Source: Mucilaginibacter dorajii
GTDB lineage: Bacteria; Bacteroidota; Bacteroidia; Sphingobacteriales; Sphingobacteriaceae
Assembly (NCBI RefSeq): GCF_024808255.1
Contig: NZ_JANTYS010000016.1
Location: 1-64,000, forward strand
Direction of reading: 5' to 3'
Length of the DNA stretch: 64,000 bases
Within the stretch, counting starts at the first letter, position 1, and each line of letters opens with the position of its first letter. Shown piece after piece: positions 1 through 64,000 of this stretch. The notes below the pieces were generated by a model, which saw only the letters and a list, made by a program, of their open reading frames with translations, searched no databases and was not told where the DNA came from. The position numbers and the translations under genes were made by a program.

Positions 1-83
1 TGTCATTGCGAGGCACGAAGCAATCGCATGCTATACAGGGCGAATCTGCACAGTTCGCGATTGCTTCGTGCCTCGCAATGACA
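1..83. repeat. Family A palindromic repeat, copy 1
   Basis: Perfect 27-bp inverted arms (1-27 and 57-83) flank a 29-bp centre. The ends read TGTCATTGCGAGGCACGAAG and its complement. Related copies lie at 3265-3347, 22988-23060 and 57496-57577. The element is non-coding and sits upstream of the ABC importer. It begins exactly at the window edge, so it may extend further left. Confidence 0.9.
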
Positions 84-93
84 TAGCTTTATA

Positions 94-203
94 TTATCAT
101 TCTACCTTCAGAGTTTCGCGAAATTTTATCACTCGCAATGACAAGGGGGCGATGTTGTCATTTCCACCTTCACAGTCCGCGGATTTTACTACTCGCAATG
201 ACG
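94..203. repeat. Family E short repeats (two tandem copies)
   Basis: Two related units of about 48 bp lie at 94-143 and 156-203. Each runs from a TCATT-type start through CCACCTTCACAGT to ACTCGCAATGAC. Further copies are at 3579-3626 and, inverted and degenerate, around 22882-22922; a partial copy is near 23244-23290. Nothing else is recognised between here and the ATG at 297 except a short, AT-rich stretch that must hold the importer promoter. Confidence 0.75.
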
Positions 204-296
204 GGTGAATAGATATTATCGTTCCCGCCCGTCAAACAATTCTCACCTTTTGCCCTTATCCTTTTAGCTTTCGGCTTAAATATATAATTTAGTACA

Positions 297-1271
297 ATGA
301 AGTTTTTTAAATATCTCCCCGCTGCTTTTTTATTGCTCTCGATGGTGGCATGTAAGCCAAAACCCAAGGCTGTTGATGTGCCGGTAGTTGGTTTTGCCGA
401 TGCCTTTGAAGATGCTACTATATCACAAGCCCGTACCGGCTTCACCGATGCCTTAAAAAAGAATGGCTTTAGCGAAGAGAAAAAGACTGTTCAAATAGAA
501 TACAGCAATGCACAAGGTAATATCCCAACCCTGGGGCTTATTATTAATCACTTCATATCAGAGAAAGTAGACCTTTTGGCCACCTGCACTACATTGGCAA
601 CCGTAGCCGCCTTACAAAAAACAAAGGAGATCCCTGTGTTTGCCATGGTATCGCCGGTACCCGAGCGTATGAAGGTGCTTGATGCAAGCGGCAAAGCGCC
701 TGCTAACTTGTTTGGTGCATTAGAGGAGCTTAACTATATCGATACTTCATTTAATATCATCCCTAAACTGTTAAAGCCCAAAGGTGCTAAATTGGTGATC
801 GGGATGATCTACAATCAATCTGAACCACAATCAACAGACGCGCTTGCCCGCATTAAAGGCCTGGCCGATAAGCAGAATATCACCATTGTGGCTTTGCCGG
901 TAAATACCTCTGCCGATGCGCAGCTGGTAACACAGTCGCTGCTAAGCAAAAATATAGACGCGTTTTTTGCAAACCCGGATAATACCGTGTTCGCATCGTT
1001 TGAAACCATTTTAAAAAGCTGCAACGAGAAAAACGTACCCATTTTTACCAGCGAAGCGGGTTTGGTTAAACGTGGTGCCGTGGCTGCCTTTGGTGCCGAT
1101 ATTTACCAATGGGGATACCAGGCAGGTGAACAGGCCGCGCAATATTTGAAGACACATAAAACCGAAGGCATAAAATCCGAACTGGTTAAGATCAGGACGA
1201 GGGTTTATAATCCCGCAGCGGCTAAAAAATACAATATCACCATTCCACCAAATTTCCAGGCTGTTAAATAA
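297..1271 (+). CDS. ABC transporter substrate-binding lipoprotein (TrpX-like)
   Basis: A 324-residue periplasmic binding protein that should capture a small solute for the permease and ATPase encoded directly downstream. The N-terminus is a lipoprotein signal ending in SMVACKPK, with lipid attachment at the Cys of VAC. The rest matches the ABC_sub_bind fold (PF04392, the TrpX type): two Rossmann lobes, with VPVVGFADAFED near residue 30 and LVIGMIYNQSEPQS near 165. The stop codon touches the start of the permease gene, so the three genes form one operon. Family members have been linked to tryptophan or other small ligands, but the ligand cannot be read from this sequence. The start is the only Met before the signal peptide. 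Confidence 0.88.
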   Translation: MKFFKYLPAAFLLLSMVACKPKPKAVDVPVVGFADAFEDATISQARTGFTDALKKNGFSEEKKTVQIEYSNAQGNIPTLGLIINHFISEKVDLLATCTTLATVAALQKTKEIPVFAMVSPVPERMKVLDASGKAPANLFGALEELNYIDTSFNIIPKLLKPKGAKLVIGMIYNQSEPQSTDALARIKGLADKQNITIVALPVNTSADAQLVTQSLLSKNIDAFFANPDNTVFASFETILKSCNEKNVPIFTSEAGLVKRGAVAAFGADIYQWGYQAGEQAAQYLKTHKTEGIKSELVKIRTRVYNPAAAKKYNITIPPNFQAVK

Positions 1272-2141
1272 ATGGATTTTTACCTAACCGCTTTATTGCA
1301 GGGCTTGTGTTATTCGGCTATAGCGCTGGGTATTTATATTTCCATGAAAATTTTTAACATCCCCGATATTACTACCGATGGCAGCTATACGCTGGGTGGT
1401 GCTGTAACGGGAATTATGCTTACGCATCATCAATCAACCTGGGTTATTTTGCCCGTGGTTATTGTTGCGGGGGCTTTAGCCGGGGCATTAACCGGGCTGA
1501 TCCATACCAAATTGAAAATAAACGCCTTGCTGGCCGGCATCCTGGTTATGACGGGGCTTTATTCTGTTAACCTGATTGTTTTAGGCCGATCAAACCTGCC
1601 AGTGAGCGATCTGCCATCGCTGTTTAATGGTTTTCATTTGATTGCCGATCCTAATCAAAACACGCTCATTATTATTTCCATATTTGTTATCGTCATCACG
1701 TTTTTAATCGGCTACTTGCTAAAAACAGATTTCGGTATTGCCATGCGTGCCACCGGCAACAGCGAATCAATGATCCGTGCGCTGGGTGTAAATACAGATA
1801 GAATGAAGATCACCGGATTGGCGCTGGCAAACGCGCTTACTGCCCTAAGTGGTTATCTCATTGTTCAGTTCCAGGGTTTTGCGGACATCAGTATGGGTAT
1901 CGGTATTGTGATTGTGGGCCTTGGTTCGGTTATCATTGCCGAAACCCTGATCAATTGGTTTAAGATCACCAGCGTATGGATCAGTTTAGTACTTGTTTTG
2001 GCCGGGGCTGTTATATTTCAGCTGGTACTTGCGTTTACATTGGCTATCGGTGTTGACCCTAACCTGTTAAAGCTGGGTACCGCCGCCTTTGTATTGCTAA
2101 TAGTTAGTCTGCCACGTTTATCCTTTAATAGAGCCTCATGA
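1272..2141 (+). CDS. ABC transporter permease (branched-chain type)
   Basis: A 289-residue inner-membrane permease with about eight hydrophobic segments. It belongs to the BPD_transp_2 family (PF02653), the TrpY partner of TrpX-type importers. The motif region LKTDFGIAMRATGNSESMIRALGVN (residues about 147-171) is the cytoplasmic coupling loop that contacts the ATPase. The gene begins at the base after the stop of the binding-protein gene, and its own stop overlaps the next ATG by 4 bp. This tight spacing indicates translational coupling. A single permease gene implies a homodimeric pore. The substrate is unknown. Confidence 0.88.
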   Translation: MDFYLTALLQGLCYSAIALGIYISMKIFNIPDITTDGSYTLGGAVTGIMLTHHQSTWVILPVVIVAGALAGALTGLIHTKLKINALLAGILVMTGLYSVNLIVLGRSNLPVSDLPSLFNGFHLIADPNQNTLIIISIFVIVITFLIGYLLKTDFGIAMRATGNSESMIRALGVNTDRMKITGLALANALTALSGYLIVQFQGFADISMGIGIVIVGLGSVIIAETLINWFKITSVWISLVLVLAGAVIFQLVLAFTLAIGVDPNLLKLGTAAFVLLIVSLPRLSFNRAS

Positions 2142-2887
2142 TAGCTATAAACGATATTCACAAGGTTTTTAATAAGGGTAAAGCCAACCAGGTGAACGCA
2201 GTTAATGGCATCACCCTTAATATCAAAAGCGAGGAGTTCCTGGTGATTGTAGGCTCCAACGGTTCGGGTAAAACAACTTTACTTAACCTGGTGGCCGGCA
2301 GCGTGATCCCGGATAAAGGCACTATCATTATTGACGATAACGATGTAACCAAACTGGCCGACCATCACCGCAGCCAATGGATAGCCCGGGTATTCCAAAA
2401 TCCGATAAGCGGCACGGCATCTGACCTCAGCATTCTGGATAATTTTAGACTGGCCGCCATCCGCACCAAACCCAAAGGTTTAACCATAGGCATCAACGAT
2501 CAGTTTAAACAACAGGTAAAAGAAAAAATAGCCACCCTGGGCATGGGCCTCGAAAATAAAATAGAGCAATCCATGGGCACCCTTTCCGGCGGGCAGCGGC
2601 AGGCGCTTACCCTACTAATGAGCGTAATGGACAGCTGCAAGGTTTTGCTTTTAGACGAGCCAACCGCCGCGCTCGACCCACGATCGGCCGAGGTGGTGAT
2701 GCGTACCGCCGATAAGTTGATCGCCGATTTTAAACTGACCGCTATACTCATAACCCATAACCTTAAAGATGCCTATAACTACGGCACACGAATAATACAA
2801 ATGAGCGAAGGCTTGATCATCAATGATTTAGATTCCACCAAAAAGGCTACGCTGAAGCAAAATGATCTTTTCGATTGGTTCGGTTAA
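2138..2887 (+). CDS. ABC transporter ATP-binding protein (TrpZ-like)
   Basis: A 249-residue ATPase completing the importer. Walker A is GSNGSGKTT (residues about 39-47), the Q-loop is in ARVFQNP, the signature is LSGGQRQAL, Walker B is VLLLDEPTAALD, and the switch histidine is in ILITHNL. All catalytic elements are intact. The start overlaps the permease stop (ATGA). Family assignment and operon context are secure. Import direction follows from the dedicated binding protein; the ligand is not evident. Confidence 0.92.
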   Translation: MIAINDIHKVFNKGKANQVNAVNGITLNIKSEEFLVIVGSNGSGKTTLLNLVAGSVIPDKGTIIIDDNDVTKLADHHRSQWIARVFQNPISGTASDLSILDNFRLAAIRTKPKGLTIGINDQFKQQVKEKIATLGMGLENKIEQSMGTLSGGQRQALTLLMSVMDSCKVLLLDEPTAALDPRSAEVVMRTADKLIADFKLTAILITHNLKDAYNYGTRIIQMSEGLIINDLDSTKKATLKQNDLFDWFG

Positions 2888-2921
2888 AAACTGGCAAAAT
2901 AATTGTAAAGGTACGTGTACC

Positions 2922-3170
2922 ATGAAAAACAATAATTTTGAAACCATATTTGACGCTTACCAGTTAGTGAGCGGTGCCAAGATAAAAGGAAAACAACAAG
3001 ACGAGATCTTCGAGCTTGGAACCTATGACGCCCTTAAACGTGGCTATACTCTTTACCCGCTTGAACACGGTGTTAAATACGATAATTTTAGCGTGCTTGT
3101 ATCTGAAAAGGAGTTGAAAACCAACTTTTTGATAGAATCCGGTAAGGCAAATACGGCTATCGCGGCTTAA
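2922..3170 (+). CDS. Small hypothetical protein (82 aa)
   Basis: A soluble protein of 82 residues with no signal peptide or membrane segment and no family I recognise. The open frame extends upstream to 2862, which would overlap the ATPase gene by 26 bp. The ATG at 2922 (MKNNNFETIF) is preferred because the upstream 20 residues are translated from the end of the ATPase gene and look unlike protein. It lies 34 bp after the importer operon on the same strand and may be cotranscribed. The composition (FDAYQLVSGAKIKG, YPLEHGVKYDNF) looks like real protein. Function unknown. Confidence 0.6.
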   Translation: MKNNNFETIFDAYQLVSGAKIKGKQQDEIFELGTYDALKRGYTLYPLEHGVKYDNFSVLVSEKELKTNFLIESGKANTAIAA

Positions 3171-3264
3171 GTTTTTCTTAGAAGCTGCTTAAAACCAAAA
3201 GAGTCGACATGGAAAGTGTTAAAATGCGGTGGCCTGTGAAGGACGAATTAACTATATAAAGCCA

Positions 3265-3347
3265 TGTCATTGCGAGGCACGAAGCAATCGCGAACTCTGC
3301 AAATCCGCCCTGTAAAGCGTGAGATTGCTTCGTGCCTACCCATGACG
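3265..3347. repeat. Family A palindromic repeat, copy 2
   Basis: The left arm TGTCATTGCGAGGCACGAAG is identical to copy 1. The right arm has decayed (CCTACCCATGACG instead of CCTCGCAATGACA). It sits in the 777-bp gene-free stretch 3171-3947 together with a family D and a family E element. Confidence 0.85.
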
Positions 3348-3388
3348 TTTTGTACTTTACACAAACATTGGCTTTAAACGCTGACTAA

Positions 3389-3561
3389 GACTCACCCGGC
3401 GAGGCTACGCCCGCCATCCTCTCTTCACCTGCGGTGGAAAGAGGGGCTTTAATAGTTAATCAATTGATTACAAGCAATATAAATGAAAAAAAATATTCAA
3501 ACCCCTCTTTCCGGCGAAGCCGAAGAGAGGGTGCCGCGCGTAGCGTTGGCGGGTGAGTCTT
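3389..3561. repeat. Family D inverted repeat (GACTCACCCGG type)
   Basis: The left arm starts GACTCACCCGGCGAGG (from 3389) and the right arm ends GGCGGGTGAGTC (to 3561). Internal CCTCTCTT/AAGAGAGGG segments are also inverted. A second copy lies at 6557-6701, and a shorter relative flanks the terminator at 4541. The 87-residue open frame across it is repeat sequence, not a gene. Confidence 0.75.
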
Positions 3562-3578
3562 CGCCGCCATGCGATCTG

Positions 3579-3626
3579 CGTCATTTCCACCTTCACAGTC
3601 CGCGGATTTTAAAACTCGCAATGACA
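3579..3626. repeat. Family E short repeat, copy 3
   Basis: Nearly identical to 156-203: CGTCATTTCCACCTTCACAG to ACTCGCAATGACA. The remainder of the gap (3627-3947) shows no gene or repeat; it is AT-rich and ends in the leader of the TPR gene. Confidence 0.75.
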
Positions 3627-3947
3627 TGGTGGATTTTCATGCGCAGCGCACAGCAATCTCTAAGTGTCCCGTCGAAATATATCGCCGCAACTTATTTGTT
3701 GTTTTTCCTCATTTTGCAAATTGCCACAAAAACTGTAAATTTGTAAAAAAATAAATGATGCTGTTTCAAAATTCATTCTGCAAAAATATAATGTGGCCCT
3801 TGGTGCCGCAGCAGAAGGGTTATGCATCGATGATACTCTTCTCCAGTCCGGTTTAGCCGCAACAATTATTTATACGGACAGAATTTATTACAACATTATT
3901 TATTGACCAGCACTGCATCACAGCAGCGCAATTACATTTTTTAATTT

Positions 3948-4469
3948 ATGGACACTTATTATACTATCGAAGAAAAGTATTTGCGGGCCGTGGATAAGCT
4001 TTCATACGGAAGAACTACTAAAGGATTAAAACTACTGAACGAGATCATCAGCAATGATCCTTTATATGCCCGCGCGCATTACCAGTTGGGTATCATATAT
4101 TATTACGAGATGAAAGACTATCAAACAGCTGGTTATCATTTTAAAACCTGTATGGAGCTTGAGCCCTCGTTTCCGGATAATTATACAGATTATCTTGACC
4201 TGCTGGTTTTTCTGAACATGGAAAAACTGGTAAACAGCGTATCTATCAAAGCCCTGAACACGCCGGGTATTGATACCACAGAAATTTATAATCTGTTGGG
4301 TTTGTTTTACGAAAAAAACAAAAACTGGACAAAAGCCCTGCTCAACTATCAAAAAGCCTTTATGGAAGTAACCATCAACGGCGATAAAATTGATATCGAG
4401 CAAAGCCTGAAAAGGGTACGTTCAAAAATGAAACACACCCTGGCTTATACTTACCAGGTAACAGAGTAA
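3948..4469 (+). CDS. Tetratricopeptide-repeat protein
   Basis: A 173-residue soluble protein built almost wholly of TPR helices. The segments KGLKLLNEIISNDPLYARAH (about 27-46), YQTAGYHFKTCMELEPSFPD (about 58-77) and WTKALLNYQKAFME (about 127-140) show the 34-residue repeat pattern, with conserved small residues and the Pro of the NDP and EP positions. There is no signal peptide, so it is probably a cytoplasmic scaffold. It stands alone between a repeat-rich gap and a bidirectional terminator. The partner protein is unknown. Confidence 0.78.
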   Translation: MDTYYTIEEKYLRAVDKLSYGRTTKGLKLLNEIISNDPLYARAHYQLGIIYYYEMKDYQTAGYHFKTCMELEPSFPDNYTDYLDLLVFLNMEKLVNSVSIKALNTPGIDTTEIYNLLGLFYEKNKNWTKALLNYQKAFMEVTINGDKIDIEQSLKRVRSKMKHTLAYTYQVTE

Positions 4470-4540
4470 GAGCCTCACCTAAATCCTCTCCAAAGGAGAG
4501 GACTTTAAGAAGCATGGGTGATTATTTCATTTGATAGATT

Positions 4541-4578
4541 TAAACAGAAAAACCGGCTTTGGCCGGTTTTTCTGTTTA
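4541..4578. terminator. Bidirectional terminator between convergent genes
   Basis: The hairpin AAAAACCGGC-TTT-GGCCGGTTTTT, with further pairing outward, carries T-runs on both strands. It can end the TPR transcript (+) and the sorbosone-dehydrogenase/cytochrome transcript (-). It is bracketed by an inverted family D-like pair (4471-4506 and 4642-4674) containing CCTCTCC(A)AAGGAGAGG cores. Confidence 0.85.
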
Positions 4579-4676
4579 AATACTGTCGAACTACTTCTCG
4601 ATCCACTTCATTAAAGTCCCCCCACTTAATCAATACTTTAGAACCCTCTCCTTTGGAGAGGGCAGGGTGAGGCTTC

Positions 4677-5126
4677 CTATTTCCCCGCCCTTACCGCTTT
4701 CACCTGCGCCATGGTTATGGCCGATGCTTTGTTGCCAAAGCTGTTGCGCACGTAGGTAAGCAAATCGGCAATTTGCTGGTCGCTTAAAAAATCGTGCGAT
4801 GCCATGGTGTTGGAGTAGCGCTCGCCATTGATCTCTACATCGTCATTAAAACCATTTAATATAATTTTAATGAGCCTGGTTTTATCACCCAAAACAAAAG
4901 GTGTTTTGATGAGCGGTGGATTCATATGCGCGATGCCGGTACCATCGGCCTGGTGACATGCCACACAGTTTTCGGTAAATATGGGCAAGCCGGCGGCAAT
5001 AGATGCTTTTAATGCTGCCGATGGAGCATGCGTTGCAGTTGTTTTTTTATGTTTGGTTTGCGCCTGCAACGTGGCGGTAAATAGTCCAAAAGTTAATATC
5101 AGTAAAAGGGCTTTTTTGAAGTCCAT
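4677..5126 (-). CDS. Periplasmic cytochrome c (mono-heme, class I)
   Basis: A 149-residue exported electron carrier. It has a signal peptide ending at TLQAQ, a heme-binding motif CVACH near residue 54, and a likely distal Met ligand in NTMASHDFL near 108. DQQIADLLTYVRNSFGN is the typical C-terminal helix of class I cytochromes c. It starts 2 bp after the stop of the sorbosone-dehydrogenase-like gene, so the two are cotranscribed. The cytochrome is the likely electron acceptor for that enzyme. Assignment of fold is secure; the redox partner is inferred from adjacency. Confidence 0.88.
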   Translation of the reverse strand: MDFKKALLLILTFGLFTATLQAQTKHKKTTATHAPSAALKASIAAGLPIFTENCVACHQADGTGIAHMNPPLIKTPFVLGDKTRLIKIILNGFNDDVEINGERYSNTMASHDFLSDQQIADLLTYVRNSFGNKASAITMAQVKAVRAGK

Positions 5127-5128
5127 TA

Positions 5129-6439
5129 TTATTTTTTATAAGTGATTTTGTAAATGGTTCCCTGGTTATCGTCGGTTACGTATAAAGCACCATCAGGGCC
5201 TTGCGCCAGTCCGCATGGGCGGTGTTCTGCCCTACCGGTTGCCGCTTTATCTGCCGAACCTGCAAAGTTGTCCGCAAATATCTCGTAATCGCCACTTGCC
5301 TTGCCATCTTTAAATGGCTGAAATACCACAAAGTAGCCTGCCTGTGGCTCGGGCGCACGGTTCCATGAACCATGGAAGGCGATGAAAGCGCCGTTTTTAT
5401 ATTTCTCCGGAAATTGGCTGCCTGTGTAAAACAACAGACCGTTAGGTGCAAGGTGACCAGGAAAGGCTGCCGCAGGATCAATAGCTGTTTGGCCGCCTTC
5501 TTTTTTACCATCACCGCCATACTCTGGCATCAGTATCTTTTTATGTTGCTGCCAATCGTAATACATATAGGGCCAGCCGGCGTTATCGCCCTTTTTAATG
5601 GCGTACATACATTCGGCAGGTAAATCGGCCGATTGTTTGGTGGTAAAATATTGAGGGAATAGGTCATGCAATTGATCTCTGCCGTGCTGCATCACAAAAA
5701 GCTGGTTGTTTTGCTGATTCCAATCCATACCAACCACATTGCGCAGGCCGGTTGCATACCTGATGCCATCGCCATAATGCTGGTTAAGCTTGTCGGCTTT
5801 AAACTGCCATATGCCACCTGCCGAATCAAGAATAGGACAGCCTTTTTGGCCCGGCGAATCTTTTTTACGGTCGGCAACCTGGCAGGCGTTTGAATAAGCA
5901 CCTATGTTTACATATAGGTTACCATCGTTATCAAGCGTAATAGCTTTAGCCTCGTGCTCACCACGACTTAGCAAACCGGTAACTATTTTTTCAGGCTGAT
6001 CGGGATTGATCACCTCATTTTTGTCGTTCAATTTGTACCTGAAAACTTCCTCATCCGATGAAGTATACAGGTATCCTTTTTTTACATACACTCCCGTGCC
6101 TTTATAATCGCCAAAGCTTTTTGTTAAAGTGGCTTTGGTGCTATCCTGGGTTAGGTACAAAATACCCTTGCCATCTTTAAAGTTGTTAAGCTTTACGTAG
6201 ATGTTGTTTTGCGGAGTAACAGCTATTTCCCGGGTACCGCCCAGCTTTTCGGCAATTACAGCGGCGCTAAAGCCCGATTGCAATTTAAGGCCGGCATTAG
6301 GTGAACTGGTTGTGGTAGAAGTTGTATCTGCCCCGGTTTTATGATCGGTACTGCCGCTTTTACAGGCATTAAGCAGCAACACAAGGCCGGCTATTGCTGT
6401 TACAGGCAACATAGCCGAAATTAAATTTCTTTTTTTCAT
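5129..6439 (-). CDS. PQQ-dependent sugar (glucose/sorbosone) dehydrogenase-like lipoprotein
   Basis: A 436-residue lipoprotein (LLLNACKSG lipobox) with a six-bladed beta-propeller of the GSDH/sorbosone dehydrogenase family. Diagnostic stretches are SRGEHEAKAITLDNDGNLYV, YGDGIRYATGLRNVVGMDW, AIKKGDNAGWPYMYYDW, FIAFHGSWNRAPEPQAGY and GLAQGPDGALYVTDDNQGTIYKI. Members oxidise sugars or related aldoses/alcohols with PQQ and pass electrons to a cytochrome. The cytochrome c gene follows directly. No PQQ biosynthesis genes are in the window, so cofactor supply cannot be judged. The actual substrate is unknown. Confidence 0.85.
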   Translation of the reverse strand: MKKRNLISAMLPVTAIAGLVLLLNACKSGSTDHKTGADTTSTTTSSPNAGLKLQSGFSAAVIAEKLGGTREIAVTPQNNIYVKLNNFKDGKGILYLTQDSTKATLTKSFGDYKGTGVYVKKGYLYTSSDEEVFRYKLNDKNEVINPDQPEKIVTGLLSRGEHEAKAITLDNDGNLYVNIGAYSNACQVADRKKDSPGQKGCPILDSAGGIWQFKADKLNQHYGDGIRYATGLRNVVGMDWNQQNNQLFVMQHGRDQLHDLFPQYFTTKQSADLPAECMYAIKKGDNAGWPYMYYDWQQHKKILMPEYGGDGKKEGGQTAIDPAAAFPGHLAPNGLLFYTGSQFPEKYKNGAFIAFHGSWNRAPEPQAGYFVVFQPFKDGKASGDYEIFADNFAGSADKAATGRAEHRPCGLAQGPDGALYVTDDNQGTIYKITYKK

Positions 6440-6556
6440 GGTATCTGATTGTTGGTTATCAAATTAAACAAATATACAGGTAAACCCAAAATCTGTTTTG
6501 TAGTAATTGTATGACATTGAGGTTTTACAAAGGATATCGTTTTGAACGCGGGTTAC

Positions 6557-6701
6557 AACTCACCCCGGCTACGCTATGCTGGCCGACCCTCTCTCCGGCA
6601 AGCCGCAAAGAGGGTTGAGAAGTTTTTTAGGCTATTTTTTCCAGCCCTCTTTGCACGAAGTGGAGAGAGGGCGGTCCAGCGAAGCGTAGACCGGGTGAGT
6701 C
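6557..6701. repeat. Family D inverted repeat, copy 2
   Basis: The arms ACTCACCCCGG (from 6558) and CCGGGTGAGT (6691-6700) enclose CCCTCTCTCCGGC and its inverted mate. It lies in the gap 6440-6874, between divergent genes. The rest of the gap (6702-6874) is AT-rich leader and promoter sequence for the Gly/Asn-rich protein; no sharper motif is evident. Confidence 0.7.
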
Positions 6702-6874
6702 GTCTGTGAGCGGCTTTTTTCCCCTGCCTTAAAAACACCATTTCAAATTTAAATTTTGCTAAATCGAATTACAATGCAATTAAATACCATTATATAACCG
6801 TTTAAACATATATAGTAACAATGGATTAAACCATTGCAGTTCTCCATCGTCATAGCTATATAAAAATTAACAAA

Positions 6875-7693
6875 ATGAAAAAGTTAGTCATATTATCAGC
6901 AATAGCAATGAGTGGTTTATTTGCAAATAAGGCAAACGCTCAACTCTCTATACATTTAGGATTTCACATCCCCGGTCCGCGTGTTTACGTGCCTGCCCCG
7001 CCACCTGTTGTGGTTCAGGATCAACCGGTTTACGATGATGATAATGCACAGGTAAACTACAACGACAATAGCGATGATTATTACTATCTACCTGAGGTAG
7101 AGGCTTATTATAGCGTTCCAAATCATTGCTATTACTATAATAATGGCAATAACTGGGTAACCTGCGCTTACCTGCCGGGTGCATACCGTAACTACGATTG
7201 GCGTACTGCCGTAAGGTACGAAGTACGTGGCAGGCAGCCGTACCTGCACCACGATATTTACAGGGAAAGGTGGGGTGGCTACCAGGGCGACCGCGGTAAC
7301 TGGGGCCGCAGGTTTGACAGAAGGTATGATGGAGGATATGCTTATCAAAACCATGATAATCGTGGATGGAACAGAGGCGGATGGGGAAATGATCATAACC
7401 GCGGAAATTGGGGCGGAAGGCCGGGTGATGGACGAAACGGTGGAAACTGGGGCGGCCAACCAAACCAAGGCGGTAATTATAACCGGGGTAACTGGGGTGG
7501 ACAGGATCATGGCAACCAAAACAATGGAGGTAACCACAACCAGGGCGGCTGGGGTGGCCAAAACCAGGGCGGACAAGATCACAGCGACCGCAATAATGGT
7601 GGTGGCCAGCCAAGCAGAAACCAGGATCACGGTAACAGAGGAGGAGGCCAAAGTTTTGCCGGCAACCGTGGCGGCTTTGGCGTACGTCAATAA
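6875..7693 (+). CDS. Secreted Gly/Asn/Trp-rich repeat protein
   Basis: 272 residues with a clear signal peptide (cleavage after NKANAQ). An N-terminal region (about 24-125) is rich in Pro, Tyr and Asp (VYVPAPPPVVVQDQPVYDDD; YYYLPEVEAYYSVPNHCYYY). The C-terminal half (about 130-272) consists of irregular repeats of the NRGNWGG, NGGNWGG and NQGGWGGQ type. The first part resembles small secreted proteins annotated only as hypothetical in Sphingobacteriaceae; the second is probably disordered or fibrous. It is monocistronic with its own terminator. Cell-surface or matrix location is inferred; no enzymatic function is visible. Confidence 0.82.
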   Translation: MKKLVILSAIAMSGLFANKANAQLSIHLGFHIPGPRVYVPAPPPVVVQDQPVYDDDNAQVNYNDNSDDYYYLPEVEAYYSVPNHCYYYNNGNNWVTCAYLPGAYRNYDWRTAVRYEVRGRQPYLHHDIYRERWGGYQGDRGNWGRRFDRRYDGGYAYQNHDNRGWNRGGWGNDHNRGNWGGRPGDGRNGGNWGGQPNQGGNYNRGNWGGQDHGNQNNGGNHNQGGWGGQNQGGQDHSDRNNGGGQPSRNQDHGNRGGGQSFAGNRGGFGVRQ

Positions 7694-7726
7694 GGCTTAC
7701 AATTTAAATCCTATATATAACAGTGA

Positions 7727-7754
7727 AAAGATCGCCTTTTGTGGGCGATCTTTT
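7727..7754 (+). terminator. Rho-independent terminator
   Basis: AAAAGATCGCC-TTTTGT-GGGCGATCTTTTTTG is a stem with a trailing T-run, 33 bp after the stop of the secreted Gly-rich protein gene. Confidence 0.88.
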
Positions 7755-7796
7755 TTGTTGTTGTCGTGGTTCTAAAGTAGACTTTTATTCTTCCCC

Positions 7797-8065
7797 TTCC
7801 CGGGCTACCGTGTACCCGCATCTTGTTAAACCTACTCTCTCAATAAAAACGTTGTCATTTCGACGAACAAGGGGTGGGATTGCGCGCCGGAGGTGAGGAG
7901 AAACTATCTCTTGAGCGCAGCGAAAAATCCTGTAACAGCGGACATTCGGCCATGTAAGGCGTACAAGATTTCTCTTTCGCACCCCGCTCATTCCCCTCCT
8001 TCGCTCTATCGAAATGACATTTTCCTTAACAAAAAAGATGTGGGTGCACGGTAGCTTCCCGGGAG
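7797..8065. repeat. Family B nested palindromic element, copy 1
   Basis: The inner element 7853-8019 has TGTCATTTCG...CGAAATGACA ends and carries GGTGAGGAGAAA and its inverted mate AGATTTCTCTTTCGCACCCC. Outer inverted arms (CCCGGGCTACCGTGTACCC at left, GGGTGCACGGTAGCTTCCCG at right) extend it to about 269 bp. It lies between convergent genes. Other copies: 26339-26563, 40729-40983 (different outer arms), 60054-60270, and a fragment at 29155-29222. Confidence 0.85.
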
Positions 8066-8081
8066 ATTTAGAGGGGGTTTA

Positions 8082-10124
8082 TCAATTCGACAATTTGAAT
8101 TGCATCTTATTAACCCCTACTCCTTTAATTGTAAGCGATTTCCAATTAGATGGTAGCTTACTTTTAACTTGCACTATCCCTGCCGGGGTGATATCCAACC
8201 CACCAAAACCCATTAACAGGCTTTGAATAATACCGCCGGCACCAGTGGCGAAGTATGGGTTTGTCCCCCCCTTTGTTTCGGCAATTACCCGGAACGGAGG
8301 GTTCAAATTGGGTTCGTAGGCGTCTTTAAAGAAATGATAAGCTTTATCGCCATTGCCTAAACGTGCGTACAACAATGCAAAAACAGCCTGTGTCATGGCT
8401 GGGGTGCCTTCATTGGGTACACGGGTTTCGTAATATTCCAGGTCTTTTTTAATCTGCCCGGCATCTGTTATGGTTTTTAAAGGGTAAGCTAAAAGGTTTA
8501 CATCGGCTTGTTTAATACCTTCGCCGTTGTAAGTGGCAAACTCACGCGTAACGCCGTTATCCATTTTCAGGATGGGGATATTTTGCGCCACCAGCTGCCA
8601 ATCGGCATCAGCCTTAAATCCTAATATTTTGGCAGCGGCTGTTGCGTTCAACAGGTTAGCCTGTGCAGCGGCGTTGGTAAAAGCATTGTTATCAATATTT
8701 TCGGCCCATTCATCGGCAGCAACCACGTTTTTGATATCATAATGCCCGGGACCGTTCCGTTCAACGCGGCTTGCCCAAAAATCGGCAGTGGCAGATAGTA
8801 ATGGCCAGCCTTTTTCACGCAGCCAGTCTTTATCCTGTGTAACACAGTAATAATTCCATGCTGCAAGTGCAACGTCGGCTGTAATATGATGTTCAAACGG
8901 ACCGCTCAATGCCCAAACCGGCGTTTCCTCTACCCCGCTGTCGGCACTTTCCCAAGGGAACATGGCTCCTTTATAACCATGCGAAAACGCGTTTTTACGG
9001 GCGGCATCTAATCGCTCAAAACGATATTCAACCATCGATTTTGCAATTTCGGGGTGAAGCACCAGCATAGCCGGGTATATCCATATATCACAATCCCAAA
9101 AAACGTGACCGTTGTAACCTAAGCCAGACAACCCCATTGGCGATGGCGAATAAGCGGTTCCCGCACGAGAAAACGAGTATAAATGATATAACATACTATG
9201 AATATCCTGCTGAGCCTGCGCATCGCCTTCTACCTGGATATCGCTGGCCCAAAGATCATCCCAGGCTTTGTTATGGAATTTGATCAGCCTGTCCCTACCT
9301 TCCAATTTGGCAAAAATGGTTAAACGTTCGGCCTCATTCAACGGATCGGCATGATGCGCCGAAGTGATAGACGAACCGGTAACCGCGTACTTATAAGTTT
9401 CGCCGGCGGCTACGGTTTTGCTAAACTTCATGAGGTGCATGTTATTATCCCACATTTCGTGAATAATGCGTGGCTCCTGTCCATGAGGCTCGGTAAATAA
9501 GAATGATGTTGAAGCGCATAGCTGCATTTTTCCGGTAGGGCTTTTAGCTGTTGAGGTTAAAAGACTGATAGTTACGTGCGGCCGGTCTATCTCATTATAA
9601 TAATTCTGCACTTCTTTTAACGCGTCCGGCGCTTCCATTACACTGGCCGATGTAATACTGATGGCTTTCTTTGCCATAACGGATACATCCATCAATACGG
9701 TAAATGGCAACTGGCGAAGGGAATAGTAGGTATATTTTATAGTGGCCTTATCGGCATAATCAAACGTGGTGGTGAAAGCGGCGTGCTGCATATCCAATTC
9801 CTGCTTAAAATTGCTGATATTTTTGGCATCAATACGCCTGCCATCAATCTCCAGGTACATGTTAAGCAGGTTAAAACTATTTAAAAAATTGCTCACCCTA
9901 CCCCTGCCGTACAGATCATAAGCGCCGGCCAGCACCACATTTTTTACTTTAAAAGGTTCTGGTGCCGATACTATCCCTATCATACCATTGGCTACAGTGA
10001 TACCGTAATAATTTGCGGGGTCTATCTTATCCGCTTTAACCACCCAGGGGTTTATATCCTGGGCCTTCACTGTCATTGAAATTGATAGCGTTAGCAGGCT
10101 ACACCATGTATATATTTTTCTCAT
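8082..10124 (-). CDS. Secreted glycoside hydrolase family 65 protein
   Basis: About 680 residues with a signal peptide ending at TVKAQ. It matches GH65, the (alpha/alpha)6-barrel family of disaccharide phosphorylases and glucosidases. GHVFWDCDIWIYPAMLVLHP and YKGAMFPWESADSGVEETP are family signatures, and ADEWAENIDNNAFTN contains the general acid Glu (about residue 472). Secretion and the absence of a phosphate-utilisation context favour a hydrolase (like ATHL1/PGGHG-type alpha-glucosidases) over a phosphorylase. A TTG two codons upstream (10130) is possible, but the ATG at 10124 is preferred. It is the last gene of the SusCD locus, 8 bp after the haloperoxidase-like gene, so it probably cleaves the alpha-glycosidic glycan or glycoconjugate imported there. 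Confidence 0.85.
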   Translation of the reverse strand: MRKIYTWCSLLTLSISMTVKAQDINPWVVKADKIDPANYYGITVANGMIGIVSAPEPFKVKNVVLAGAYDLYGRGRVSNFLNSFNLLNMYLEIDGRRIDAKNISNFKQELDMQHAAFTTTFDYADKATIKYTYYSLRQLPFTVLMDVSVMAKKAISITSASVMEAPDALKEVQNYYNEIDRPHVTISLLTSTAKSPTGKMQLCASTSFLFTEPHGQEPRIIHEMWDNNMHLMKFSKTVAAGETYKYAVTGSSITSAHHADPLNEAERLTIFAKLEGRDRLIKFHNKAWDDLWASDIQVEGDAQAQQDIHSMLYHLYSFSRAGTAYSPSPMGLSGLGYNGHVFWDCDIWIYPAMLVLHPEIAKSMVEYRFERLDAARKNAFSHGYKGAMFPWESADSGVEETPVWALSGPFEHHITADVALAAWNYYCVTQDKDWLREKGWPLLSATADFWASRVERNGPGHYDIKNVVAADEWAENIDNNAFTNAAAQANLLNATAAAKILGFKADADWQLVAQNIPILKMDNGVTREFATYNGEGIKQADVNLLAYPLKTITDAGQIKKDLEYYETRVPNEGTPAMTQAVFALLYARLGNGDKAYHFFKDAYEPNLNPPFRVIAETKGGTNPYFATGAGGIIQSLLMGFGGLDITPAGIVQVKSKLPSNWKSLTIKGVGVNKMQFKLSN

Positions 10125-10132
10125 TATCAATA

Positions 10133-11455
10133 TTATTTTTTCATAACCAGTTTTACTGCAACCGAGTCACCAACAATTTTTCCATACTGATTGGATACCA
10201 CGCACGAATTATGGAAATGTATCCCACCGTAAAAACGCGCCCAAACATTTTCGTTTGCCGCATCCCTGAATGATTTATACGATCTGCTTTTAATGCCAAA
10301 TTCCAATTCAGAAGTGTCAGTATAAGCTACATTATCACCCAACGCGCTGGTTAAAGCTTCGGCAGCAGCAGCAGATATGGTGCAATGCCCACAGGTATAT
10401 TCGGGGAATGGCGGCGTTTGCAAATGTGGCCGCCAGCCGGCATCAAAATAGCCGTTAATAATTGTTTCGGGCCGCGCGGTGTTGTAGGTGTATTTGGCCG
10501 TCCACGATTCAATAAACGCGTCAAATAGCGCTATGGCCGTTTTAGCGTAAGCATAAACGGTTTTATTAAAATCAGCATTTACTTTTTTGGCACCAATGCC
10601 GGTAATACTTAACCAATGGCCAGGGGGAGAAAACTTTTTGGTAATGAAAGTTAAATGCCCTTTAACATTTAGCTTGCCCGGATTATCGTCCCAAAAATCG
10701 GCCATATGCGCCTGATCTTTAGTGAGGCTATCAACAGCGTTTTTGATATATATTACTTCCTGGTAATACTTGCTGCTTTTATCTTTTACATTAAATACAG
10801 GTGGCATAGGCACGCTATATTCTTTGGCACTATGCATTACCATAGTTCTGATCTCGCTCCAGTGCGGTTCAACGGCTTCGCCATAAAGCGGGGGCGTGGG
10901 TACCCATCGCCCTGGTTGGTCATTAATGGCAAACTTGGTGGTACTGCGCGTTTTAAGGTAGTTGTCTTTTTTACTCCACGCCATTATTGACATCGCGACA
11001 GCTTTTGCATAAGTTTCAGAACTACTAATCATTTCAGTGGGCATTCCATGTAAAACAGCGGCCTCATGTAACTTGTCGGTATAGTATTTAAGGCTTCCTT
11101 CGGGGAAGGTAACAGCCTCGCCTACTTTGCAAAAAGCTAATAAAGCGGCATACTCAAAATTTATGGTTTCATTTGCTGCAGGTTTAGCAACATTTTGCAA
11201 ACCATTTAATTGCCCAACAAGTGATTGATATTGTTTTGGATAACCGGCTGCTATTACCTCATACCCGGCAACAGTAGCATAGGCATAATTACGGGAAGCC
11301 ACTACCGGCGTAAAATTATTACCCATAACTACCCCGTTTAATTCATGTACCGTATTGCTATACAAAGCCGGGTTGCTGAAATAAACCTTGTAATCGGGCT
11401 TTTTACACGATGTAAAAATTAAAGTAACTACTATAGTTAAAAGCAATGATCTCAT
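10133..11455 (-). CDS. Vanadium-dependent haloperoxidase/PAP2-family lipoprotein
   Basis: A 440-residue lipoprotein (FTSCKKPDY lipobox). The C-terminal half carries the vanadate/phosphate site of the haloperoxidase-PAP2 superfamily: KX6RP as K321...R328-P329 (KYTYNTARP), the Gly-His pair as CGH with H357, and RX5H as R407...H413 (RFYGGIHF). The canonical Asp three residues past the last His is not present (H413-FHN-S). The family includes true haloperoxidases and acid phosphatases, so either oxidation of halides or phosphoester cleavage is possible. It sits between the VCBS/ASPIC gene (46 bp) and the GH65 gene (8 bp) in the SusCD operon, implying a role in processing the same extracellular substrate. 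Confidence 0.85.
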   Translation of the reverse strand: MRSLLLTIVVTLIFTSCKKPDYKVYFSNPALYSNTVHELNGVVMGNNFTPVVASRNYAYATVAGYEVIAAGYPKQYQSLVGQLNGLQNVAKPAANETINFEYAALLAFCKVGEAVTFPEGSLKYYTDKLHEAAVLHGMPTEMISSSETYAKAVAMSIMAWSKKDNYLKTRSTTKFAINDQPGRWVPTPPLYGEAVEPHWSEIRTMVMHSAKEYSVPMPPVFNVKDKSSKYYQEVIYIKNAVDSLTKDQAHMADFWDDNPGKLNVKGHLTFITKKFSPPGHWLSITGIGAKKVNADFNKTVYAYAKTAIALFDAFIESWTAKYTYNTARPETIINGYFDAGWRPHLQTPPFPEYTCGHCTISAAAAEALTSALGDNVAYTDTSELEFGIKSRSYKSFRDAANENVWARFYGGIHFHNSCVVSNQYGKIVGDSVAVKLVMKK

Positions 11456-11500
11456 ATTTACAGAAGGGAATAATTACTTTACAATATGTATATGTTTTTA

Positions 11501-14500
11501 TTACTTATTTAATTTAAAAAATCTGATGGGTTTATTATTGAAAGCTACTGCGTATATAAAGCCGGCGTTAGTTTTGATGGCTTTAATATCCCGCACCTCT
11601 CCGCGCAGCAAAAAGCCAGATGATTCCGGCGATGTTTCTGTAAATCCATCTCTCCCATTTACCCAAAGTACATCACCATAGTCGGCATCATACCGGCCTT
11701 CGTAAGGTAACACACCACTAAAGTTGCCCCCGGCAATGATTCCTTTTTGATTGCCGGCCGTGAATACACTTAACCCAAAAAGTGGGGAAACCTGTGCCGA
11801 TGATGGAAACGCCTTAAATTGAAATTGACCATTGCCCTGGTTATAAAAAACACCCGATTGAAACGAAGTAGCTTGTAAAGGTTTTGTATCACTTAACGAA
11901 TCGCCAAATAACTGTTCTACAGTTTTGCCGGCAAAATCATGAAAATATAAAAACTTCTTTTTAATAAGCGGTACCTGTCGCTCTATGTCGCTCTTGCCTA
12001 AAAATGTGTAGTATTTTTGGTCGATGCCATAGCTTATTATCGGGTCAATCGTCCCGTTTTTATCCAGATCTGAAAGATATAGTTTGATGGGCGCCGCCGG
12101 TGTTGGTTTAAGCTTTGAGTTACAGCCGTAATTACCCGCCAGTATATCTATTTTGCCATCGCCATCTACATCGGCAAGCACAATCTTTTGCCACCAGCCC
12201 GATAGCTGATCCATCTCCGGTTCATTTTGCGGCACTAAGCTTCCCTTCTTATTTAAAAAGATTTTCACCGGCATCCATTCGCCCGCTACAACTAAATCGG
12301 GCCAGCCATCGTTATCAATATCGGCAAAGGCAGCAGAACGCAACATGCCGGCATGTTTTATCTCTTCGGGAATCTCAACCTGGTGGTATCCGCCATGCCC
12401 ATCATTCATCAACAGGTACGACTCCACTATTTTACCAAACCCTAAGGCATCCGGCGCGCCGCCGATAAAAATATCGGGATACCCATCATAATTAATATCG
12501 GCTACTGCCACTGCCGATTTATTTGTTTTGATTGACGGGATATTAGCCGAGCGTGTAAAATTACCCTTGCCATCATTTATATATAAACGATCTGCCAATT
12601 CAGCCGAACCATTAACCAATTGATTGCCGCCGCTCGCTACAAACAAATCGGGAAAGCCATCCCGGTTTGCATCAAGAAACACCGCATCCACATCTTCACT
12701 TGCCGAATCGGCTTCAAATGCCTTTTGCACAGATGCTTTAAAGTCGCCGCCGGGCGTTTGCAAAAACAACGCGCCAGGCTGATTTTGGGCACCACATACG
12801 TAAAAGTCATCTAAACCATCATGATTTACATCGGCAACCGCCATCCGCGGCCCCTCTGCCGATAACATATGCGGGATGAGCGGCTGCTGGTTAAAATCAA
12901 CAAAATCATTTTCCTTATGCTTCCAATTAATGTGTATGGTGTTAGTTATCTCTTTAAAAATCGGTTTTTTAGATGGGAAAAAAAGCTCATATTTAAATTT
13001 GCCATTTGCGTTCCGTTCGTCGACAGTTAACTGCTGGTTAGCCTTCACATTTTTCAAAACCTGGTATGATGCATTTGGCCAAACAATTAAAACGCTATCT
13101 ATAATTTGCTGCTTACCTAAGCCAAAATGCAGCTTAGGCTCAACCGATGATTGAAACCCCCGCGTGAGCATCAATTGCTCGTACTGCATTTGCCCTTTGC
13201 AAAACACGTATACCTTTGTGCCCAAACCAAAAATGTTATCCTGCCTGCCGGTAAATTTGAGACTTAAGTAGGCTATTTTTGCAAGCGTATTTTTATAGAT
13301 CCCTGCTTCGTGGTTTACATTATTAGTAACCAAATCAAGCCTGCCATCATTATTCAAATCGGCATATGCGGCGCCGTTAGCTAAGCCGGGATTATGCATA
13401 CCCCAATCCCAGCTTTTATCGGTAAATTTTTCGTTTTTGTTGCCTTTAAACAGGTAACTATGTACATCGCCCAAAGGCATTTGAGCTAACGCGACACTAT
13501 CGTACCGGCCGGAATTATTGAGCAGCCCCTGCACCTGATCGTTGGAGATATAGCTTACATAATCCATATCCAACGCCCGGCGTTTTATTCCATTGGCTAT
13601 AAAAAGGTCTTTAATGCCATCGTTATCAAAATCGGCAAGCAACGGGCTCCAGCTCCAATCCGTCGCGGCAACGCCATCCATTAAAGCAACATCGCTAAAA
13701 GCTTCGCCGTTACCCATGTTTTTTTGGAGCGAATTGCGTGAATATTGATTTTGGAACCCGTTGCGGGTAATTTTTAGTTTGTATTGATCATATGATTCAT
13801 CGCCGCCATAACTTTTGAGCACAGTTTCCTCGCCGGGCAACATATCGGCAGTTACCACATCCAGCTGACCATCATTATTAAAATCGGCCATATCATTCCC
13901 CATACTAAAGCGGCTGTAATGATTAAAATGTTTAGCTCCCGATTCGGTAAACGTTCCATCGTGATTATTGATGTAGTAATAATCATTTTCATGAAAATCA
14001 TTACCAACATAAATATCTTCCCAGCCATCGTTGTTTAAATCGCCTACGGCAACGCCCAAACCGTAGCCCAGGGCACTACTGTAAATACCCGCTTTTTTAG
14101 TAACATCGGCGAAGTGATTTTTTGTGTTGATGTAAAATTTGCTACCTGCCAGTTTGTTATCAATTCGCCGGGCCGATGTATCGCCATAAACAGCAACCGA
14201 ATGATCCGACTGGTTTAGCAAAAAGCAATCAAGCAAGCCGTCATGATTGGCATCAAAAAAGACTGCTTGTGTACTATAGCCCGAAAAATCAAGCCCGTAT
14301 TGCTCAGATTGCTCTGTAAACGTGCCATTATGATTATTGATATACAACATATTATGCCCTTTAAGGCCTAATTTGCCCGCTACCGCGCAAACATAAATAT
14401 CAAGGTAGCCGTCATTGTTAACATCGGCCATGGTGACACCAGTGCTCCAATCGGCACTGCCGGCTACACCTGCCTTTTGGGTAATATCTTCAAACTTGTA

Positions 14501-14797
14501 ATTCCCTTTATTGATGTAAAGCTTGTTTCCCCCTTTTTGGTTTGATGTAAAAAAGATGTCGGGCAACCCATCGTTGTTAATATCTCCAACAGCTACGCCG
14601 CCACCATTGTAATAATACAAATAGTCTAAAATACCGGGTTTATCATTATCGCTGATGTGGTTTACAAAGTGGATGTTGGTTTGCGAGGATGGCAATAGCT
14701 GAAATAGCGCGGGTATTTCCTGCTTTTTTTTGCAGGATAGTATTAACAAAGGCAACAAGCAAAAGCACAAAATATTTTTATACCTCATTGGCAACAT
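11501..14797 (-). CDS. Giant VCBS/FG-GAP repeat lipoprotein with ASPIC/UnbV domain
   Basis: 1098 residues with a lipoprotein signal (LLILSCKKK). Thirteen Ca-binding DxNxDG-type motifs (for example DINNDGLPDIF, DVNNDGYLDIY, DLNNDGWEDIY, DANRDGFPDLF, DIDNDGWPDLV) build two beta-propellers. Between them, about residues 515-600, lies an ASPIC/UnbV segment (GRQDNIFGLGTKVYVFC ... FGLGKQQIIDSVLIVWPN). Such proteins are surface-exposed and are often encoded beside SusCD pairs in Bacteroidota, where a ligand-binding or scaffolding role is assumed. It starts 4 bp after the GyrI-like gene. An alternative ATG is at 14788. No catalytic site is evident. Confidence 0.88.
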   Translation of the reverse strand: MLPMRYKNILCFCLLPLLILSCKKKQEIPALFQLLPSSQTNIHFVNHISDNDKPGILDYLYYYNGGGVAVGDINNDGLPDIFFTSNQKGGNKLYINKGNYKFEDITQKAGVAGSADWSTGVTMADVNNDGYLDIYVCAVAGKLGLKGHNMLYINNHNGTFTEQSEQYGLDFSGYSTQAVFFDANHDGLLDCFLLNQSDHSVAVYGDTSARRIDNKLAGSKFYINTKNHFADVTKKAGIYSSALGYGLGVAVGDLNNDGWEDIYVGNDFHENDYYYINNHDGTFTESGAKHFNHYSRFSMGNDMADFNNDGQLDVVTADMLPGEETVLKSYGGDESYDQYKLKITRNGFQNQYSRNSLQKNMGNGEAFSDVALMDGVAATDWSWSPLLADFDNDGIKDLFIANGIKRRALDMDYVSYISNDQVQGLLNNSGRYDSVALAQMPLGDVHSYLFKGNKNEKFTDKSWDWGMHNPGLANGAAYADLNNDGRLDLVTNNVNHEAGIYKNTLAKIAYLSLKFTGRQDNIFGLGTKVYVFCKGQMQYEQLMLTRGFQSSVEPKLHFGLGKQQIIDSVLIVWPNASYQVLKNVKANQQLTVDERNANGKFKYELFFPSKKPIFKEITNTIHINWKHKENDFVDFNQQPLIPHMLSAEGPRMAVADVNHDGLDDFYVCGAQNQPGALFLQTPGGDFKASVQKAFEADSASEDVDAVFLDANRDGFPDLFVASGGNQLVNGSAELADRLYINDGKGNFTRSANIPSIKTNKSAVAVADINYDGYPDIFIGGAPDALGFGKIVESYLLMNDGHGGYHQVEIPEEIKHAGMLRSAAFADIDNDGWPDLVVAGEWMPVKIFLNKKGSLVPQNEPEMDQLSGWWQKIVLADVDGDGKIDILAGNYGCNSKLKPTPAAPIKLYLSDLDKNGTIDPIISYGIDQKYYTFLGKSDIERQVPLIKKKFLYFHDFAGKTVEQLFGDSLSDTKPLQATSFQSGVFYNQGNGQFQFKAFPSSAQVSPLFGLSVFTAGNQKGIIAGGNFSGVLPYEGRYDADYGDVLWVNGRDGFTETSPESSGFLLRGEVRDIKAIKTNAGFIYAVAFNNKPIRFFKLNK

Positions 14798-14801
14798 AAT
14801 T

Positions 14802-15725
14802 TTAAATTACGGGATAGCTAAGCTGCATATTTACCATATCGCTATCGCCAGTTGGTATCTTGTTGTTTAAATAGGTTTCAAAAGGCGCTATTTGTTTTAA
14901 TAGTCCATGATCATCCATATACCTTTCCATAGCCGCGTAAATTTTATGCCTGTCTGCGTACCTTCCTTTAAAATTGCCTACAAGCATTTTACCCGCGTGA
15001 AACTGCATAAAGGTAATTCCGCCCGTTGAAGTTAAAGCTTTATTTACAGGCAGCCCAACTAATATTTGTAAAGAATCTGTTTTATAAGGATAATAGGAAG
15101 CAGACAAAGGCGCGATGGCCTTAAGTTTATTTTGATTAATAAAATTGTTAACAATTTGGGCGGCTTCCGCAGTTTGGTGGTATTTATTTTGGGCTATTAT
15201 AGTGGCCTTTTTAACGGCCATATAACGGGCGGTAATAGTTGTTTCTTTAATGGCAAACCCATAATATAATTTTGAGTTTTCCATAAACCCTTTAAGACAT
15301 AAAATCAGATAAGATGGTGACACCGATGACGAAAACTGCGAAATAAGCCACTTTAAACCGTTTGTATTGTGGTTGATAATGACTGTCGAGGTGTTGGCAT
15401 TGGTAACACCAGGGATTACTGTGTATAAATAACGATAGCTAATGTGATGTTGGTTATTGATGACCTCAAAGGCGTTGGCTGTTATCGCTCTAACCTTAAT
15501 ATCCTGTTTGGTATTGTGAACGGAGAAGCCCAAACTGGTATTGTTTATTTGCCACTGCTCTTCCGGGAGCCCTAATATTTCTTTCCAACGACTGCTTCCG
15601 ACACTGGGTGCAAATTGCTGACAAACATCAAAATATTTGGCCTTTATGTTTATACTGCTTTGTAAGCTAAACGGGATAAGGCCGGCAGTCACTAATATCA
15701 CCGACACAATTATCGCTTTTTTCAT
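14802..15725 (-). CDS. Membrane-anchored SRPBCC/GyrI-like effector-binding protein
   Basis: 307 residues. One N-terminal hydrophobic segment (about 4-26) should export or anchor it. Residues about 35-165 look like a START/SRPBCC-type domain (weak). Residues about 215-307 fit the GyrI-like/effector-binding fold: GGITFMQFHAGKMLVGNFKG, IYAAMERYMDDHGL, PFETYLNNKIPTGD and a final LSYPV are the expected strand-helix-strand signatures. GyrI domains bind small molecules. An exported version inside a SusCD operon could sense or carry a ligand. The gene lies 95 bp after susD, separated by the 22-bp-stem hairpin, and 4 bp before the VCBS gene. Confidence 0.65.
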   Translation of the reverse strand: MKKAIIVSVILVTAGLIPFSLQSSINIKAKYFDVCQQFAPSVGSSRWKEILGLPEEQWQINNTSLGFSVHNTKQDIKVRAITANAFEVINNQHHISYRYLYTVIPGVTNANTSTVIINHNTNGLKWLISQFSSSVSPSYLILCLKGFMENSKLYYGFAIKETTITARYMAVKKATIIAQNKYHQTAEAAQIVNNFINQNKLKAIAPLSASYYPYKTDSLQILVGLPVNKALTSTGGITFMQFHAGKMLVGNFKGRYADRHKIYAAMERYMDDHGLLKQIAPFETYLNNKIPTGDSDMVNMQLSYPVI

Positions 15726-15750
15726 TTATCAGAACTATTATATGAAACTT

Positions 15751-15800
15751 TCCTTAAACACAACGGAACAGCATTGTTGCTGTTCCGTTGTGTTTAAGGA
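15751..15800 (-). promoter_or_regulatory. Strong intra-operon hairpin after susD
   Basis: Perfect 22-bp arms (15751-15772 and 15779-15800) enclose a 6-base loop. The hairpin starts 20 bp after the susD stop and ends 26 bp before the next ATG. No T-run follows on the minus strand, so it looks like an mRNA-stabilising or partial-attenuation element rather than a full terminator. It would let SusC/SusD be made in excess over the downstream enzymes. Confidence 0.8.
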
Positions 15801-15819
15801 ATATGATTCAGCTTTAATA

Positions 15820-17343
15820 TTAATAACCAGGATTTTGTGTTAACAATGGATTGGTATTAATTTGTGGCTGAGGTATTGGAAATACAAATGTATGATTATC
15901 TGCCGCATCCTGAACCTTACCCGGAGTACGTGGACCGGTATAATATTTAGTTCCTGTTGCCACTTCAAAGCGGATAAGATCATTCCTTCTCCAACCCTCC
16001 CATGCAAATTCACGACCACGCTCGGCAAGTAAATTATCCATAGTTAAAGTTGCAAACGGCGCAACGCCGGCTCTTGCTCTTATTAAATTTACGTTAACAA
16101 GTGCACCGGCTACATTACCAAGATGCAATTGTGCTTCCGCTGCCATCATATATGCATCGGCAAGGCGAAACCTAACGCCATCATTGCTGGTACCGTCACT
16201 GCCAGTACCAGGTTGTGGTTGATATTTTACGCTACGTGCACCTGCGTATTTAAAGCTATCGGCAGGGTTACTCAATTCGTTTACATAAGTACTTAGCACA
16301 GTTCCTGATATAGGGGCTCCCGATGCGGTATATTGCTGACCAACCAGCCACATTTTTTTGCGCGCATCATCATCAGTAAATGATTTGTAAAATGCTCTTG
16401 GAGCACAAAAACCGTTATAAGGTTGATTGGTTAAGTTAAACGTTAAGTTGTTATTGTAGTTAAGGGTATACATTTGTATTACGTTACCTTTTATCAACGG
16501 ATAATTAAACGGAATGGTAAAAATGTTTTCTACCGAACCCCTGTTGGTATAAGTAAAGTTATCTAAAAAATTAGGCTGTAAGCTGTATTTCTTTGAATCG
16601 ATAACCATTTGCGCATACTTTAACGCGTTTGCCCATTGCGCGGTGCCTGTGTAAACCTGCGCATTTAGATACAGTTTAGCTAAAAGCATATAGCCGCCCC
16701 ATTGATTAAAATGACCATAATTGGCAGGGTTGGCTGTAGCATTATCCGCAGATAATAAAGGAACATTTTCTACAAGGTCTTTTTCAAGATAAGCATAAAC
16801 ATCGGCCCTTTTTACGGGTGCTACGCTGGCGCTGGCGCTGTAGGTAGTTACCAGGGGAATGTTACCATAAAGGTCTGTCATTAAAAACAAATAATAATCT
16901 CTCAAAACGCTGATCTCTGCTATCAAAGCAGGAGCATTTGAGGGTTTGCTTGCCAGGCCATTTATAATGCTTATTACGAAATTACATTTGGTAATACCAT
17001 TACTTAAATCCTGCCAGCCACCATTGTCATTTGAGTTGTTGGCGTCAACAGTGTGCTGCCAAAGCTGAACGTGTGAGCCGCCATCATACCAGTCGTTACC
17101 ACGTGTCGGAATGATCATTTCATCGGTAGAGGCTTCGTTAAGCTGGAAAACGTTTTCGGTTTGCAATGGCGTTAATGCAGAATATGCAGGTGCCAAACCA
17201 GCCGCTATCTCGGCAGGCGTTTTATAGAAATTTTCGATTGGCACAACGCTGTACGCGTTCTGATCAAGCTTTTTACACGATTGAGTTAGCATACCCGACA
17301 TCATTACAACCGGAAGCAGGTATAATATTTTTTTATTTTTCAT
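15820..17343 (-). CDS. SusD/RagB-family glycan-binding lipoprotein
   Basis: 507 residues with a lipoprotein signal (TQSCKKLDQ). SusD signatures are the N-terminal helical TPR-like region (ENFYKTPAEIAAGLAPAY), the conserved RLADAYMMAAEAQLHLGN and AWEGWRRNDLIRF near the C-terminus, and the terminal PIPQPQINTNPLLTQNPGY. SusD proteins sit on the cell surface as the lid of the SusC channel and bind the glycan. The gene starts 27 bp after susC. The glycan specificity cannot be read, but the downstream GH65 suggests an alpha-glucoside-type ligand. Confidence 0.95.
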   Translation of the reverse strand: MKNKKILYLLPVVMMSGMLTQSCKKLDQNAYSVVPIENFYKTPAEIAAGLAPAYSALTPLQTENVFQLNEASTDEMIIPTRGNDWYDGGSHVQLWQHTVDANNSNDNGGWQDLSNGITKCNFVISIINGLASKPSNAPALIAEISVLRDYYLFLMTDLYGNIPLVTTYSASASVAPVKRADVYAYLEKDLVENVPLLSADNATANPANYGHFNQWGGYMLLAKLYLNAQVYTGTAQWANALKYAQMVIDSKKYSLQPNFLDNFTYTNRGSVENIFTIPFNYPLIKGNVIQMYTLNYNNNLTFNLTNQPYNGFCAPRAFYKSFTDDDARKKMWLVGQQYTASGAPISGTVLSTYVNELSNPADSFKYAGARSVKYQPQPGTGSDGTSNDGVRFRLADAYMMAAEAQLHLGNVAGALVNVNLIRARAGVAPFATLTMDNLLAERGREFAWEGWRRNDLIRFEVATGTKYYTGPRTPGKVQDAADNHTFVFPIPQPQINTNPLLTQNPGY

Positions 17344-17370
17344 GTCTTTTTTATTTGATTATAACAGCTT

Positions 17371-20340
17371 CTATTTAAATGAAACACTGGCCCCAAAAGT
17401 GAATGTTCTTGTTTTTGGGTAATAAGCGTAACCACCGTAATCTGCATCAACATAATTTTGATTAGGGTTGTTGTTAGGTGCTGTGTCTACCTCAGGATCT
17501 AACCCCCTGTACTTGGTAATTATGAAAAGATTATTAGCTGCAACATAAACCTTTAAAGAATTAAGACCCTTAACGTTTTTAAAGGTATAACCGATAGAAG
17601 CATTATCTAACCTGAGATAAGATGCTCCTTCAAGCCACCTGTCTGAAGCTGTTGGCGCGCTGGTTACACCGTTGGTCAAAGCAGCACGGGTAGTGTTTGT
17701 TTGCGGCAAGCGGGTAACTGTTTCATAATCTAACAAGGTGTTATTAAATATTTTGGTACCATAAACACCACGGAAGAAGAAACCCAAACTCCACTGCTTA
17801 TAACCAAAGTTACTACTAAAGCCATAGTTAAATTTAGGGCTTGGATCAATGTAATGATAAGGCGCGATATTGCCGGTATATTCGGCAAGGGTTTTACCAT
17901 CAAACTGCTCAACTCCTTTAGAATCGACCCCTGTGTAGTGATAAAGTCTGAATACATAAGGCGCATATCCGGGTACGAAACGGGTGATAGCGGTAGAACT
18001 TAAGCCCTGGCCTTGCGCATACCCAACTTCTAAGAAACTGGTATTAACTTTTTGCCCATCTGCAAGTGTGCCAGATAAATTGGCAATGCGGGTTTTTACA
18101 AAGTTGATGTTTCCAGATGCGGTCCAGGTTAGTCCGCTGCCGGTTAATATATTACCGGTAAGCGCGATTTCAAGGCCCTTATTGGTCATTGCTCCTACGT
18201 TGGCAAATGTTTGACCAACCAGGTTTGGAGGGGTTGCTACAGTACTGTAAAATAGTAGGTTTTTGGTTTTATCATTATAATAATTAATATCGCCTGTTAA
18301 ACGATCATTAAATAATGAGAAGTCTACACCAACGTTTCTGCCAACCCTTGTTTCCCATTTTAGGTACGGGTTAGCATTTTGATTTGGGGCATAGCTTGAT
18401 GGATAGTTACCAGTCGCTCCGTCATAATACCTATTGCCCGGTGCAACAAGGGCCAGACTGCTGTAATCACCAATTGGCGATTGGTTACCTGTTTCGCCAA
18501 AGCCCGCACGCAATTTAAAATCATCTACCCATTCTACATTTTTAAGCAAATCGCGTTTAAGCCTGTACGACAACGCTACCGCCGGAAAATAAGCTGATTG
18601 GAAATTAGCACCAAATTTGCTTGATCTGTCATTACGTACAGAAACTGTAGCGTAAAAGCGACTGTCGTAATTGTAATTAACACGACCAAGTAATGAACTA
18701 AGCTGATATTCTTCTTTGTATGAACCAATTGGAACTGATACGGGAGAAATACCGGTGCCTAAGTTATTATCCAGGCCCTCTGGCACTAAAAGATTTTGAG
18801 CCGCGGCGAAAAAGTAGTCATAATAAAACACGTCTTTTTCTGCAACAGCTACAACTGAAATACTGTGCTTACCAAATTTCTTATCGTAGCTTGCATGGAT
18901 ATCGCCACTATAAGAGTTGGTATTATAATTATAATCATTTGCCTGGCTTACACTATTTTGAGCGGTAAACGATGGCTGAAAGTAGTGTGTTTGCACATTA
19001 TTGCGAACTGTTGAGCCGGTAACACCTATCTTAAGTTCGGGCAAAATGTTATAGTTCGCAGTGGCATTTATGTTAGTGAGGTATTCATTATGCTTGTTAT
19101 ATGTTTCTGCCAGGTATTCAACCGGGTTGTAAGCATTATAGCCTGCACCAAAATCGTTGTAAGCGCCATTAGCCAATCTAACAGGGATAGTAGGCAACGC
19201 GTTAAATACGTATCCTATACTTGATTGATTAGTTAAGCTCCTGTTGGTATTTACATTAGATAAACCAAACTGAATATCCAACTTATCGTTCAATGCCTTT
19301 TGCTGGGCATTAAACCTAAGTCCCAATTGCTGTTTACCACTATTGATGATGATACCCTCCTGGTTTTGGTAGTTTAATGATGCCCGGTAATTGAAAGACC
19401 CTGTCCCCCCCGATATAGCGAGGTTATGACTTTGAACAGTCGCTGTACGACTAATAGCCTTTTGCCAATCTGTATTAACATCATTTGACTCTCCTTGTAA
19501 AGTTTGAGGATTTGCCTTAGCCTGCGGGGTAGCTAAATACTCGGCAGTGTTTAACAGATCAAAATAGTTTGCTTGCTTAGCCATACTTATATAACCGTTA
19601 TAAGTCACCTCGGCTCTGCCTGCTTTTCCCTTTTTTGTTGTTACTATAATAACACCATTAGCACCGCGTGAACCGTAAATTGCCGTAGCAGACGCATCTT
19701 TCAATACATCATATGCCTCAATATCGCTTGGAGCGATATTTTGAAACTGGCTTGGATCATTCAGCTGCACGCCATCTACCACAAATAATGGAGACTGATC
19801 ACCAGATATAGATGTTTGACCACGCAGACGGATGCTTACGTTCTGATTGGGGTCGCCGCTACCTTCAATGATAACTACACCTGCTACCTTGCCCTGTATT
19901 TGTTGAAGCGGGTTGATGATTGCACCTTGGTTAAAGTCTTTAGCGCCAATATTTGATACCGCACCCGTCAAATCTTTTTTACGTGTTGATCCGTAACCCA
20001 CGCTTACAACCTGTACTTCACTTAAAGCTGTAGCGCTACCTACCAATTTAATATCAACCGAAGTTTTTCCGGTAATGTCAATCTGCTGAGAAACGTAGCC
20101 AATAAATGATACTACAATCGTGTTTGAACCCGCTAGAACCGATATTTTAAATTCGCCTGTACCGCTGGTATTGGTTCCAAAATTTGTTCCTTTTACTAAA
20201 ATGGATACACCGGGTAGTGCAGAGCCATCTTGTGAGTCTGTAACTTTACCAGTTATAACCTTGTTTTGTGCCTGGGCAGACAAAGCAAAGAAATAAAAAA
20301 TGGCAAAACAGCTTACTTTGAGTAAGTTTTTTAGCTGCAT
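17371..20340 (-). CDS. SusC/RagA-family TonB-dependent outer-membrane transporter
   Basis: 989 residues. A signal peptide (to SAQAQ) is followed by a carboxypeptidase-regulatory-like domain (about 28-110; ITGKVTDSQDGSALPGVSIL), a plug domain (about 113-235; the SusC signature SVGYGSTRKKDLTGAVSNI and LFVVDGVQLND), then a 22-strand barrel ending PKTRTFTFGASVSFK. It imports glycan fragments together with the SusD encoded next. The N-terminal extension lacks an extra STN anti-sigma-interacting domain, so regulation through a FecR/sigma pair is unlikely. This fits the presence of a DUF6377-type regulator upstream. Confidence 0.96.
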   Translation of the reverse strand: MQLKNLLKVSCFAIFYFFALSAQAQNKVITGKVTDSQDGSALPGVSILVKGTNFGTNTSGTGEFKISVLAGSNTIVVSFIGYVSQQIDITGKTSVDIKLVGSATALSEVQVVSVGYGSTRKKDLTGAVSNIGAKDFNQGAIINPLQQIQGKVAGVVIIEGSGDPNQNVSIRLRGQTSISGDQSPLFVVDGVQLNDPSQFQNIAPSDIEAYDVLKDASATAIYGSRGANGVIIVTTKKGKAGRAEVTYNGYISMAKQANYFDLLNTAEYLATPQAKANPQTLQGESNDVNTDWQKAISRTATVQSHNLAISGGTGSFNYRASLNYQNQEGIIINSGKQQLGLRFNAQQKALNDKLDIQFGLSNVNTNRSLTNQSSIGYVFNALPTIPVRLANGAYNDFGAGYNAYNPVEYLAETYNKHNEYLTNINATANYNILPELKIGVTGSTVRNNVQTHYFQPSFTAQNSVSQANDYNYNTNSYSGDIHASYDKKFGKHSISVVAVAEKDVFYYDYFFAAAQNLLVPEGLDNNLGTGISPVSVPIGSYKEEYQLSSLLGRVNYNYDSRFYATVSVRNDRSSKFGANFQSAYFPAVALSYRLKRDLLKNVEWVDDFKLRAGFGETGNQSPIGDYSSLALVAPGNRYYDGATGNYPSSYAPNQNANPYLKWETRVGRNVGVDFSLFNDRLTGDINYYNDKTKNLLFYSTVATPPNLVGQTFANVGAMTNKGLEIALTGNILTGSGLTWTASGNINFVKTRIANLSGTLADGQKVNTSFLEVGYAQGQGLSSTAITRFVPGYAPYVFRLYHYTGVDSKGVEQFDGKTLAEYTGNIAPYHYIDPSPKFNYGFSSNFGYKQWSLGFFFRGVYGTKIFNNTLLDYETVTRLPQTNTTRAALTNGVTSAPTASDRWLEGASYLRLDNASIGYTFKNVKGLNSLKVYVAANNLFIITKYRGLDPEVDTAPNNNPNQNYVDADYGGYAYYPKTRTFTFGASVSFK

Positions 20341-20892
20341 AAATTTAGTTTTAGTTGTTTAATTGGTTGTTTAATAGTAGTTGTAAGTTTATAATAGCGA
20401 AAAATCAATGCATGTTTTTAAGAATTAGTTAATACCTCAGGAATAATTTATCTATACAGCAACAAACAGGATTTTTAATTGCAAAAACTGATCATTACCT
20501 ATTAATTTAATTTGTTTATTATAACCCAAATTGAGAAATCAGCAACTAATTAGCCTTCTTCAGAAAGCCTGAAAACAGTTTCACACAGCAAGCCATGCAA
20601 TAGCGCTTATGAAAATTTTAATTACAATAGTTTAATTGGCGAAAAAATTGGTAGTCATTATGATGCCGGCGGCTTATTTAATCGGCAACAAATAATGATT
20701 AATACAAAGTAATGGGTACAATCTTGGATTAGCTATACGTTTTTATAAATTTAAAAAAAATATAACAATTATTATTTATAAAACACTGTAAAAAAGGAAG
20801 TTAACAATTATGTATATCAAAAAAATATAACTTAAATTAACCATTATACTTATTCTGAATGAGGTAAAACAGCAATTATTTCTACGGTGAGA
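20341..20892. other. AT-rich regulatory gap upstream of susC
   Basis: 552 bp without a gene between the regulator stop and the susC start, both on the minus strand. It is strongly AT-rich. The direct repeat TTGTTTAAT occurs twice close to susC (about 20355-20375 on the plus strand). It must hold the operon promoter, but no clear TAnnTTTG/TTG promoter could be fixed. Confidence 0.5.
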
Positions 20893-22521
20893 CTATCCCA
20901 GCCCTAAACCGGTCGATGGATCAATTGTCCGTATATCCATAATTCGTTTTTCAAACTGTTCGGGGTGTAGCGATTTGGCCTTTATCCTCATTTTGTAAAC
21001 GTAGATTGTATTAACAGAATACTCCAGTATTTTAGCAATAGTGTCGTTATCTGAAATCCCCATCCTGATAAGGGCAAAAATGCGCAGATCGGTATTGAGC
21101 ACTTCATCACTATCGGGCCAGATCTTATCTTTTTCGTCAAACAGCTCATTAAACACATTGATAAAGTTGGGGAATATTTTTATGAAGATGTGATCAAAGC
21201 TATAGTAAAGATTTTTTCGCTCTTTTTTAATGTCAATATGGTCAACCAGCGTATGTATAGCCTCATATTTTTTCATAGAAAGTTTGGCATTAACAGAAAT
21301 CTTTAAATTTTCGAGTTTTAGTATATACCCGGAGATCTCCTTAAAAAACTGCCCTATATACTCCTCTTTAATTTTGGAATCTTCCCAAAGCTTTTCATTA
21401 ATGCTATTCAATTCCAAATTTTTCCCTTCAATTATAGCTTCCTTGATCTTTAGCTTTTTTAATTGCTTACCAATCATCACCAGGAAGAACACTACCAGTA
21501 AAGCCAATGTAGTAATGGTTAACAGCAGTATCAGAAATTGATTTTTTTGATGTTCGGAATTATTGAGTTCGGCAGTGGCAATTAAAGGTAAAATGGCACC
21601 TATCTGTATTTTTCGTTGCCTTGCTCCATAAAAATCAGCATCATCTTGTGCTATTTGTATAAATTTATAGGCATCCTTAATATTACCGTTTTTATACAGC
21701 AGGTTGGCCAGAGTATAGAGCGCGACTGTTTCGCGGGTTGACGATTTGACATCAGCTATGGCCGAATGGATCATCAGGTTAATACCTTCTGATTTTTGGT
21801 TGGTTTCTAAATAAATTAACCCTAATGAGCATGAAACCATTGCCCTCAGGTGCATCGTTATTACCTCATCTTTTTCAAGCAGCTTACTAAACCACAGCTT
21901 TCCTTCCTCGTATTTTTTTTCCTGCAGTTTTTGAAGGCCGAGCAGGTAATTGCGACTTATAAAATCGGTGCCGCAATGGGCTATTGCCGAATCAATGGCT
22001 TTATTACCTTCATCGATATAGCGCGGGGTGAAATACTTATCATTACTATAATTGGCTAAATCGTAATTACACCTACCTAAGAAAAAATAGTAGTCTATTT
22101 TAGCGCGATTGTCCAGTGCTTTTACATCTACCTTGTTCAAAAAGTCAAATGCTTCATGAAACATGCCCGATGAAAGCAAAATAAAGGCCATTTTAACATA
22201 GCTGTAGTACTCTTTGGGCTTATCTCCCTTGAGTTTACTCAAAGAAATCATCTTATCAACGTATACGTAGGCCGAATCAAACTGGTAAGCCTTATACTCG
22301 TTGTACAAACCATCCAGATAGTAAAATTGTCCCTCAAAATCATTTGCCGGCAATCTGGAACGATACAGTTTTAATTTATTGATCCGCGATTCTTTGATAC
22401 TTTCATAGGCACTTTTTTTAGAGATCTCCACCTTCAATTCGTCAATTAAATCGTCGGTTGTATTTAACGCGAAAACGGAAAAATTTGAAAATAGAAAAAG
22501 CAAGCAGAAAAAATATTTCAT
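20893..22521 (-). CDS. Membrane TPR/HTH regulator of the SusCD locus (DUF6377 type)
   Basis: 542 residues. After a signal peptide (to FSVFA), an N-terminal LIDELKVEISKKSAYESIK / RINKLK segment and TPR-like helices (about 20-325) form the periplasmic sensor. One transmembrane helix (about 326-348, FLILLLTITTLALLVVFFLV) and a coiled coil follow (about 350-400). The cytoplasmic C-terminus ends in a LuxR-like helix-turn-helix (LNTDLRIFALIRMGISDN / IAKILEYSVNTIYVYKMRIK). This architecture is that of DUF6377 proteins, which lie next to SusCD genes in Bacteroidota. Its position directly upstream of susC on the same strand makes it the likely glycan-responsive activator of the 8-20 kb operon. Confidence 0.82.
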   Translation of the reverse strand: MKYFFCLLFLFSNFSVFALNTTDDLIDELKVEISKKSAYESIKESRINKLKLYRSRLPANDFEGQFYYLDGLYNEYKAYQFDSAYVYVDKMISLSKLKGDKPKEYYSYVKMAFILLSSGMFHEAFDFLNKVDVKALDNRAKIDYYFFLGRCNYDLANYSNDKYFTPRYIDEGNKAIDSAIAHCGTDFISRNYLLGLQKLQEKKYEEGKLWFSKLLEKDEVITMHLRAMVSCSLGLIYLETNQKSEGINLMIHSAIADVKSSTRETVALYTLANLLYKNGNIKDAYKFIQIAQDDADFYGARQRKIQIGAILPLIATAELNNSEHQKNQFLILLLTITTLALLVVFFLVMIGKQLKKLKIKEAIIEGKNLELNSINEKLWEDSKIKEEYIGQFFKEISGYILKLENLKISVNAKLSMKKYEAIHTLVDHIDIKKERKNLYYSFDHIFIKIFPNFINVFNELFDEKDKIWPDSDEVLNTDLRIFALIRMGISDNDTIAKILEYSVNTIYVYKMRIKAKSLHPEQFEKRIMDIRTIDPSTGLGLG

Positions 22522-22698
22522 GTTTTAGGTATGTTCTACAAGGTTTACACAGATAGCAGCAATCAGGTTTCTCAAAAGCTTCGCTTGAAATTAATTATAA
22601 TAAATCAATTTCAATCAATCCATCAAGTTTAAATCATCATTTGCCCGTTCAGCCCTTTTATCTGCAAACAGGCTGCAGATTATTAAGCAAATAGCTAT

Positions 22699-22725
22699 AA
22701 GATCAATTTTGTTAAAATTGATCTT
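22699..22725. promoter_or_regulatory. Palindrome upstream of the regulator gene
   Basis: Perfect 12-bp arms (22699-22710 and 22714-22725; AAGATCAATTTT) around a GTT centre, 178 bp upstream of the regulator ATG. It could be an operator or a small hairpin. No promoter could be placed next to it with confidence. Confidence 0.4.
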
Positions 22726-22881
22726 TAAAATATTGCGGCAAAAGCAAACACCCGTAAATCGTTTCGATTTGCGGCAGTTTTTGTTTGTCTCATAAAATTT
22801 AATTGTTGGTTTATACTTTCAAATATATACAATAGTGTAAATGTTGCGGAGCATCTACACTATTTATGTTTGAAATTTATA

Positions 22882-23060
22882 GCGTCGCGGGTTTTAGGAA
22901 GACTGTGAAGGTGGGAATGACGTGGATCGCATGGCGGCGAAGACTCACCCGCGTTCAAAGCCAATGTTTGTGTAAAGTACAAAACTTCATAGGTAGGAAC
23001 GAAGCAATCGCACACTATACAGGGCAGATCTGTACAGTTCGCGATTGCCTTATAATGACG
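22882..23060. repeat. Degenerate family E and family A repeats
   Basis: 22882-22922 is an inverted family E unit (ACTGTGAAGGTGGGAATGAC). 22988-23060 is a decayed family A palindrome (GAACGAAGCAATCGCA ... GCGATTGCCTTATAATGACG). Both lie in the 800-bp gene-free region 22522-23321 downstream of the GH3 gene, along with the family C element and a partial family E copy near 23244-23290. Confidence 0.7.
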
Positions 23061-23098
23061 CCCATGTAAGTTATTGATTTTCAGCATTGTTTTTTTTT

Positions 23099-23205
23099 GT
23101 AGAGACGCAATATTTTGCGTCTCCCGCTATACAGAGCGGATTTGTGAGATTTTAAAATTGCGTGGTGCATTTGCATGAGGGAGACGCAAAATATTGCGTC
23201 TCTAC
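23099..23205. repeat. Family C palindromic repeat, copy 1
   Basis: Perfect 27-bp inverted arms begin GTAGAGACGCAATATTTTGC and end with the complement. Each arm is itself a small palindrome (GAGACGCAA...TTGCGTCTC). A more complex copy lies at 44008-44210. Confidence 0.88.
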
Positions 23206-23321
23206 ACAAGCGGGTTGGCGACGTCATAACTCTTTCTTTCAAGGATTGATAGATACTCGCAATGACATAGCTTTATATTGTCATTTCACCTTCAAAAGTT
23301 ATACACCTATCGTATAAACCT

Positions 23322-25637
23322 CTACCTGTACTCCAGCTGTTTTTTTAATACCACATTGTCTGCGGCTTTAGCAATCATTACATCAAATGTACCAGGTTCG
23401 GTAACCTGTTTCATTTGCCTGTTCCATATTGCCAGGTCTTTGCTGTTGATGGTAAAATTTACGGTTTTAACCTCTCCGGGTTCAAGGGCTATCTTGCTAA
23501 AGCGGCGCAGTGCCATTTCCGGGGTACTAACAGAATTAATCTTGTTACCCAGGTACAGCTGCACAACTTCCTTGCCAGCTACGCTGCCCGTGTTTTTAAT
23601 ATCTACCGAAACTATTACCTGCTCATTTTTGCTAAACACCGTTTTTGAAACCTTCAAGTTATCGTACTTAAAAGAAGTGTAACTTAAACCATACCCAAAA
23701 GCAAATAAAGGATCGGTTGACGAATACACATAGTCCTGCCCCGGCTTTTCGATACTGCCGTGCTGGCGGTTAATGCCTTTAGCCGAATTTACATAATTGT
23801 AAAATACCGGGATATGGCCGGTTGATTGTGGTACACTCATATTTAACCTGCCCGATGGGTTTACCTTGCCAAAAAGGATGTTGGCTATAGCCGCACCGCC
23901 CTTTTCGCCGGGGTACCAGGCTTCTAATATAGCCGGGATATTTTCCTTTTCCCAACTAATGCTCCATGGACGGCCATGTACTAATACCAATATTACGGGT
24001 TTACCGGTTTTATAAATTTCCTGCAACAACTCGCGCTGTACGCCTTGTGGGTTAATATCGGTAACATCGTATCCTTCGCCACAAGTAAACGGGTCTTTAG
24101 GCTCATTGCCGGGCGCATGTCCATTCCAGCCAATGCCCGAAAATACTACGCTTGTGGTACCTAAAACCACCACTACGGCGTCGCTTTCGTTGGCTGTTTT
24201 TACAGCTTCGGCAAAACCACTTTTGTCGGTGCCGCTTAATTCACAACCCTGGGCATAATTAACCTTAACGCTATTGCCAACATATTGCTTAATACCGGCT
24301 AAAGTTGTAACGCCCGAAAGGTTATCACGGGTAAAGCTATAATCGCCATATTGTACCTTATTGGCGTTGGGGCCAATAACAGCTAACGATTTAAGCTTGC
24401 TGATATTTAAAGGCAATAAGTTTTTATCATTTTTTAACAGGATGATAGACTCCTCGGCTATTTGCTGGGATAGCTGAATATGTTCCGGGGTATGCAAACG
24501 GCCTTTCAATCGCGCCGTATCGGCTAATGGTTTTTCAAATAATCCTGCTTTAAATTTGGCTGTAAGGATACGCGCCACAGCAGTATCAATTTGGGATTCT
24601 TTAATTTTACCTGTTTTTACCAATTCAACCAGGTGGGCATATATATCTGGCCGGGCGGCTTCCAGGTCAACACCTGCGGTTATTCCCAATATCGCGGCAT
24701 CTGCCGGCGTTTTGGCAACTTTGTGAAAGTTATATAATTGGCTTAAACCTCCATAATCAGAAAAAACGTAGCCTTTAAACCCCCACTCCTTTCTTAACAC
24801 CTGTTTCAGCAAAAACTCATTGCTATGGGCCGGGATGCCGTCAATTTCGTTATACGATGGCATAATAGCGGCGATATTGGCACTTTGTACAGCATCTTTA
24901 AACGGCGCCAGGAACATTGATCGTAATTCCCTTTCACCAATCTCGGCCGGGGCAAGGTTTATACCGGCTATGGGTTTACTGTAAGCCGCAAAATGTTTAC
25001 CTGTACACATCACGTTATCAAAGGCAAAACTACTACCTGTTTTTGCCGGATCGCCTTGCATACCTATCACAAAAGCCGAACCTAATTGCCCCACCAGGTA
25101 CGGATCTTCGGCAAAACACTCCTCCACCCTGCCATAGCGCGCATCCCTGATCAGATCAAACAAGGGCGAAAGCGCTTCATCAACACCCGATGTAGAAGCC
25201 TCATAAGCAATGGCCGAGCCCATTTGCCTGATTAAAGCGGGGTTCCAGGTACTGCCCTGTGCTATAGCTTGCGGGAAAGTTGTTGCACCAGCGGCTAATT
25301 GCCCATGCAGGCACTCACCAATTTGAATAGGCGGAATACCCAACCGGGTTTGTTCGCGGGCGTATTTTTTGGCAGCAATCGATTGTAGCGCAATATCCTT
25401 AACATTGCTAAACGGACTTTCTAAAACGCCATAGGCTATTTTACTGTTTTTTGATTCGCTTAATGACGACATGCTCATCTGCCCTACTTTTTCTTCGAGC
25501 GTCATTCGCTTTAAAAGGTCGGCTACCCGTTGCTGAACAGGTACGTGTGGGTTTTTATAAAGTTGAGCATTAGCAGCTGTGCCTAAAAGCAAAGCAGCGC
25601 CTAATAAAACCGCAGTTTTGCCGGCAGGTATTAACAT
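23322..25637 (-). CDS. Secreted glycoside hydrolase family 3 (beta-glucosidase/xylosidase type)
   Basis: 771 residues with a signal peptide (to TAANAQ). The GH3 N-terminal barrel (about 30-390) holds the nucleophile Asp294 in VFSDYGGLSQL and the substrate-binding KHFAAYSK. The alpha/beta sandwich domain (about 395-620) includes SLAVIGPNANKVQYGDYS. A C-terminal fibronectin III-like domain (about 660-760) follows (VVQLYLGNKINSVSTPEMALRRF). Such enzymes remove non-reducing beta-D-glucose or xylose from oligosaccharides in the periplasm. It has no close cotranscribed neighbour and is flanked by repeats. Exact specificity is uncertain. Confidence 0.93.
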   Translation of the reverse strand: MLIPAGKTAVLLGAALLLGTAANAQLYKNPHVPVQQRVADLLKRMTLEEKVGQMSMSSLSESKNSKIAYGVLESPFSNVKDIALQSIAAKKYAREQTRLGIPPIQIGECLHGQLAAGATTFPQAIAQGSTWNPALIRQMGSAIAYEASTSGVDEALSPLFDLIRDARYGRVEECFAEDPYLVGQLGSAFVIGMQGDPAKTGSSFAFDNVMCTGKHFAAYSKPIAGINLAPAEIGERELRSMFLAPFKDAVQSANIAAIMPSYNEIDGIPAHSNEFLLKQVLRKEWGFKGYVFSDYGGLSQLYNFHKVAKTPADAAILGITAGVDLEAARPDIYAHLVELVKTGKIKESQIDTAVARILTAKFKAGLFEKPLADTARLKGRLHTPEHIQLSQQIAEESIILLKNDKNLLPLNISKLKSLAVIGPNANKVQYGDYSFTRDNLSGVTTLAGIKQYVGNSVKVNYAQGCELSGTDKSGFAEAVKTANESDAVVVVLGTTSVVFSGIGWNGHAPGNEPKDPFTCGEGYDVTDINPQGVQRELLQEIYKTGKPVILVLVHGRPWSISWEKENIPAILEAWYPGEKGGAAIANILFGKVNPSGRLNMSVPQSTGHIPVFYNYVNSAKGINRQHGSIEKPGQDYVYSSTDPLFAFGYGLSYTSFKYDNLKVSKTVFSKNEQVIVSVDIKNTGSVAGKEVVQLYLGNKINSVSTPEMALRRFSKIALEPGEVKTVNFTINSKDLAIWNRQMKQVTEPGTFDVMIAKAADNVVLKKQLEYR

Positions 25638-25894
25638 GGATAGGTAGTTTAAATATTAAATTTCAACACCGGTTTAAACCAATGTTGCGTAAAGCCTAAA
25701 AATAGGCTTAATTTTAATAATCAGCTTCAAATAAAGCCACAGATTGTATTTTTTATGTGTAACTTTATTTATGTGATAGAAGATAGGATCTTTTATCGTA
25801 TGATTGCCAAAAAAACCTGTAAATTTTATTGGGTATAGCAAAACGAAAATCGTATCCGTTGGTTTACAATAAAAAAAATAGAACAAGATTTATA

Positions 25895-26275
25895 ATGGTG
25901 AAATTATTTGTCGGGGGATTCCCTTTGGACATGACCGAACTGGACCTGGTTAAAATGGTGAACTTGCATGGTGAAGTAAGCACCATTAAAATTGTGCGCG
26001 ATAAAAAGACAAGAATATGTAAAGGCTATGCCTTCCTGGAAATGAAAGACCGTGAAGGTGCCGAAAATACCGTAATAGCATTGGATGGTACTCCTATGGG
26101 TGATAGGGTTTTAAACGTTAAAATAAACGAAGAAACCTATGTTAAACAAGCACCACCACGCAAAAACTTTGGCTATAACAATAATAGCAATAGCAGCTTT
26201 AAAAGACCATCATCGCCATCCTCGTCCGCATCATCAGAGCAGGCAAGGGCAAAAAGGCCAAGAAGGGCTATCTGA
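25895..26275 (+). CDS. RRM-type RNA-binding protein
   Basis: 126 residues. One RNA-recognition motif (about 1-80) has RNP2 as LFVGGF and RNP1 as KGYAFLEM, both intact. A Ser/Asn-rich basic tail follows, ending in ARAKRPRRAI. The open frame runs upstream to 25829, but the ATG at 25895 (MVKLFVGGF) puts the first beta strand at the N-terminus, as usual for this family. Single-RRM proteins of this size are common in Bacteroidota and are thought to act as RNA chaperones or as translation or cold-response factors. Its RNA target is unknown. Confidence 0.9.
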   Translation: MVKLFVGGFPLDMTELDLVKMVNLHGEVSTIKIVRDKKTRICKGYAFLEMKDREGAENTVIALDGTPMGDRVLNVKINEETYVKQAPPRKNFGYNNNSNSSFKRPSSPSSSASSEQARAKRPRRAI

Positions 26276-26338
26276 TGGTAATCACAGATGCGGGGTAACA
26301 CATCTATGATTGCCTGACTCCTCCTCTCCTGTCCTACT

Positions 26339-26563
26339 TCTACCGTGTACCCACATTTTTTTATTAAAGAAAAATGTCATTTCGAACGAACCTGTGGGGA
26401 TTTGTGCGCCGGAGGTGAGGAGAAATCTTGTAAAAGCGGGCATTCGACCATGCAAGGCGTATAAGATTTCTCCTCGCACCCCGCTTTTCCCCGCACTTGC
26501 TCGTTCGAAATGACAACTCTTTTTGTCGTGGCCAAAAGTTTAACAAGATGTAGGTACACGGCA
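26339..26563. repeat. Family B nested palindromic element, copy 2
   Basis: The inner part, 26375-26515, has TGTCATTTCGAACGAAC and TCGTTCGAAATGACA ends and GGAGGTGAGGAGAAATCTTG inside. The outer arms CTACCGTGTACCCACAT and ATGTAGGTACACGGCAG are shared with copy 1. It fills most of the 413-bp gap between the RRM and GH127 genes; the remaining 26564-26688 holds the GH127 leader and no other recognisable element. Confidence 0.85.
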
Positions 26564-26688
26564 GCCTCCTCCCAGGCGCATCAACATCAAAAAAACCTGT
26601 TAATATCCGACTATCAACTGCAAGATATGGCATATAATTTTTGCTTATTACATGGTACTTTTATGTTTTGATAATTTAAAAGTATTTC

Positions 26689-29088
26689 ATGGCCAGTTTA
26701 ATCAAAGTTTCGGCGCTGTTTTCCATATCCCTTGGTTTTTGCACTGCTGTATTTGCCCAGCAAAAGGATTACCCAATTCAGCCGGTAGCGTTTACCAGCG
26801 TAAAAGTCACCGATAGTTTTTGGCAACCCAAAATGGAGGTTAATGCCAATGTAACCATTCCTTACGTGCTTGCACAGTGCAAAAAGAATGGCCGCATGGA
26901 TAACTTTTTACGGGCTGCAAAACAATTAGATGGCGATAAACTGAGCGAATTCCCTTTTGATGATACCGATGTATATAAAGCTATAGAAGGCGCATCCTAT
27001 TCCATGCAAAACAAAAAGAACCCAAAGCTGGATAGATATATTGATACACTCATTAACATTATTGGCGCGGCACAGGAACCCGACGGTTACCTGTACACCT
27101 TCCGTACCGTTAATGCTAAAAAACCACATGAATGGATTGGCGACAAACGCTGGGTGAATGAGGAAGTACTAAGTCACGAATTGTATGATTGCGGCCATTT
27201 GTATGAAGCAGCTGTTGCACATTATCAGGCTACAGGTAAACGCACGCTGCTCAACATCGCCATAAAAAATGCCGATTTGCTGGTAAAAACCTTCGGACCA
27301 GGTAAAATAGAAGAATATCCCGGTCACCAGATTGTGGAGATAGGCCTGTCAAAAATGTACCGGGTTACGGGCAATAAGCAATACCTTGACCTGGCCAAAT
27401 TCTTTTTAGACGTACGCGGCCCTAAAGGCGAGGCTTACAACCAGGCCGATAAAAAAGTGGTTGACCAGCACCAGGCCGAAGGGCATGCTGTACGCGCGGC
27501 CTATATGTATACCGGCATGGCCGATATTGCCGCCTTAACCGGCGACACCAAATACCTTAGCGCTATTGACGATATCTGGGGCGATGTAGTCAACAAAAAG
27601 CTATACATAACCGGCGGTATTGGCGCAACCGGTAACGGTGAAGCCTTTGGCGATGCTTACCAGTTACCCAACATGTCGGCCTATGCCGAAACCTGCGCGG
27701 CTATTGGTAATGTGTACTGGAACAGCCGGATGTTTTTACTGCACGGCGATTCGAAGTACATAGATGTATTGGAACGCACTTTATATAACGGCTTGTTATC
27801 GGGAGTTTCTTTGAGTGGCAATCGTTTCTTTTACCCTAACCCGCTGGCTTCCATGAACCAGCACCAGCGCAGTGCCTGGATCAGCTGTGCCTGCTGTATC
27901 AGCAACATGACCCGCTTTTTGCCTTCACTACCCGGCTATGTATATGCCAAAAACAAAAACGACCTGTATGTTAACCTCTTTATGAGCAATAGCAGCAATA
28001 TTAAATTGGCATTGGGTAATGTAAATATTGTTCAGGCAACTGATTACCCGTGGAAAGGTAAAGTTGACATTACCGTTAACCCTACTAAAACAGCCACTTT
28101 CACCTTAAGGGTACGCATTCCAGGCTGGGCGAAGCAACAGCCGGTCCCCGGCGATCTTTATACATTTATGGATAAAAACCCTTTACCTGTTATGTTATTG
28201 ATTAATGGTAAAGCCACATCCTTTGTAACCGAAAAAGGCTATGCAGTAGTTAAGCGCAACTGGAAAAAAGGCGACAAGGTTACCCTGAACCTCCCTATGG
28301 AAACAGAAAAAGTTTTAGCCAACAACCAGGTTAAGGATGACCGCAGCCGCTTTGCATTTGAACGCGGACCAATAGTTTATTGTTTGGAAGGACCAGATAA
28401 CCGGGACAGCCTGGTTCAAAATATTATGGTTGATAAAAACGCCATAGCCAATGCCAATTACCAGGCCGACCTGCTAAATGGTGTGGATGTGATTAGTACC
28501 GAAGGCAAGGGCACCAAAAGACAATTAAACAGTGATGCCCTTGCCGAAACCAATCAGAAGGTAAAGGCTATACCATACTATGCCTGGGCTAACCGCGGCC
28601 CCAGCGAAATGACCGTTTGGATTCCTTATGAAGCTTCGGCATCAAGGCCGCAGCCGGCGCCCACTATTGCCAGTACCAGTAAAGTAAGCTCATCTTTAAA
28701 AAACAAAAAGATGTTTGCCTCAATCAAAGATCAATATGAGCCATCCAGCTCGGCAGATAACAGCTACCCTTTCCTGCACTGGTGGCCAGCAAAAGATACC
28801 AGCGAATATGTTCAATACGATTTTGACTCGGCCCACACCGTAAGCGAATCAAAAGTTTACTGGTTTGATGATGGTCCATGGGGCGGTTGCCGTATCCCGG
28901 TATCGTACCAGGTATTTTATAAAAAGGATGATCAGTGGCTACCGGTAAAAAACACAACGCCATATACCATTAGTAAAGACAGTTTTAACACAGTAACCTT
29001 TGAGCCGGTAAATACAACAGCATTAAAAATGGTTATACAATTGCCAACGGACAACTCTGCGGGGATTCACGAATGGGCTGTTAAATAG
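26689..29088 (+). CDS. Secreted GH127/GH146-type beta-L-arabinofuranosidase (DUF1680)
   Basis: 799 residues with a signal peptide (to VFAQQ). The (alpha/alpha)6 core shows the zinc-thiolate catalytic site known from HypBA1: Glu318 in GNGEAFG (acid/base position), Glu334-x-Cys336 in AETCA, and Cys402-Cys403 in ACCISN. The 16-residue spacing between the two Glu matches that enzyme. C-terminal beta domains follow (about 480-799), ending in a region PWGGCRIPVSYQVFYKK typical of the family. Members release L-arabinofuranose from plant glycans or glycoproteins by a cysteine nucleophile. It is monocistronic. GH127 and GH146 cannot be separated by eye. Confidence 0.9.
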   Translation: MASLIKVSALFSISLGFCTAVFAQQKDYPIQPVAFTSVKVTDSFWQPKMEVNANVTIPYVLAQCKKNGRMDNFLRAAKQLDGDKLSEFPFDDTDVYKAIEGASYSMQNKKNPKLDRYIDTLINIIGAAQEPDGYLYTFRTVNAKKPHEWIGDKRWVNEEVLSHELYDCGHLYEAAVAHYQATGKRTLLNIAIKNADLLVKTFGPGKIEEYPGHQIVEIGLSKMYRVTGNKQYLDLAKFFLDVRGPKGEAYNQADKKVVDQHQAEGHAVRAAYMYTGMADIAALTGDTKYLSAIDDIWGDVVNKKLYITGGIGATGNGEAFGDAYQLPNMSAYAETCAAIGNVYWNSRMFLLHGDSKYIDVLERTLYNGLLSGVSLSGNRFFYPNPLASMNQHQRSAWISCACCISNMTRFLPSLPGYVYAKNKNDLYVNLFMSNSSNIKLALGNVNIVQATDYPWKGKVDITVNPTKTATFTLRVRIPGWAKQQPVPGDLYTFMDKNPLPVMLLINGKATSFVTEKGYAVVKRNWKKGDKVTLNLPMETEKVLANNQVKDDRSRFAFERGPIVYCLEGPDNRDSLVQNIMVDKNAIANANYQADLLNGVDVISTEGKGTKRQLNSDALAETNQKVKAIPYYAWANRGPSEMTVWIPYEASASRPQPAPTIASTSKVSSSLKNKKMFASIKDQYEPSSSADNSYPFLHWWPAKDTSEYVQYDFDSAHTVSESKVYWFDDGPWGGCRIPVSYQVFYKKDDQWLPVKNTTPYTISKDSFNTVTFEPVNTTALKMVIQLPTDNSAGIHEWAVK

Positions 29089-29154
29089 CTTTTAGGGGCT
29101 TCTCTTTTTTAATAGTTCTGTGAATTATCAATATTAGGATGCCCCTTGCTAAGT

Positions 29155-29222
29155 GGTACTGTATGTACACATCATTTTGAATGATACCCTTAAAGAAAAA
29201 CTTTGTTATTTCGAACGAATAA
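29155..29222. repeat. Truncated family B element
   Basis: Only the left part remains: TGTATGTACACATCATTTTG (outer arm) through TTATTTCGAACGAATAAGC. The inner body and right arm are missing. It lies in the 138-bp convergent gap. Confidence 0.55.
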
Positions 29223-29226
29223 GCTA

Positions 29227-31797
29227 TTAAAACCTAAAATTAAAAGCGATATAAGGGTACCACCCTTCGTCTGAGTGAGCGGCTAAAACCTGCAACACTG
29301 TTAAACTGGCCGGCGCAAAGTAAAGGCCGCCACCTATACCCTGGTGAATTTTATCTGAATGCTCATCGCTTACCCAAACCCGGCCTACATCATAAAAGCC
29401 GCTTAGGCCCAACTGGCCAGGCAAAATGTATCCGGGAATGTTAGCCAGCTTTACCCTACCCTGCAGGTTATTATAAATCATGTGTTGCCCTGCAAAACGG
29501 TTCTTTAAAAAGCCTAACAAGTTGCCCTGTCCGCCCAAAAACATCGACTGGTAAAACGCCGGGCTGCCCAGACTTATACCGCCGCCAATCCTATCAGAAA
29601 AAACAACTTTTGAACTGGTATCGGTTCTTAAATAATAGGTAAACTCGGTTTTAATTTGCGCGTAAGAGCGCGAATAAGTGTTAAGTCCTTTATAACCCGT
29701 TACGTTCAAATCAAAATAAAAGCCTTTTGATGGGAATAGATCACTATTTCTTTTGTTACTTACATAATGGGCCATCAACCCTAAATGGGCTTTACTTTGA
29801 TTTGTAGTAAGACTATCATATGAATTGATAAGCGAGGTTTGTTTAATAAAACGGCCAACATTGTCATTAACATTCATGCGATAGTATTGAAATGAAGGAC
29901 CAAAACTAAACGTACTGCCTTTACCGGTATGCCAGCGCAACGCGGGATCAAAGTTATAGGTATCAAACCTTGCCCGGTAAAACTTATGGAAATCGCCGGT
30001 TTTATCAAGCACCGTTTCGTTGCCACGGCCAAAAAAGTTCATGGTATTATCCGGAGCCTCTACCAGGGTATGAATGGTAATATCGGCCTTTCCAATAGCT
30101 TCAATCCATTCAGCGTCATAATTAATACGGAATGCCTCGGTGCCAAATGAGTGGGTTAACATCAATTGTTGTACGGTAGAATATGGTTTTTTCCTGAAAC
30201 CATCGTAGCCTGTGTACTTAAACCCGAGGCCCAATAAAAAACCGTCATCGGCATTAATAGCGCCGTTGGCCAAAGGCATCCATTTGTTATAAAGGTTGGT
30301 AGGCTGAAAAATGCTATTTGCCGTATCGCGCGATAGGTGCCTGCTCAAGCTGTTCAAATTGCCTGTGAAGCTGGTGCTATCCTTAGGCCCATAAACCTGT
30401 ACTTTATTAATTGATTGTTTTACTGTAAAAGTTTTGACATCGGTACTATCAACAATGCGCAGTTTTATTGGCGATGTGCCGTTATCAATGATCACCTTAT
30501 CGTTACCGGCAGCGGTATATAACCGAATTTCCTTAGTGATATCGGGCTTGTAGGTCATATCCATAAATACGCCTTTGGTTTGCCCGTCTTTATTCAGTTT
30601 CTCTATCAGGATGCGTAAACCTTTATCGGGGGTACCAGTTATGGTAAATTGCTCATCTTTATCTGTAGCATGCAAATCAACTATCCGGCTGATGAAGTAA
30701 TAATACTCAGACATAGCCGCCGGGATTTTATCCCTGCGTTTTTTCAGCTTGGCCAATAATTCGGCACCACGAAAATTGTAGTTCTCCTTGGGTAACCTTC
30801 TCAATCCGGCTTCTAACACTTCATCTGTTTCGGCTTTAACAAAATCGTTGGCGGCCTTCATCCAGTCCTCATAGCTTATTTGAGCGTCAGGAAAAGCCTT
30901 CATAAAGCGGGTTTTAAATATAGACCATTTTATACGGGGGATATCGCCTTCAAAATTTTCAAGTAAGGGATCAAGCCATGGCAACGAAGCTATTGAGGGT
31001 AATATACCTTCTGTAACGTGAAATACCTGGTCGCGATCACGCGGAACGGCCACATACATGCGGGCTTTACCATCTTTGGTTACCGCCCAGCGCCATTGAT
31101 CTTCATGGCGGTCCCAATCGCCCATAAGCAGGTCAAGCATCCGGGCACGCAAAAACAGCATACCATCTTCCCTGTTATCGTAGCTTTTGATTAGCTCACG
31201 CTCCATTTTTAAGGTGTTATCAGATTCGCCTATGGGTTCGCGTTCTTCAAGCAGGCATATCAGGTTAGTAAACTTTTTACTAAACTGACCCAACGCGGGA
31301 TCTGCCGCTACAACGCCAATAATTGGATTGGCATGCGGTACACGGGCTGCATCTGCCAAAGGAGGCACTATTAAGGCCGAGTACGGGTGCTGGCCGCTAA
31401 ACTCGTCGCCTATCCAATCAATGGCGAAGGTGCCGCGTAAGGTTTCGGGCAATAGCTTGTCTGGGATTTTCTCTACACTGCGCAAAACCCATTCTTTGCC
31501 ATTTTTATCCTGTAACCTTAACGATTTGGATTCCATACCACCACCCTCTTTTACGGGCGTTAATCCGCCGTAAATTTGCGATAGTTTAATAACAGGCAAC
31601 TTTACCGGCATAGCCCATTCTTTACGATAGTTTTCGCCAAACAGGGTACGGTGAATTTTGCTTACATCATTATATGACTCATGCACTTTTACAACTATGC
31701 TATCCTGTATCCCGGCAGGCAGGGCACCGGTAGTTTGTGCACCCGCTAATCCTGCGCGACAAAGCAATAGCAACAATGGGGTAAATTTTTTGATCAT
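29227..31797 (-). CDS. Omp85/BamA-family outer-membrane protein with kinase-like periplasmic domain
   Basis: 856 residues with a signal peptide (to GLAGAQ). The C-terminal about 350 residues form an Omp85-type barrel (LFPSKGFYFDLNVTGYKGL, FLGGQGNLLGFLKNRFAGQ, GLSGFYDVGRVW, final aromatic YIAFNFRF). The N-terminal 60-330 region is not the calcineurin phosphoesterase often fused to such barrels. It shows an order of motifs like atypical (Fam20/HipA-type) kinases: a basic strand WVLRSVEK (R106-K110), a catalytic-loop-like MGDWDRHEDQW (D227, D229, H231) and a metal-site-like RDRDQVF (D254, D256). Function is unproven. It lies 60 bp downstream of the PycTM gene on the same strand. Confidence 0.75.
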   Translation of the reverse strand: MIKKFTPLLLLLCRAGLAGAQTTGALPAGIQDSIVVKVHESYNDVSKIHRTLFGENYRKEWAMPVKLPVIKLSQIYGGLTPVKEGGGMESKSLRLQDKNGKEWVLRSVEKIPDKLLPETLRGTFAIDWIGDEFSGQHPYSALIVPPLADAARVPHANPIIGVVAADPALGQFSKKFTNLICLLEEREPIGESDNTLKMERELIKSYDNREDGMLFLRARMLDLLMGDWDRHEDQWRWAVTKDGKARMYVAVPRDRDQVFHVTEGILPSIASLPWLDPLLENFEGDIPRIKWSIFKTRFMKAFPDAQISYEDWMKAANDFVKAETDEVLEAGLRRLPKENYNFRGAELLAKLKKRRDKIPAAMSEYYYFISRIVDLHATDKDEQFTITGTPDKGLRILIEKLNKDGQTKGVFMDMTYKPDITKEIRLYTAAGNDKVIIDNGTSPIKLRIVDSTDVKTFTVKQSINKVQVYGPKDSTSFTGNLNSLSRHLSRDTANSIFQPTNLYNKWMPLANGAINADDGFLLGLGFKYTGYDGFRKKPYSTVQQLMLTHSFGTEAFRINYDAEWIEAIGKADITIHTLVEAPDNTMNFFGRGNETVLDKTGDFHKFYRARFDTYNFDPALRWHTGKGSTFSFGPSFQYYRMNVNDNVGRFIKQTSLINSYDSLTTNQSKAHLGLMAHYVSNKRNSDLFPSKGFYFDLNVTGYKGLNTYSRSYAQIKTEFTYYLRTDTSSKVVFSDRIGGGISLGSPAFYQSMFLGGQGNLLGFLKNRFAGQHMIYNNLQGRVKLANIPGYILPGQLGLSGFYDVGRVWVSDEHSDKIHQGIGGGLYFAPASLTVLQVLAAHSDEGWYPYIAFNFRF

Positions 31798-31857
31798 AGC
31801 AGTAGTGTATATTTGTAACCAGGCTTTTCAAATCCGGGCTTTATATTATTTAACCCC

Positions 31858-32490
31858 TTAAGATTTAAGAACTGGCAGCGTTCTTTTTATAACGGGCACG
31901 GCAGGTGCCTTATGAAGAACAGATGCGATAATGAACGCCAAAACAGCCACAATTAACCCGAACATAAATATATTATAAGCCAGCCTTAGCAACTGGTACT
32001 TTTTACCCAGTACAGCGCCCTGCCCATAAACATCCCGTATCAATGTTTGGTAAAGAAACTCGGTATCGCCCATTACCAAGCCCATACCTCTTGCATAATC
32101 ATTAAGGCTCATTTTATAAAAATTCCCAAAAAACAACAGGTTCACATTTTTTTGTTCCAGGTTAGCTTCGGTAAATGTGCCATTGGGTATAGTAGGCCGT
32201 GTAGCCAGGATAGCTACCACAATGGAAGCCACGCAAATAGATAACAAGATAACTGTAGGGATAATTAAAAACCTGTCTTCATCAAGCTTCCTGAGCAACA
32301 GACTAATTATGGCTGACAAGATAATGGAGTTAACCGTAATGAGGATGTGTGATTTTTTATCAGCCATATCGCTCAGACGCTGATTATTGGAAGAGGTGAT
32401 CCTGAACATGGTTTCAATACCTTTTTCAGGTCGCTCTGTATTCTTTTCAGATGCCTCGGTTTTTTCTTTCGACGGGTGTTTTTTACTCAT
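31858..32490 (-). CDS. Pycsar effector-type membrane protein (PycTM, DUF5706)
   Basis: 210 residues. A charged N-terminus (1-25) is followed by the family signature FRITSSNNQRLSDMADKKSH (about 29-48), two adjacent transmembrane helices (about 49-66 and 74-95) and a third near 165-190. A middle segment, VNLLFFGNFYKMSLNDYARGM, is also typical. PycTM proteins are membrane-disrupting effectors activated by cyclic CMP or UMP in Pycsar anti-phage systems. No pyrimidine or other nucleotide cyclase gene is found near it, so it is either an orphan effector or has a housekeeping role. It may be cotranscribed with the Omp85 gene 60 bp downstream. Confidence 0.85.
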   Translation of the reverse strand: MSKKHPSKEKTEASEKNTERPEKGIETMFRITSSNNQRLSDMADKKSHILITVNSIILSAIISLLLRKLDEDRFLIIPTVILLSICVASIVVAILATRPTIPNGTFTEANLEQKNVNLLFFGNFYKMSLNDYARGMGLVMGDTEFLYQTLIRDVYGQGAVLGKKYQLLRLAYNIFMFGLIVAVLAFIIASVLHKAPAVPVIKRTLPVLKS

Positions 32491-32960
32491 GGACCGACTG
32501 GTATTAATTGTGCTGGTTTGTATTTAAACTAAGGTTAGTTACGCGTTAACGCAGTTGTTACCAATGTAACCTATTAAATTTCAGAAATAACGATCATTTA
32601 ATTACCATATGTGAGACAAAATACATACCACACATACAATATATTGATTTACAGTAAAATATCACATACCCGGACGAATTTTAAAAACGATATATCGTTA
32701 ATTCATCTTTATTTAGCGAAATAGGACAAATGCGGTTTAAATTTACAAGGATTATGGCTGATTGTAAAGCCAAGAAGGTAAACTTTCTGTACATATCGCT
32801 TAAAAGTGTATCCCAAGGCGCGTCTTTGCCACTACGTTTACTCTCTCATTCAACAATCTGCGAATCTCGGCCTAACCTTTTGTTTGCTTTATATGAATAT
32901 TAAGCTAAATTGTGACTGATTTATAAACCTACCGTTTAAACCGATATTGCTATAACACCT
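32491..32960. other. Divergent intergenic region
   Basis: 470 bp between divergently transcribed PycTM and multiheme cytochrome genes. It is AT-rich, without repeats of the families seen elsewhere and without an ORF that looks real. It presumably holds both promoters. Confidence 0.5.
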
Positions 32961-34190
32961 ATGCTTAAAAAAAGAACACTTTTTTTAGTTTTAACCGCTC
33001 TTATACCGCTAACTTTTATTTTAACGCAGTGCTTTAGCAGTAATCCGCCAGATCCGCGCGGCGAGGTTTATGCGGGCTCGGCGAGCTGTGTAAAATGCCA
33101 TAGTACCGAGTATAATTCCTATATCCACACCGCGCACTTTAAAACATCGCGACCGGCATCGTTACAAACCATTAGTGGCAGTTTTGCCAAAGGTTTAAAC
33201 GCGTTAGATTATGGTTACGGCCTTAAAGTAGTGATGGAAAAACGAGGCGATAGCCTGTACCAGGTGGCTTATCAAAATGGCAAACAAACAGAAGCGGCCC
33301 CATTTAACATTTCCATAGGCGGCGTTAAAGCCGAGACCTATTTATATTGGAAAGGCAAACAGTTATACGAGCTACCTGTATCGTACTTTAACACGATACA
33401 CAGCTGGGCAAACAGCCCGGGGTATATCCCGGATAGGGTTAATTTTAACCGCCCTATTTTAAGAAAATGCCTGGAGTGCCACACATCGTACATTGGCGAA
33501 TTGCCGCCCGATAGCAAAGAATTGGGATTTGAGAAAGCCACCCTGATAGCGGGTATTGATTGCGAACGCTGCCACGGCCCGGCTGCCAATCACGTAAATT
33601 TCCATACCGATAACCCGGATGAAAAAAAGGCCAGGTATATAACTACCTACAACTCATTAACGCGGTCGCAAAAAATGGATGCCTGCGCGGTATGCCACTC
33701 GGGTAATAAGATGGTACCGCAACGATCTACCTTTGATTTTCAGATGGGCGATACACTGAACAAGTTTGTAGGCGGCTCGTTTGAAAACACTACTATCCCC
33801 CCTACGCTTGATGTTCATGGCAACCAAAACGCTTTGCTGGCATCAAGTAAATGTTATATGATGAGCCAGATGGATTGCGGTACCTGCCATAACCCACATG
33901 TTAACCAAGAACAAAATTTAGCCATGTTCACGCAAAAATGCCTCAATTGCCATAGCGAAGCCAAACATAATTTTTGTAGCCTTGCCCCTAAACTTGGTGC
34001 GGCAATTAAAACTAACTGCATTAACTGCCATATGCCAAACAAGGCGTCGCATGTAATTAGTTTAACGGCATTTAACAGTAAAATGAATCCGCCATATGAA
34101 GTTCGCACACATCACATCGGCATTTATCCCGTGGAAACTGAAAAAATCATGGCGTTTATAAATGGGAAGGCCGGGAAAATAAAGGAGTGA
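32961..34190 (+). CDS. Seven-heme c-type cytochrome (cytochrome c554-like)
   Basis: 409 residues with an N-terminal export signal; LTQCFSS is a possible but atypical lipobox. Seven CXXCH motifs are visible in order: CVKCH, CLECH, CERCH, CAVCH, CGTCH, CLNCH and CINCH. Spaced His residues (HTAHF, HNPHVN) are available as distal ligands. The arrangement resembles the cytochrome c554/multiheme family annotated across aerobic Bacteroidota. It should be a periplasmic or membrane-tethered electron carrier or oxidoreductase. No quinol oxidase, nitrite reductase or assembly gene is adjacent, so the redox pathway cannot be named. Confidence 0.9.
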   Translation: MLKKRTLFLVLTALIPLTFILTQCFSSNPPDPRGEVYAGSASCVKCHSTEYNSYIHTAHFKTSRPASLQTISGSFAKGLNALDYGYGLKVVMEKRGDSLYQVAYQNGKQTEAAPFNISIGGVKAETYLYWKGKQLYELPVSYFNTIHSWANSPGYIPDRVNFNRPILRKCLECHTSYIGELPPDSKELGFEKATLIAGIDCERCHGPAANHVNFHTDNPDEKKARYITTYNSLTRSQKMDACAVCHSGNKMVPQRSTFDFQMGDTLNKFVGGSFENTTIPPTLDVHGNQNALLASSKCYMMSQMDCGTCHNPHVNQEQNLAMFTQKCLNCHSEAKHNFCSLAPKLGAAIKTNCINCHMPNKASHVISLTAFNSKMNPPYEVRTHHIGIYPVETEKIMAFINGKAGKIKE

Positions 34191-34205
34191 TGACCGAAAG
34201 ATTCC

Positions 34206-34475
34206 TTAATAGTGACCTTTCAATGAAAGTATGTCAAGAATAGTAAGTTGATCTTGCTCATTTATCTCGTATACTAAACGATGTTCCTGCGTTATCCGCC
34301 TTGACCAGGCACCGGATAAGTTGTGTTTTAATTGTTCAGGTTTTCCAATTCCCTCATAAGGGTTTTCCTGAATAGCGATAATCAGTTTTTCAATTTTCTT
34401 TTGGATGGTTTGATTGCCCGATTTTCTCCAATGCTTTAAATCGTCAAGAGCTCTTGGGCTAAAAACTATTTCCAC
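34206..34475 (-). CDS. YoeB/Txe-family mRNA interferase toxin
   Basis: 89 residues, the usual length of YoeB. The C-terminal block WSRRITQEHRLVYEI followed by KGHY matches the E. coli YoeB active site, with the penultimate His-Tyr conserved (H88, Y89). These toxins cut mRNA at the ribosome. The start overlaps the antitoxin stop by 10 bp, so the pair is translationally coupled. The operon is convergent with the multiheme cytochrome gene (15 bp apart). Confidence 0.93.
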   Translation of the reverse strand: MEIVFSPRALDDLKHWRKSGNQTIQKKIEKLIIAIQENPYEGIGKPEQLKHNLSGAWSRRITQEHRLVYEINEQDQLTILDILSLKGHY

Positions 34476-34663
34476 AGATCTTCAATTGCTATTTTCACAC
34501 CCTTACCGTTTTTAATATCCTCGCGGCCTTGCAAAATTTTTTCAACAAACTCAGGATCGTATGGACTTTTTGCAGATGTAAAATCGATCTTCATCGCTTT
34601 TATAAAGGCTTTTAAAGCGGTTAATTGTTCTTTAGTCTTGGGTTGTACAATTAGCGTTTCCAT
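34466..34663 (-). CDS. Antitoxin of the YoeB module
   Basis: 65 residues: METLIVQPKTKEQLTALKAF, then a short acidic/basic tail. It resembles the small DUF2683-type antitoxins that precede YoeB/Txe toxins in Bacteroidota. It is first in the operon and overlaps the toxin start by 10 bp. The gap 34664-34924 upstream holds its promoter and nothing else recognisable. The antitoxin role rests mainly on its place beside a clear toxin. Confidence 0.82.
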   Translation of the reverse strand: METLIVQPKTKEQLTALKAFIKAMKIDFTSAKSPYDPEFVEKILQGREDIKNGKGVKIAIEDLWK

Positions 34664-34924
34664 TGTACAAAAATACTATAAAGCAATCTAATAAATATAC
34701 CCGTTAAGCAATATTATAATCAGACAGCAGTCAACCAGATGTATATGCACTTGTATTATCTCAAAGATCGATTTTTGGGACTTACAAGAATAAAATAAGA
34801 GCATAATCCTATTTTTACCAAACCACACAGCGTGAAATTATTATTAAGCCGACATTTTGCTATTGTTAAAACTTTTGCGCCTGTTTTTTGTCCCCTATCT
34901 AAACCCTTTTCATTTAAATAGGAT

Positions 34925-36004
34925 ATGACCCCGCAAAATAACCTGTCTTCAGAAAAAAACATCCAAAAGGAACTCACGTATATTCAAAAGGTGTGGCATA
35001 CCGTTGCCATTGTAGCGCTGCTAGTAGTAGTGATCCTGATTGCGCGCGTTGCGTTCAATGTATTGCTAATGGTGTTGGCTGGTGTACTGGTTTCGGTTTA
35101 TTTTCATGGTTTGGGTGATATCATCCAACGCAAAACAAACTGGAGAAGGCGAATTTGTATGATCATATCGGTTGGCGGCACTTTCATTATACTTGTGTCC
35201 CTCTTTTGGCTGATGGGTGCCACAATATCTAAACAGATTGCTGTTTTAAGTGATACATTGCCACATACCATCAACACGGCCAAAGCAAAACTGGGCGAAA
35301 CGCCTATAGGGCAAAAGATCCTTGACTATTTATCTGACGACAATTCAGATACTTTGATGACCACCGCCAAATCTTTTTTCAATACCAGTTTTGGCGTATT
35401 GGGCGATATATATATCATCCTGTTCCTGGCCATATTTTTTACCAGTAACCCCAATTTGTATAAAGATGGCATGATCAAGCTTTTTCCCGAAAGTCGTAAA
35501 CCGCTTGCTCACCAGGTTATAGATAGAATAAGCCACGCGCTTAAAGGCTGGTTAAAAGGGATGATGTTATCCATGGTACTGGTGTTTATCCTGCTCTCTA
35601 TAGGTTTAGGCATTATGAGCATCCCCGTTGCATTGGTGCTTGCCTTATTAACCGGCTTATTAAAGCTGATCCCAAACTTTGGCTCGCTTGCCGCCATGAT
35701 CCCCGGGGTGTTGCTGGCACTCACCATCAGTACTAACACGGCTATAATTGTGGCTTTAATATATATCGTAACCCAAACGGTGGTAAGTAACATTGTAACA
35801 CCTATCATTCAAAATAAAATGATCAACCTGCCCCCTGCCTTAACTATTTTGGCGCAGGTGTTAATGGGTACATTATCGGGGGTACTGGGTATTATCCTGG
35901 CGGTGCCCTTGCTGGCTATTGTAATGATATTAGTTGATGAGTTGTACGTTAAAAAACTTAGCGAAACCGATATTGTTATTGTACCCGAAAGAAGCCAGCC
36001 TTAA
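34925..36004 (+). CDS. AI-2E family transporter (PerM type)
   Basis: 359 residues with about eight transmembrane helices (from VALLVVVILIARVAFNVLL near 32 onward). The family signature lies in the second half: PLAHQVIDRISHALKGWLKG, LLKLIPNFGSLAAMIPGVLL and TVVSNIVTPIIQNKMINLPP. Members of this superfamily export autoinducer-2 or small solutes or act as ion antiporters. The name does not prove a quorum-sensing role. It is monocistronic and convergent with the FtsX-type permease gene. Confidence 0.92.
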   Translation: MTPQNNLSSEKNIQKELTYIQKVWHTVAIVALLVVVILIARVAFNVLLMVLAGVLVSVYFHGLGDIIQRKTNWRRRICMIISVGGTFIILVSLFWLMGATISKQIAVLSDTLPHTINTAKAKLGETPIGQKILDYLSDDNSDTLMTTAKSFFNTSFGVLGDIYIILFLAIFFTSNPNLYKDGMIKLFPESRKPLAHQVIDRISHALKGWLKGMMLSMVLVFILLSIGLGIMSIPVALVLALLTGLLKLIPNFGSLAAMIPGVLLALTISTNTAIIVALIYIVTQTVVSNIVTPIIQNKMINLPPALTILAQVLMGTLSGVLGIILAVPLLAIVMILVDELYVKKLSETDIVIVPERSQP

Positions 36005-36083
36005 ATAGCGTTCAAAATAAATCAGCAAAATTCCCCAAACCTGACAAGACCAATAAACTAATGAACCATTGAACTAATGAACC

Positions 36084-36119
36084 AAAAAGAAAAGCGTTCC
36101 GTATCTCACCCCGGAACGC
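36084..36119 (-). terminator. Terminator of the FtsX-type permease gene
   Basis: On the minus strand GCGTTCC...GGAACGC (36094-36119) is followed by a T-rich run (36084-36093). It lies 63 bp after the permease stop codon. Confidence 0.75.
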
Positions 36120-36181
36120 GTGGTTATTAATCAACTAAATCCAAATTTCTCACGTTTGGAATATTTTTAAGTACAAAGCTT

Positions 36182-38539
36182 TTATTCGGCCTGGATACTT
36201 TTAACAGGGTTAGCAATAGCGGCTTTGATGGATTGAAAACTTACTGTTAATATGGCTATCACTATGGCTATTAAACCAGCCATTACAAATGTGAGCCAGC
36301 CAATATCTATCCGATAGGTAAAATCCTGCAGCCATTTGTGCATGGCGTAATAGGCAAATGGTGTGGCAATCACAATTGCTATCAACACCAGGGCTACAAA
36401 TTCGCGGGTAAGCATTTGGGTAATGCCGGCTACACTTGCCCCCAGCACTTTGCGGATACCGATTTCTTTTGCCCTGTTTTCGGCCATATAGGCAGCCAAC
36501 CCAAACAGGCCAAGGCATGATATAAAAATGGTAAGGCCGGCAAATACGAATGATAATGAACCTGTTTGCTGCTGATCATTAAATTTTTTACCAAATTCAT
36601 GGTCAACAAATTCATAGCTAAATGGATAGGCTGCATTGTATTTCTTAAAGACCTTTGCAGCTAACTCAAGATTTTTAGCCGTGTTGTTTTTTTCGTTTAA
36701 GCGAATAACCATGTTATAGGCCCAATATTTGGATGCCAAAACCACCATCGGGTCAACATTTGCATAAGGCGATCTGATGATGAAATCTTTAAACACCCCC
36801 ACAATCTGTAGCCGTTCGTTACCCCTGATCATGAATTTACCAATTGGGTCTTTTAACTTCATTGCTTTAACGGCGGTTTCGTTCAGCAAAACAGATGTAC
36901 TATCGCCGGGGAAAGCATTAAAATCAACGTCGCGGCCTGCTATTAGCTTCAGCCCCATTGTTTTTACAAAATCGCCGGCTGTGCCCAGTCTTGAAAATCC
37001 CATCTTATCCTGGTTGGCGTCTGTACCATCCCATTTAAAACCATCAGTACGACTGCCTTCGATTGTTATAGTATAACCCGTTTTACTCATGGCGGTAACA
37101 GCACCACTATTGATCAGGTCGTTTTTGATCAGGTCGTAGTTTTTACTGATGTCGCCTTCCATGGGCACTTCCACCAGGTTACTTTGTTTATAACCAATAT
37201 CGCGGCTTTGCGCAAACTTTATCTGCCTGTAAACAACGATGGTTGCTATCACCAATACAATAGCTACCGTAAATTGAAGCACAACCAATACTTTACGCGG
37301 ACTGATCAGTTTTTGCGCATCCTTAAAGGTCCCTTTTAAAACCTTAACCGGCTTAAAACCCGAAAGGAAAAATGCGGGGTAGCTACCTGCAAGCAAACCA
37401 ACCACTACAATAAAACCAAAAAAGGCAGCTAAAAATACCGGATCGATAAAATTAATAACCAATACTTTGCCGGTTAACTGGTTAAATGCAGGTAAACAAA
37501 GCGTTACCAATAACAAAGACACCATACCCGCTATAAAGGTTATCAATATGGATTCACTTAAAAACTGACCTATCAGGTTTAACCTGCCCGCGCCAATTAC
37601 TTTGCGCACACCTACCTCTCTTGCCCTTTTCTGGCTGCGCGCTGTACTCAGGTTCATAAAATTGATGCAGGCTATCAGCAATAATATACCGGCAATACCT
37701 AACAGCAGGTGAACAATCTCAATACGACCACCCACAACTTTTCCGTTTTCAAAAGTTGAATATAAACGCCATTGGGTCATGGGATGTAAAAAAACCTCTA
37801 ATCCCGATTTTGGATCATGTGATTTTGCCAGGTTCTTTATTTTATCGGCAAATTTGTTAATATCCACATTAGGCTGCAACTGCACATAAGTATTATAACT
37901 ATTATCGCCCCAGGAACCATTGGTATAAGTATTTTCGTTTGCAGCAAGAGATACCAGGTATTCAAAATCAAATGTGGTATTATTAGGTAAATCATTTAAA
38001 ACACCTGTTACTTTATAACTTGTTTTATTCTCCAGCTTGATGAACTTATTCATCGGGTCGGCATTGCCGAATATTTTACTGGCCAGGTGTTTGGTGATTA
38101 CAATATCGGTCACGCCATCCAAAGCATGCTCTGGGTTCCCCTGCAAAAATGAAAAACTGAACATGGTTAAAAAACCCTTATCAACATCGTTTCCTTTGGC
38201 TTTTACAGAATTATCTCCAAAATTAAAGAGGCGATCAATGCTCCAATACTGCCGGGCGTAATTTTTAACCTCCGGAAATTCCTCTTTTAAGGTTTTGCCC
38301 ATGGGCGATGAAGTAACATCAAACGTATACACGTTCGTACCATCAGTTCCCCGGTTCCAAACTTTATAAAGTGAGCTCTTATTTTTTTGAAAATCTTCAA
38401 AACTGTATTCGTTTTGTACCCAGGCCCAAATAAGTATGGCACCTGCCATACCAACAGCAAGGCCGGTAATGTTTATAAACGAAAATCCTTTTTTGTTTAT
38501 AAGGTTTCGCCAGGCGATTTTGAAATAGTTTTTGATCAT
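36182..38539 (-). CDS. FtsX/MacB-type ABC transporter permease
   Basis: 785 residues. The first transmembrane helix (KGFSFINITGLAVGMAGAIL) is followed by a periplasmic MacB-PCD domain (about 50-260), three central helices with the FtsX motif NLSTARSQKRAREVGVRKVIGAGR, a second periplasmic domain, and a terminal three-helix FtsX unit with AYMAENRAKEIGIRKVLGAS. This tandem architecture is common in Bacteroidota. The start is placed at MIKNYFKIAWRNL, the family's usual N-terminus; the frame stays open 30 codons upstream, but that part looks non-coding. No ATPase gene is adjacent, so it must use one encoded elsewhere. The substrate is unknown; lipoprotein, peptide or antimicrobial efflux is typical. 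Confidence 0.92.
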   Translation of the reverse strand: MIKNYFKIAWRNLINKKGFSFINITGLAVGMAGAILIWAWVQNEYSFEDFQKNKSSLYKVWNRGTDGTNVYTFDVTSSPMGKTLKEEFPEVKNYARQYWSIDRLFNFGDNSVKAKGNDVDKGFLTMFSFSFLQGNPEHALDGVTDIVITKHLASKIFGNADPMNKFIKLENKTSYKVTGVLNDLPNNTTFDFEYLVSLAANENTYTNGSWGDNSYNTYVQLQPNVDINKFADKIKNLAKSHDPKSGLEVFLHPMTQWRLYSTFENGKVVGGRIEIVHLLLGIAGILLLIACINFMNLSTARSQKRAREVGVRKVIGAGRLNLIGQFLSESILITFIAGMVSLLLVTLCLPAFNQLTGKVLVINFIDPVFLAAFFGFIVVVGLLAGSYPAFFLSGFKPVKVLKGTFKDAQKLISPRKVLVVLQFTVAIVLVIATIVVYRQIKFAQSRDIGYKQSNLVEVPMEGDISKNYDLIKNDLINSGAVTAMSKTGYTITIEGSRTDGFKWDGTDANQDKMGFSRLGTAGDFVKTMGLKLIAGRDVDFNAFPGDSTSVLLNETAVKAMKLKDPIGKFMIRGNERLQIVGVFKDFIIRSPYANVDPMVVLASKYWAYNMVIRLNEKNNTAKNLELAAKVFKKYNAAYPFSYEFVDHEFGKKFNDQQQTGSLSFVFAGLTIFISCLGLFGLAAYMAENRAKEIGIRKVLGASVAGITQMLTREFVALVLIAIVIATPFAYYAMHKWLQDFTYRIDIGWLTFVMAGLIAIVIAILTVSFQSIKAAIANPVKSIQAE

Positions 38540-38673
38540 GGTAGTTTTAATCTTAATAACATCTCTTACAAGTTCGTGCCAAATAACTAAACAATTAATA
38601 TTCAATATATTAAATAACAACCACAACAATTAATCGTTCGAAAACGGACAGCAATTGTGCGCACCCGTTACAA

Positions 38674-38702
38674 CAAAAAATCCCGAACAAAGTGCCCGGG
38701 AT
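38674..38702 (-). terminator. Terminator of the phosphohexomutase gene
   Basis: On the minus strand ATCCCG...CGGGAT (38680-38702) is followed by a T-run (38674-38679), 28 bp after the stop codon at 38730. Confidence 0.8.
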
Positions 38703-38729
38703 AGTTTTGTATGATATATACGATTTGAG

Positions 38730-40466
38730 TTATACACCCAGGTCCTGCATAATGGCATCAATTTTTGCATCAAGCTGTTTACCGGTTTCAGCATAAGCCT
38801 CTTTACTGGCTAATTTGCCGTTTACGCTGCAATAAAATTTGATCTTAGGTTCGGTACCTGACGGACGGGCAGAAATAATGCTACCGTCCTCGGTAATAAA
38901 CTGCAACACATCTGATGTTGGCAATTCAATAGCTTTGGTTGTATTGCTATTCAGATCAGTTTCTACCCGGAACTCGTAATCCTTCAGGGTAACAACTTTT
39001 GATCCGCCTAAAGTAGCCGGTGGGTTTTTCCTGAATGTTTCCATCATCGCTTTAATCTCTTCGGCACCGGTTTTACCTTTTTTGGTGATAGAGATCAGTT
39101 TTTCTTTGTAGAAACCATATTGTACATAAGTATCTAATAAAGCCTCAAACAGGCTGCTGCCTTTGTCTTTGTAATAAGCGGTCATTTCGGCAATGAACGC
39201 GCTTGATACCACGGCATCTTTATCACGTACCAGTTCGCCAATTAAATAACCATAGCTTTCTTCGCCGCCGCCAATAAAGGTTTGCTTGCCTTCAAAATGG
39301 GTCATCAGTTCGCCAATATATTTAAAGCCGGTTAGGGTGTTATAGCAGGTTACGTTTTTAGCTGCCGCAATGGCATCTATCAGGTTGGATGTTACAATGG
39401 TTTTAACAATGTACTCGTTACCAGTAAGCTTGCCTTTATCTTCCCATGCGCTAAGCAGGTAATTGATGAGCATACAGCCAGTTTGGTTACCATTAAGCAG
39501 AATAAACTCATTGTCGGTATTTTTAACGGCGATGCCCACACGGTCGGCATCCGGGTCGGTTGCTAAAACCAGGTCGGCGTCAACTTCCTGCGCTTTTTTA
39601 AGGGCCAGGGTTAAGGCTTCTTTTTCCTCGGGGTTTGGATATACTACCGTTGGAAAATTGCCATCGGGTGTAGTTTGTTCATCAACCAATATCACGTTTT
39701 CAAAGCCAAAACGCTCCAAAGCCTGGGGTACCAATGTAATACCAGTGCCGTGGATTGGCGAAAAAACGATCTTAAGATCTTTTTGACGATGAATAGCCTC
39801 GGGCGAAATAGACAGTTTAGTGATCCCGGCTAAATAAAGCTCGTCAACTTCTTCGCCTATTTCTTCAATATTAGCATCAACGCGGGTAAATTTAATATCA
39901 TCTACACTGGCTACCTTGGCAACCTCGTCCATAACAGCCTTATCATGTGGTGCCACAAACTGGCCACCATCGGCACCGTAAGCTTTATACCCATTATACT
40001 CTTTGGGATTGTGCGACGCGGTAAGCATTACCCCACTTTTGCAACCGAAGTGGCGCACAGCAAAAGAAAGCTCAGGTGTAGGGCGTAAAGCCTTAAAGAA
40101 ATAAACATGGATATCGTTGGCCGAAAAAACCTCGGCAGTAATGTTGGAGAACAGATCGGCATTATTGCGGCTATCGTGTGCTATAGCTACTTTAATTTTT
40201 TCGCCGGGATATGTTTTTTTAAGATAGTTGGCAAGCCCCTGAGTGGCAGCACCTATAGTATATTTATTAATACGATTTGAACCTGGGCCCATTATTCCAC
40301 GCAAGCCGCCGGTACCAAATTCAAGATCGCGGTAAAATGAGTCGGTTAACTCGGTATATGCTTTGGCATCAAGCAATGCCTGAATTTCTTTTTTTACATC
40401 AGCATCGTAGTTGCCTTCGAGCCAGGTATTTACTTTTTGAAGAATGGATGGGTCTAACTCCTGCAT
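38730..40466 (-). CDS. Phosphoglucomutase/phosphomannomutase
   Basis: 578 residues of the alpha-D-phosphohexomutase family, long (PGM2/YbbT-like) subclass. The phosphoserine is S151 in LTASHNPKEYNGYK. The metal-binding loop is DPDADRVG, the sugar loop GGGEESYGY, and the phosphate-binding loop RPSGTEPKIKFY. All four active-site loops are intact. It interconverts hexose-1- and hexose-6-phosphates, linking sugars released by the glycan loci to glycolysis or nucleotide-sugar synthesis. It has its own terminator and is not in an operon with neighbours. Confidence 0.95.
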   Translation of the reverse strand: MQELDPSILQKVNTWLEGNYDADVKKEIQALLDAKAYTELTDSFYRDLEFGTGGLRGIMGPGSNRINKYTIGAATQGLANYLKKTYPGEKIKVAIAHDSRNNADLFSNITAEVFSANDIHVYFFKALRPTPELSFAVRHFGCKSGVMLTASHNPKEYNGYKAYGADGGQFVAPHDKAVMDEVAKVASVDDIKFTRVDANIEEIGEEVDELYLAGITKLSISPEAIHRQKDLKIVFSPIHGTGITLVPQALERFGFENVILVDEQTTPDGNFPTVVYPNPEEKEALTLALKKAQEVDADLVLATDPDADRVGIAVKNTDNEFILLNGNQTGCMLINYLLSAWEDKGKLTGNEYIVKTIVTSNLIDAIAAAKNVTCYNTLTGFKYIGELMTHFEGKQTFIGGGEESYGYLIGELVRDKDAVVSSAFIAEMTAYYKDKGSSLFEALLDTYVQYGFYKEKLISITKKGKTGAEEIKAMMETFRKNPPATLGGSKVVTLKDYEFRVETDLNSNTTKAIELPTSDVLQFITEDGSIISARPSGTEPKIKFYCSVNGKLASKEAYAETGKQLDAKIDAIMQDLGV

Positions 40467-40552
40467 TGGTATAATTTTTAAAAGATAGTTTGGTTAACGG
40501 TTATGCAACAAATATGAAAATAAAATGTGTTTAATTGTGTGCAGAAAAGAAC

Positions 40553-40583
40553 AATATAGTGTGAAAAAATTTCACACTATATT
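40553..40583. promoter_or_regulatory. 31-bp palindrome upstream of phosphohexomutase
   Basis: Perfect 14-bp arms (40553-40566 and 40570-40583; AATATAGTGTGAAA) around an AAA centre, 87 bp before the start codon. An operator is plausible; a terminator of the upstream threonine-synthase transcript is an alternative. The gap 40467-40995 otherwise holds a nested family B element. Confidence 0.5.
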
Positions 40584-40728
40584 CAATAAACTTACAATTT
40601 TCTATAACTCAGCATAATAAAGAATCGTCACTGCAATAAAATCGCGTTTAGCCTTCTACCTACATTCAACCCAGACGGGGTTTCTTAGCTCAATAGCGCT
40701 GGGTGATTTTCCCCTATTCCATACCGCC

Positions 40729-40983
40729 TTAAATTTAACATGAGTTCGATATAAGAATTCCCAAATGTCATTTCGACGAACGGCGGGTGGCTGAGTGGAG
40801 GGTGAGGAGAAACTACCTCTTGAGCGAAGCGAAAAATCTTATGCGACAGGCCACGTTTGCTTGTCGCTCGTATAAGATTTCTCTTTCGCACAACCGCTCA
40901 ATCCCGCCCTTGCTCAATCGAAATGACATACTTTTCTTGATTTACGATAGCCATTTCTTACATCGAACTCACGTTAAATTTAA
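40729..40983. repeat. Family B element, copy 3, with different outer arms
   Basis: The inner part, 40766-40928, is a normal family B unit (TGTCATTTCGACGAACGG ... CGAAATGACA). The outer arms differ from copies 1, 2 and 4: 40729-40757 and 40955-40983 form an inverted pair of about 29 bp built on TAAATTTAAC(A/G)TGAGTTCG. The unit therefore looks nested in, or recombined with, another palindromic repeat. Confidence 0.8.
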
Positions 40984-40995
40984 CGACCTGCTCTT

Positions 40996-42192
40996 TCAGT
41001 CAACAACAATATTCTCCAGGTATTTATATCCGCTGCCGGTATTGATCATTAATACCTTTTCGCCGGCTTTTATCCATTGGGCGGCTTTTAGTTTTTTGAA
41101 CGCCTGCCATAGCGCGGCTCCTTCGGGTGCTATCAGCATACCTTCGTATCGGGCTATTTCTTTTAGGGCAAGGCTCATTTGTTCATCGCTGATAGTAAGC
41201 GCTGTGCCCCTACTCTCGGTTATCACTTTCAGGATTTGTTTATCAGCGTATGGTTTGGGTACACGCAAGCCGTTGGCTATCGTAAAGCCGCCATCGGCAA
41301 ATTCAGATACTGATAAACCGGCGTTAAACGCGGTTACAATACCGTTGCAGCTTTCGGATTGTACAGCTACCATGCGCGGGCGTTTGCTGCCTATCCAGCC
41401 TAAATGTTCCAATTCGTTAAAAGCCTTCCACATACCAATCAAACCGGTGCCGCCGCCTGTGGGATAAAGTATAACATCGGGTAGCTGCCAGTTAAATTGT
41501 TCGGCAATTTCGTAGCCCATTGTTTTTTTGCCTTCAAGCCTGTAAGGTTCTTTTAAAGTAGATACCTGGAACCAGCCGTGAAGCAGCGCCTGTTCGTTTA
41601 CCAGCCGGCCGCAGTCACTGATGTTGCCATCAATCTCAACCAGGTCGGCACCATACAGGCGACATTCGTCTTTAAACACTTTGGGCGTTTGTTTGGGCAT
41701 GTAAACGATGGCTTTGATCCCCGCCCTTGCAGCGTAAGCAGCCAAGGCACCACCCGCGTTACCCGCTGTAGGTGTAGCTATAGTATCAATACCTAATTCT
41801 TTTGCTTTTGACACAGCCGCGCTTAACCCTCTTGCTTTGAAAGAACCGGTTGGATTACCCGATTCATCTTTCCAAAATACCTCGTTGTCGCCGGTAAATT
41901 GTTTCAGGTTTTCAATCGGGATCATCGGTGTAAAACCTTCGCCAAGGGTAACAATGTTCTTTTCGTTAAAAACGGGCAAAAACTCCTTATACCGCCACAT
42001 GGTTGCTGGGCGGCCCAGCAATGCAGACTTATCAGCAGCGGTATCTAAATTATAAGTGGCAAACAAAGTCGACTTACAATTATCATTACTGCAAACCGTA
42101 TTTACAACATCAGCATTATGTACCGTGCCGCACTCGGGGCAGGTTAAATTTAATAACAGGCTTCCTGTTTCTGTTTCAATATCACTTATCAT
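40996..42192 (-). CDS. thrC: Threonine synthase (PLP-dependent)
   Basis: 398 residues of fold-type II PLP enzymes. An N-terminal zinc-ribbon-like segment (CPECG...CSNDNC, about 18-38) is followed by the PLP lysine in GSFKARG (K119), the glycine-rich TPTAGNAGGALAAYAA, and GTGLIGMWKAFNE. It converts O-phosphohomoserine to threonine. A TTG one codon upstream gives a longer frame; the ATG at 42192 is preferred. A threonine dehydrogenase and an Lrp regulator lie just upstream on the map, suggesting a threonine-metabolism neighbourhood. Threonine synthase is preferred over cysteate or diaminopropionate enzymes because of the zinc-ribbon N-terminus; some doubt remains. Confidence 0.85.
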   Translation of the reverse strand: MISDIETETGSLLLNLTCPECGTVHNADVVNTVCSNDNCKSTLFATYNLDTAADKSALLGRPATMWRYKEFLPVFNEKNIVTLGEGFTPMIPIENLKQFTGDNEVFWKDESGNPTGSFKARGLSAAVSKAKELGIDTIATPTAGNAGGALAAYAARAGIKAIVYMPKQTPKVFKDECRLYGADLVEIDGNISDCGRLVNEQALLHGWFQVSTLKEPYRLEGKKTMGYEIAEQFNWQLPDVILYPTGGGTGLIGMWKAFNELEHLGWIGSKRPRMVAVQSESCNGIVTAFNAGLSVSEFADGGFTIANGLRVPKPYADKQILKVITESRGTALTISDEQMSLALKEIARYEGMLIAPEGAALWQAFKKLKAAQWIKAGEKVLMINTGSGYKYLENIVVD

Positions 42193-42247
42193 CAATATCT
42201 ATACGCATATACACACCAAACCGATGCCTTGGGCAAAAAATTTATGT

Positions 42248-43879
42248 TTATTTAACTTTAAATATATCGCCTTTATTCCAGGTAGGGCGTGCATCGTCCT
42301 GTGCTATCAGGTAGCCTATTAAAAAATTAAGCTGGGCGTATTTTTTGCCGGCAGCAAAATCAAAAATACCGTTAATATCATCCTGCGGTTTGTGGTAGTA
42401 TTTGGTGCGCCATTTGGCTACAAAATCATTCAGGTTGTTTTTGCCATCGGCTGTTTTGCTGCCGTATTTGATGTGCAGGGCCGGGATGCCGTTAACCACA
42501 AAGCTATATTGGTCGCTTCGGGTAAAACGTGCCTGCTTGGGTTCGGGATCAGGTTCAACACTAAGGTTTAAATAAGCTGCCGCCTGATCAACCTGCGTAG
42601 CCAGTGAAGAGTGCTCGGCACCCAAAGCTGTAACAGAAAGCAGTGGGGCTATAATGGTGGGCATATCGGTATTAACATCGGCCACGATACTTTTAACGGG
42701 CACTGTTGGATGGGATGCAAAGTAGCCCGAACCTAAATCGCCAAGTTCTTCGCCGGTGAGCAACACGGTAAGGATAGAACGTTTAGGCTTATGTTTAATG
42801 CCGTCGTAAATTTTGGCAATGCCCAATACACTTGCCACGCCCGAAGCATTATCATGCGCGCCGTTGTAAATAGAATCGCCTTCAACCGGTTTGCCAATGC
42901 CCAAATGATCTAAATGAGCGCTATGAACTACATACTCGTTTTTCAATTTTGGGTCCGATCCTTCTATTTTACCAACTACATTGTAACTTATCAAATCCTG
43001 GTAGGTGGACGTATAGGCAATATCGGCACTGCTATTTATGGCGAATGAATTAGGTTGTCCACCTTTAATCTGTGCCAACACGGCTTGCATTATTTTGCCC
43101 GATTGCTGCAAAAGTGAGTTGAACACCGTGTAATTAAACAAACCCAATACTTTAACCTGTGGCGAATAATATGTCCTGGAGATGGCTACAGAACCATCGG
43201 TATTCATTACGCTGTAAGTGCCATTACGCGGACTGTTTAAACGTGATGTAGAGTCTACTGAGCAAATGATAACACCAACCGCGCCATGATCTGCCGCGGC
43301 TTTTAATATGGTAGTAGCGTTCATGGTATGTGCCGATACAGATGATGAGAATTTATCCGGCGCGCCACGGGTAACCAATACAATCTTACCTTTTACATCC
43401 AAACCCGCGTAATCATCATAACCTAACTCCGGCTCGCTGGCTCCATAGCCTGCAAAGGCCAGCTGGCCGCTCAGTTTAACATCCGGCAGGTAAGGATTCG
43501 GCATAATCACATAATCAACACCGGCCTTGAGTGATAAATTACTGCCGGTCAATGAAAGCGTACCGTTCTGAATAAATGCCCTACGAAATTTCACCTGTTG
43601 CAACCAGGTGCCGTTTTCGCCGGCGGGTTTTACGCCCATGCTTTTTAACCGCTTAACCACGTAATCAACCGCCATTTGAAAGCCTTCCGTTCCCGGGGCA
43701 CGACCTTTTAATTTATCGTCGGCCAGGTAAGCGATATCAGCTTTAAACTGGGTGGTATCAACTTTGCTTAGCGCGGTTTCAATTTCGGCACTTAACTTTA
43801 TTTGCTGGGCAAAACCACGATATGCAGAGAGTGACAGCGCCACGATCAATGAGATCTTAGCTATTGGGGTAAATTTCAT
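42248..43879 (-). CDS. Secreted M28-family zinc aminopeptidase with PA domain
   Basis: 543 residues with a signal peptide (to YRGFAQ). A protease-associated domain (about 130-280) includes GYDDYAGLDVKGKIVLVTRG. The M28 catalytic domain (about 300-520) shows the metal ligands: His-x-Asp in HSAHLDHLG, Asp in GAHDNASGV, the Glu-Glu pair in LTGEELGDLGS, an Asp in VADVNTDMP, and the last His in WRTKYYHKPQDDI. The family removes N-terminal residues or works as a glutaminyl-cyclase-like or dipeptidase enzyme; here peptidase is most likely. It lies 55 bp upstream of thrC on the same strand. Confidence 0.92.
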   Translation of the reverse strand: MKFTPIAKISLIVALSLSAYRGFAQQIKLSAEIETALSKVDTTQFKADIAYLADDKLKGRAPGTEGFQMAVDYVVKRLKSMGVKPAGENGTWLQQVKFRRAFIQNGTLSLTGSNLSLKAGVDYVIMPNPYLPDVKLSGQLAFAGYGASEPELGYDDYAGLDVKGKIVLVTRGAPDKFSSSVSAHTMNATTILKAAADHGAVGVIICSVDSTSRLNSPRNGTYSVMNTDGSVAISRTYYSPQVKVLGLFNYTVFNSLLQQSGKIMQAVLAQIKGGQPNSFAINSSADIAYTSTYQDLISYNVVGKIEGSDPKLKNEYVVHSAHLDHLGIGKPVEGDSIYNGAHDNASGVASVLGIAKIYDGIKHKPKRSILTVLLTGEELGDLGSGYFASHPTVPVKSIVADVNTDMPTIIAPLLSVTALGAEHSSLATQVDQAAAYLNLSVEPDPEPKQARFTRSDQYSFVVNGIPALHIKYGSKTADGKNNLNDFVAKWRTKYYHKPQDDINGIFDFAAGKKYAQLNFLIGYLIAQDDARPTWNKGDIFKVK

Positions 43880-44007
43880 ACGCTTTAAATATAACAGGAC
43901 AGAAAGGTATCAACTCCCCTGTTAAACTGCAAATTGATACCAAGATTGTGACAGAGGAGAATGGTTCAAATAGGAAAGCCGGCAATTAATGGCTGCTGGC
44001 TTTTTTT

Positions 44008-44210
44008 GTAGAGACGCAAAATTTTGCGTCTCCAGCTATACAGGGCGAATACAAATCCAACATGCATGTCCGATTTGCATGGTTTTTTATTTTTCTGTAG
44101 AGACGCATATTTGCGTCTCCCGCAGGACATTCGGATTTACTGAGCGAATTTGCAAAATTGATTTGCGTGAGTGATTTGCACGCGGGAGACGCAAAATGTT
44201 GCGTCTCTAC
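44008..44210. repeat. Family C repeat array
   Basis: Three GTAGAGACGCAAA/TTTGCGTCTC units lie at 44008-44033, 44097-44121 and, inverted, 44184-44210. The first two are in tandem and the third closes the palindrome. They fill most of the 351-bp gap 43880-44230; the rest shows nothing. Confidence 0.85.
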
Positions 44211-44230
44211 GAAAAAATAAGCCGGTTGAC

Positions 44231-45217
44231 TTAATTACCCGCCGTTTGCAACGGCAACTCAACATTATATGCCACTGCCAAATGCTGCAACATATCCGTA
44301 GTCATGCTATAAACATCATATTCGGGTTTCCAGTTCCAGTCTTTTTTTGCCTGGGTATCATCTATAGAACCCGGCCAGCTGTTGGCTATTTGCTGCCTTG
44401 CATCCGGCTGGTAACTAATTTCAAAATCGGGTAATTGATTGGTGATGGTGGCAGCCAGTTCGGCCGGGTTAAAGCTTAAACCGGCAAGGTTGTATGAACT
44501 GCGAATGGTGATATTTTCATTAGGCGCATCCATCAATTCCAACGTAGCCCGCACGGCATCGGGCATATACATCATCGGCAGGCGGGTTTCTTCGCTTAAA
44601 AAGCATTGGTATTGGCCGCTCTTTAACGCCTGGTGAAAAATATCAACCGCGTAATCTGTTGTACCTCCACCGGCCTGTGCCGAGTAGCTGATCAATCCCG
44701 GGTAACGGATACTACGTATGTCCAAGCCGTATTGCTCATTGTAATACCGGCACCAATGTTCGCCGGCAATTTTGCTGATACCGTACACAGTAGTTGGAAG
44801 CGTAGGTGCATCCTGGCCGCAAAGTTCTTTAGGCGCGTCCGGACCGAAAACGGCTATGCTGCTTGGCCAAAACACTTGTTTCAGATTTTCGGCACGGGCC
44901 ACTTCAAGTACATTCAACAGGCTTTTCATGTTCAGATCCCATGAGCCTAAAGGATTTTTTTCGCCGTTGGCAGATAGTACTGCCGCAAGGTGATATATAT
45001 GGGTGACACCAAGGTTGATGGCGAGTTTCTCCAGTTCGTAACGATCTAAAACATCGAGTTTAAAATATGGCCCATCGGCGCAAAGCGCATCTGTTACTTC
45101 CCTGATATCGGTGGCTATAACGCTATCCTTACCATATTTTTGGCGAAGTGCCTTTACCAGTTCGGTACCAATTTGCCCGCAGGCACCAGTTACCAGGATA
45201 GTTTCTTTCAAATTCAT
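44231..45217 (-). CDS. SDR-type L-threonine 3-dehydrogenase
   Basis: 328 residues of the extended short-chain dehydrogenase family. NAD-binding GACGQIGTELV starts at residue 11. The catalytic Tyr-x3-Lys is Y145-GIS-K149. WPSSIAVFGPDAPK, RYPGLISYSAQAGGGTTDYA and LPMMYMPDAVRATLELMDA are the hallmarks of the SDR threonine dehydrogenases described from Flavobacterium and Cupriavidus. The product, 2-amino-3-oxobutyrate, would go to glycine by KBL, which is not in the window. It is divergent from an Lrp-family regulator 155 bp away, which may control it. Confidence 0.88.
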   Translation of the reverse strand: MNLKETILVTGACGQIGTELVKALRQKYGKDSVIATDIREVTDALCADGPYFKLDVLDRYELEKLAINLGVTHIYHLAAVLSANGEKNPLGSWDLNMKSLLNVLEVARAENLKQVFWPSSIAVFGPDAPKELCGQDAPTLPTTVYGISKIAGEHWCRYYNEQYGLDIRSIRYPGLISYSAQAGGGTTDYAVDIFHQALKSGQYQCFLSEETRLPMMYMPDAVRATLELMDAPNENITIRSSYNLAGLSFNPAELAATITNQLPDFEISYQPDARQQIANSWPGSIDDTQAKKDWNWKPEYDVYSMTTDMLQHLAVAYNVELPLQTAGN

Positions 45218-45372
45218 ACAGCGGTAAATATTTGCGGTAAAATTGATATTTACTTATTTAAAATCATACGAATCGATATTAATTGATATAAAAATCCAAT
45301 TAAATACATTTTGTTAGTTTTTTATTGCGATACAATTTAAGTTTTATACGCAATTAGCATAATTTTACAAGC

Positions 45373-45879
45373 ATGTATCAAATGCTCGACCATACCGACA
45401 TCAGCATCCTGAAAATATTACAGGAAAACGCGCGACTTACCAACCAGGAAATAGCCGAAAAACTGCACAAAACCGCCTCGCCCATCCATAGGCGTATTAA
45501 ACGCCTGGAAGATGACGGTTTTATAAAGCGATACGTTGCCGTGCTCGATCCGCAGAAAATAGACCGCGGTTTGATGGCCTTTACCCACGTGCAGCTTAAA
45601 GACCACTCGAAGGATAGTTTAAGCCTTTTTGAGCAGGCCATTATTCGCCTGCCCGAGGTGCTGGAATGTTACCATATGACAGGCATGTATGATTTTATAC
45701 TCAAGGTAGCCGTTAAAGACCTGGCCGCCTACCACGAGTTTTTAATGCACGAGCTATTTGGCATTATGGCCATTGGTTCGGTACAAACTACGCTGGTGAT
45801 GAAGCAATCCAAACATGAAGGCGCCTTCCCTATAACCATACCGCAGCAGCCTTTTCCATCGGCACATAAAACAGACTGA
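45373..45879 (+). CDS. Lrp/AsnC-family transcriptional regulator
   Basis: 168 residues. An N-terminal winged helix-turn-helix (about 6-65; ILKILQENARLTNQEIAEKL and SPIHRRIKRLEDDGFIKRYV) is joined to a RAM/AsnC effector domain (about 70-155; ECYHMTGMYDFILKVAVKDL). Lrp-type proteins respond to amino acids. The gene is divergent from the threonine dehydrogenase, the arrangement expected for a specific regulator. Its stop is immediately followed by the convergent stop of the TonB-receptor gene, with no spacer. MLDHTDISI at codon 4 is an alternative start. Confidence 0.93.
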   Translation: MYQMLDHTDISILKILQENARLTNQEIAEKLHKTASPIHRRIKRLEDDGFIKRYVAVLDPQKIDRGLMAFTHVQLKDHSKDSLSLFEQAIIRLPEVLECYHMTGMYDFILKVAVKDLAAYHEFLMHELFGIMAIGSVQTTLVMKQSKHEGAFPITIPQQPFPSAHKTD

Positions 45880-48552
45880 TCATAAGTTGAACATCACTTT
45901 TGCCAGCATCATTCTGCCGGGGATATTATAGGAGCTTGTTGTAAACACATTGGCCGATAAATATAGCGCGGTATAGTTTTTAACATTGAACAGGTTTTGA
46001 GCGCTCAGTTCTAAGTCAACCTTAGCTTTGGTAAACTTATAGCGGATAGACGCGTCGGCAAAAAAGTATTTCAGGTCGTTAGCCTGTTGCTGATGCGTGT
46101 AATAATGATCGGCAGAAACATTAAAGAACAAGGTATTCAGCGGGTTGTAATTTACAGCGGCTGTTTGAATAAGACGCTGAAATTTAGAGCTGGAAGCTAT
46201 CGCTGTCGACTTACTGGTGGTTTGCCCATAATCGGCTTTGTAAGTAAACGTTATTTTATCACTTACCTTGGTATCGGCACCAATGTTAACATTTTGGGCA
46301 ATGGTGTTAAACGGCAAAATAAGTCCGTTTTGAATTTGGTTTAGTTTGGTAGTTTGCCATGAAGCCCCCGCGCTAAAAGTGGTGCGCAAATCAAAATTGT
46401 ATTTACTTACATAACCGCTAAATGCCCAGGTATCTGTATTATTATCAAAAGGCAGCACAATGCGTTGCTGCAGATTATTGGTTAAAATACTTGAGGCAAT
46501 GTTGTTAGCATAAACATGGCTATAGGTAGCATTTAAACTAAAAAAGAACAAGGTAATAGCCTTGCGGTAGTTGAACCCCAGGCCGGCATTTTGAGCCTGC
46601 CGCTCGGTTAATTCGGCACTGTTGGCGTACAGGGTACGGTAGTTGGTGAGCACATATCCCCGGTAAACATCCTGGATGTTGCCAATATTATTGCGCAGAC
46701 TATAGTTAAGCGTAAAATAATTCTCTATCCCACTTTGATATTTAACTGATAAATGCGGGTTAAAATACAAGCGGTTAAGGTGGCTATCCAATCCGAAATA
46801 ATCATCGCTATAATGTGTTTGCTGCAAACTAAGCGGTAACCCTACATTAATTTTAAGGATACTGCCGGGCACATCATAATCGGCTTCGGCATACAATTTA
46901 CTGCGCGACCAGTTTAAACCATTACGCGTACTATCTGATACCAGATTACTGGCATTATTGAGTTGTGTAACATTCAGATTACTGTTCAGCTTTTGCGACT
47001 GCAGGCTAAACCCGGCTTTAAAGCTTTGGGTAACATACTGCCCGGGAATTTTGTAAGAAACGTAGTTGTTGGTAAACCAGCTTGGGATATTTACATTTTG
47101 GGTGAGCAGCGAATAATTGACGCCTTTATTAAAAATATCGGGGTTCAGGTTTGGGTCGATCACCCTGTTCTCCGGTTCAGATGAACGGTTAACGTAGCTA
47201 TAAACCTCCACAATATTATTTGATTTAAAGGTTTGCATAAAGTTAAAATCGTTCGAAAAATCGGATAGATTATCTTTAAAAGTTTGATTAACAGGATCAC
47301 CATTGGTAATGAGGTTGGAGTAAGCTGTGTTATGACTATAATCGGCCACAAGGTTATCATTTAAGTAATACTTAAAGCTGTTCACGTTTACCGTAAACTG
47401 GACATGCAACAGATCGGGCCGGCGCTTGTTGTGCTGCACCTCGGTATACCTGATGGTATCGCCAGGCAAATATACCTCGCTAAAACGCTGGTAATCCTGG
47501 TGCTGGCTATCACGCAGATAAGAAATATTGGCCCGCAATTGCACATCTTTTTTCAGATTGATGAGGTTGTTTAAAGCGAGGGCACCCGATTGATTAAACA
47601 GGTACCGGTTACGCGGCAGATCAGGGTCGCCCGCTGTACCTAATGAAAGTACGGTACTGGGTTTATCGTTATCTATCCGTTGCAGGTAATCGCCCATGTT
47701 GTGCGATACCAGGTCGCCCGCCAGGTCATAGCCTGTATTATTGCCTTTAAGGTAATTGATGGCCTTATATTTATCTTTAAACATCATGGCGTTTAAATCT
47801 TCGTAATACTTTTTGGGCAGCCCCGCTCCTATGGTTTCCTGGCCTATCAACTGCATTTTAGCGTCTTTTTTTATAGTGAGGTTTAAGGCCACATCATCGC
47901 TTACCACTTTATCTTTCAGCATTTTTATAGGCTGATGATTTTGCATCACCTGCACCTGGTCAACCACGCCATTGGGAATACTGCTTGTGGCAATGTTATA
48001 CTTATCATCCAGCAGGTTATCGCCGCCGATGTAAAGGTTTGATATCGCCTTGCCGTTATAACTGATCTTACCATCTTTAGCCACATCAATCCCAGGCAGT
48101 TTTTTGATCACATCACCAATTACCCTATCCTGCGGACTGCTAAAGTCAGATACCTTGTAGCTCAACGTATCGCCGTTAACACGCAGCCTTGGGCGTTTAT
48201 CCTTTACAATAACCGCCTGCAACTGGTGTACAGCTGTATACATTTTAAAGTTGTAAGGCACGGTAAAACCGGTAACCGGTTTTGCCGCTTTTTTAAAGCC
48301 TATGCAGCTTACCTCAAGCGTAAGGCTGTTTTTATCGGCATCGGCAGGCACCTGTAAGGTATAAGTGCCGGCTGAGCCGGTTGTGGTGTAGGCAATAACC
48401 ATGTTATTACTATTTTTAAGGTTGATGCCGGCAAAGCTTAAAGGTTTGCCCAGGCTATCGGTAACCGTGCCTTTTATGCTTTGGCCAAGGCATACCATGC
48501 CCATGAGCATCCAAAAAATGAATGCCCCGGCATTTTTTATAAGGCTGCTCAT
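45880..48552 (-). CDS. TonB-dependent receptor-like outer-membrane barrel
   Basis: 890 residues with a signal peptide. A carboxypeptidase-regulatory-like domain (about 24-110; IKGTVTDSLGKPLSFAGINL) is followed by a plug-like domain (about 115-230; RVIGDVIKKLPGIDVAKDGK, YIGGDNLL) and a long barrel ending in LAKVMFNL. It belongs to the family that lacks the SusC signature and is regularly paired with GLPGLI proteins. It has no SusD partner. The start overlaps the GLPGLI stop by 4 bp, so the two form an operon. Ligand unknown; peptide or metal-complex uptake has been suggested for relatives. Confidence 0.88.
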   Translation of the reverse strand: MSSLIKNAGAFIFWMLMGMVCLGQSIKGTVTDSLGKPLSFAGINLKNSNNMVIAYTTTGSAGTYTLQVPADADKNSLTLEVSCIGFKKAAKPVTGFTVPYNFKMYTAVHQLQAVIVKDKRPRLRVNGDTLSYKVSDFSSPQDRVIGDVIKKLPGIDVAKDGKISYNGKAISNLYIGGDNLLDDKYNIATSSIPNGVVDQVQVMQNHQPIKMLKDKVVSDDVALNLTIKKDAKMQLIGQETIGAGLPKKYYEDLNAMMFKDKYKAINYLKGNNTGYDLAGDLVSHNMGDYLQRIDNDKPSTVLSLGTAGDPDLPRNRYLFNQSGALALNNLINLKKDVQLRANISYLRDSQHQDYQRFSEVYLPGDTIRYTEVQHNKRRPDLLHVQFTVNVNSFKYYLNDNLVADYSHNTAYSNLITNGDPVNQTFKDNLSDFSNDFNFMQTFKSNNIVEVYSYVNRSSEPENRVIDPNLNPDIFNKGVNYSLLTQNVNIPSWFTNNYVSYKIPGQYVTQSFKAGFSLQSQKLNSNLNVTQLNNASNLVSDSTRNGLNWSRSKLYAEADYDVPGSILKINVGLPLSLQQTHYSDDYFGLDSHLNRLYFNPHLSVKYQSGIENYFTLNYSLRNNIGNIQDVYRGYVLTNYRTLYANSAELTERQAQNAGLGFNYRKAITLFFFSLNATYSHVYANNIASSILTNNLQQRIVLPFDNNTDTWAFSGYVSKYNFDLRTTFSAGASWQTTKLNQIQNGLILPFNTIAQNVNIGADTKVSDKITFTYKADYGQTTSKSTAIASSSKFQRLIQTAAVNYNPLNTLFFNVSADHYYTHQQQANDLKYFFADASIRYKFTKAKVDLELSAQNLFNVKNYTALYLSANVFTTSSYNIPGRMMLAKVMFNL

Positions 48553-49499
48553 TTCTTTTCCGGTAATTCTAATGGGTTGTTAATCACCGGGCCATTGCCG
48601 TTGATACGGATATCCATCTTGCTTCCGCCGCCGGAAGCACCGGGACCGCCGCCAGGCCCCATACGCATGCCGCCACCACTGCCGGCCATTGCCGATTGTG
48701 CAAACGCGTTTGGATCTTTTTTCATGGCTTCTTCCAGGTGCTTAAATTCTTTTTCGGTAGTTTTTACCGCATCCTTGGGCAGGGTGATTACATTTGGATC
48801 ATCATTATCATCCATACCTATCATCTTAATGGTTGGGCCTCCGGTTGGAGCTTCGGCCGCAGGTTTGGCAGTTACAACAGCCTCTTCCATGCTATCAAAC
48901 TTAAACACCACCTCTTTATTGGTGTCATAAGCCTCCACAATTAAACCCGGCAGGCCATTCAGCTTCCAGGGGCCGCTATGAAAAGGCAGATCGGGACAAA
49001 ACCAGGCGGTATAATCACGCCCTTTATAATGGCCGATTGCCTTTTGGCAATGCAGGCCCGAAAAGCTGGCTGTATCGTTACTTATTTTCCAGTTAATTAC
49101 CGGCATTGGCTCTTCTATCAGGTAAGGGGTTATCAGCCTTTCCTTGCGTACCATCTTCTTTTCTAACGGAAATTGGTAAAACTCCGTGCGGGTTGTAGCT
49201 ACCCTACTGGTTACGTTTATCCTGATTGGCCCGCCACTTCCTTTTTGATCGGCAACCTGCTGGGCAACCTGCTTTTTCATCATGGCATCCTGCAGCTTAC
49301 GGTCGTAACTTTTATAGGCGCTTGACTGCGAACCCAGGAAAAGGATCATGTTTTCGGTATAAGGTTTATCGCGGTTGGTGGTATCCCTGATGTGCGAAAA
49401 CTTGTAATGAACTATCGCTTTTACACTATCAGCTTTTTGGGCATTGGCGTTTGTTATCAGCAACCCAAAGGCGGCTAAAAGGAGTATCGTTTTTTTCAT
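48549..49499 (-). CDS. GLPGLI-family secreted protein
   Basis: 316 residues with a signal peptide (to TNANAQ). The name-giving motif GLPGLI is present at residues 182-187 within GPWKLNGLPGLIVEAYD, and CPDLPFHSGPWKL precedes it. A Gly/Met/Pro-rich tail follows (MAGSGGGMRMGPGGGPGASG), ending VINNPLELPEKK. GLPGLI proteins are restricted largely to Bacteroidota, are encoded next to TonB-dependent receptors, and have no established biochemical role. This is the first gene of the pair, and its promoter region contains a 34-bp palindrome. Confidence 0.93.
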   Translation of the reverse strand: MKKTILLLAAFGLLITNANAQKADSVKAIVHYKFSHIRDTTNRDKPYTENMILFLGSQSSAYKSYDRKLQDAMMKKQVAQQVADQKGSGGPIRINVTSRVATTRTEFYQFPLEKKMVRKERLITPYLIEEPMPVINWKISNDTASFSGLHCQKAIGHYKGRDYTAWFCPDLPFHSGPWKLNGLPGLIVEAYDTNKEVVFKFDSMEEAVVTAKPAAEAPTGGPTIKMIGMDDNDDPNVITLPKDAVKTTEKEFKHLEEAMKKDPNAFAQSAMAGSGGGMRMGPGGGPGASGGGSKMDIRINGNGPVINNPLELPEKK

Positions 49500-49549
49500 G
49501 ATGGTTATAAGGCAAGTATTGATGAATGATAAAATTTTTGTCGACGGAT

Positions 49550-49606
49550 CAAATATAATTAAGAAATCACCTTTCTACGAAATATTCGTACGAATATTTC
49601 GTAGAA
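49550..49606 (-). promoter_or_regulatory. Promoter and perfect 34-bp operator palindrome of the GLPGLI/TonB operon
   Basis: 49573-49606 is an exact 34-bp palindrome with core ATATTCGTACGAATAT and no spacer. On the minus strand TATATTTG at 49557-49550 fits the Bacteroidota -7 consensus TAnnTTTG, 51 bp before the GLPGLI ATG. The palindrome would then cover the -33 region. A dimeric regulator binding here could block or activate the operon. No -33 TTG is visible, which favours dependence on an activator. Confidence 0.65.
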
Positions 49607-49648
49607 TTAACATTATTTAACAATCCATACGATCAAAGCATGCCATTA

Positions 49649-50100
49649 CCAGGGAAATCGCTTTTACCCACAAGTAATGAATTCGTGTTATCTTAAGGCA
49701 TCTTTCTTTGTAGTTAGACACGAATACCCGCCGACCCGATTATAATTATTAATCGAACTTCAGGAATTTTGGAATTGATAGATAGCACAAATCAGGGCAA
49801 ACGCATCTGAATAGTCAACGGGATAAGCTGTTATTTAATTGCGCCGCACATCATTTTAGTGTTAACCATGTAAAAATATAAAATATTGATTATCATATAT
49901 TTGAGTCGATTTTTCTTTGAAATATGTTAAGTTATGTTAACCCTGGTTAGCTACGTTTGCCCTGTAGCACAAATTTAAATGTGATTAAACAAATTCATGG
50001 AATTAGCTAATGATCTATCGTACGGGCAGTTAAATTCGTGTTTATACAACGCTCAGCTTGTGAGCAAATAAATGTTAAATATTAAAAGCGATTTCCCTGG
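49649..50100. mobile_element. 452-bp MITE with 18-bp TIRs and 8-bp target duplication
   Basis: The terminal inverted repeats CCAGGGAAATCGCTTTTA are perfect over 18 bp at both ends (49649-49666 and 50083-50100). The 8-bp direct repeat TGCCATTA flanks it exactly (49641-49648 and 50101-50108). The interior is non-coding, AT-rich and without a transposase. This is a complete, apparently recent insertion of a non-autonomous element between the GLPGLI promoter and the NagD-type gene. Degenerate relatives lie at 50967-51121 and 54031-54240. The parent transposase family cannot be named from the ends. Confidence 0.88.
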
Positions 50101-50175
50101 TGCCATTATGTTTATTTTAAATAAGAATTTGATGGTATTGATTTACAGTTTTACCTTGCAGCATAAAATTTAAAC

Positions 50176-50961
50176 ATGAAACCTACCAGTAAACAAGGAC
50201 TTTTAATTGATATGGACGGCGTAATATACAGCGGTGAAGAACTCATTGCCGGCGCCGATAAGTTTATTAAGCACCTTATTGATAACAATATACCATTTGC
50301 TTTTATGACCAATAACAGCCAGCGCACCAGCCTTGAGGTGGTACGTAAGCTTAGCAGACTGGGCATTACTGTAGAAACCAAACACGTGTATACCAGCGCC
50401 ATGGCTACCGGCAAATTCCTGGGCGACCAAAGCCCGAACGGTACTGCCTATGTTTTGGGCGAAGGCGGTTTGCTAACCAGCCTGCATGAAAACGGAATTA
50501 CCCTGGTTGACTCCGACCCGGAATTTGTTGTTTTGGGTGAGGGCCGGAATTTCACTTTAGAAATGGTACAACGCGCTGTAGATATGATCCTGGCCGGTGC
50601 AAAGTTCATTACCACCAACCGCGATCCATCGCCCAAAAAACCGGGATGGAACAATTTAGGCATAGCGGCAACCACAGCCATGATTGAAGAGGCTACCGGC
50701 CGCAAAGCTTTTGTAACCGGCAAACCAAGCCCGGTAATGATGCGATCTGCCCGTAAATTCCTGGGATTGGAAACTGCAGAAACCACCGTGATAGGCGATA
50801 CCATGGAAACTGATATACAAGGTGGCGTGCAAATGGGCTATAAAACCATTTTGGTGTTATCGGGCATATCTACCAAAGAATCATTAAGCCATTACGCTTT
50901 TAAACCAGATATGGTGGTTGGTTCGGTAGATAAGATCTCGTTTCCGTTGAAGTGGTGGTAG
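50176..50961 (+). CDS. HAD-IIA sugar/nucleotide phosphatase (NagD-like)
   Basis: 261 residues. Motif I is DMDGVIYSG (Asp14, Asp16), motif II is MTNNSQRT, the C2 cap follows, motif III is KPSPVMM, and motif IV is IGDTMETDI. These are the marks of the NagD/PNPase-like subfamily, which removes phosphate from nucleoside or sugar phosphates. Substrate range is typically broad. It lies 75 bp after the right end of the MITE, which may have displaced or altered its promoter. It has no operon partner. Confidence 0.93.
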   Translation: MKPTSKQGLLIDMDGVIYSGEELIAGADKFIKHLIDNNIPFAFMTNNSQRTSLEVVRKLSRLGITVETKHVYTSAMATGKFLGDQSPNGTAYVLGEGGLLTSLHENGITLVDSDPEFVVLGEGRNFTLEMVQRAVDMILAGAKFITTNRDPSPKKPGWNNLGIAATTAMIEEATGRKAFVTGKPSPVMMRSARKFLGLETAETTVIGDTMETDIQGGVQMGYKTILVLSGISTKESLSHYAFKPDMVVGSVDKISFPLKWW

Positions 50962-50966
50962 ATTAT

Positions 50967-51121
50967 TCAGGGAAATCACTTTTGATATATTCCAAATAAA
51001 AAAAGGAAAAGTAGTTCGCGCAAAGACGCCAGGACGCAAAGAGAAGTAATGAAATGCTTTGCGTCCTGGCGTCTTTGCGCGATATCACTAACCGATTTAC
51101 TTTTAATTGTGATTTCCTTGG
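50967..51121. repeat. Family H-like element with a nested 25-bp hairpin
   Basis: The outer ends TCAGGGAAATCACTTTTG (50967) and the inverted GTGATTTCCTTGG (to 51121) resemble the MITE ends. Inside, perfect 25-bp arms (51017-51041 and 51057-51081; core CAAAGACGCCAGGACGCAAA) form a hairpin with a 15-base loop. It sits just after the NagD stop and may serve as its terminator structure. Confidence 0.75.
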
Positions 51122-51183
51122 TAAGCTATTTGATCGGGTATTATTTTTATGTAAATTGATTTTTTTGTTAAAATGCATGAATA

Positions 51184-51399
51184 ATGAGCATGAAAAAAAT
51201 TACAATAAATGTTCCACCAAATTTAGCTGATGCTTTTGAGAAAGCCGATGCAGAAAGCAAACGCAAAGCCGAGCTTTTTATCAATGCCTGGCTGACAGAC
51301 TTTTTCAGTAAGCAGACGGCCAACGACCGGCTTTTTGAGGTTATGAAAATGGCTACACAAGAAGCAAGTGCCAATGGCTTCAACGAAACAGAACTATAA
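51184..51399 (+). CDS. Small RHH-like antitoxin-type protein
   Basis: 71 residues. The N-terminus KKITINVPPNLADAFEKA has the strand-then-helix look of ribbon-helix-helix antitoxins; the rest (KAELFINAWLTDFFSK, FEVMKMATQEASANGF) is helical. Similar small proteins in Sphingobacteriaceae usually precede a toxin gene. Here the next gene, 30 bp on, is a GNAT acetyltransferase. It could form an RHH/GNAT toxin-antitoxin pair or be an orphan antitoxin. Neither is proven. Confidence 0.65.
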   Translation: MSMKKITINVPPNLADAFEKADAESKRKAELFINAWLTDFFSKQTANDRLFEVMKMATQEASANGFNETEL

Positions 51400-51429
51400 T
51401 CCGTGTGGCCGGCTTCAGAATACGCTACA

Positions 51430-52038
51430 ATGAATAGAATGTACATCTCCAAATATCAACCCCTCGCCGAAGCCTTAAACAGCGCTCTTGAAAATGATCC
51501 TTTTTACATCACCTTATTAAGTTGGATACCAGGTGAAGCCGAAAAAAGAAACGCATTGATCAAATACATGGATTACTCCATGACCGAGGCCGAACAATAC
51601 GGTCTGCTGTATTTACCGGCAGAGCATAATTACGGAGCCTCCATCTGGAGCAAACCACTTGATGCAAGCACCGAACTACTCAAACTACAGCAAAAGAAAG
51701 CTTTTTTAAAAGATGAACTTGGGGAAGGCGCACTTGCTATTTACCTTGAAATAGTGGACTTTATGGCATCAAAAGCTGATGAGCTTATAGCGCCCGACGC
51801 CTGGTACCTTTCTATTGTAGGATTAAAACCCGAGTTTCAGGGAAAAGGATTAGGCGGCGGTTTGATTAAACCAATCCTCGATAAAACAGATCAGCAAAAC
51901 CTTACAACTTACCTGGAAACTTTTACGCCGGCAAATATATCTTTTTACAAGCGTATAGGCTATGAAACCGTCGCTTCGTTTATTGAACCAGTTACCAATG
52001 CGAAGTATTGGATAATGAGTAGAAAACCGTTGGTCTAA
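51430..52038 (+). CDS. GNAT-family N-acetyltransferase
   Basis: 202 residues. Acetyl-CoA motif A is LSIVGLKPEFQGKGLGGGLI (about 138-157; QGKGLGG is the pyrophosphate loop), followed by TYLETFTPANISFYKRIGYE. The frame opens earlier at a GTG (51403), but the ATG at 51430 is preferred; ATG 51439 is also possible. It follows the RHH-like gene closely on the same strand and is convergent with recQ (13 bp). It is longer than typical TacT-type toxins, so a metabolic or detoxifying acetyltransferase is equally likely. Confidence 0.85.
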   Translation: MNRMYISKYQPLAEALNSALENDPFYITLLSWIPGEAEKRNALIKYMDYSMTEAEQYGLLYLPAEHNYGASIWSKPLDASTELLKLQQKKAFLKDELGEGALAIYLEIVDFMASKADELIAPDAWYLSIVGLKPEFQGKGLGGGLIKPILDKTDQQNLTTYLETFTPANISFYKRIGYETVASFIEPVTNAKYWIMSRKPLV

Positions 52039-52051
52039 ATCTGAAAAGGGG

Positions 52052-53947
52052 CTATTGCAAATAATATTTTTCGCCGTCGGTTTTGATTTTACCGGCGTCG
52101 AGCAGCTGGCGGATAGTTTCCATTTTTTCTTTTTCGGTGCCGATGCTGATCCCGGTGATCAAGGTGCCTATATCAGGGCTTGATACGCTGAGTTGCTGCA
52201 CTATTTCGTTGGTAATATTATCAAAAATCTCATCGGCATTTTTGAGGCGTTTTTCATCGAGGCATACATCGCAAATACCGCACTTATTGGCATTAGGCTC
52301 GTCAAAATAAGCCAATAACATTTGGCTCCGGCACTTTCTATGAACGGCATAAGCAAAAACAGCCTCCATCTTTTGCCGATAGGTTTCCTTGCGCTGAGCT
52401 ATGTAATCTTTATTAATGAACAAGCGGTTTGCCGGCTGGCGGGCTTTTAAATAGGTAACCTGGGGTTTATCGGTTTGCTGCATGTAAGTAATTAAACCGT
52501 ATTGCTGTAATTGCAATAAGCCCTCAATAACCTGCTGCACGCTTAAACCGGTACGACGGGAAATATCGTATTCCTTCAATCGCACAAAATCTTCAAATGA
52601 GCCGCCGTATGATCGCAGCAGGGTTTTGATAAAAGGATCCCAGCCCGCGTTCTGGATCTGGAAGTTATACAATACCTCGTTCACCACCTCAAACCTGAAC
52701 CGAGATGGTAAAAACACGCTCTCGTTAAATGACAGGTATTCGTCCTTCTCTAAAAATTTAAGCGCGTTCAGCGTTTTAATAGGATCTAACTTAAAGCGGC
52801 TGCAAAATTCGCCAAGATCAAGATCGAAGCTCAACCCCTCGCCTGCTTCATAGGCCAGCTGGTAATAATTGGCCAGGCAATGGTAAACGTGTTTGATCTC
52901 ATCAACCGAAGGAAAATTGAGCATGAAAAGCTTTTCCTGCCTTAACCTATCGGCATCGTTATATAATAAAACACCATAAGCCTTCTTTTCATCCCGCCCG
53001 CCCCTGCCGGCCTCCTGGTAATAAGCTTCCAAACTTTCGGGCATTTCTTTGTGGATCACAAAGCGCACATCGGGTTTATCAATCCCCATCCCGAAGGCAT
53101 TGGTGGCAACTATAATTTGTGTACGATTATTTTTCCAGCTTTCCTGCCGCTCAGACCGTTCATCCATGGATAAACCCGCGTGGTAATAATCGGCCTTAAT
53201 GCTATTATCGATAAAGAACTTAGCTATATCAGCGGCATCCTTACGGCTGCGTACGTATACAATACCACTTCCCTTTACCCCTTTTACAATATCCAGCATC
53301 CGGCGCAGCTTATTTTCGGCATCCTGTACTACGTAGCTAATGTTACGCCGTTCAAAACTTTGCTGATAAACAACCGGATTTTTAAATAACAATTTATCCT
53401 GGATATCCTGTTTTACATCGGCGGTAGCTGTTGCCGTAAGGGCAAGCACAGGCACATTAGGGTGCAGCGCCCTCACATCTGCAATGTGCAAATATGGTGG
53501 TCTGAAATCGTACCCCCACTGGCTGATACAGTGTGCTTCATCAACCGCTATGAGGTTAACCTTCATATATTTGATGCGCTCGCGCACCAGTTCAGATAAC
53601 AAACGCTCGGGCGATAGGTATAAAAATTTAACCGTGCTGTAAATACAATTATCCAGGGCCAGGTCAATCTCGCGCCGGCCCATGCCGGATACAATGGCCA
53701 CCGCGTTGATACCTTTGGCTTTCAGGTTTTCAACCTGGTCTTTCATCAACGCGATGAGCGGGGAGATCACAATACAAATCCCCTCTTTGGCCAGCGCCAG
53801 CACCTGGAAACATACCGACTTGCCACCGCCGGTAGGCAGCAGTGCTAAAGTATCATGACCCAATAAAACAGACTTGATGATCTCGGCCTGCATAGGCCTG
53901 AAATGATCATGGTTCCAGTACTGTTTTAATATTTCTTCTATGGTCAT
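52052..53947 (-). CDS. recQ: RecQ-family ATP-dependent DNA helicase
   Basis: 631 residues. Motif I is LPTGGGKSVCFQ, motif II VDEAHCISQWGYDFR, motif III LALTATAT, and motifs V-VI include ATNAFGMGIDKPDVRFVIH and YYQEAGRGGRD. The RQC zinc-binding cysteines are in CRSQMLLAYFDEPNANKCGICDVC. The C-terminal HRDC domain of E. coli RecQ is not evident, giving a shortened form common in Bacteroidota, which often carry several RecQ paralogs. It unwinds DNA from 3' to 5' in repair and recombination. It is monocistronic. Confidence 0.93.
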   Translation of the reverse strand: MTIEEILKQYWNHDHFRPMQAEIIKSVLLGHDTLALLPTGGGKSVCFQVLALAKEGICIVISPLIALMKDQVENLKAKGINAVAIVSGMGRREIDLALDNCIYSTVKFLYLSPERLLSELVRERIKYMKVNLIAVDEAHCISQWGYDFRPPYLHIADVRALHPNVPVLALTATATADVKQDIQDKLLFKNPVVYQQSFERRNISYVVQDAENKLRRMLDIVKGVKGSGIVYVRSRKDAADIAKFFIDNSIKADYYHAGLSMDERSERQESWKNNRTQIIVATNAFGMGIDKPDVRFVIHKEMPESLEAYYQEAGRGGRDEKKAYGVLLYNDADRLRQEKLFMLNFPSVDEIKHVYHCLANYYQLAYEAGEGLSFDLDLGEFCSRFKLDPIKTLNALKFLEKDEYLSFNESVFLPSRFRFEVVNEVLYNFQIQNAGWDPFIKTLLRSYGGSFEDFVRLKEYDISRRTGLSVQQVIEGLLQLQQYGLITYMQQTDKPQVTYLKARQPANRLFINKDYIAQRKETYRQKMEAVFAYAVHRKCRSQMLLAYFDEPNANKCGICDVCLDEKRLKNADEIFDNITNEIVQQLSVSSPDIGTLITGISIGTEKEKMETIRQLLDAGKIKTDGEKYYLQ

Positions 53948-54030
53948 GTGTTGAGTCGGGAAGTCCGTAAGTCGGAAAAGTCCGAAAGATAGTAAATGTG
54001 TTTTAAGGGCGAAAATGGGAAGGGGATTCT

Positions 54031-54240
54031 TCAGGGAAATTCCTTTTAGAATCTAATTAAAAAGGGGGCACCTACGGAGCCTTGACAAGAACAATTTTCG
54101 GACTATAAACACGCGATTCCGCTGGAGTCTATTTAATTGCAGTTTAAAACTCCGTTAGGAGTATCGTGTTTATAGGTCTAAAATCATCTGTTTTTTTGAC
54201 TCCGTAGGTGTCTCCTATTTAAAAGCGATTTCCGTCGGGG
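54031..54240. repeat. Family H-like degenerate palindromic element
   Basis: The ends TCAGGGAAATTCCTTTTAG (54031) and the inverted AAAAGCGATTTCCGTCGGG (to about 54239) resemble the MITE ends. Inner inverted arms share GCACCTACGGAG and CTATAAACACG with their complements. It lies in the gap 53948-54357 between recQ and the GH2 gene; the rest of that gap holds only the GH2 terminator. Confidence 0.7.
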
Positions 54241-54295
54241 TATTGGTAAAATCGATTTAAAAAACTCGGATAAACATGTCGATCCATTCCCCATC

Positions 54296-54339
54296 AAACA
54301 AAACACCCGACGCATTTAAACGTGCCGGGTGTTTTGTTT
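54296..54339 (-). terminator. Terminator of the GH2 gene
   Basis: Perfect arms AAACAAAACACCCG and CGGGTGTTTTGTTT enclose a short loop 19 bp after the GH2 stop codon. Runs of T on both strands allow bidirectional use. Confidence 0.85.
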
Positions 54340-54357
54340 ACAAATAATAAAAGCTTT

Positions 54358-57321
54358 TTATTCCTCTCTTATAGGATCATTGTAAGGCTGTACCAACAAC
54401 GTTGGCGTATCGTTACCCAAAACATCGGTATCAAACTCAATTTTAATATTTTTTGATTCGCCCCGCATTAATGAAAAGTAATTATCATTCATAATAGCTG
54501 GTAAAATTTGCTCGCCGTTACTTTTTCTCACAGTCTGCGCACGTATGGCAAAGGCTACTGCCGGTGAAGATGCGGGATTAGTAATCGTAGCGTTGATATA
54601 ATATTTACCGTCGGCCTTAGTTACCTTCGATGCTACTTTCAAATTCACTTTTGGCAAATTATTAAGCGCTGTAAAATCGGTGCGTTTATTGCCTCGCCAG
54701 TAAAGGTTATCTGATATCAGCTTACCCGCTTTATCGCTTAGTTTCAGTTTGATAAAATGCACATCGCTTAATCCATTGCTTTTAGGTTCTCCGCCATACA
54801 CCTCAAAATCCCAAAGCGAATAACCCCAGCCCGAACCACGGCGCACGCCCTGCATTTTTACATAGCGGGCTTTCGTTTCGTCAAAGGTTAACTGCTGCAC
54901 ACCAGTATGCCCATCCTCGGTATCATACACATCCCGCCATTGTTTGGCATCGTTTGATACCTGGATCCTGAAGGCTTTACCATAGGCTTCTTCCCAGTTC
55001 AATTTTACACCGTTTACCACCTGCTCGCTGCCCAGGTCAACATAGATCCACTCGTTATCATTTTGCCTGCTGGCCCAGCGGCTGCCGCTGTTGCCATCAG
55101 TAGCTAATGCCGCTTCCATATTTTCAAACGACGAAGCCACGGTAGGTTTATTCAGGGCTAAATTGGTATGCTCCTCTTTAAAGTTGATGGTAAAGCAATT
55201 TACAGCCGTGTTGGCTATGGCATCTACCTGTTTGGTTTGATGATAATCGCTTACTGGTTTGCCATCGCTGTTATAAACCTCAACTTCGGCCGTCAAATCG
55301 CTTACATTGCCACCTGTAGTATTGATCATTTTAACCGAATTGTTCACCGGGTTCCATTGAATGTGTAATGGCTCGCAGGCTTTTTTGGCGCCCCAGTAGG
55401 CTCCCGTCAGGTCGTAATAATAATCATAGGTTTGCCATACCAGTGAGGGATAGGCCGATTGGCTCATCCAGGTCATGATACCCGATGCATCTTCCCACAT
55501 ATTATCTTCCCAGCCTTCGTACATCGCTTTATTGGTTTCGATATTGAGCAGTTGAGCTTTACGACAATAATCCTGGATGCCTGTTGCCGTACCATAGCGC
55601 TTGTTAATACCGTCATCGTACCTATCCGGACCTGCATTACCAGCAGATGGGCCAAAAAAATGCAGGTTCCACATTTCGTTACGTGGCCATAGCTTATCTT
55701 TAGGGATAAACTTTTTAAAGCTATCATAATTGGTAAATACCGCCGTACCAATCTCGCTGCGCAAGCCCCAGCCCGGCGAGCCGCCAAAGCCGTTAGGATA
55801 CCTGCTAAAATACCAGCGTGGGTCAAAGTTTGTCCACGGACCACTGCCGGTTAAGCTGCCCGCGTGCGAATTGGGTTGATACCGCCTGTCGCCACCATCA
55901 TAATTGCTAATATCTTCGGCAAGCCAGCCGTTTAGTGGCGGCATGGGTGTGCCCTCGTTATCGCCGCACCAAATCGCTATGGATGGGTGGTTACGGAAGC
56001 GCTTGATCTTTTCTATCGCGTTAACATTAAAGTTATTGACATCATTAGGCAGGTTTGGAATAGAGTTAAGCCAAAAATCGTCCCAGATCATCATGCCGTA
56101 TTTATCACAGGCATCGTAAAACTCATCATCGGTGGTTGATCCTATCCAGTTACGTACGATGTTAAAATTCATTTCGCGGTGCAGTTTCAACTTGGTATCA
56201 TATTCGTTGCCACGGCAGCGTAACATATACTCGGCCATGCCCCAGTTACCGCCTTTTAAAAACACTTTAGTGCCGTTCACAAAAACATGCAGCACATTTC
56301 CCACAGTATCATAGCTATATTTTTTGATGCCGAATTTGATGGTCTGGCTATCTGATACTTCATCACCTAATTTAAGGCTTAGCTTACAAGTATATAAATT
56401 AGGTTCGCCATAGCCGTTTGGCCACCATAGTTTGGGGCTGTTAATGGCCAATTGCTCAAAACGCTTTTTATCCAACTTGATTTCGGCCGTACTGTTGCCG
56501 CCCACAAAAACCTTTTGCGAAAACTCTATATTTCCTGGCTGAATGGTGCCCGTTAACACCCCTGTTTGAAATTTAGACGTGCTGTTTTTTACACCCACCG
56601 CTATTGAAACATCGGCCCTTGCATTGGTAGGTAGTTCGGTACGGATCCAGGGATCCTGAAGTGTGATGCTGCCGGTATTACTCAGGTAAACGTTATCGGT
56701 TATGCCCGAATTTAACCCCGGTACATAAGGCATCCAATCCCAGCTGGCTGCCGGGATATAGGTTGGGCTTTCATAGTTAACTAAAGGAGTTTGCGGACAG
56801 TATACCAATACCGCTAAAACATTTGCGCTATTTTTGCTCACTAAGCCCGTAACATCGAAATTACCGCGTTGCATAAAGCCATTGAGCGTGCCAATTTGTT
56901 TGCCATTCAGGTAGATCTCAGCCTTGCGGTTGATGCCCTTAAAGTTAAGCCAGATCTTTTCCTTGGTATACCCGGCCGGGATCTTAAACTCGGTGCGGTA
57001 CCAAAAGTTGCGGTCGTATTTGGCTTTATCAACCTTATAAATATTATCGCCAAAATTGGGGTCTTTTTCCAGTCCGGCTACTACATAGGCATTAAAAACC
57101 GTACCTGGTACTATACCTTTAACCCAGGAGGCCGCATCGTAGCCCGGTTTATACATATTGGCGCTATCGGCACCAATTTCAGCCTGGGCTTTTACTTTCC
57201 AGCTGGTTTGCGGGTTGGCGCTATTGAGGTAAACAATATCCTGTGCCGATGCCCCGGTGCAGGCAGCAACGCAGATCATGATTATTGATCTTTTTAAAAA
57301 CGGGTAAAACTTAATAGGCAT
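54358..57321 (-). CDS. Secreted glycoside hydrolase family 2 with F5/8 type C domain
   Basis: 987 residues with a signal peptide (to GASAQ). It has a sugar-binding domain (about 70-220), an Ig-like domain (about 225-335) and a TIM barrel (about 345-650). The acid/base is Glu456 in WCGDNEGTP and the likely nucleophile Glu523 in RSEIGTAVF. A discoidin (F5/8 type C) domain lies at about 725-855 (LALNKPTVASSFENM ... WDFEVYGG), inserted before the last Ig-like domain. The DNE form of the catalytic motif and the 67-residue spacing are close to exo-beta-D-glucosaminidases and beta-mannosidases rather than beta-galactosidases. GH92 lies upstream on the same strand, supporting a mannose- or glucosamine-containing glycan target. 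Confidence 0.88.
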   Translation of the reverse strand: MPIKFYPFLKRSIIMICVAACTGASAQDIVYLNSANPQTSWKVKAQAEIGADSANMYKPGYDAASWVKGIVPGTVFNAYVVAGLEKDPNFGDNIYKVDKAKYDRNFWYRTEFKIPAGYTKEKIWLNFKGINRKAEIYLNGKQIGTLNGFMQRGNFDVTGLVSKNSANVLAVLVYCPQTPLVNYESPTYIPAASWDWMPYVPGLNSGITDNVYLSNTGSITLQDPWIRTELPTNARADVSIAVGVKNSTSKFQTGVLTGTIQPGNIEFSQKVFVGGNSTAEIKLDKKRFEQLAINSPKLWWPNGYGEPNLYTCKLSLKLGDEVSDSQTIKFGIKKYSYDTVGNVLHVFVNGTKVFLKGGNWGMAEYMLRCRGNEYDTKLKLHREMNFNIVRNWIGSTTDDEFYDACDKYGMMIWDDFWLNSIPNLPNDVNNFNVNAIEKIKRFRNHPSIAIWCGDNEGTPMPPLNGWLAEDISNYDGGDRRYQPNSHAGSLTGSGPWTNFDPRWYFSRYPNGFGGSPGWGLRSEIGTAVFTNYDSFKKFIPKDKLWPRNEMWNLHFFGPSAGNAGPDRYDDGINKRYGTATGIQDYCRKAQLLNIETNKAMYEGWEDNMWEDASGIMTWMSQSAYPSLVWQTYDYYYDLTGAYWGAKKACEPLHIQWNPVNNSVKMINTTGGNVSDLTAEVEVYNSDGKPVSDYHQTKQVDAIANTAVNCFTINFKEEHTNLALNKPTVASSFENMEAALATDGNSGSRWASRQNDNEWIYVDLGSEQVVNGVKLNWEEAYGKAFRIQVSNDAKQWRDVYDTEDGHTGVQQLTFDETKARYVKMQGVRRGSGWGYSLWDFEVYGGEPKSNGLSDVHFIKLKLSDKAGKLISDNLYWRGNKRTDFTALNNLPKVNLKVASKVTKADGKYYINATITNPASSPAVAFAIRAQTVRKSNGEQILPAIMNDNYFSLMRGESKNIKIEFDTDVLGNDTPTLLVQPYNDPIREE

Positions 57322-57390
57322 TATGAGGTGATGTTTAAAGTTGTTTAAAAATAAAAGTCATTACGGGTTATAACGACGTACCAAAAGTGG

Positions 57391-57463
57391 CTGTCATCCT
57401 GAACCTGTCGAAGGATAGCAGGCAAAGGCCTCTACGCGCCCTTCGACTTACTTAGGGTGACAG
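57391..57463. repeat. Short inverted repeat (CTGTCATCCTGAAC type)
   Basis: CTGTCATCCTGAACCTGTCG at left and CCCTTCGAC...AGGGTGACAG at right form an inverted pair. It belongs to the wider set of repeats with TGTCAT ends. The gap 57322-57618 also holds the family A copy at 57496-57577. Confidence 0.7.
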
Positions 57464-57495
57464 GTCCTTTGCGCTCATGAAAAACAAATACATCA

Positions 57496-57577
57496 TGTCA
57501 TTGCGAGGTACGAAGCAATCGCGAACTTTACAGAGCGGATTTACACGCGTGCGATTGCTTCGTACCTCGCAATGACA
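57496..57577. repeat. Family A palindromic repeat, copy 4
   Basis: The arms TGTCATTGCGAGGTACGAAG and the complement show a compensatory change against copy 1 (GGCAC to GGTAC on both arms). The stem is therefore conserved as structure rather than only as sequence. It lies 41 bp after the GH92 stop. Confidence 0.88.
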
Positions 57578-57618
57578 TATTTGTTATTTTATCATTAGTA
57601 AATGATACCTTTTCGCTA

Positions 57619-59901
57619 TCAGTTGGATATGTTTTTTGACAGTGAAAACGGCTTATCCTCAACAGCCAAACCACGATTCATATTAGGCTTGTCGCCCATT
57701 TCAAAATGCAGAATACCACCATTCACGATATCGCTGTGTTTGATAAAGTTGTGTGTATAAGGCTTGCCGTTAAGCGTTGCCGATTGGATGTACACGTTTT
57801 GCTTACTGTTATTATTAGCCTCAATCACAAACTTTTTGCCATCCTCCAGCGTGATGGTCATTTTTTTAAAAGCCGGGCTGCCTATTACATATTCATCAGT
57901 ACCCGGGCAAACGCTGTAAATGCCCGCCGCGCTCAATACATACCATGACGACATTTGCCCTTCATCCTCATCGCCGGGGTAACCGTTTTCGCTGGCGTTG
58001 TACATTTTGTCCATTACCTCGCGCAGGTGTTTCTGCGCTTTCCAGGGCTGACCGGCATAGTTATACATATACAACAGGTGATGAATTGGCTCGTTACCCT
58101 GGGCGTACTGCCCCATCTTAAAGGCAGCCATTTCGGTCATTTCGTGAATCACCTGACCATAGCCCCCAACTTTGATGGTGCCCGGCTCGGTAAATACCGA
58201 GTCTATTTTATCGGTAAAATTCTTATCGCCGCCCATCAGATTAATCAAACCCTGCACATCCTGAAAAACCGACCAGGTCCAGTGCCAGGCATTCCCCTCG
58301 GTATAGGGGCCGCCCCAATCCATCGGGTCAAAGGGTTCTATCCAGTTGCCTTTGGCATCTTTGGCACGCATAAAGCGGGTTTTAGGGTCATACAGGTTTT
58401 TGTAGTTATACATTTGCCTGCCAAAAACATTTTCATAATAAGCGTTATTGGTTTGTTTGGCCAGTTGATAGCCGCAGAAATCGTCGTAAGCAAACTCTAA
58501 CGTCCAGGCGGTTGCGCCCAGGGTTTGGGGGGTGTAGGGTACGTAGCCATCGGCAAAATATTCCTTCCAGCCTGTCCTGCCGTTTGCACTGCCCCATGGC
58601 CCTTTGTTGGTAGCCTCGTGGTAGTACGCCGCCAATGCCTGCTTAGGATCAAAGGTGCGGATACCTTTTACCCAGGCGTCTGTTAACAGCGAGATAGCGT
58701 GATTACCTAACATCCCTCCTGTTTCGGCCGGGAACGACCAGGCCGGCAGCCAGCCGCATTGTTGCTGGGCATCTAACAAAGCCTGCACATATTGCCCCTG
58801 CATTTTGGGATGAATAATGGTATTAAGCGGAAACTGCGCCCTGAAGGTATCCCAAAAACCATTATCGGTATACATAAAGCCATCATGCGTTTTGCCATCG
58901 TACGGGCTGTAGTAGTAAGGCTTGCCATCTTTCCCATACTCAAAAAACTGGTGCGAGAATAGGTTAGCGTGATACATACAGCTGTAGAATGTAGCCTTTT
59001 CATCTTCGGTAGCACCTTCAATTTTCATACGGCCAAGCAGCGTATTCCAAACCACATCTGCTGCTTTACGGGTTTCATCAAAGTTTTTGTAGTTGCCAAG
59101 CTCGGTTTGCAGGGTAAGCTCGGCCTGCTCCGGGCTGATGTAGCTTGAAGCCACTTTGGCCTGTACCGTTTCGCCGTCTTTAAATTTAAGATATGCGCCA
59201 ATGCCATCCCCTTCCGCAATTAAGTTTTTGGGCGATAGCTGGTCTTTTTTGTTTTCCCAGGTGCCATAAGCGGCAAATGGTTTATCAAAAGTGATCACAA
59301 AATAATTTTTAAACCCCTGCGGTGCCCAGCGGCAGTTGTTTACCCAGCCAATAATTTTACGCTCCTGCGGGATGATCTTCACCATGCTCATTTTGGTGTA
59401 ACCATCCAGTATAAGGTATGATCCCTGCCCTTTAGGGAACGTAAACCTAAGGTGAGCACCACGTTCGGTAGGTGTCATTTCGGTGGTGATGTTATTATCC
59501 AGTTTTACTTTGTAGTAACTGGGTTGGGCGGTTTCGTTTTCATGCTTAAAGCTGGTGGCGCGTTTATCCTCGTTAACCACTAAATCGCCGGTTACCGGCA
59601 TCAGCGAAAACACGGCATAATCATTAACCCATGAACTGCACTGGTGCGATTGCTGAAAACCACGGATAGTGTGCTCAAAATATTGATATTTCCAGCCATC
59701 ACCATTTTTGCCGGTTTGGGCCGTCCAGGTGTTCATACCAAAGGGCAGCGCGGTGGCCGGATACGTATTGCCATAGCTAAACTCGTATTTGGTGTTGGTG
59801 CCCTGGCGGGTGTTTACATATTTAACCAAGTTGTCGTTTTGTGCAAACAAGGCATTGGCCCATAAAAGCGCCGAAACGCATGTAAGTAACCGTGTTTTCA
59901 T
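57619..59901 (-). CDS. Secreted GH92 alpha-mannosidase
   Basis: 760 residues with a signal peptide (to LFAQN). The start NLVKYVNTRQGTNTKYEFSYGNTYPATALPFGMN and DNGFWDTFRAQFPL are GH92 landmarks. GYPGDEDEGQMSSWYVLSAAGIY near residue 645 contains the acidic residues that coordinate calcium and catalyse hydrolysis; it differs slightly from the more common GNDD form. GH92 enzymes are calcium-dependent, inverting exo-alpha-mannosidases acting on N-glycans or yeast mannan. It precedes the GH2 gene on the same strand, but 297 bp of repeat DNA separate them, so cotranscription is uncertain. Confidence 0.93.
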   Translation of the reverse strand: MKTRLLTCVSALLWANALFAQNDNLVKYVNTRQGTNTKYEFSYGNTYPATALPFGMNTWTAQTGKNGDGWKYQYFEHTIRGFQQSHQCSSWVNDYAVFSLMPVTGDLVVNEDKRATSFKHENETAQPSYYKVKLDNNITTEMTPTERGAHLRFTFPKGQGSYLILDGYTKMSMVKIIPQERKIIGWVNNCRWAPQGFKNYFVITFDKPFAAYGTWENKKDQLSPKNLIAEGDGIGAYLKFKDGETVQAKVASSYISPEQAELTLQTELGNYKNFDETRKAADVVWNTLLGRMKIEGATEDEKATFYSCMYHANLFSHQFFEYGKDGKPYYYSPYDGKTHDGFMYTDNGFWDTFRAQFPLNTIIHPKMQGQYVQALLDAQQQCGWLPAWSFPAETGGMLGNHAISLLTDAWVKGIRTFDPKQALAAYYHEATNKGPWGSANGRTGWKEYFADGYVPYTPQTLGATAWTLEFAYDDFCGYQLAKQTNNAYYENVFGRQMYNYKNLYDPKTRFMRAKDAKGNWIEPFDPMDWGGPYTEGNAWHWTWSVFQDVQGLINLMGGDKNFTDKIDSVFTEPGTIKVGGYGQVIHEMTEMAAFKMGQYAQGNEPIHHLLYMYNYAGQPWKAQKHLREVMDKMYNASENGYPGDEDEGQMSSWYVLSAAGIYSVCPGTDEYVIGSPAFKKMTITLEDGKKFVIEANNNSKQNVYIQSATLNGKPYTHNFIKHSDIVNGGILHFEMGDKPNMNRGLAVEDKPFSLSKNISN

Positions 59902-60053
59902 TGGTGTTTATAATGTGGTTATGCAGGCTTGATACCTGCATCTGATGTACAAATATAATCAATAAATCGATTTAGCAAAAGATTATTTAAAAACTGTATT
60001 TTATTGAAATAACAAAAAATGGCACTTTTCTATTTCCATCTGACAACTACTGT

Positions 60054-60270
60054 ATGTATACATCTTTTGGGAATTGTATCACCGAGCAAAAACGATGTCA
60101 TTTCGAACGAACCGGAGTGGGATTGCGAGCCGGAGGTGAGGAGAAATCTCCTATACGAGCAGCCATGTTTGCTCATCGCTTGTATAAGATTTCTCTTTCG
60201 CACCTCGCTCATGCCCCGTCTTCGCTCGATCGAAATGACACCTTTTCTTTTTTAGAAAGATGTGTACATG
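60054..60270. repeat. Family B nested palindromic element, copy 4
   Basis: The inner part, 60096-60240, has TGTCATTTCGAACGAACCGG and CGATCGAAATGACA ends. The outer arms TGTATACATCTTTT and AAAGATGTGTACATG match copies 1 and 2. It fills most of the 439-bp gap 59902-60340. Open frames here are repeat-derived. Confidence 0.85.
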
Positions 60271-60340
60271 ATTGCTCTCAAGAGGGTATTCGCGCGAGGC
60301 CCCGCTTTTTTTATTTTCCTGTCTTGATACCTGATACTTA

Positions 60341-61543
60341 CTACTTGATACTCGAAGCAATTTTCATCCTGATAAACCTCGGCCTGTACAAATTGGGATG
60401 CTTCATTAAATCAGGAATAAAATCTACCGAGTTAATGTTATAGCTAATCAGCAGTTCGCCGGGGGCGGATAGGCTTGGGTGGGCTTTGGCGTTGTATACT
60501 ACAAAGGTCTTTTCCTCCAGGTCGGGCCTGCAATCCCATACTTTAATTACGGGACCAAACGGACCGTACGGCGTAGCGCCTATGCGCATACCTACATTGG
60601 TACTCATCCCTCCTACCTGGAAAATAAGGGCGTACCTACCGTCGGGCAGGGCGGTAAGGCTTAGTTCGTTCGATACATTATCGGTAACGTCGGCAACTTT
60701 GCTCATATCGTTTACCCAATTGGTGCCGTCATAAAACGTCCACTGATCAAATTTTTCGAAGTCCTTAGGCAAAACACGCGCAACCAGCAGGTTTTTACCT
60801 ATGCCACGCACACCATAAACATAGATATAGCCATCTGGCTTTGGCGCACCGGCTTTAGCTGTATTTACATAGATGCCTGCGCCAAAAGAACCTATATCGC
60901 CGTTTTTATCGGTGAGGTAAAAGGGCGTATCCATTTGTTTCAAATCCATGTAAGGCGGCTGTGAGCCGGCTGGTATTTTGATCAGCGTATTACCAACCTC
61001 TTTAAACCCAAAAGCGCCGGTGCCAACATTACGTACCCGGTAGCCAAATATGTAAATAGCGTTATTCAGTTCCTGGTTTACAAAACCATCGCCCAACCAG
61101 TAATAATCGTTGATTTCGGTTTGGATGGTGCGGGGTATAAATACAGATTCGGCTGTGCCCTGTTTATCGGTATCCCATGAAAATTTCATTTGCGCATCTA
61201 CAGGTTTGTTGCCTTTAAGATAAGCCACCGTGTTGTGGATCATTTTATAACCCGGCGCCATGGTGCCGTTCTCCAATTTACCTATCATGCTGTCACTAAA
61301 GATAAACAGCACCTGGTCGTTTGCTCTGGCGGGTTTGTTTTCCACGCCGTTGAGTGGAATGGAGTAAATGCCATCACCACCAAACCAACCTGCCTGGCGT
61401 TTGAGCAGGGCGTTCCATTCGGGGGCCGTCTCAACAGTAAATTTTAAATCGGTAAGGTTAACCGGCTGTTTGGCGGTTTGCGCTTTGGTTTGCAGGTTTA
61501 GGGCAAAGCAAAATAACAGGCAGTATACTGCAAACTTCTTCAT
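60341..61543 (-). CDS. Secreted beta-propeller protein, DUF4185/DUF5005-like
   Basis: 400 residues with a signal peptide (to QTKAQ). Stretches such as AGWFGGDGIYSIPLNG, VLFIFSDSMIGKL, MIHNTVAYLKG, YYWLGDGFVNQ, DGYIYVYGVRG, YALIFQVGGMSTNVGMRIG and PGELLISYNINS suggest a five-bladed propeller related to GH43/DUF4185 folds. Some DUF4185 proteins are now known as endo-D-arabinanases (GH183), but similarity here is by eye and weak. It is flanked by GH92 (downstream) and an Lgt-family gene (39 bp upstream). A glycan-acting enzyme is the best guess. Confidence 0.6.
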   Translation of the reverse strand: MKKFAVYCLLFCFALNLQTKAQTAKQPVNLTDLKFTVETAPEWNALLKRQAGWFGGDGIYSIPLNGVENKPARANDQVLFIFSDSMIGKLENGTMAPGYKMIHNTVAYLKGNKPVDAQMKFSWDTDKQGTAESVFIPRTIQTEINDYYWLGDGFVNQELNNAIYIFGYRVRNVGTGAFGFKEVGNTLIKIPAGSQPPYMDLKQMDTPFYLTDKNGDIGSFGAGIYVNTAKAGAPKPDGYIYVYGVRGIGKNLLVARVLPKDFEKFDQWTFYDGTNWVNDMSKVADVTDNVSNELSLTALPDGRYALIFQVGGMSTNVGMRIGATPYGPFGPVIKVWDCRPDLEEKTFVVYNAKAHPSLSAPGELLISYNINSVDFIPDLMKHPNLYRPRFIRMKIASSIK

Positions 61544-61581
61544 TTTTTAAACAGGGTTAATCAATAATCGGGTATACAAAT

Positions 61582-62748
61582 TTACGCAGCTGCATGTTGC
61601 CCATGCAAGTTATTTTTGCGGTTAAGGATAATGAAGGCAAAGCCCGTAAGCCCCCCTAACACCATTAAAAAACCAATAAAGCCAGCCTGGGTAAACATTA
61701 AGCCAAGGATATTATATTTAGGGTTGATGCGGATCTGCTCTATCAAAAAGCGTTCGCCTCCATTTAAAATGAGGTATAAAAAGAACATCGCGCCCGGTGT
61801 TTTAATTTTATCCCTGAAAGCCCACATCAGCATAAAAAATGAAATGCATATGGTAGCTTCATAAAAAGGTGTTGGGTAAACGCCATGCAGCAACTGGTTG
61901 CAATAATTACCATCACAATCGGGCAAAGGCAAACCGGCATTGATGGCGTTGTGCGGATATTTGAACGACCACATCCATTGCGGCAAAAAACCGGGTTTAG
62001 GATGATCATTTACGATCCCCCAATCGCCATCGCCAGAAAGCTGGCAGCCTATGCGGCCAATGCCATAAGCCAGCATCATTCCCGGCGAACCAATATCTGC
62101 CAGGTGAACCAGCTTCATTCCTTTTTTATGACCGAGGTACAGGTAAGTAAGCGCACCAAAGATCAATCCACCGTAATAAGAAAAGCCCCGCACATTAAAC
62201 AATGTTCCCAAAGGATCGTACCTGAAATTATTCCAGTGCTCTACCGTATCAAAAAGTTTGGCCCCGATGAAACCCAAAAAGCCCATAAAAAAAACCATCA
62301 GCCCCATTAATTGGTATGGGTGTATGGTAATTGTTTCTTGTTTGGGTATTTCCAATTCATTTTCCTTTTTATCGGCATAAACCCAAAAACCAAATACTGT
62401 AGCGGTAAGGATGCCCATTACCAGGTTCCCCTTCATAGATAAAAGATAAGCCTGCGGATTGGCAAAAAACTCGGTGTAATTAAAAATGGCTCCAAAAGCT
62501 TTGAAGCCCAGGAGTAAACCCAATACCGAATTGACCGTAATATCTAACCACGACGCCTTGCCCCCTACCAATATTTCCCTTGTAAACCCATGTATTTTCC
62601 CCAATGTCTCATAGCGTTTAAACTCGGCAATAAATACCAGGTAGGTGAAGAAAAACGATAGCGCCACAAACAATCCCAGCGTTTGAATTGGGAAAGTAAA
62701 GTTTATACCAAACAGGTAATAAATGAGGTGGCCTATAGTGGGAAACAT
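61582..62748 (-). CDS. Prolipoprotein diacylglyceryl transferase family protein (Lgt-like, long form)
   Basis: 388 residues with about eight transmembrane helices. Lgt signatures are FSYYGGLIFGALTYLYLGHKKG, GIGRIGCQLSGDGDWG (the conserved Arg and the H/D loop) and NGGERFLIEQIR. Lgt attaches diacylglycerol to lipoprotein cysteines in the inner membrane. It is about 100 residues longer than E. coli Lgt, mostly from an N-terminal part and a loop (about 75-150). The long form is seen in Bacteroidota, where a second shorter Lgt usually exists; which is the housekeeping enzyme cannot be told here. Confidence 0.85.
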   Translation of the reverse strand: MFPTIGHLIYYLFGINFTFPIQTLGLFVALSFFFTYLVFIAEFKRYETLGKIHGFTREILVGGKASWLDITVNSVLGLLLGFKAFGAIFNYTEFFANPQAYLLSMKGNLVMGILTATVFGFWVYADKKENELEIPKQETITIHPYQLMGLMVFFMGFLGFIGAKLFDTVEHWNNFRYDPLGTLFNVRGFSYYGGLIFGALTYLYLGHKKGMKLVHLADIGSPGMMLAYGIGRIGCQLSGDGDWGIVNDHPKPGFLPQWMWSFKYPHNAINAGLPLPDCDGNYCNQLLHGVYPTPFYEATICISFFMLMWAFRDKIKTPGAMFFLYLILNGGERFLIEQIRINPKYNILGLMFTQAGFIGFLMVLGGLTGFAFIILNRKNNLHGQHAAA

Positions 62749-62805
62749 AGTACTAATTTAATGATAAAGAATATCAAAAAAGAAGTGATGCACATTAAAA
62801 AAGAA

Positions 62806-62966
62806 GTCATGCTGAACTTGTTTCAGCACCCCACAGGACAGGCTAACCAACATAATGACAACTTTGCATATGGGGTGCCGAAACAAGTTCGGCATGACCT
62901 GATGTCTTAACGTACGTCATTCCGTATGCGATAAGACCTACGAAGTTTTAGAAACTTCGTAGGTCT
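62806..62966. repeat. Two inverted repeats upstream of the Lgt gene
   Basis: 62806-62899: TCATGCTGAACTTGTTTCAG at left and CGAAACAAGTTCGGCATGAC at right form an imperfect palindrome. 62934-62966: perfect 15-bp arms (AGACCTACGAAGTTT) with a TAG loop, a hairpin that could end the SusC transcript. They lie between the lgt-like start and the SusC stop; 273 bp in all without a gene. Confidence 0.8.
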
Positions 62967-63021
62967 GGAATTTACAATTTGTCATCGAAGAAAATGAAGT
63001 GATGGCATGATACTTTAAATC

Positions 63022-64000
63022 CTAAAACCCTGCCTGTATCCCAATATTAATTACCCGTTGGTTGATGTAAGCATCACCCGCGGTATTAGTAGCCACTTCG
63101 GGATCTTGCTGATATTTTTTAAAGTTATCCCAGGTAAACAAGTTATAGGCGCTTAAATAAATACGGGCGTTGTTAATTTTAAACGGCAGCATTTTGGACG
63201 GTAACTGGTAACCTACATCGATGGTTTTTAGGCGGATGTAATACGCGTTAATTAACCAATAATCAGAAAAATAAGCCGTTGGGCTATTTACCGATGTTGG
63301 GTTAGTGGTTAATCTTGGGAATTGGGCTGTTGCCGCCGTAGCAGGTGTCCAGCGTTCTTCGTGTATAGGCTGAAACTGGCTTTGGAAAGGCTCGATACCT
63401 GTACCCAATACCGCGAAACTATAGTTAAACGAGCCTGCGAACAGCGCGCTTATGCTAAAGCCTTTGTAAACCGCCTGCAGTGATAAACCCAATGAAGTAT
63501 TTGGCAGGTTTGGATGGCCTATGGCACGCTGATCAAACACGTTGATCTGTCCATCGCCATTTAAATCCTGGTATTTCAAATCACCCGGTTGTAAAGGCAA
63601 ACCGTTATCGGGTACTGCAATCGGGTCGCCTACGTTTGAGCCACCGTGAGCGGCCTTATAGGCGGTAATTTTGCTGATATCATCGGCAGTATAATACCCC
63701 AGGGAGTGGTAACCAAACTGCTGGCCAATTGGCTGCCCGGTTTTAGCAAGCCATGGATAAGCCGGCGCAGCTTCGTCCTGGAAAAGGATTTTGTTTTTGG
63801 CATATGAAAATACAAAACCAACATTATACTGCACCCTGCCAAGGGTGCTATGGTAGCTAATTTGCCCATCAAAACCATGGTTAAGGGTTTTGCCGATATT
63901 TACGGCCGGTAAGCCAACACCCAAAATTTCTGGCACGCTGCCTGGAACAATCAATTGATCATACCTGATATCGTGAAAATAATCTATCGTGGCCGAAATT
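63022..64000 (-). CDS. SusC/RagA-family TonB-linked transporter, C-terminal part (5' end outside window)
   Basis: At least 325 residues of the barrel, open to the right edge of the window (ISATIDYFHDIRYDQLIVPG at the edge). Diagnostic SusC stretches are YQDLNGDGQINVFDQRAIGH, NTSLGLSLQAVYKGFSISAL and ARIYLSAYNLFTWDNFKKYQ, ending INIGIQAGF. It imports a glycan or oligopeptide through the outer membrane. No SusD gene follows in the window; the next gene downstream is the Lgt-family one. Either the SusD partner is upstream or elsewhere, or this SusC is unpaired. Confidence 0.92.
   Translation of the reverse strand, partial: ISATIDYFHDIRYDQLIVPGSVPEILGVGLPAVNIGKTLNHGFDGQISYHSTLGRVQYNVGFVFSYAKNKILFQDEAAPAYPWLAKTGQPIGQQFGYHSLGYYTADDISKITAYKAAHGGSNVGDPIAVPDNGLPLQPGDLKYQDLNGDGQINVFDQRAIGHPNLPNTSLGLSLQAVYKGFSISALFAGSFNYSFAVLGTGIEPFQSQFQPIHEERWTPATAATAQFPRLTTNPTSVNSPTAYFSDYWLINAYYIRLKTIDVGYQLPSKMLPFKINNARIYLSAYNLFTWDNFKKYQQDPEVATNTAGDAYINQRVINIGIQAGF

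Follow-up and report, generated by a model that had tools for sequence, protein, structure and literature searches.

Insertion sequences (IS) of the ISAs1 family have been described with inverted repeats of 14-22 bp starting with CAGGG, together with 10-bp direct repeats (PMC11946415). In Porphyromonas gingivalis, the MITEs MITE239, MITEPgRS and BrickBuilt share little beyond their terminal repeats with full-length IS, and a MITE239 has been found nested in one copy of BrickBuilt (PMC4596501). Nested MITEs, and likewise MITEs that have nothing but their ends in common with an IS, are as a kind already known and ordinary, and no description of MITEs in Mucilaginibacter or of ISPg2 MITEs was found in the literature searched. 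Here, we analysed a stretch of 64,000 nt of Mucilaginibacter dorajii DNA (the window), and assign a probability of roughly 0.92 to the reading that it contains a non-autonomous ISAs1-type MITE which carries a nested second MITE, and that this composite was spread by an ISAs1-family transposase. This reading draws on observed ends, duplications, nesting, copy number, and an IS of the same genus with matching ends and transposase. The family, the correspondence between ends and transposase, and the nesting history are new as far as the literature searches show; an orphan repeat family with many copies in Mucilaginibacter is now linked with a named clade of transposases, and the correct values for its boundaries and the length of its duplication are given along with the history of its nesting.

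Boundaries, copy number and setting of the outer element

The outer MITE, together with its insert, comprises 450 bp (49650-50099, Table 1) without any ORF of 40 aa or more, in agreement with an earlier note on this DNA that had called it a non-coding MITE. In the window sequence, CCAGGGAAATCGCTTTTA at 49649-49666 is answered by its exact complement at 50083-50100, and TGCCATTA flanks the element at 49641-49648 and 50101-50108, exactly where the earlier note had placed repeats and flanks. The perfect repeats and the target duplication therefore stand, but the lengths then given to them, 18 bp and 8 bp, had to be revised. End pairing, which took in all fetched loci of the host genome and yielded 47 paired copies, revealed that the base outside CAGGG differs among copies, so that the outermost C/G is flanking DNA and the terminal inverted repeat of the family is CAGGGAAATCGCTTTTA, with 17 bp and perfect in the window copy. 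The 10-bp flanks were identical in at least seven positions in 28 of the 47 paired copies (10/10 in 12, 9/10 in nine, 8/10 in four and 7/10 in three), compared with 0.8% of shuffled pairs, for which flanks from different copies were paired at random; the target duplication of the outer family is 10 bp. In the window copy it reads ATGCCATTAC and GTGCCATTAT (8/10 identical), and the mismatches at two outer positions of these flanks account for the impression of an 8-bp duplication with an 18-bp repeat.

Table 1 Features of the composite element and of related elements in the window
Feature	Positions	Strand	Remarks
Left 10-bp target-site duplication, outer element, ATGCCATTAC	49640..49649		8/10 identical to right copy
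Left terminal inverted repeat CAGGGAAATCGCTTTTA, outer MITE	49650..49666	+	Identical to one end of the ISAs1-family IS in L063
Left half, outer MITE body	49667..49792	+	Homologous to L030 and other copies
Left TAGCACAAAT, target duplication of inner MITE	49783..49792		10/10 match; single copy in L030
Inner nested MITE	49793..49964	+	Free-standing copies with 10-bp duplications (L106, L182, L184, L185)
Right TAGCACAAAT, target duplication of inner MITE	49965..49974		Sequence comparison
Right half, outer MITE body	49975..50082	+	DNA comparison, L030 alignment
Right terminal inverted repeat, outer MITE	50083..50099	-	Window sequence, end pairing
Right 10-bp target-site duplication, outer element, GTGCCATTAT	50100..50109		End pairing
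Second MITE, same end type, shorter, more decayed	50968..51120		Just 3' of NagD-type gene; duplication 7/10
Third MITE-like pair, same ends, decayed, 205 bp	54032..54236		Duplication 5/10

Taken alone, the window copy with its duplication match of exactly 8 bp and its repeat match of exactly 18 bp would suit a MITE that belongs to a different IS family with such dimensions, e.g., an ISL3- or IS1595-like one. We consider this very improbable, since the flank match across copies extends over 10 bp instead of the 8 bp of ISL3, IS1595 and similar families, the outermost base of the supposed 18-bp end varies, and these ends were found on an IS of the ISAs1 family.

Within the window, the 18-mer was found six times at up to three mismatches, with 0.05 occurrences expected by chance. 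The genome search with this 18-mer, as proposed in the earlier note, was run on the host draft genome (7.16 Mb, 55 contigs) and returned 122 matches at up to three mismatches versus six for a reversed control pattern, while the DNA comparison of the whole element retrieved many homologues from the same genome, both partial and full-length. Together, these numbers argue for a large dispersed family and not for a chance pairing. The assumption of a recent transposition, on the other hand, was not upheld: against the leave-one-out consensus, 9.9% of sites are changed in the window copy, a medium value for the 14 composites that were aligned (6-22%). The nearest aligned paralogue of this copy is about 88% identical over the element. 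Perfect ends alone are no proof of a recent transposition, and the two mismatches in the ten positions of the window copy's duplication fit the same age as the divergence from the consensus.

Both neighbouring genes proved to be of the GLPGLI and the NagD type, with the element between them as previously noted; they are divergent, and 76 bp separate the right end of the element from the NagD-type start codon. Promoter-like TAnnTTTG motifs of the Bacteroidota are found inside the element, e.g., at 49896 and 49952 (+ strand), and because they lack a convincing upstream partner we make no claim on expression for the element. With the NagD gene as anchor, an empty site was not found in relatives, and the relatives retrieved do not share the GLPGLI-NagD synteny. 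The element strand folds better than its shuffles (z = -4.6), which, together with the position of the window copy between two divergent genes, might point to a structured regulatory RNA or a REP-like chromosomal repeat kept for host function. We give this explanation little credence, because the extra folding includes the terminal stem expected from the inverted repeats, the copies are bounded by target duplications, the element has no Rfam match, an IS with the same ends exists, and the conserved position at orthologous loci which it predicts was not seen in the relatives retrieved.

Two more decayed MITE copies lie within 5 kb (Table 1), and the NagD-type gene is bracketed by MITEs; as each bracketing MITE has its own flanks, mobilisation of this gene as cargo seems unlikely. 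In addition, a perfect palindrome of 34 bp, TTCTACGAAATATTCGTACGAATATTTCGTAGAA, is located upstream of the GLPGLI gene at 49573-49606; the window contains a single occurrence of its 30-bp core, and the palindrome is possibly an operator or a terminator.

Nesting and apparent multiplication of the composite

The earlier note had treated the element as one complete MITE, which is true of the outer element but overlooked a second MITE nested inside it. This inner MITE has a length of 172 bp and the ends CAGGGCAAACGCATCT and CAGGGCAAACGTAGCT (also given as CAGGGCAAACGCATCTG and CAGGGCAAACGTAGCTAAC), and it is flanked on both sides by TAGCACAAAT, a perfect 10-bp duplication. A locus on contig C5 of the host genome (L030) comprises the outer element alone, with 259 bp, an outer duplication of 9/10 and a single TAGCACAAAT, and hence represents the empty site for the inner insertion. 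Moreover, free-standing relatives of the inner element of approximately 150-320 bp, several of them with 10-bp duplications, were found in the host genome (L182, L184, L185) and in another genome of the genus (L106), its sequence being spread over several genomes of the genus. The inner MITE is apparently an internally shortened form of a family of about 320 bp.

In most composite copies the inner element occupies one and the same site of the outer element, yet the genomic targets differ; the composite L002, with the inner element at the usual site, has its own outer duplication ATTCATCTAC. Since the inner site is constant while the targets vary, the composite seems to have multiplied as one unit. 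The same constancy in many copies could be explained if the 450-bp unit were a single ancestral element whose internal repeat merely resembles an insertion, but this is hardly likely considering that L030 lacks the inner segment and has a clean single target site, that the inner element exists alone with its own duplications in the host and in other genomes, and that a further locus (L027) has the inner type at a neighbouring position within an outer copy.

For the nested composite the following course of events is proposed. An outer MITE of about 260 bp with the ends CAGGGAAATCGCTTTTA would have existed first, into which a MITE of a second ISAs1 end type (CAGGGCAAACGCATCTA) would have inserted, duplicating 10 bp (TAGCACAAAT). 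An ISAs1-family transposase would then have recognised the outer ends and copied the composite to many sites with 10-bp target duplications, and one of these copies would have come to lie between the GLPGLI gene and the NagD-type gene, which are divergent. The ends of the inner element resemble those of the L064/L062 clade (CAGGGCAAACGCATTAAAA), and it is conceivable, albeit doubtful, that the composite could be moved by either ISAs1 subgroup, since it is predicted to have two nested pairs of functional ends, each for a transposase clade of its own. If true, ISAs1-type ends could build up larger mobile cassettes in Mucilaginibacter by serial nesting combined with the capture of cargo (compare L071), also in genomes that no longer have the autonomous IS.

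At L071:1334-2739 (genome G099), an ISAs1 remnant, a gene for a GNAT acetyltransferase and a MITE of about 170 bp are found together within a single pair of ISAs1-type ends, which is bordered by the perfect 10-bp duplication GTTACTTAAC. This locus is apparently a mobilised cargo cassette, and the position of its gene inside a pair of such ends illustrates how genes can be carried by repeats of this kind. Furthermore, short MITEs with the ends of the outer element and a length of approximately 190-250 bp were observed in G000 (L038, L043, L195, L213 and others). They contain a quasi-palindromic core of about 70 bp, which in some pairs aligns better when reversed relative to the remainder of the element, as would be seen after an inversion of the core.

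ISAs1-type ends and the matching transposase clade

Compared with the published ISAs1 signature (PMC11946415), CAGGGAAATCGCTTTTA starts with CAGGG and with 17 bp falls within the range of 14-22 bp, and the 10-bp duplication is seen in the family (at least 7/10 in 28 of 47 copies), perfectly in the inner element and with 8/10 in the window copy. As expected of an ISAs1-dependent MITE, the element has no transposase coding capacity and is present in multiple dispersed copies. The search for a full-length copy with the same ends and a transposase, also suggested by the earlier note, was successful within the genus, as the contig of an uncultured Mucilaginibacter MAG (L147) carries an intact IS of 1235 bp (L063) with the ends CAGGAAAATCGCTTTTA and CAGGGAAATCGCTTTTA and the 10-bp duplication TGAAGTTACC. 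Its transposase of 383 aa scores 387 bits against the NCBIfam model transpos_ISAs1 (NF033564) and contains both Pfam domains (PF13808 and PF01609). ISAs1 matches were obtained in 14 out of 149 genomes of the genus. The transposase fragments of L071, L072, L074, L079, L086 and L090, all of them loci with GAAATCGC ends, are closest to L063, and those at loci with GACGCAT-type ends are closest to other ISAs1 clades. Outside the genus, a Paludibacter IS (L148) combines a 53% identical transposase with CAGGGAAAACGCTTTTA ends and a 10-bp duplication.

The mobilising transposase, rightly reported as absent from the window, was not found with these ends in the host draft genome either. Searches with the NCBIfam model, the L063 protein and PF01609 detected no ISAs1 transposase there, although control genomes gave matches, and none of the three DDE_Tnp_1 genes of the host carries these ends. 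The outer family thus appears stranded in the host draft genome, in which no ISAs1 transposase was found. Judging from the sequences, we infer that a transposase of the L063-type clade probably moved the outer element in trans.

An origin of the MITEs as deletion derivatives of L063 was likewise not supported, as the comparison shows the ends alone in common, with no clear common sequence past about 18-25 bp; L063 is therefore not demonstrated as the parent.

A different, multi-copy ISAs1 subgroup of 1161-1163 bp with the ends CAGGGCTGTTGCATT was observed at L068, L069 and sister loci (G121, G040). Most of its 10-bp duplications are, exactly or nearly, the palindrome CTCTCGAGAG, which suggests a strong target-site preference.

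Comparison with described mobile elements

The window element and the IS of the ISAs1 family are alike in their CAGGG-starting inverted repeats and 10-bp direct repeats (PMC11946415), whereas the element codes for nothing and has only the ends in common with such IS. A likeness to mobile insertion cassettes and composite transposons exists via L071, where the GNAT gene lies between an ISAs1 remnant and a MITE, but the window element differs from these in having no cargo gene. With the P. gingivalis MITEs, the family shares its occurrence in Bacteroidota, IS ends as little more than the common part, and nesting. The P. gingivalis MITEs, however, have ends of the IS5 family and those described here have ISAs1-type ends, and, unlike in P. 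gingivalis, it is apparently the nested composite as a whole that has multiplied.
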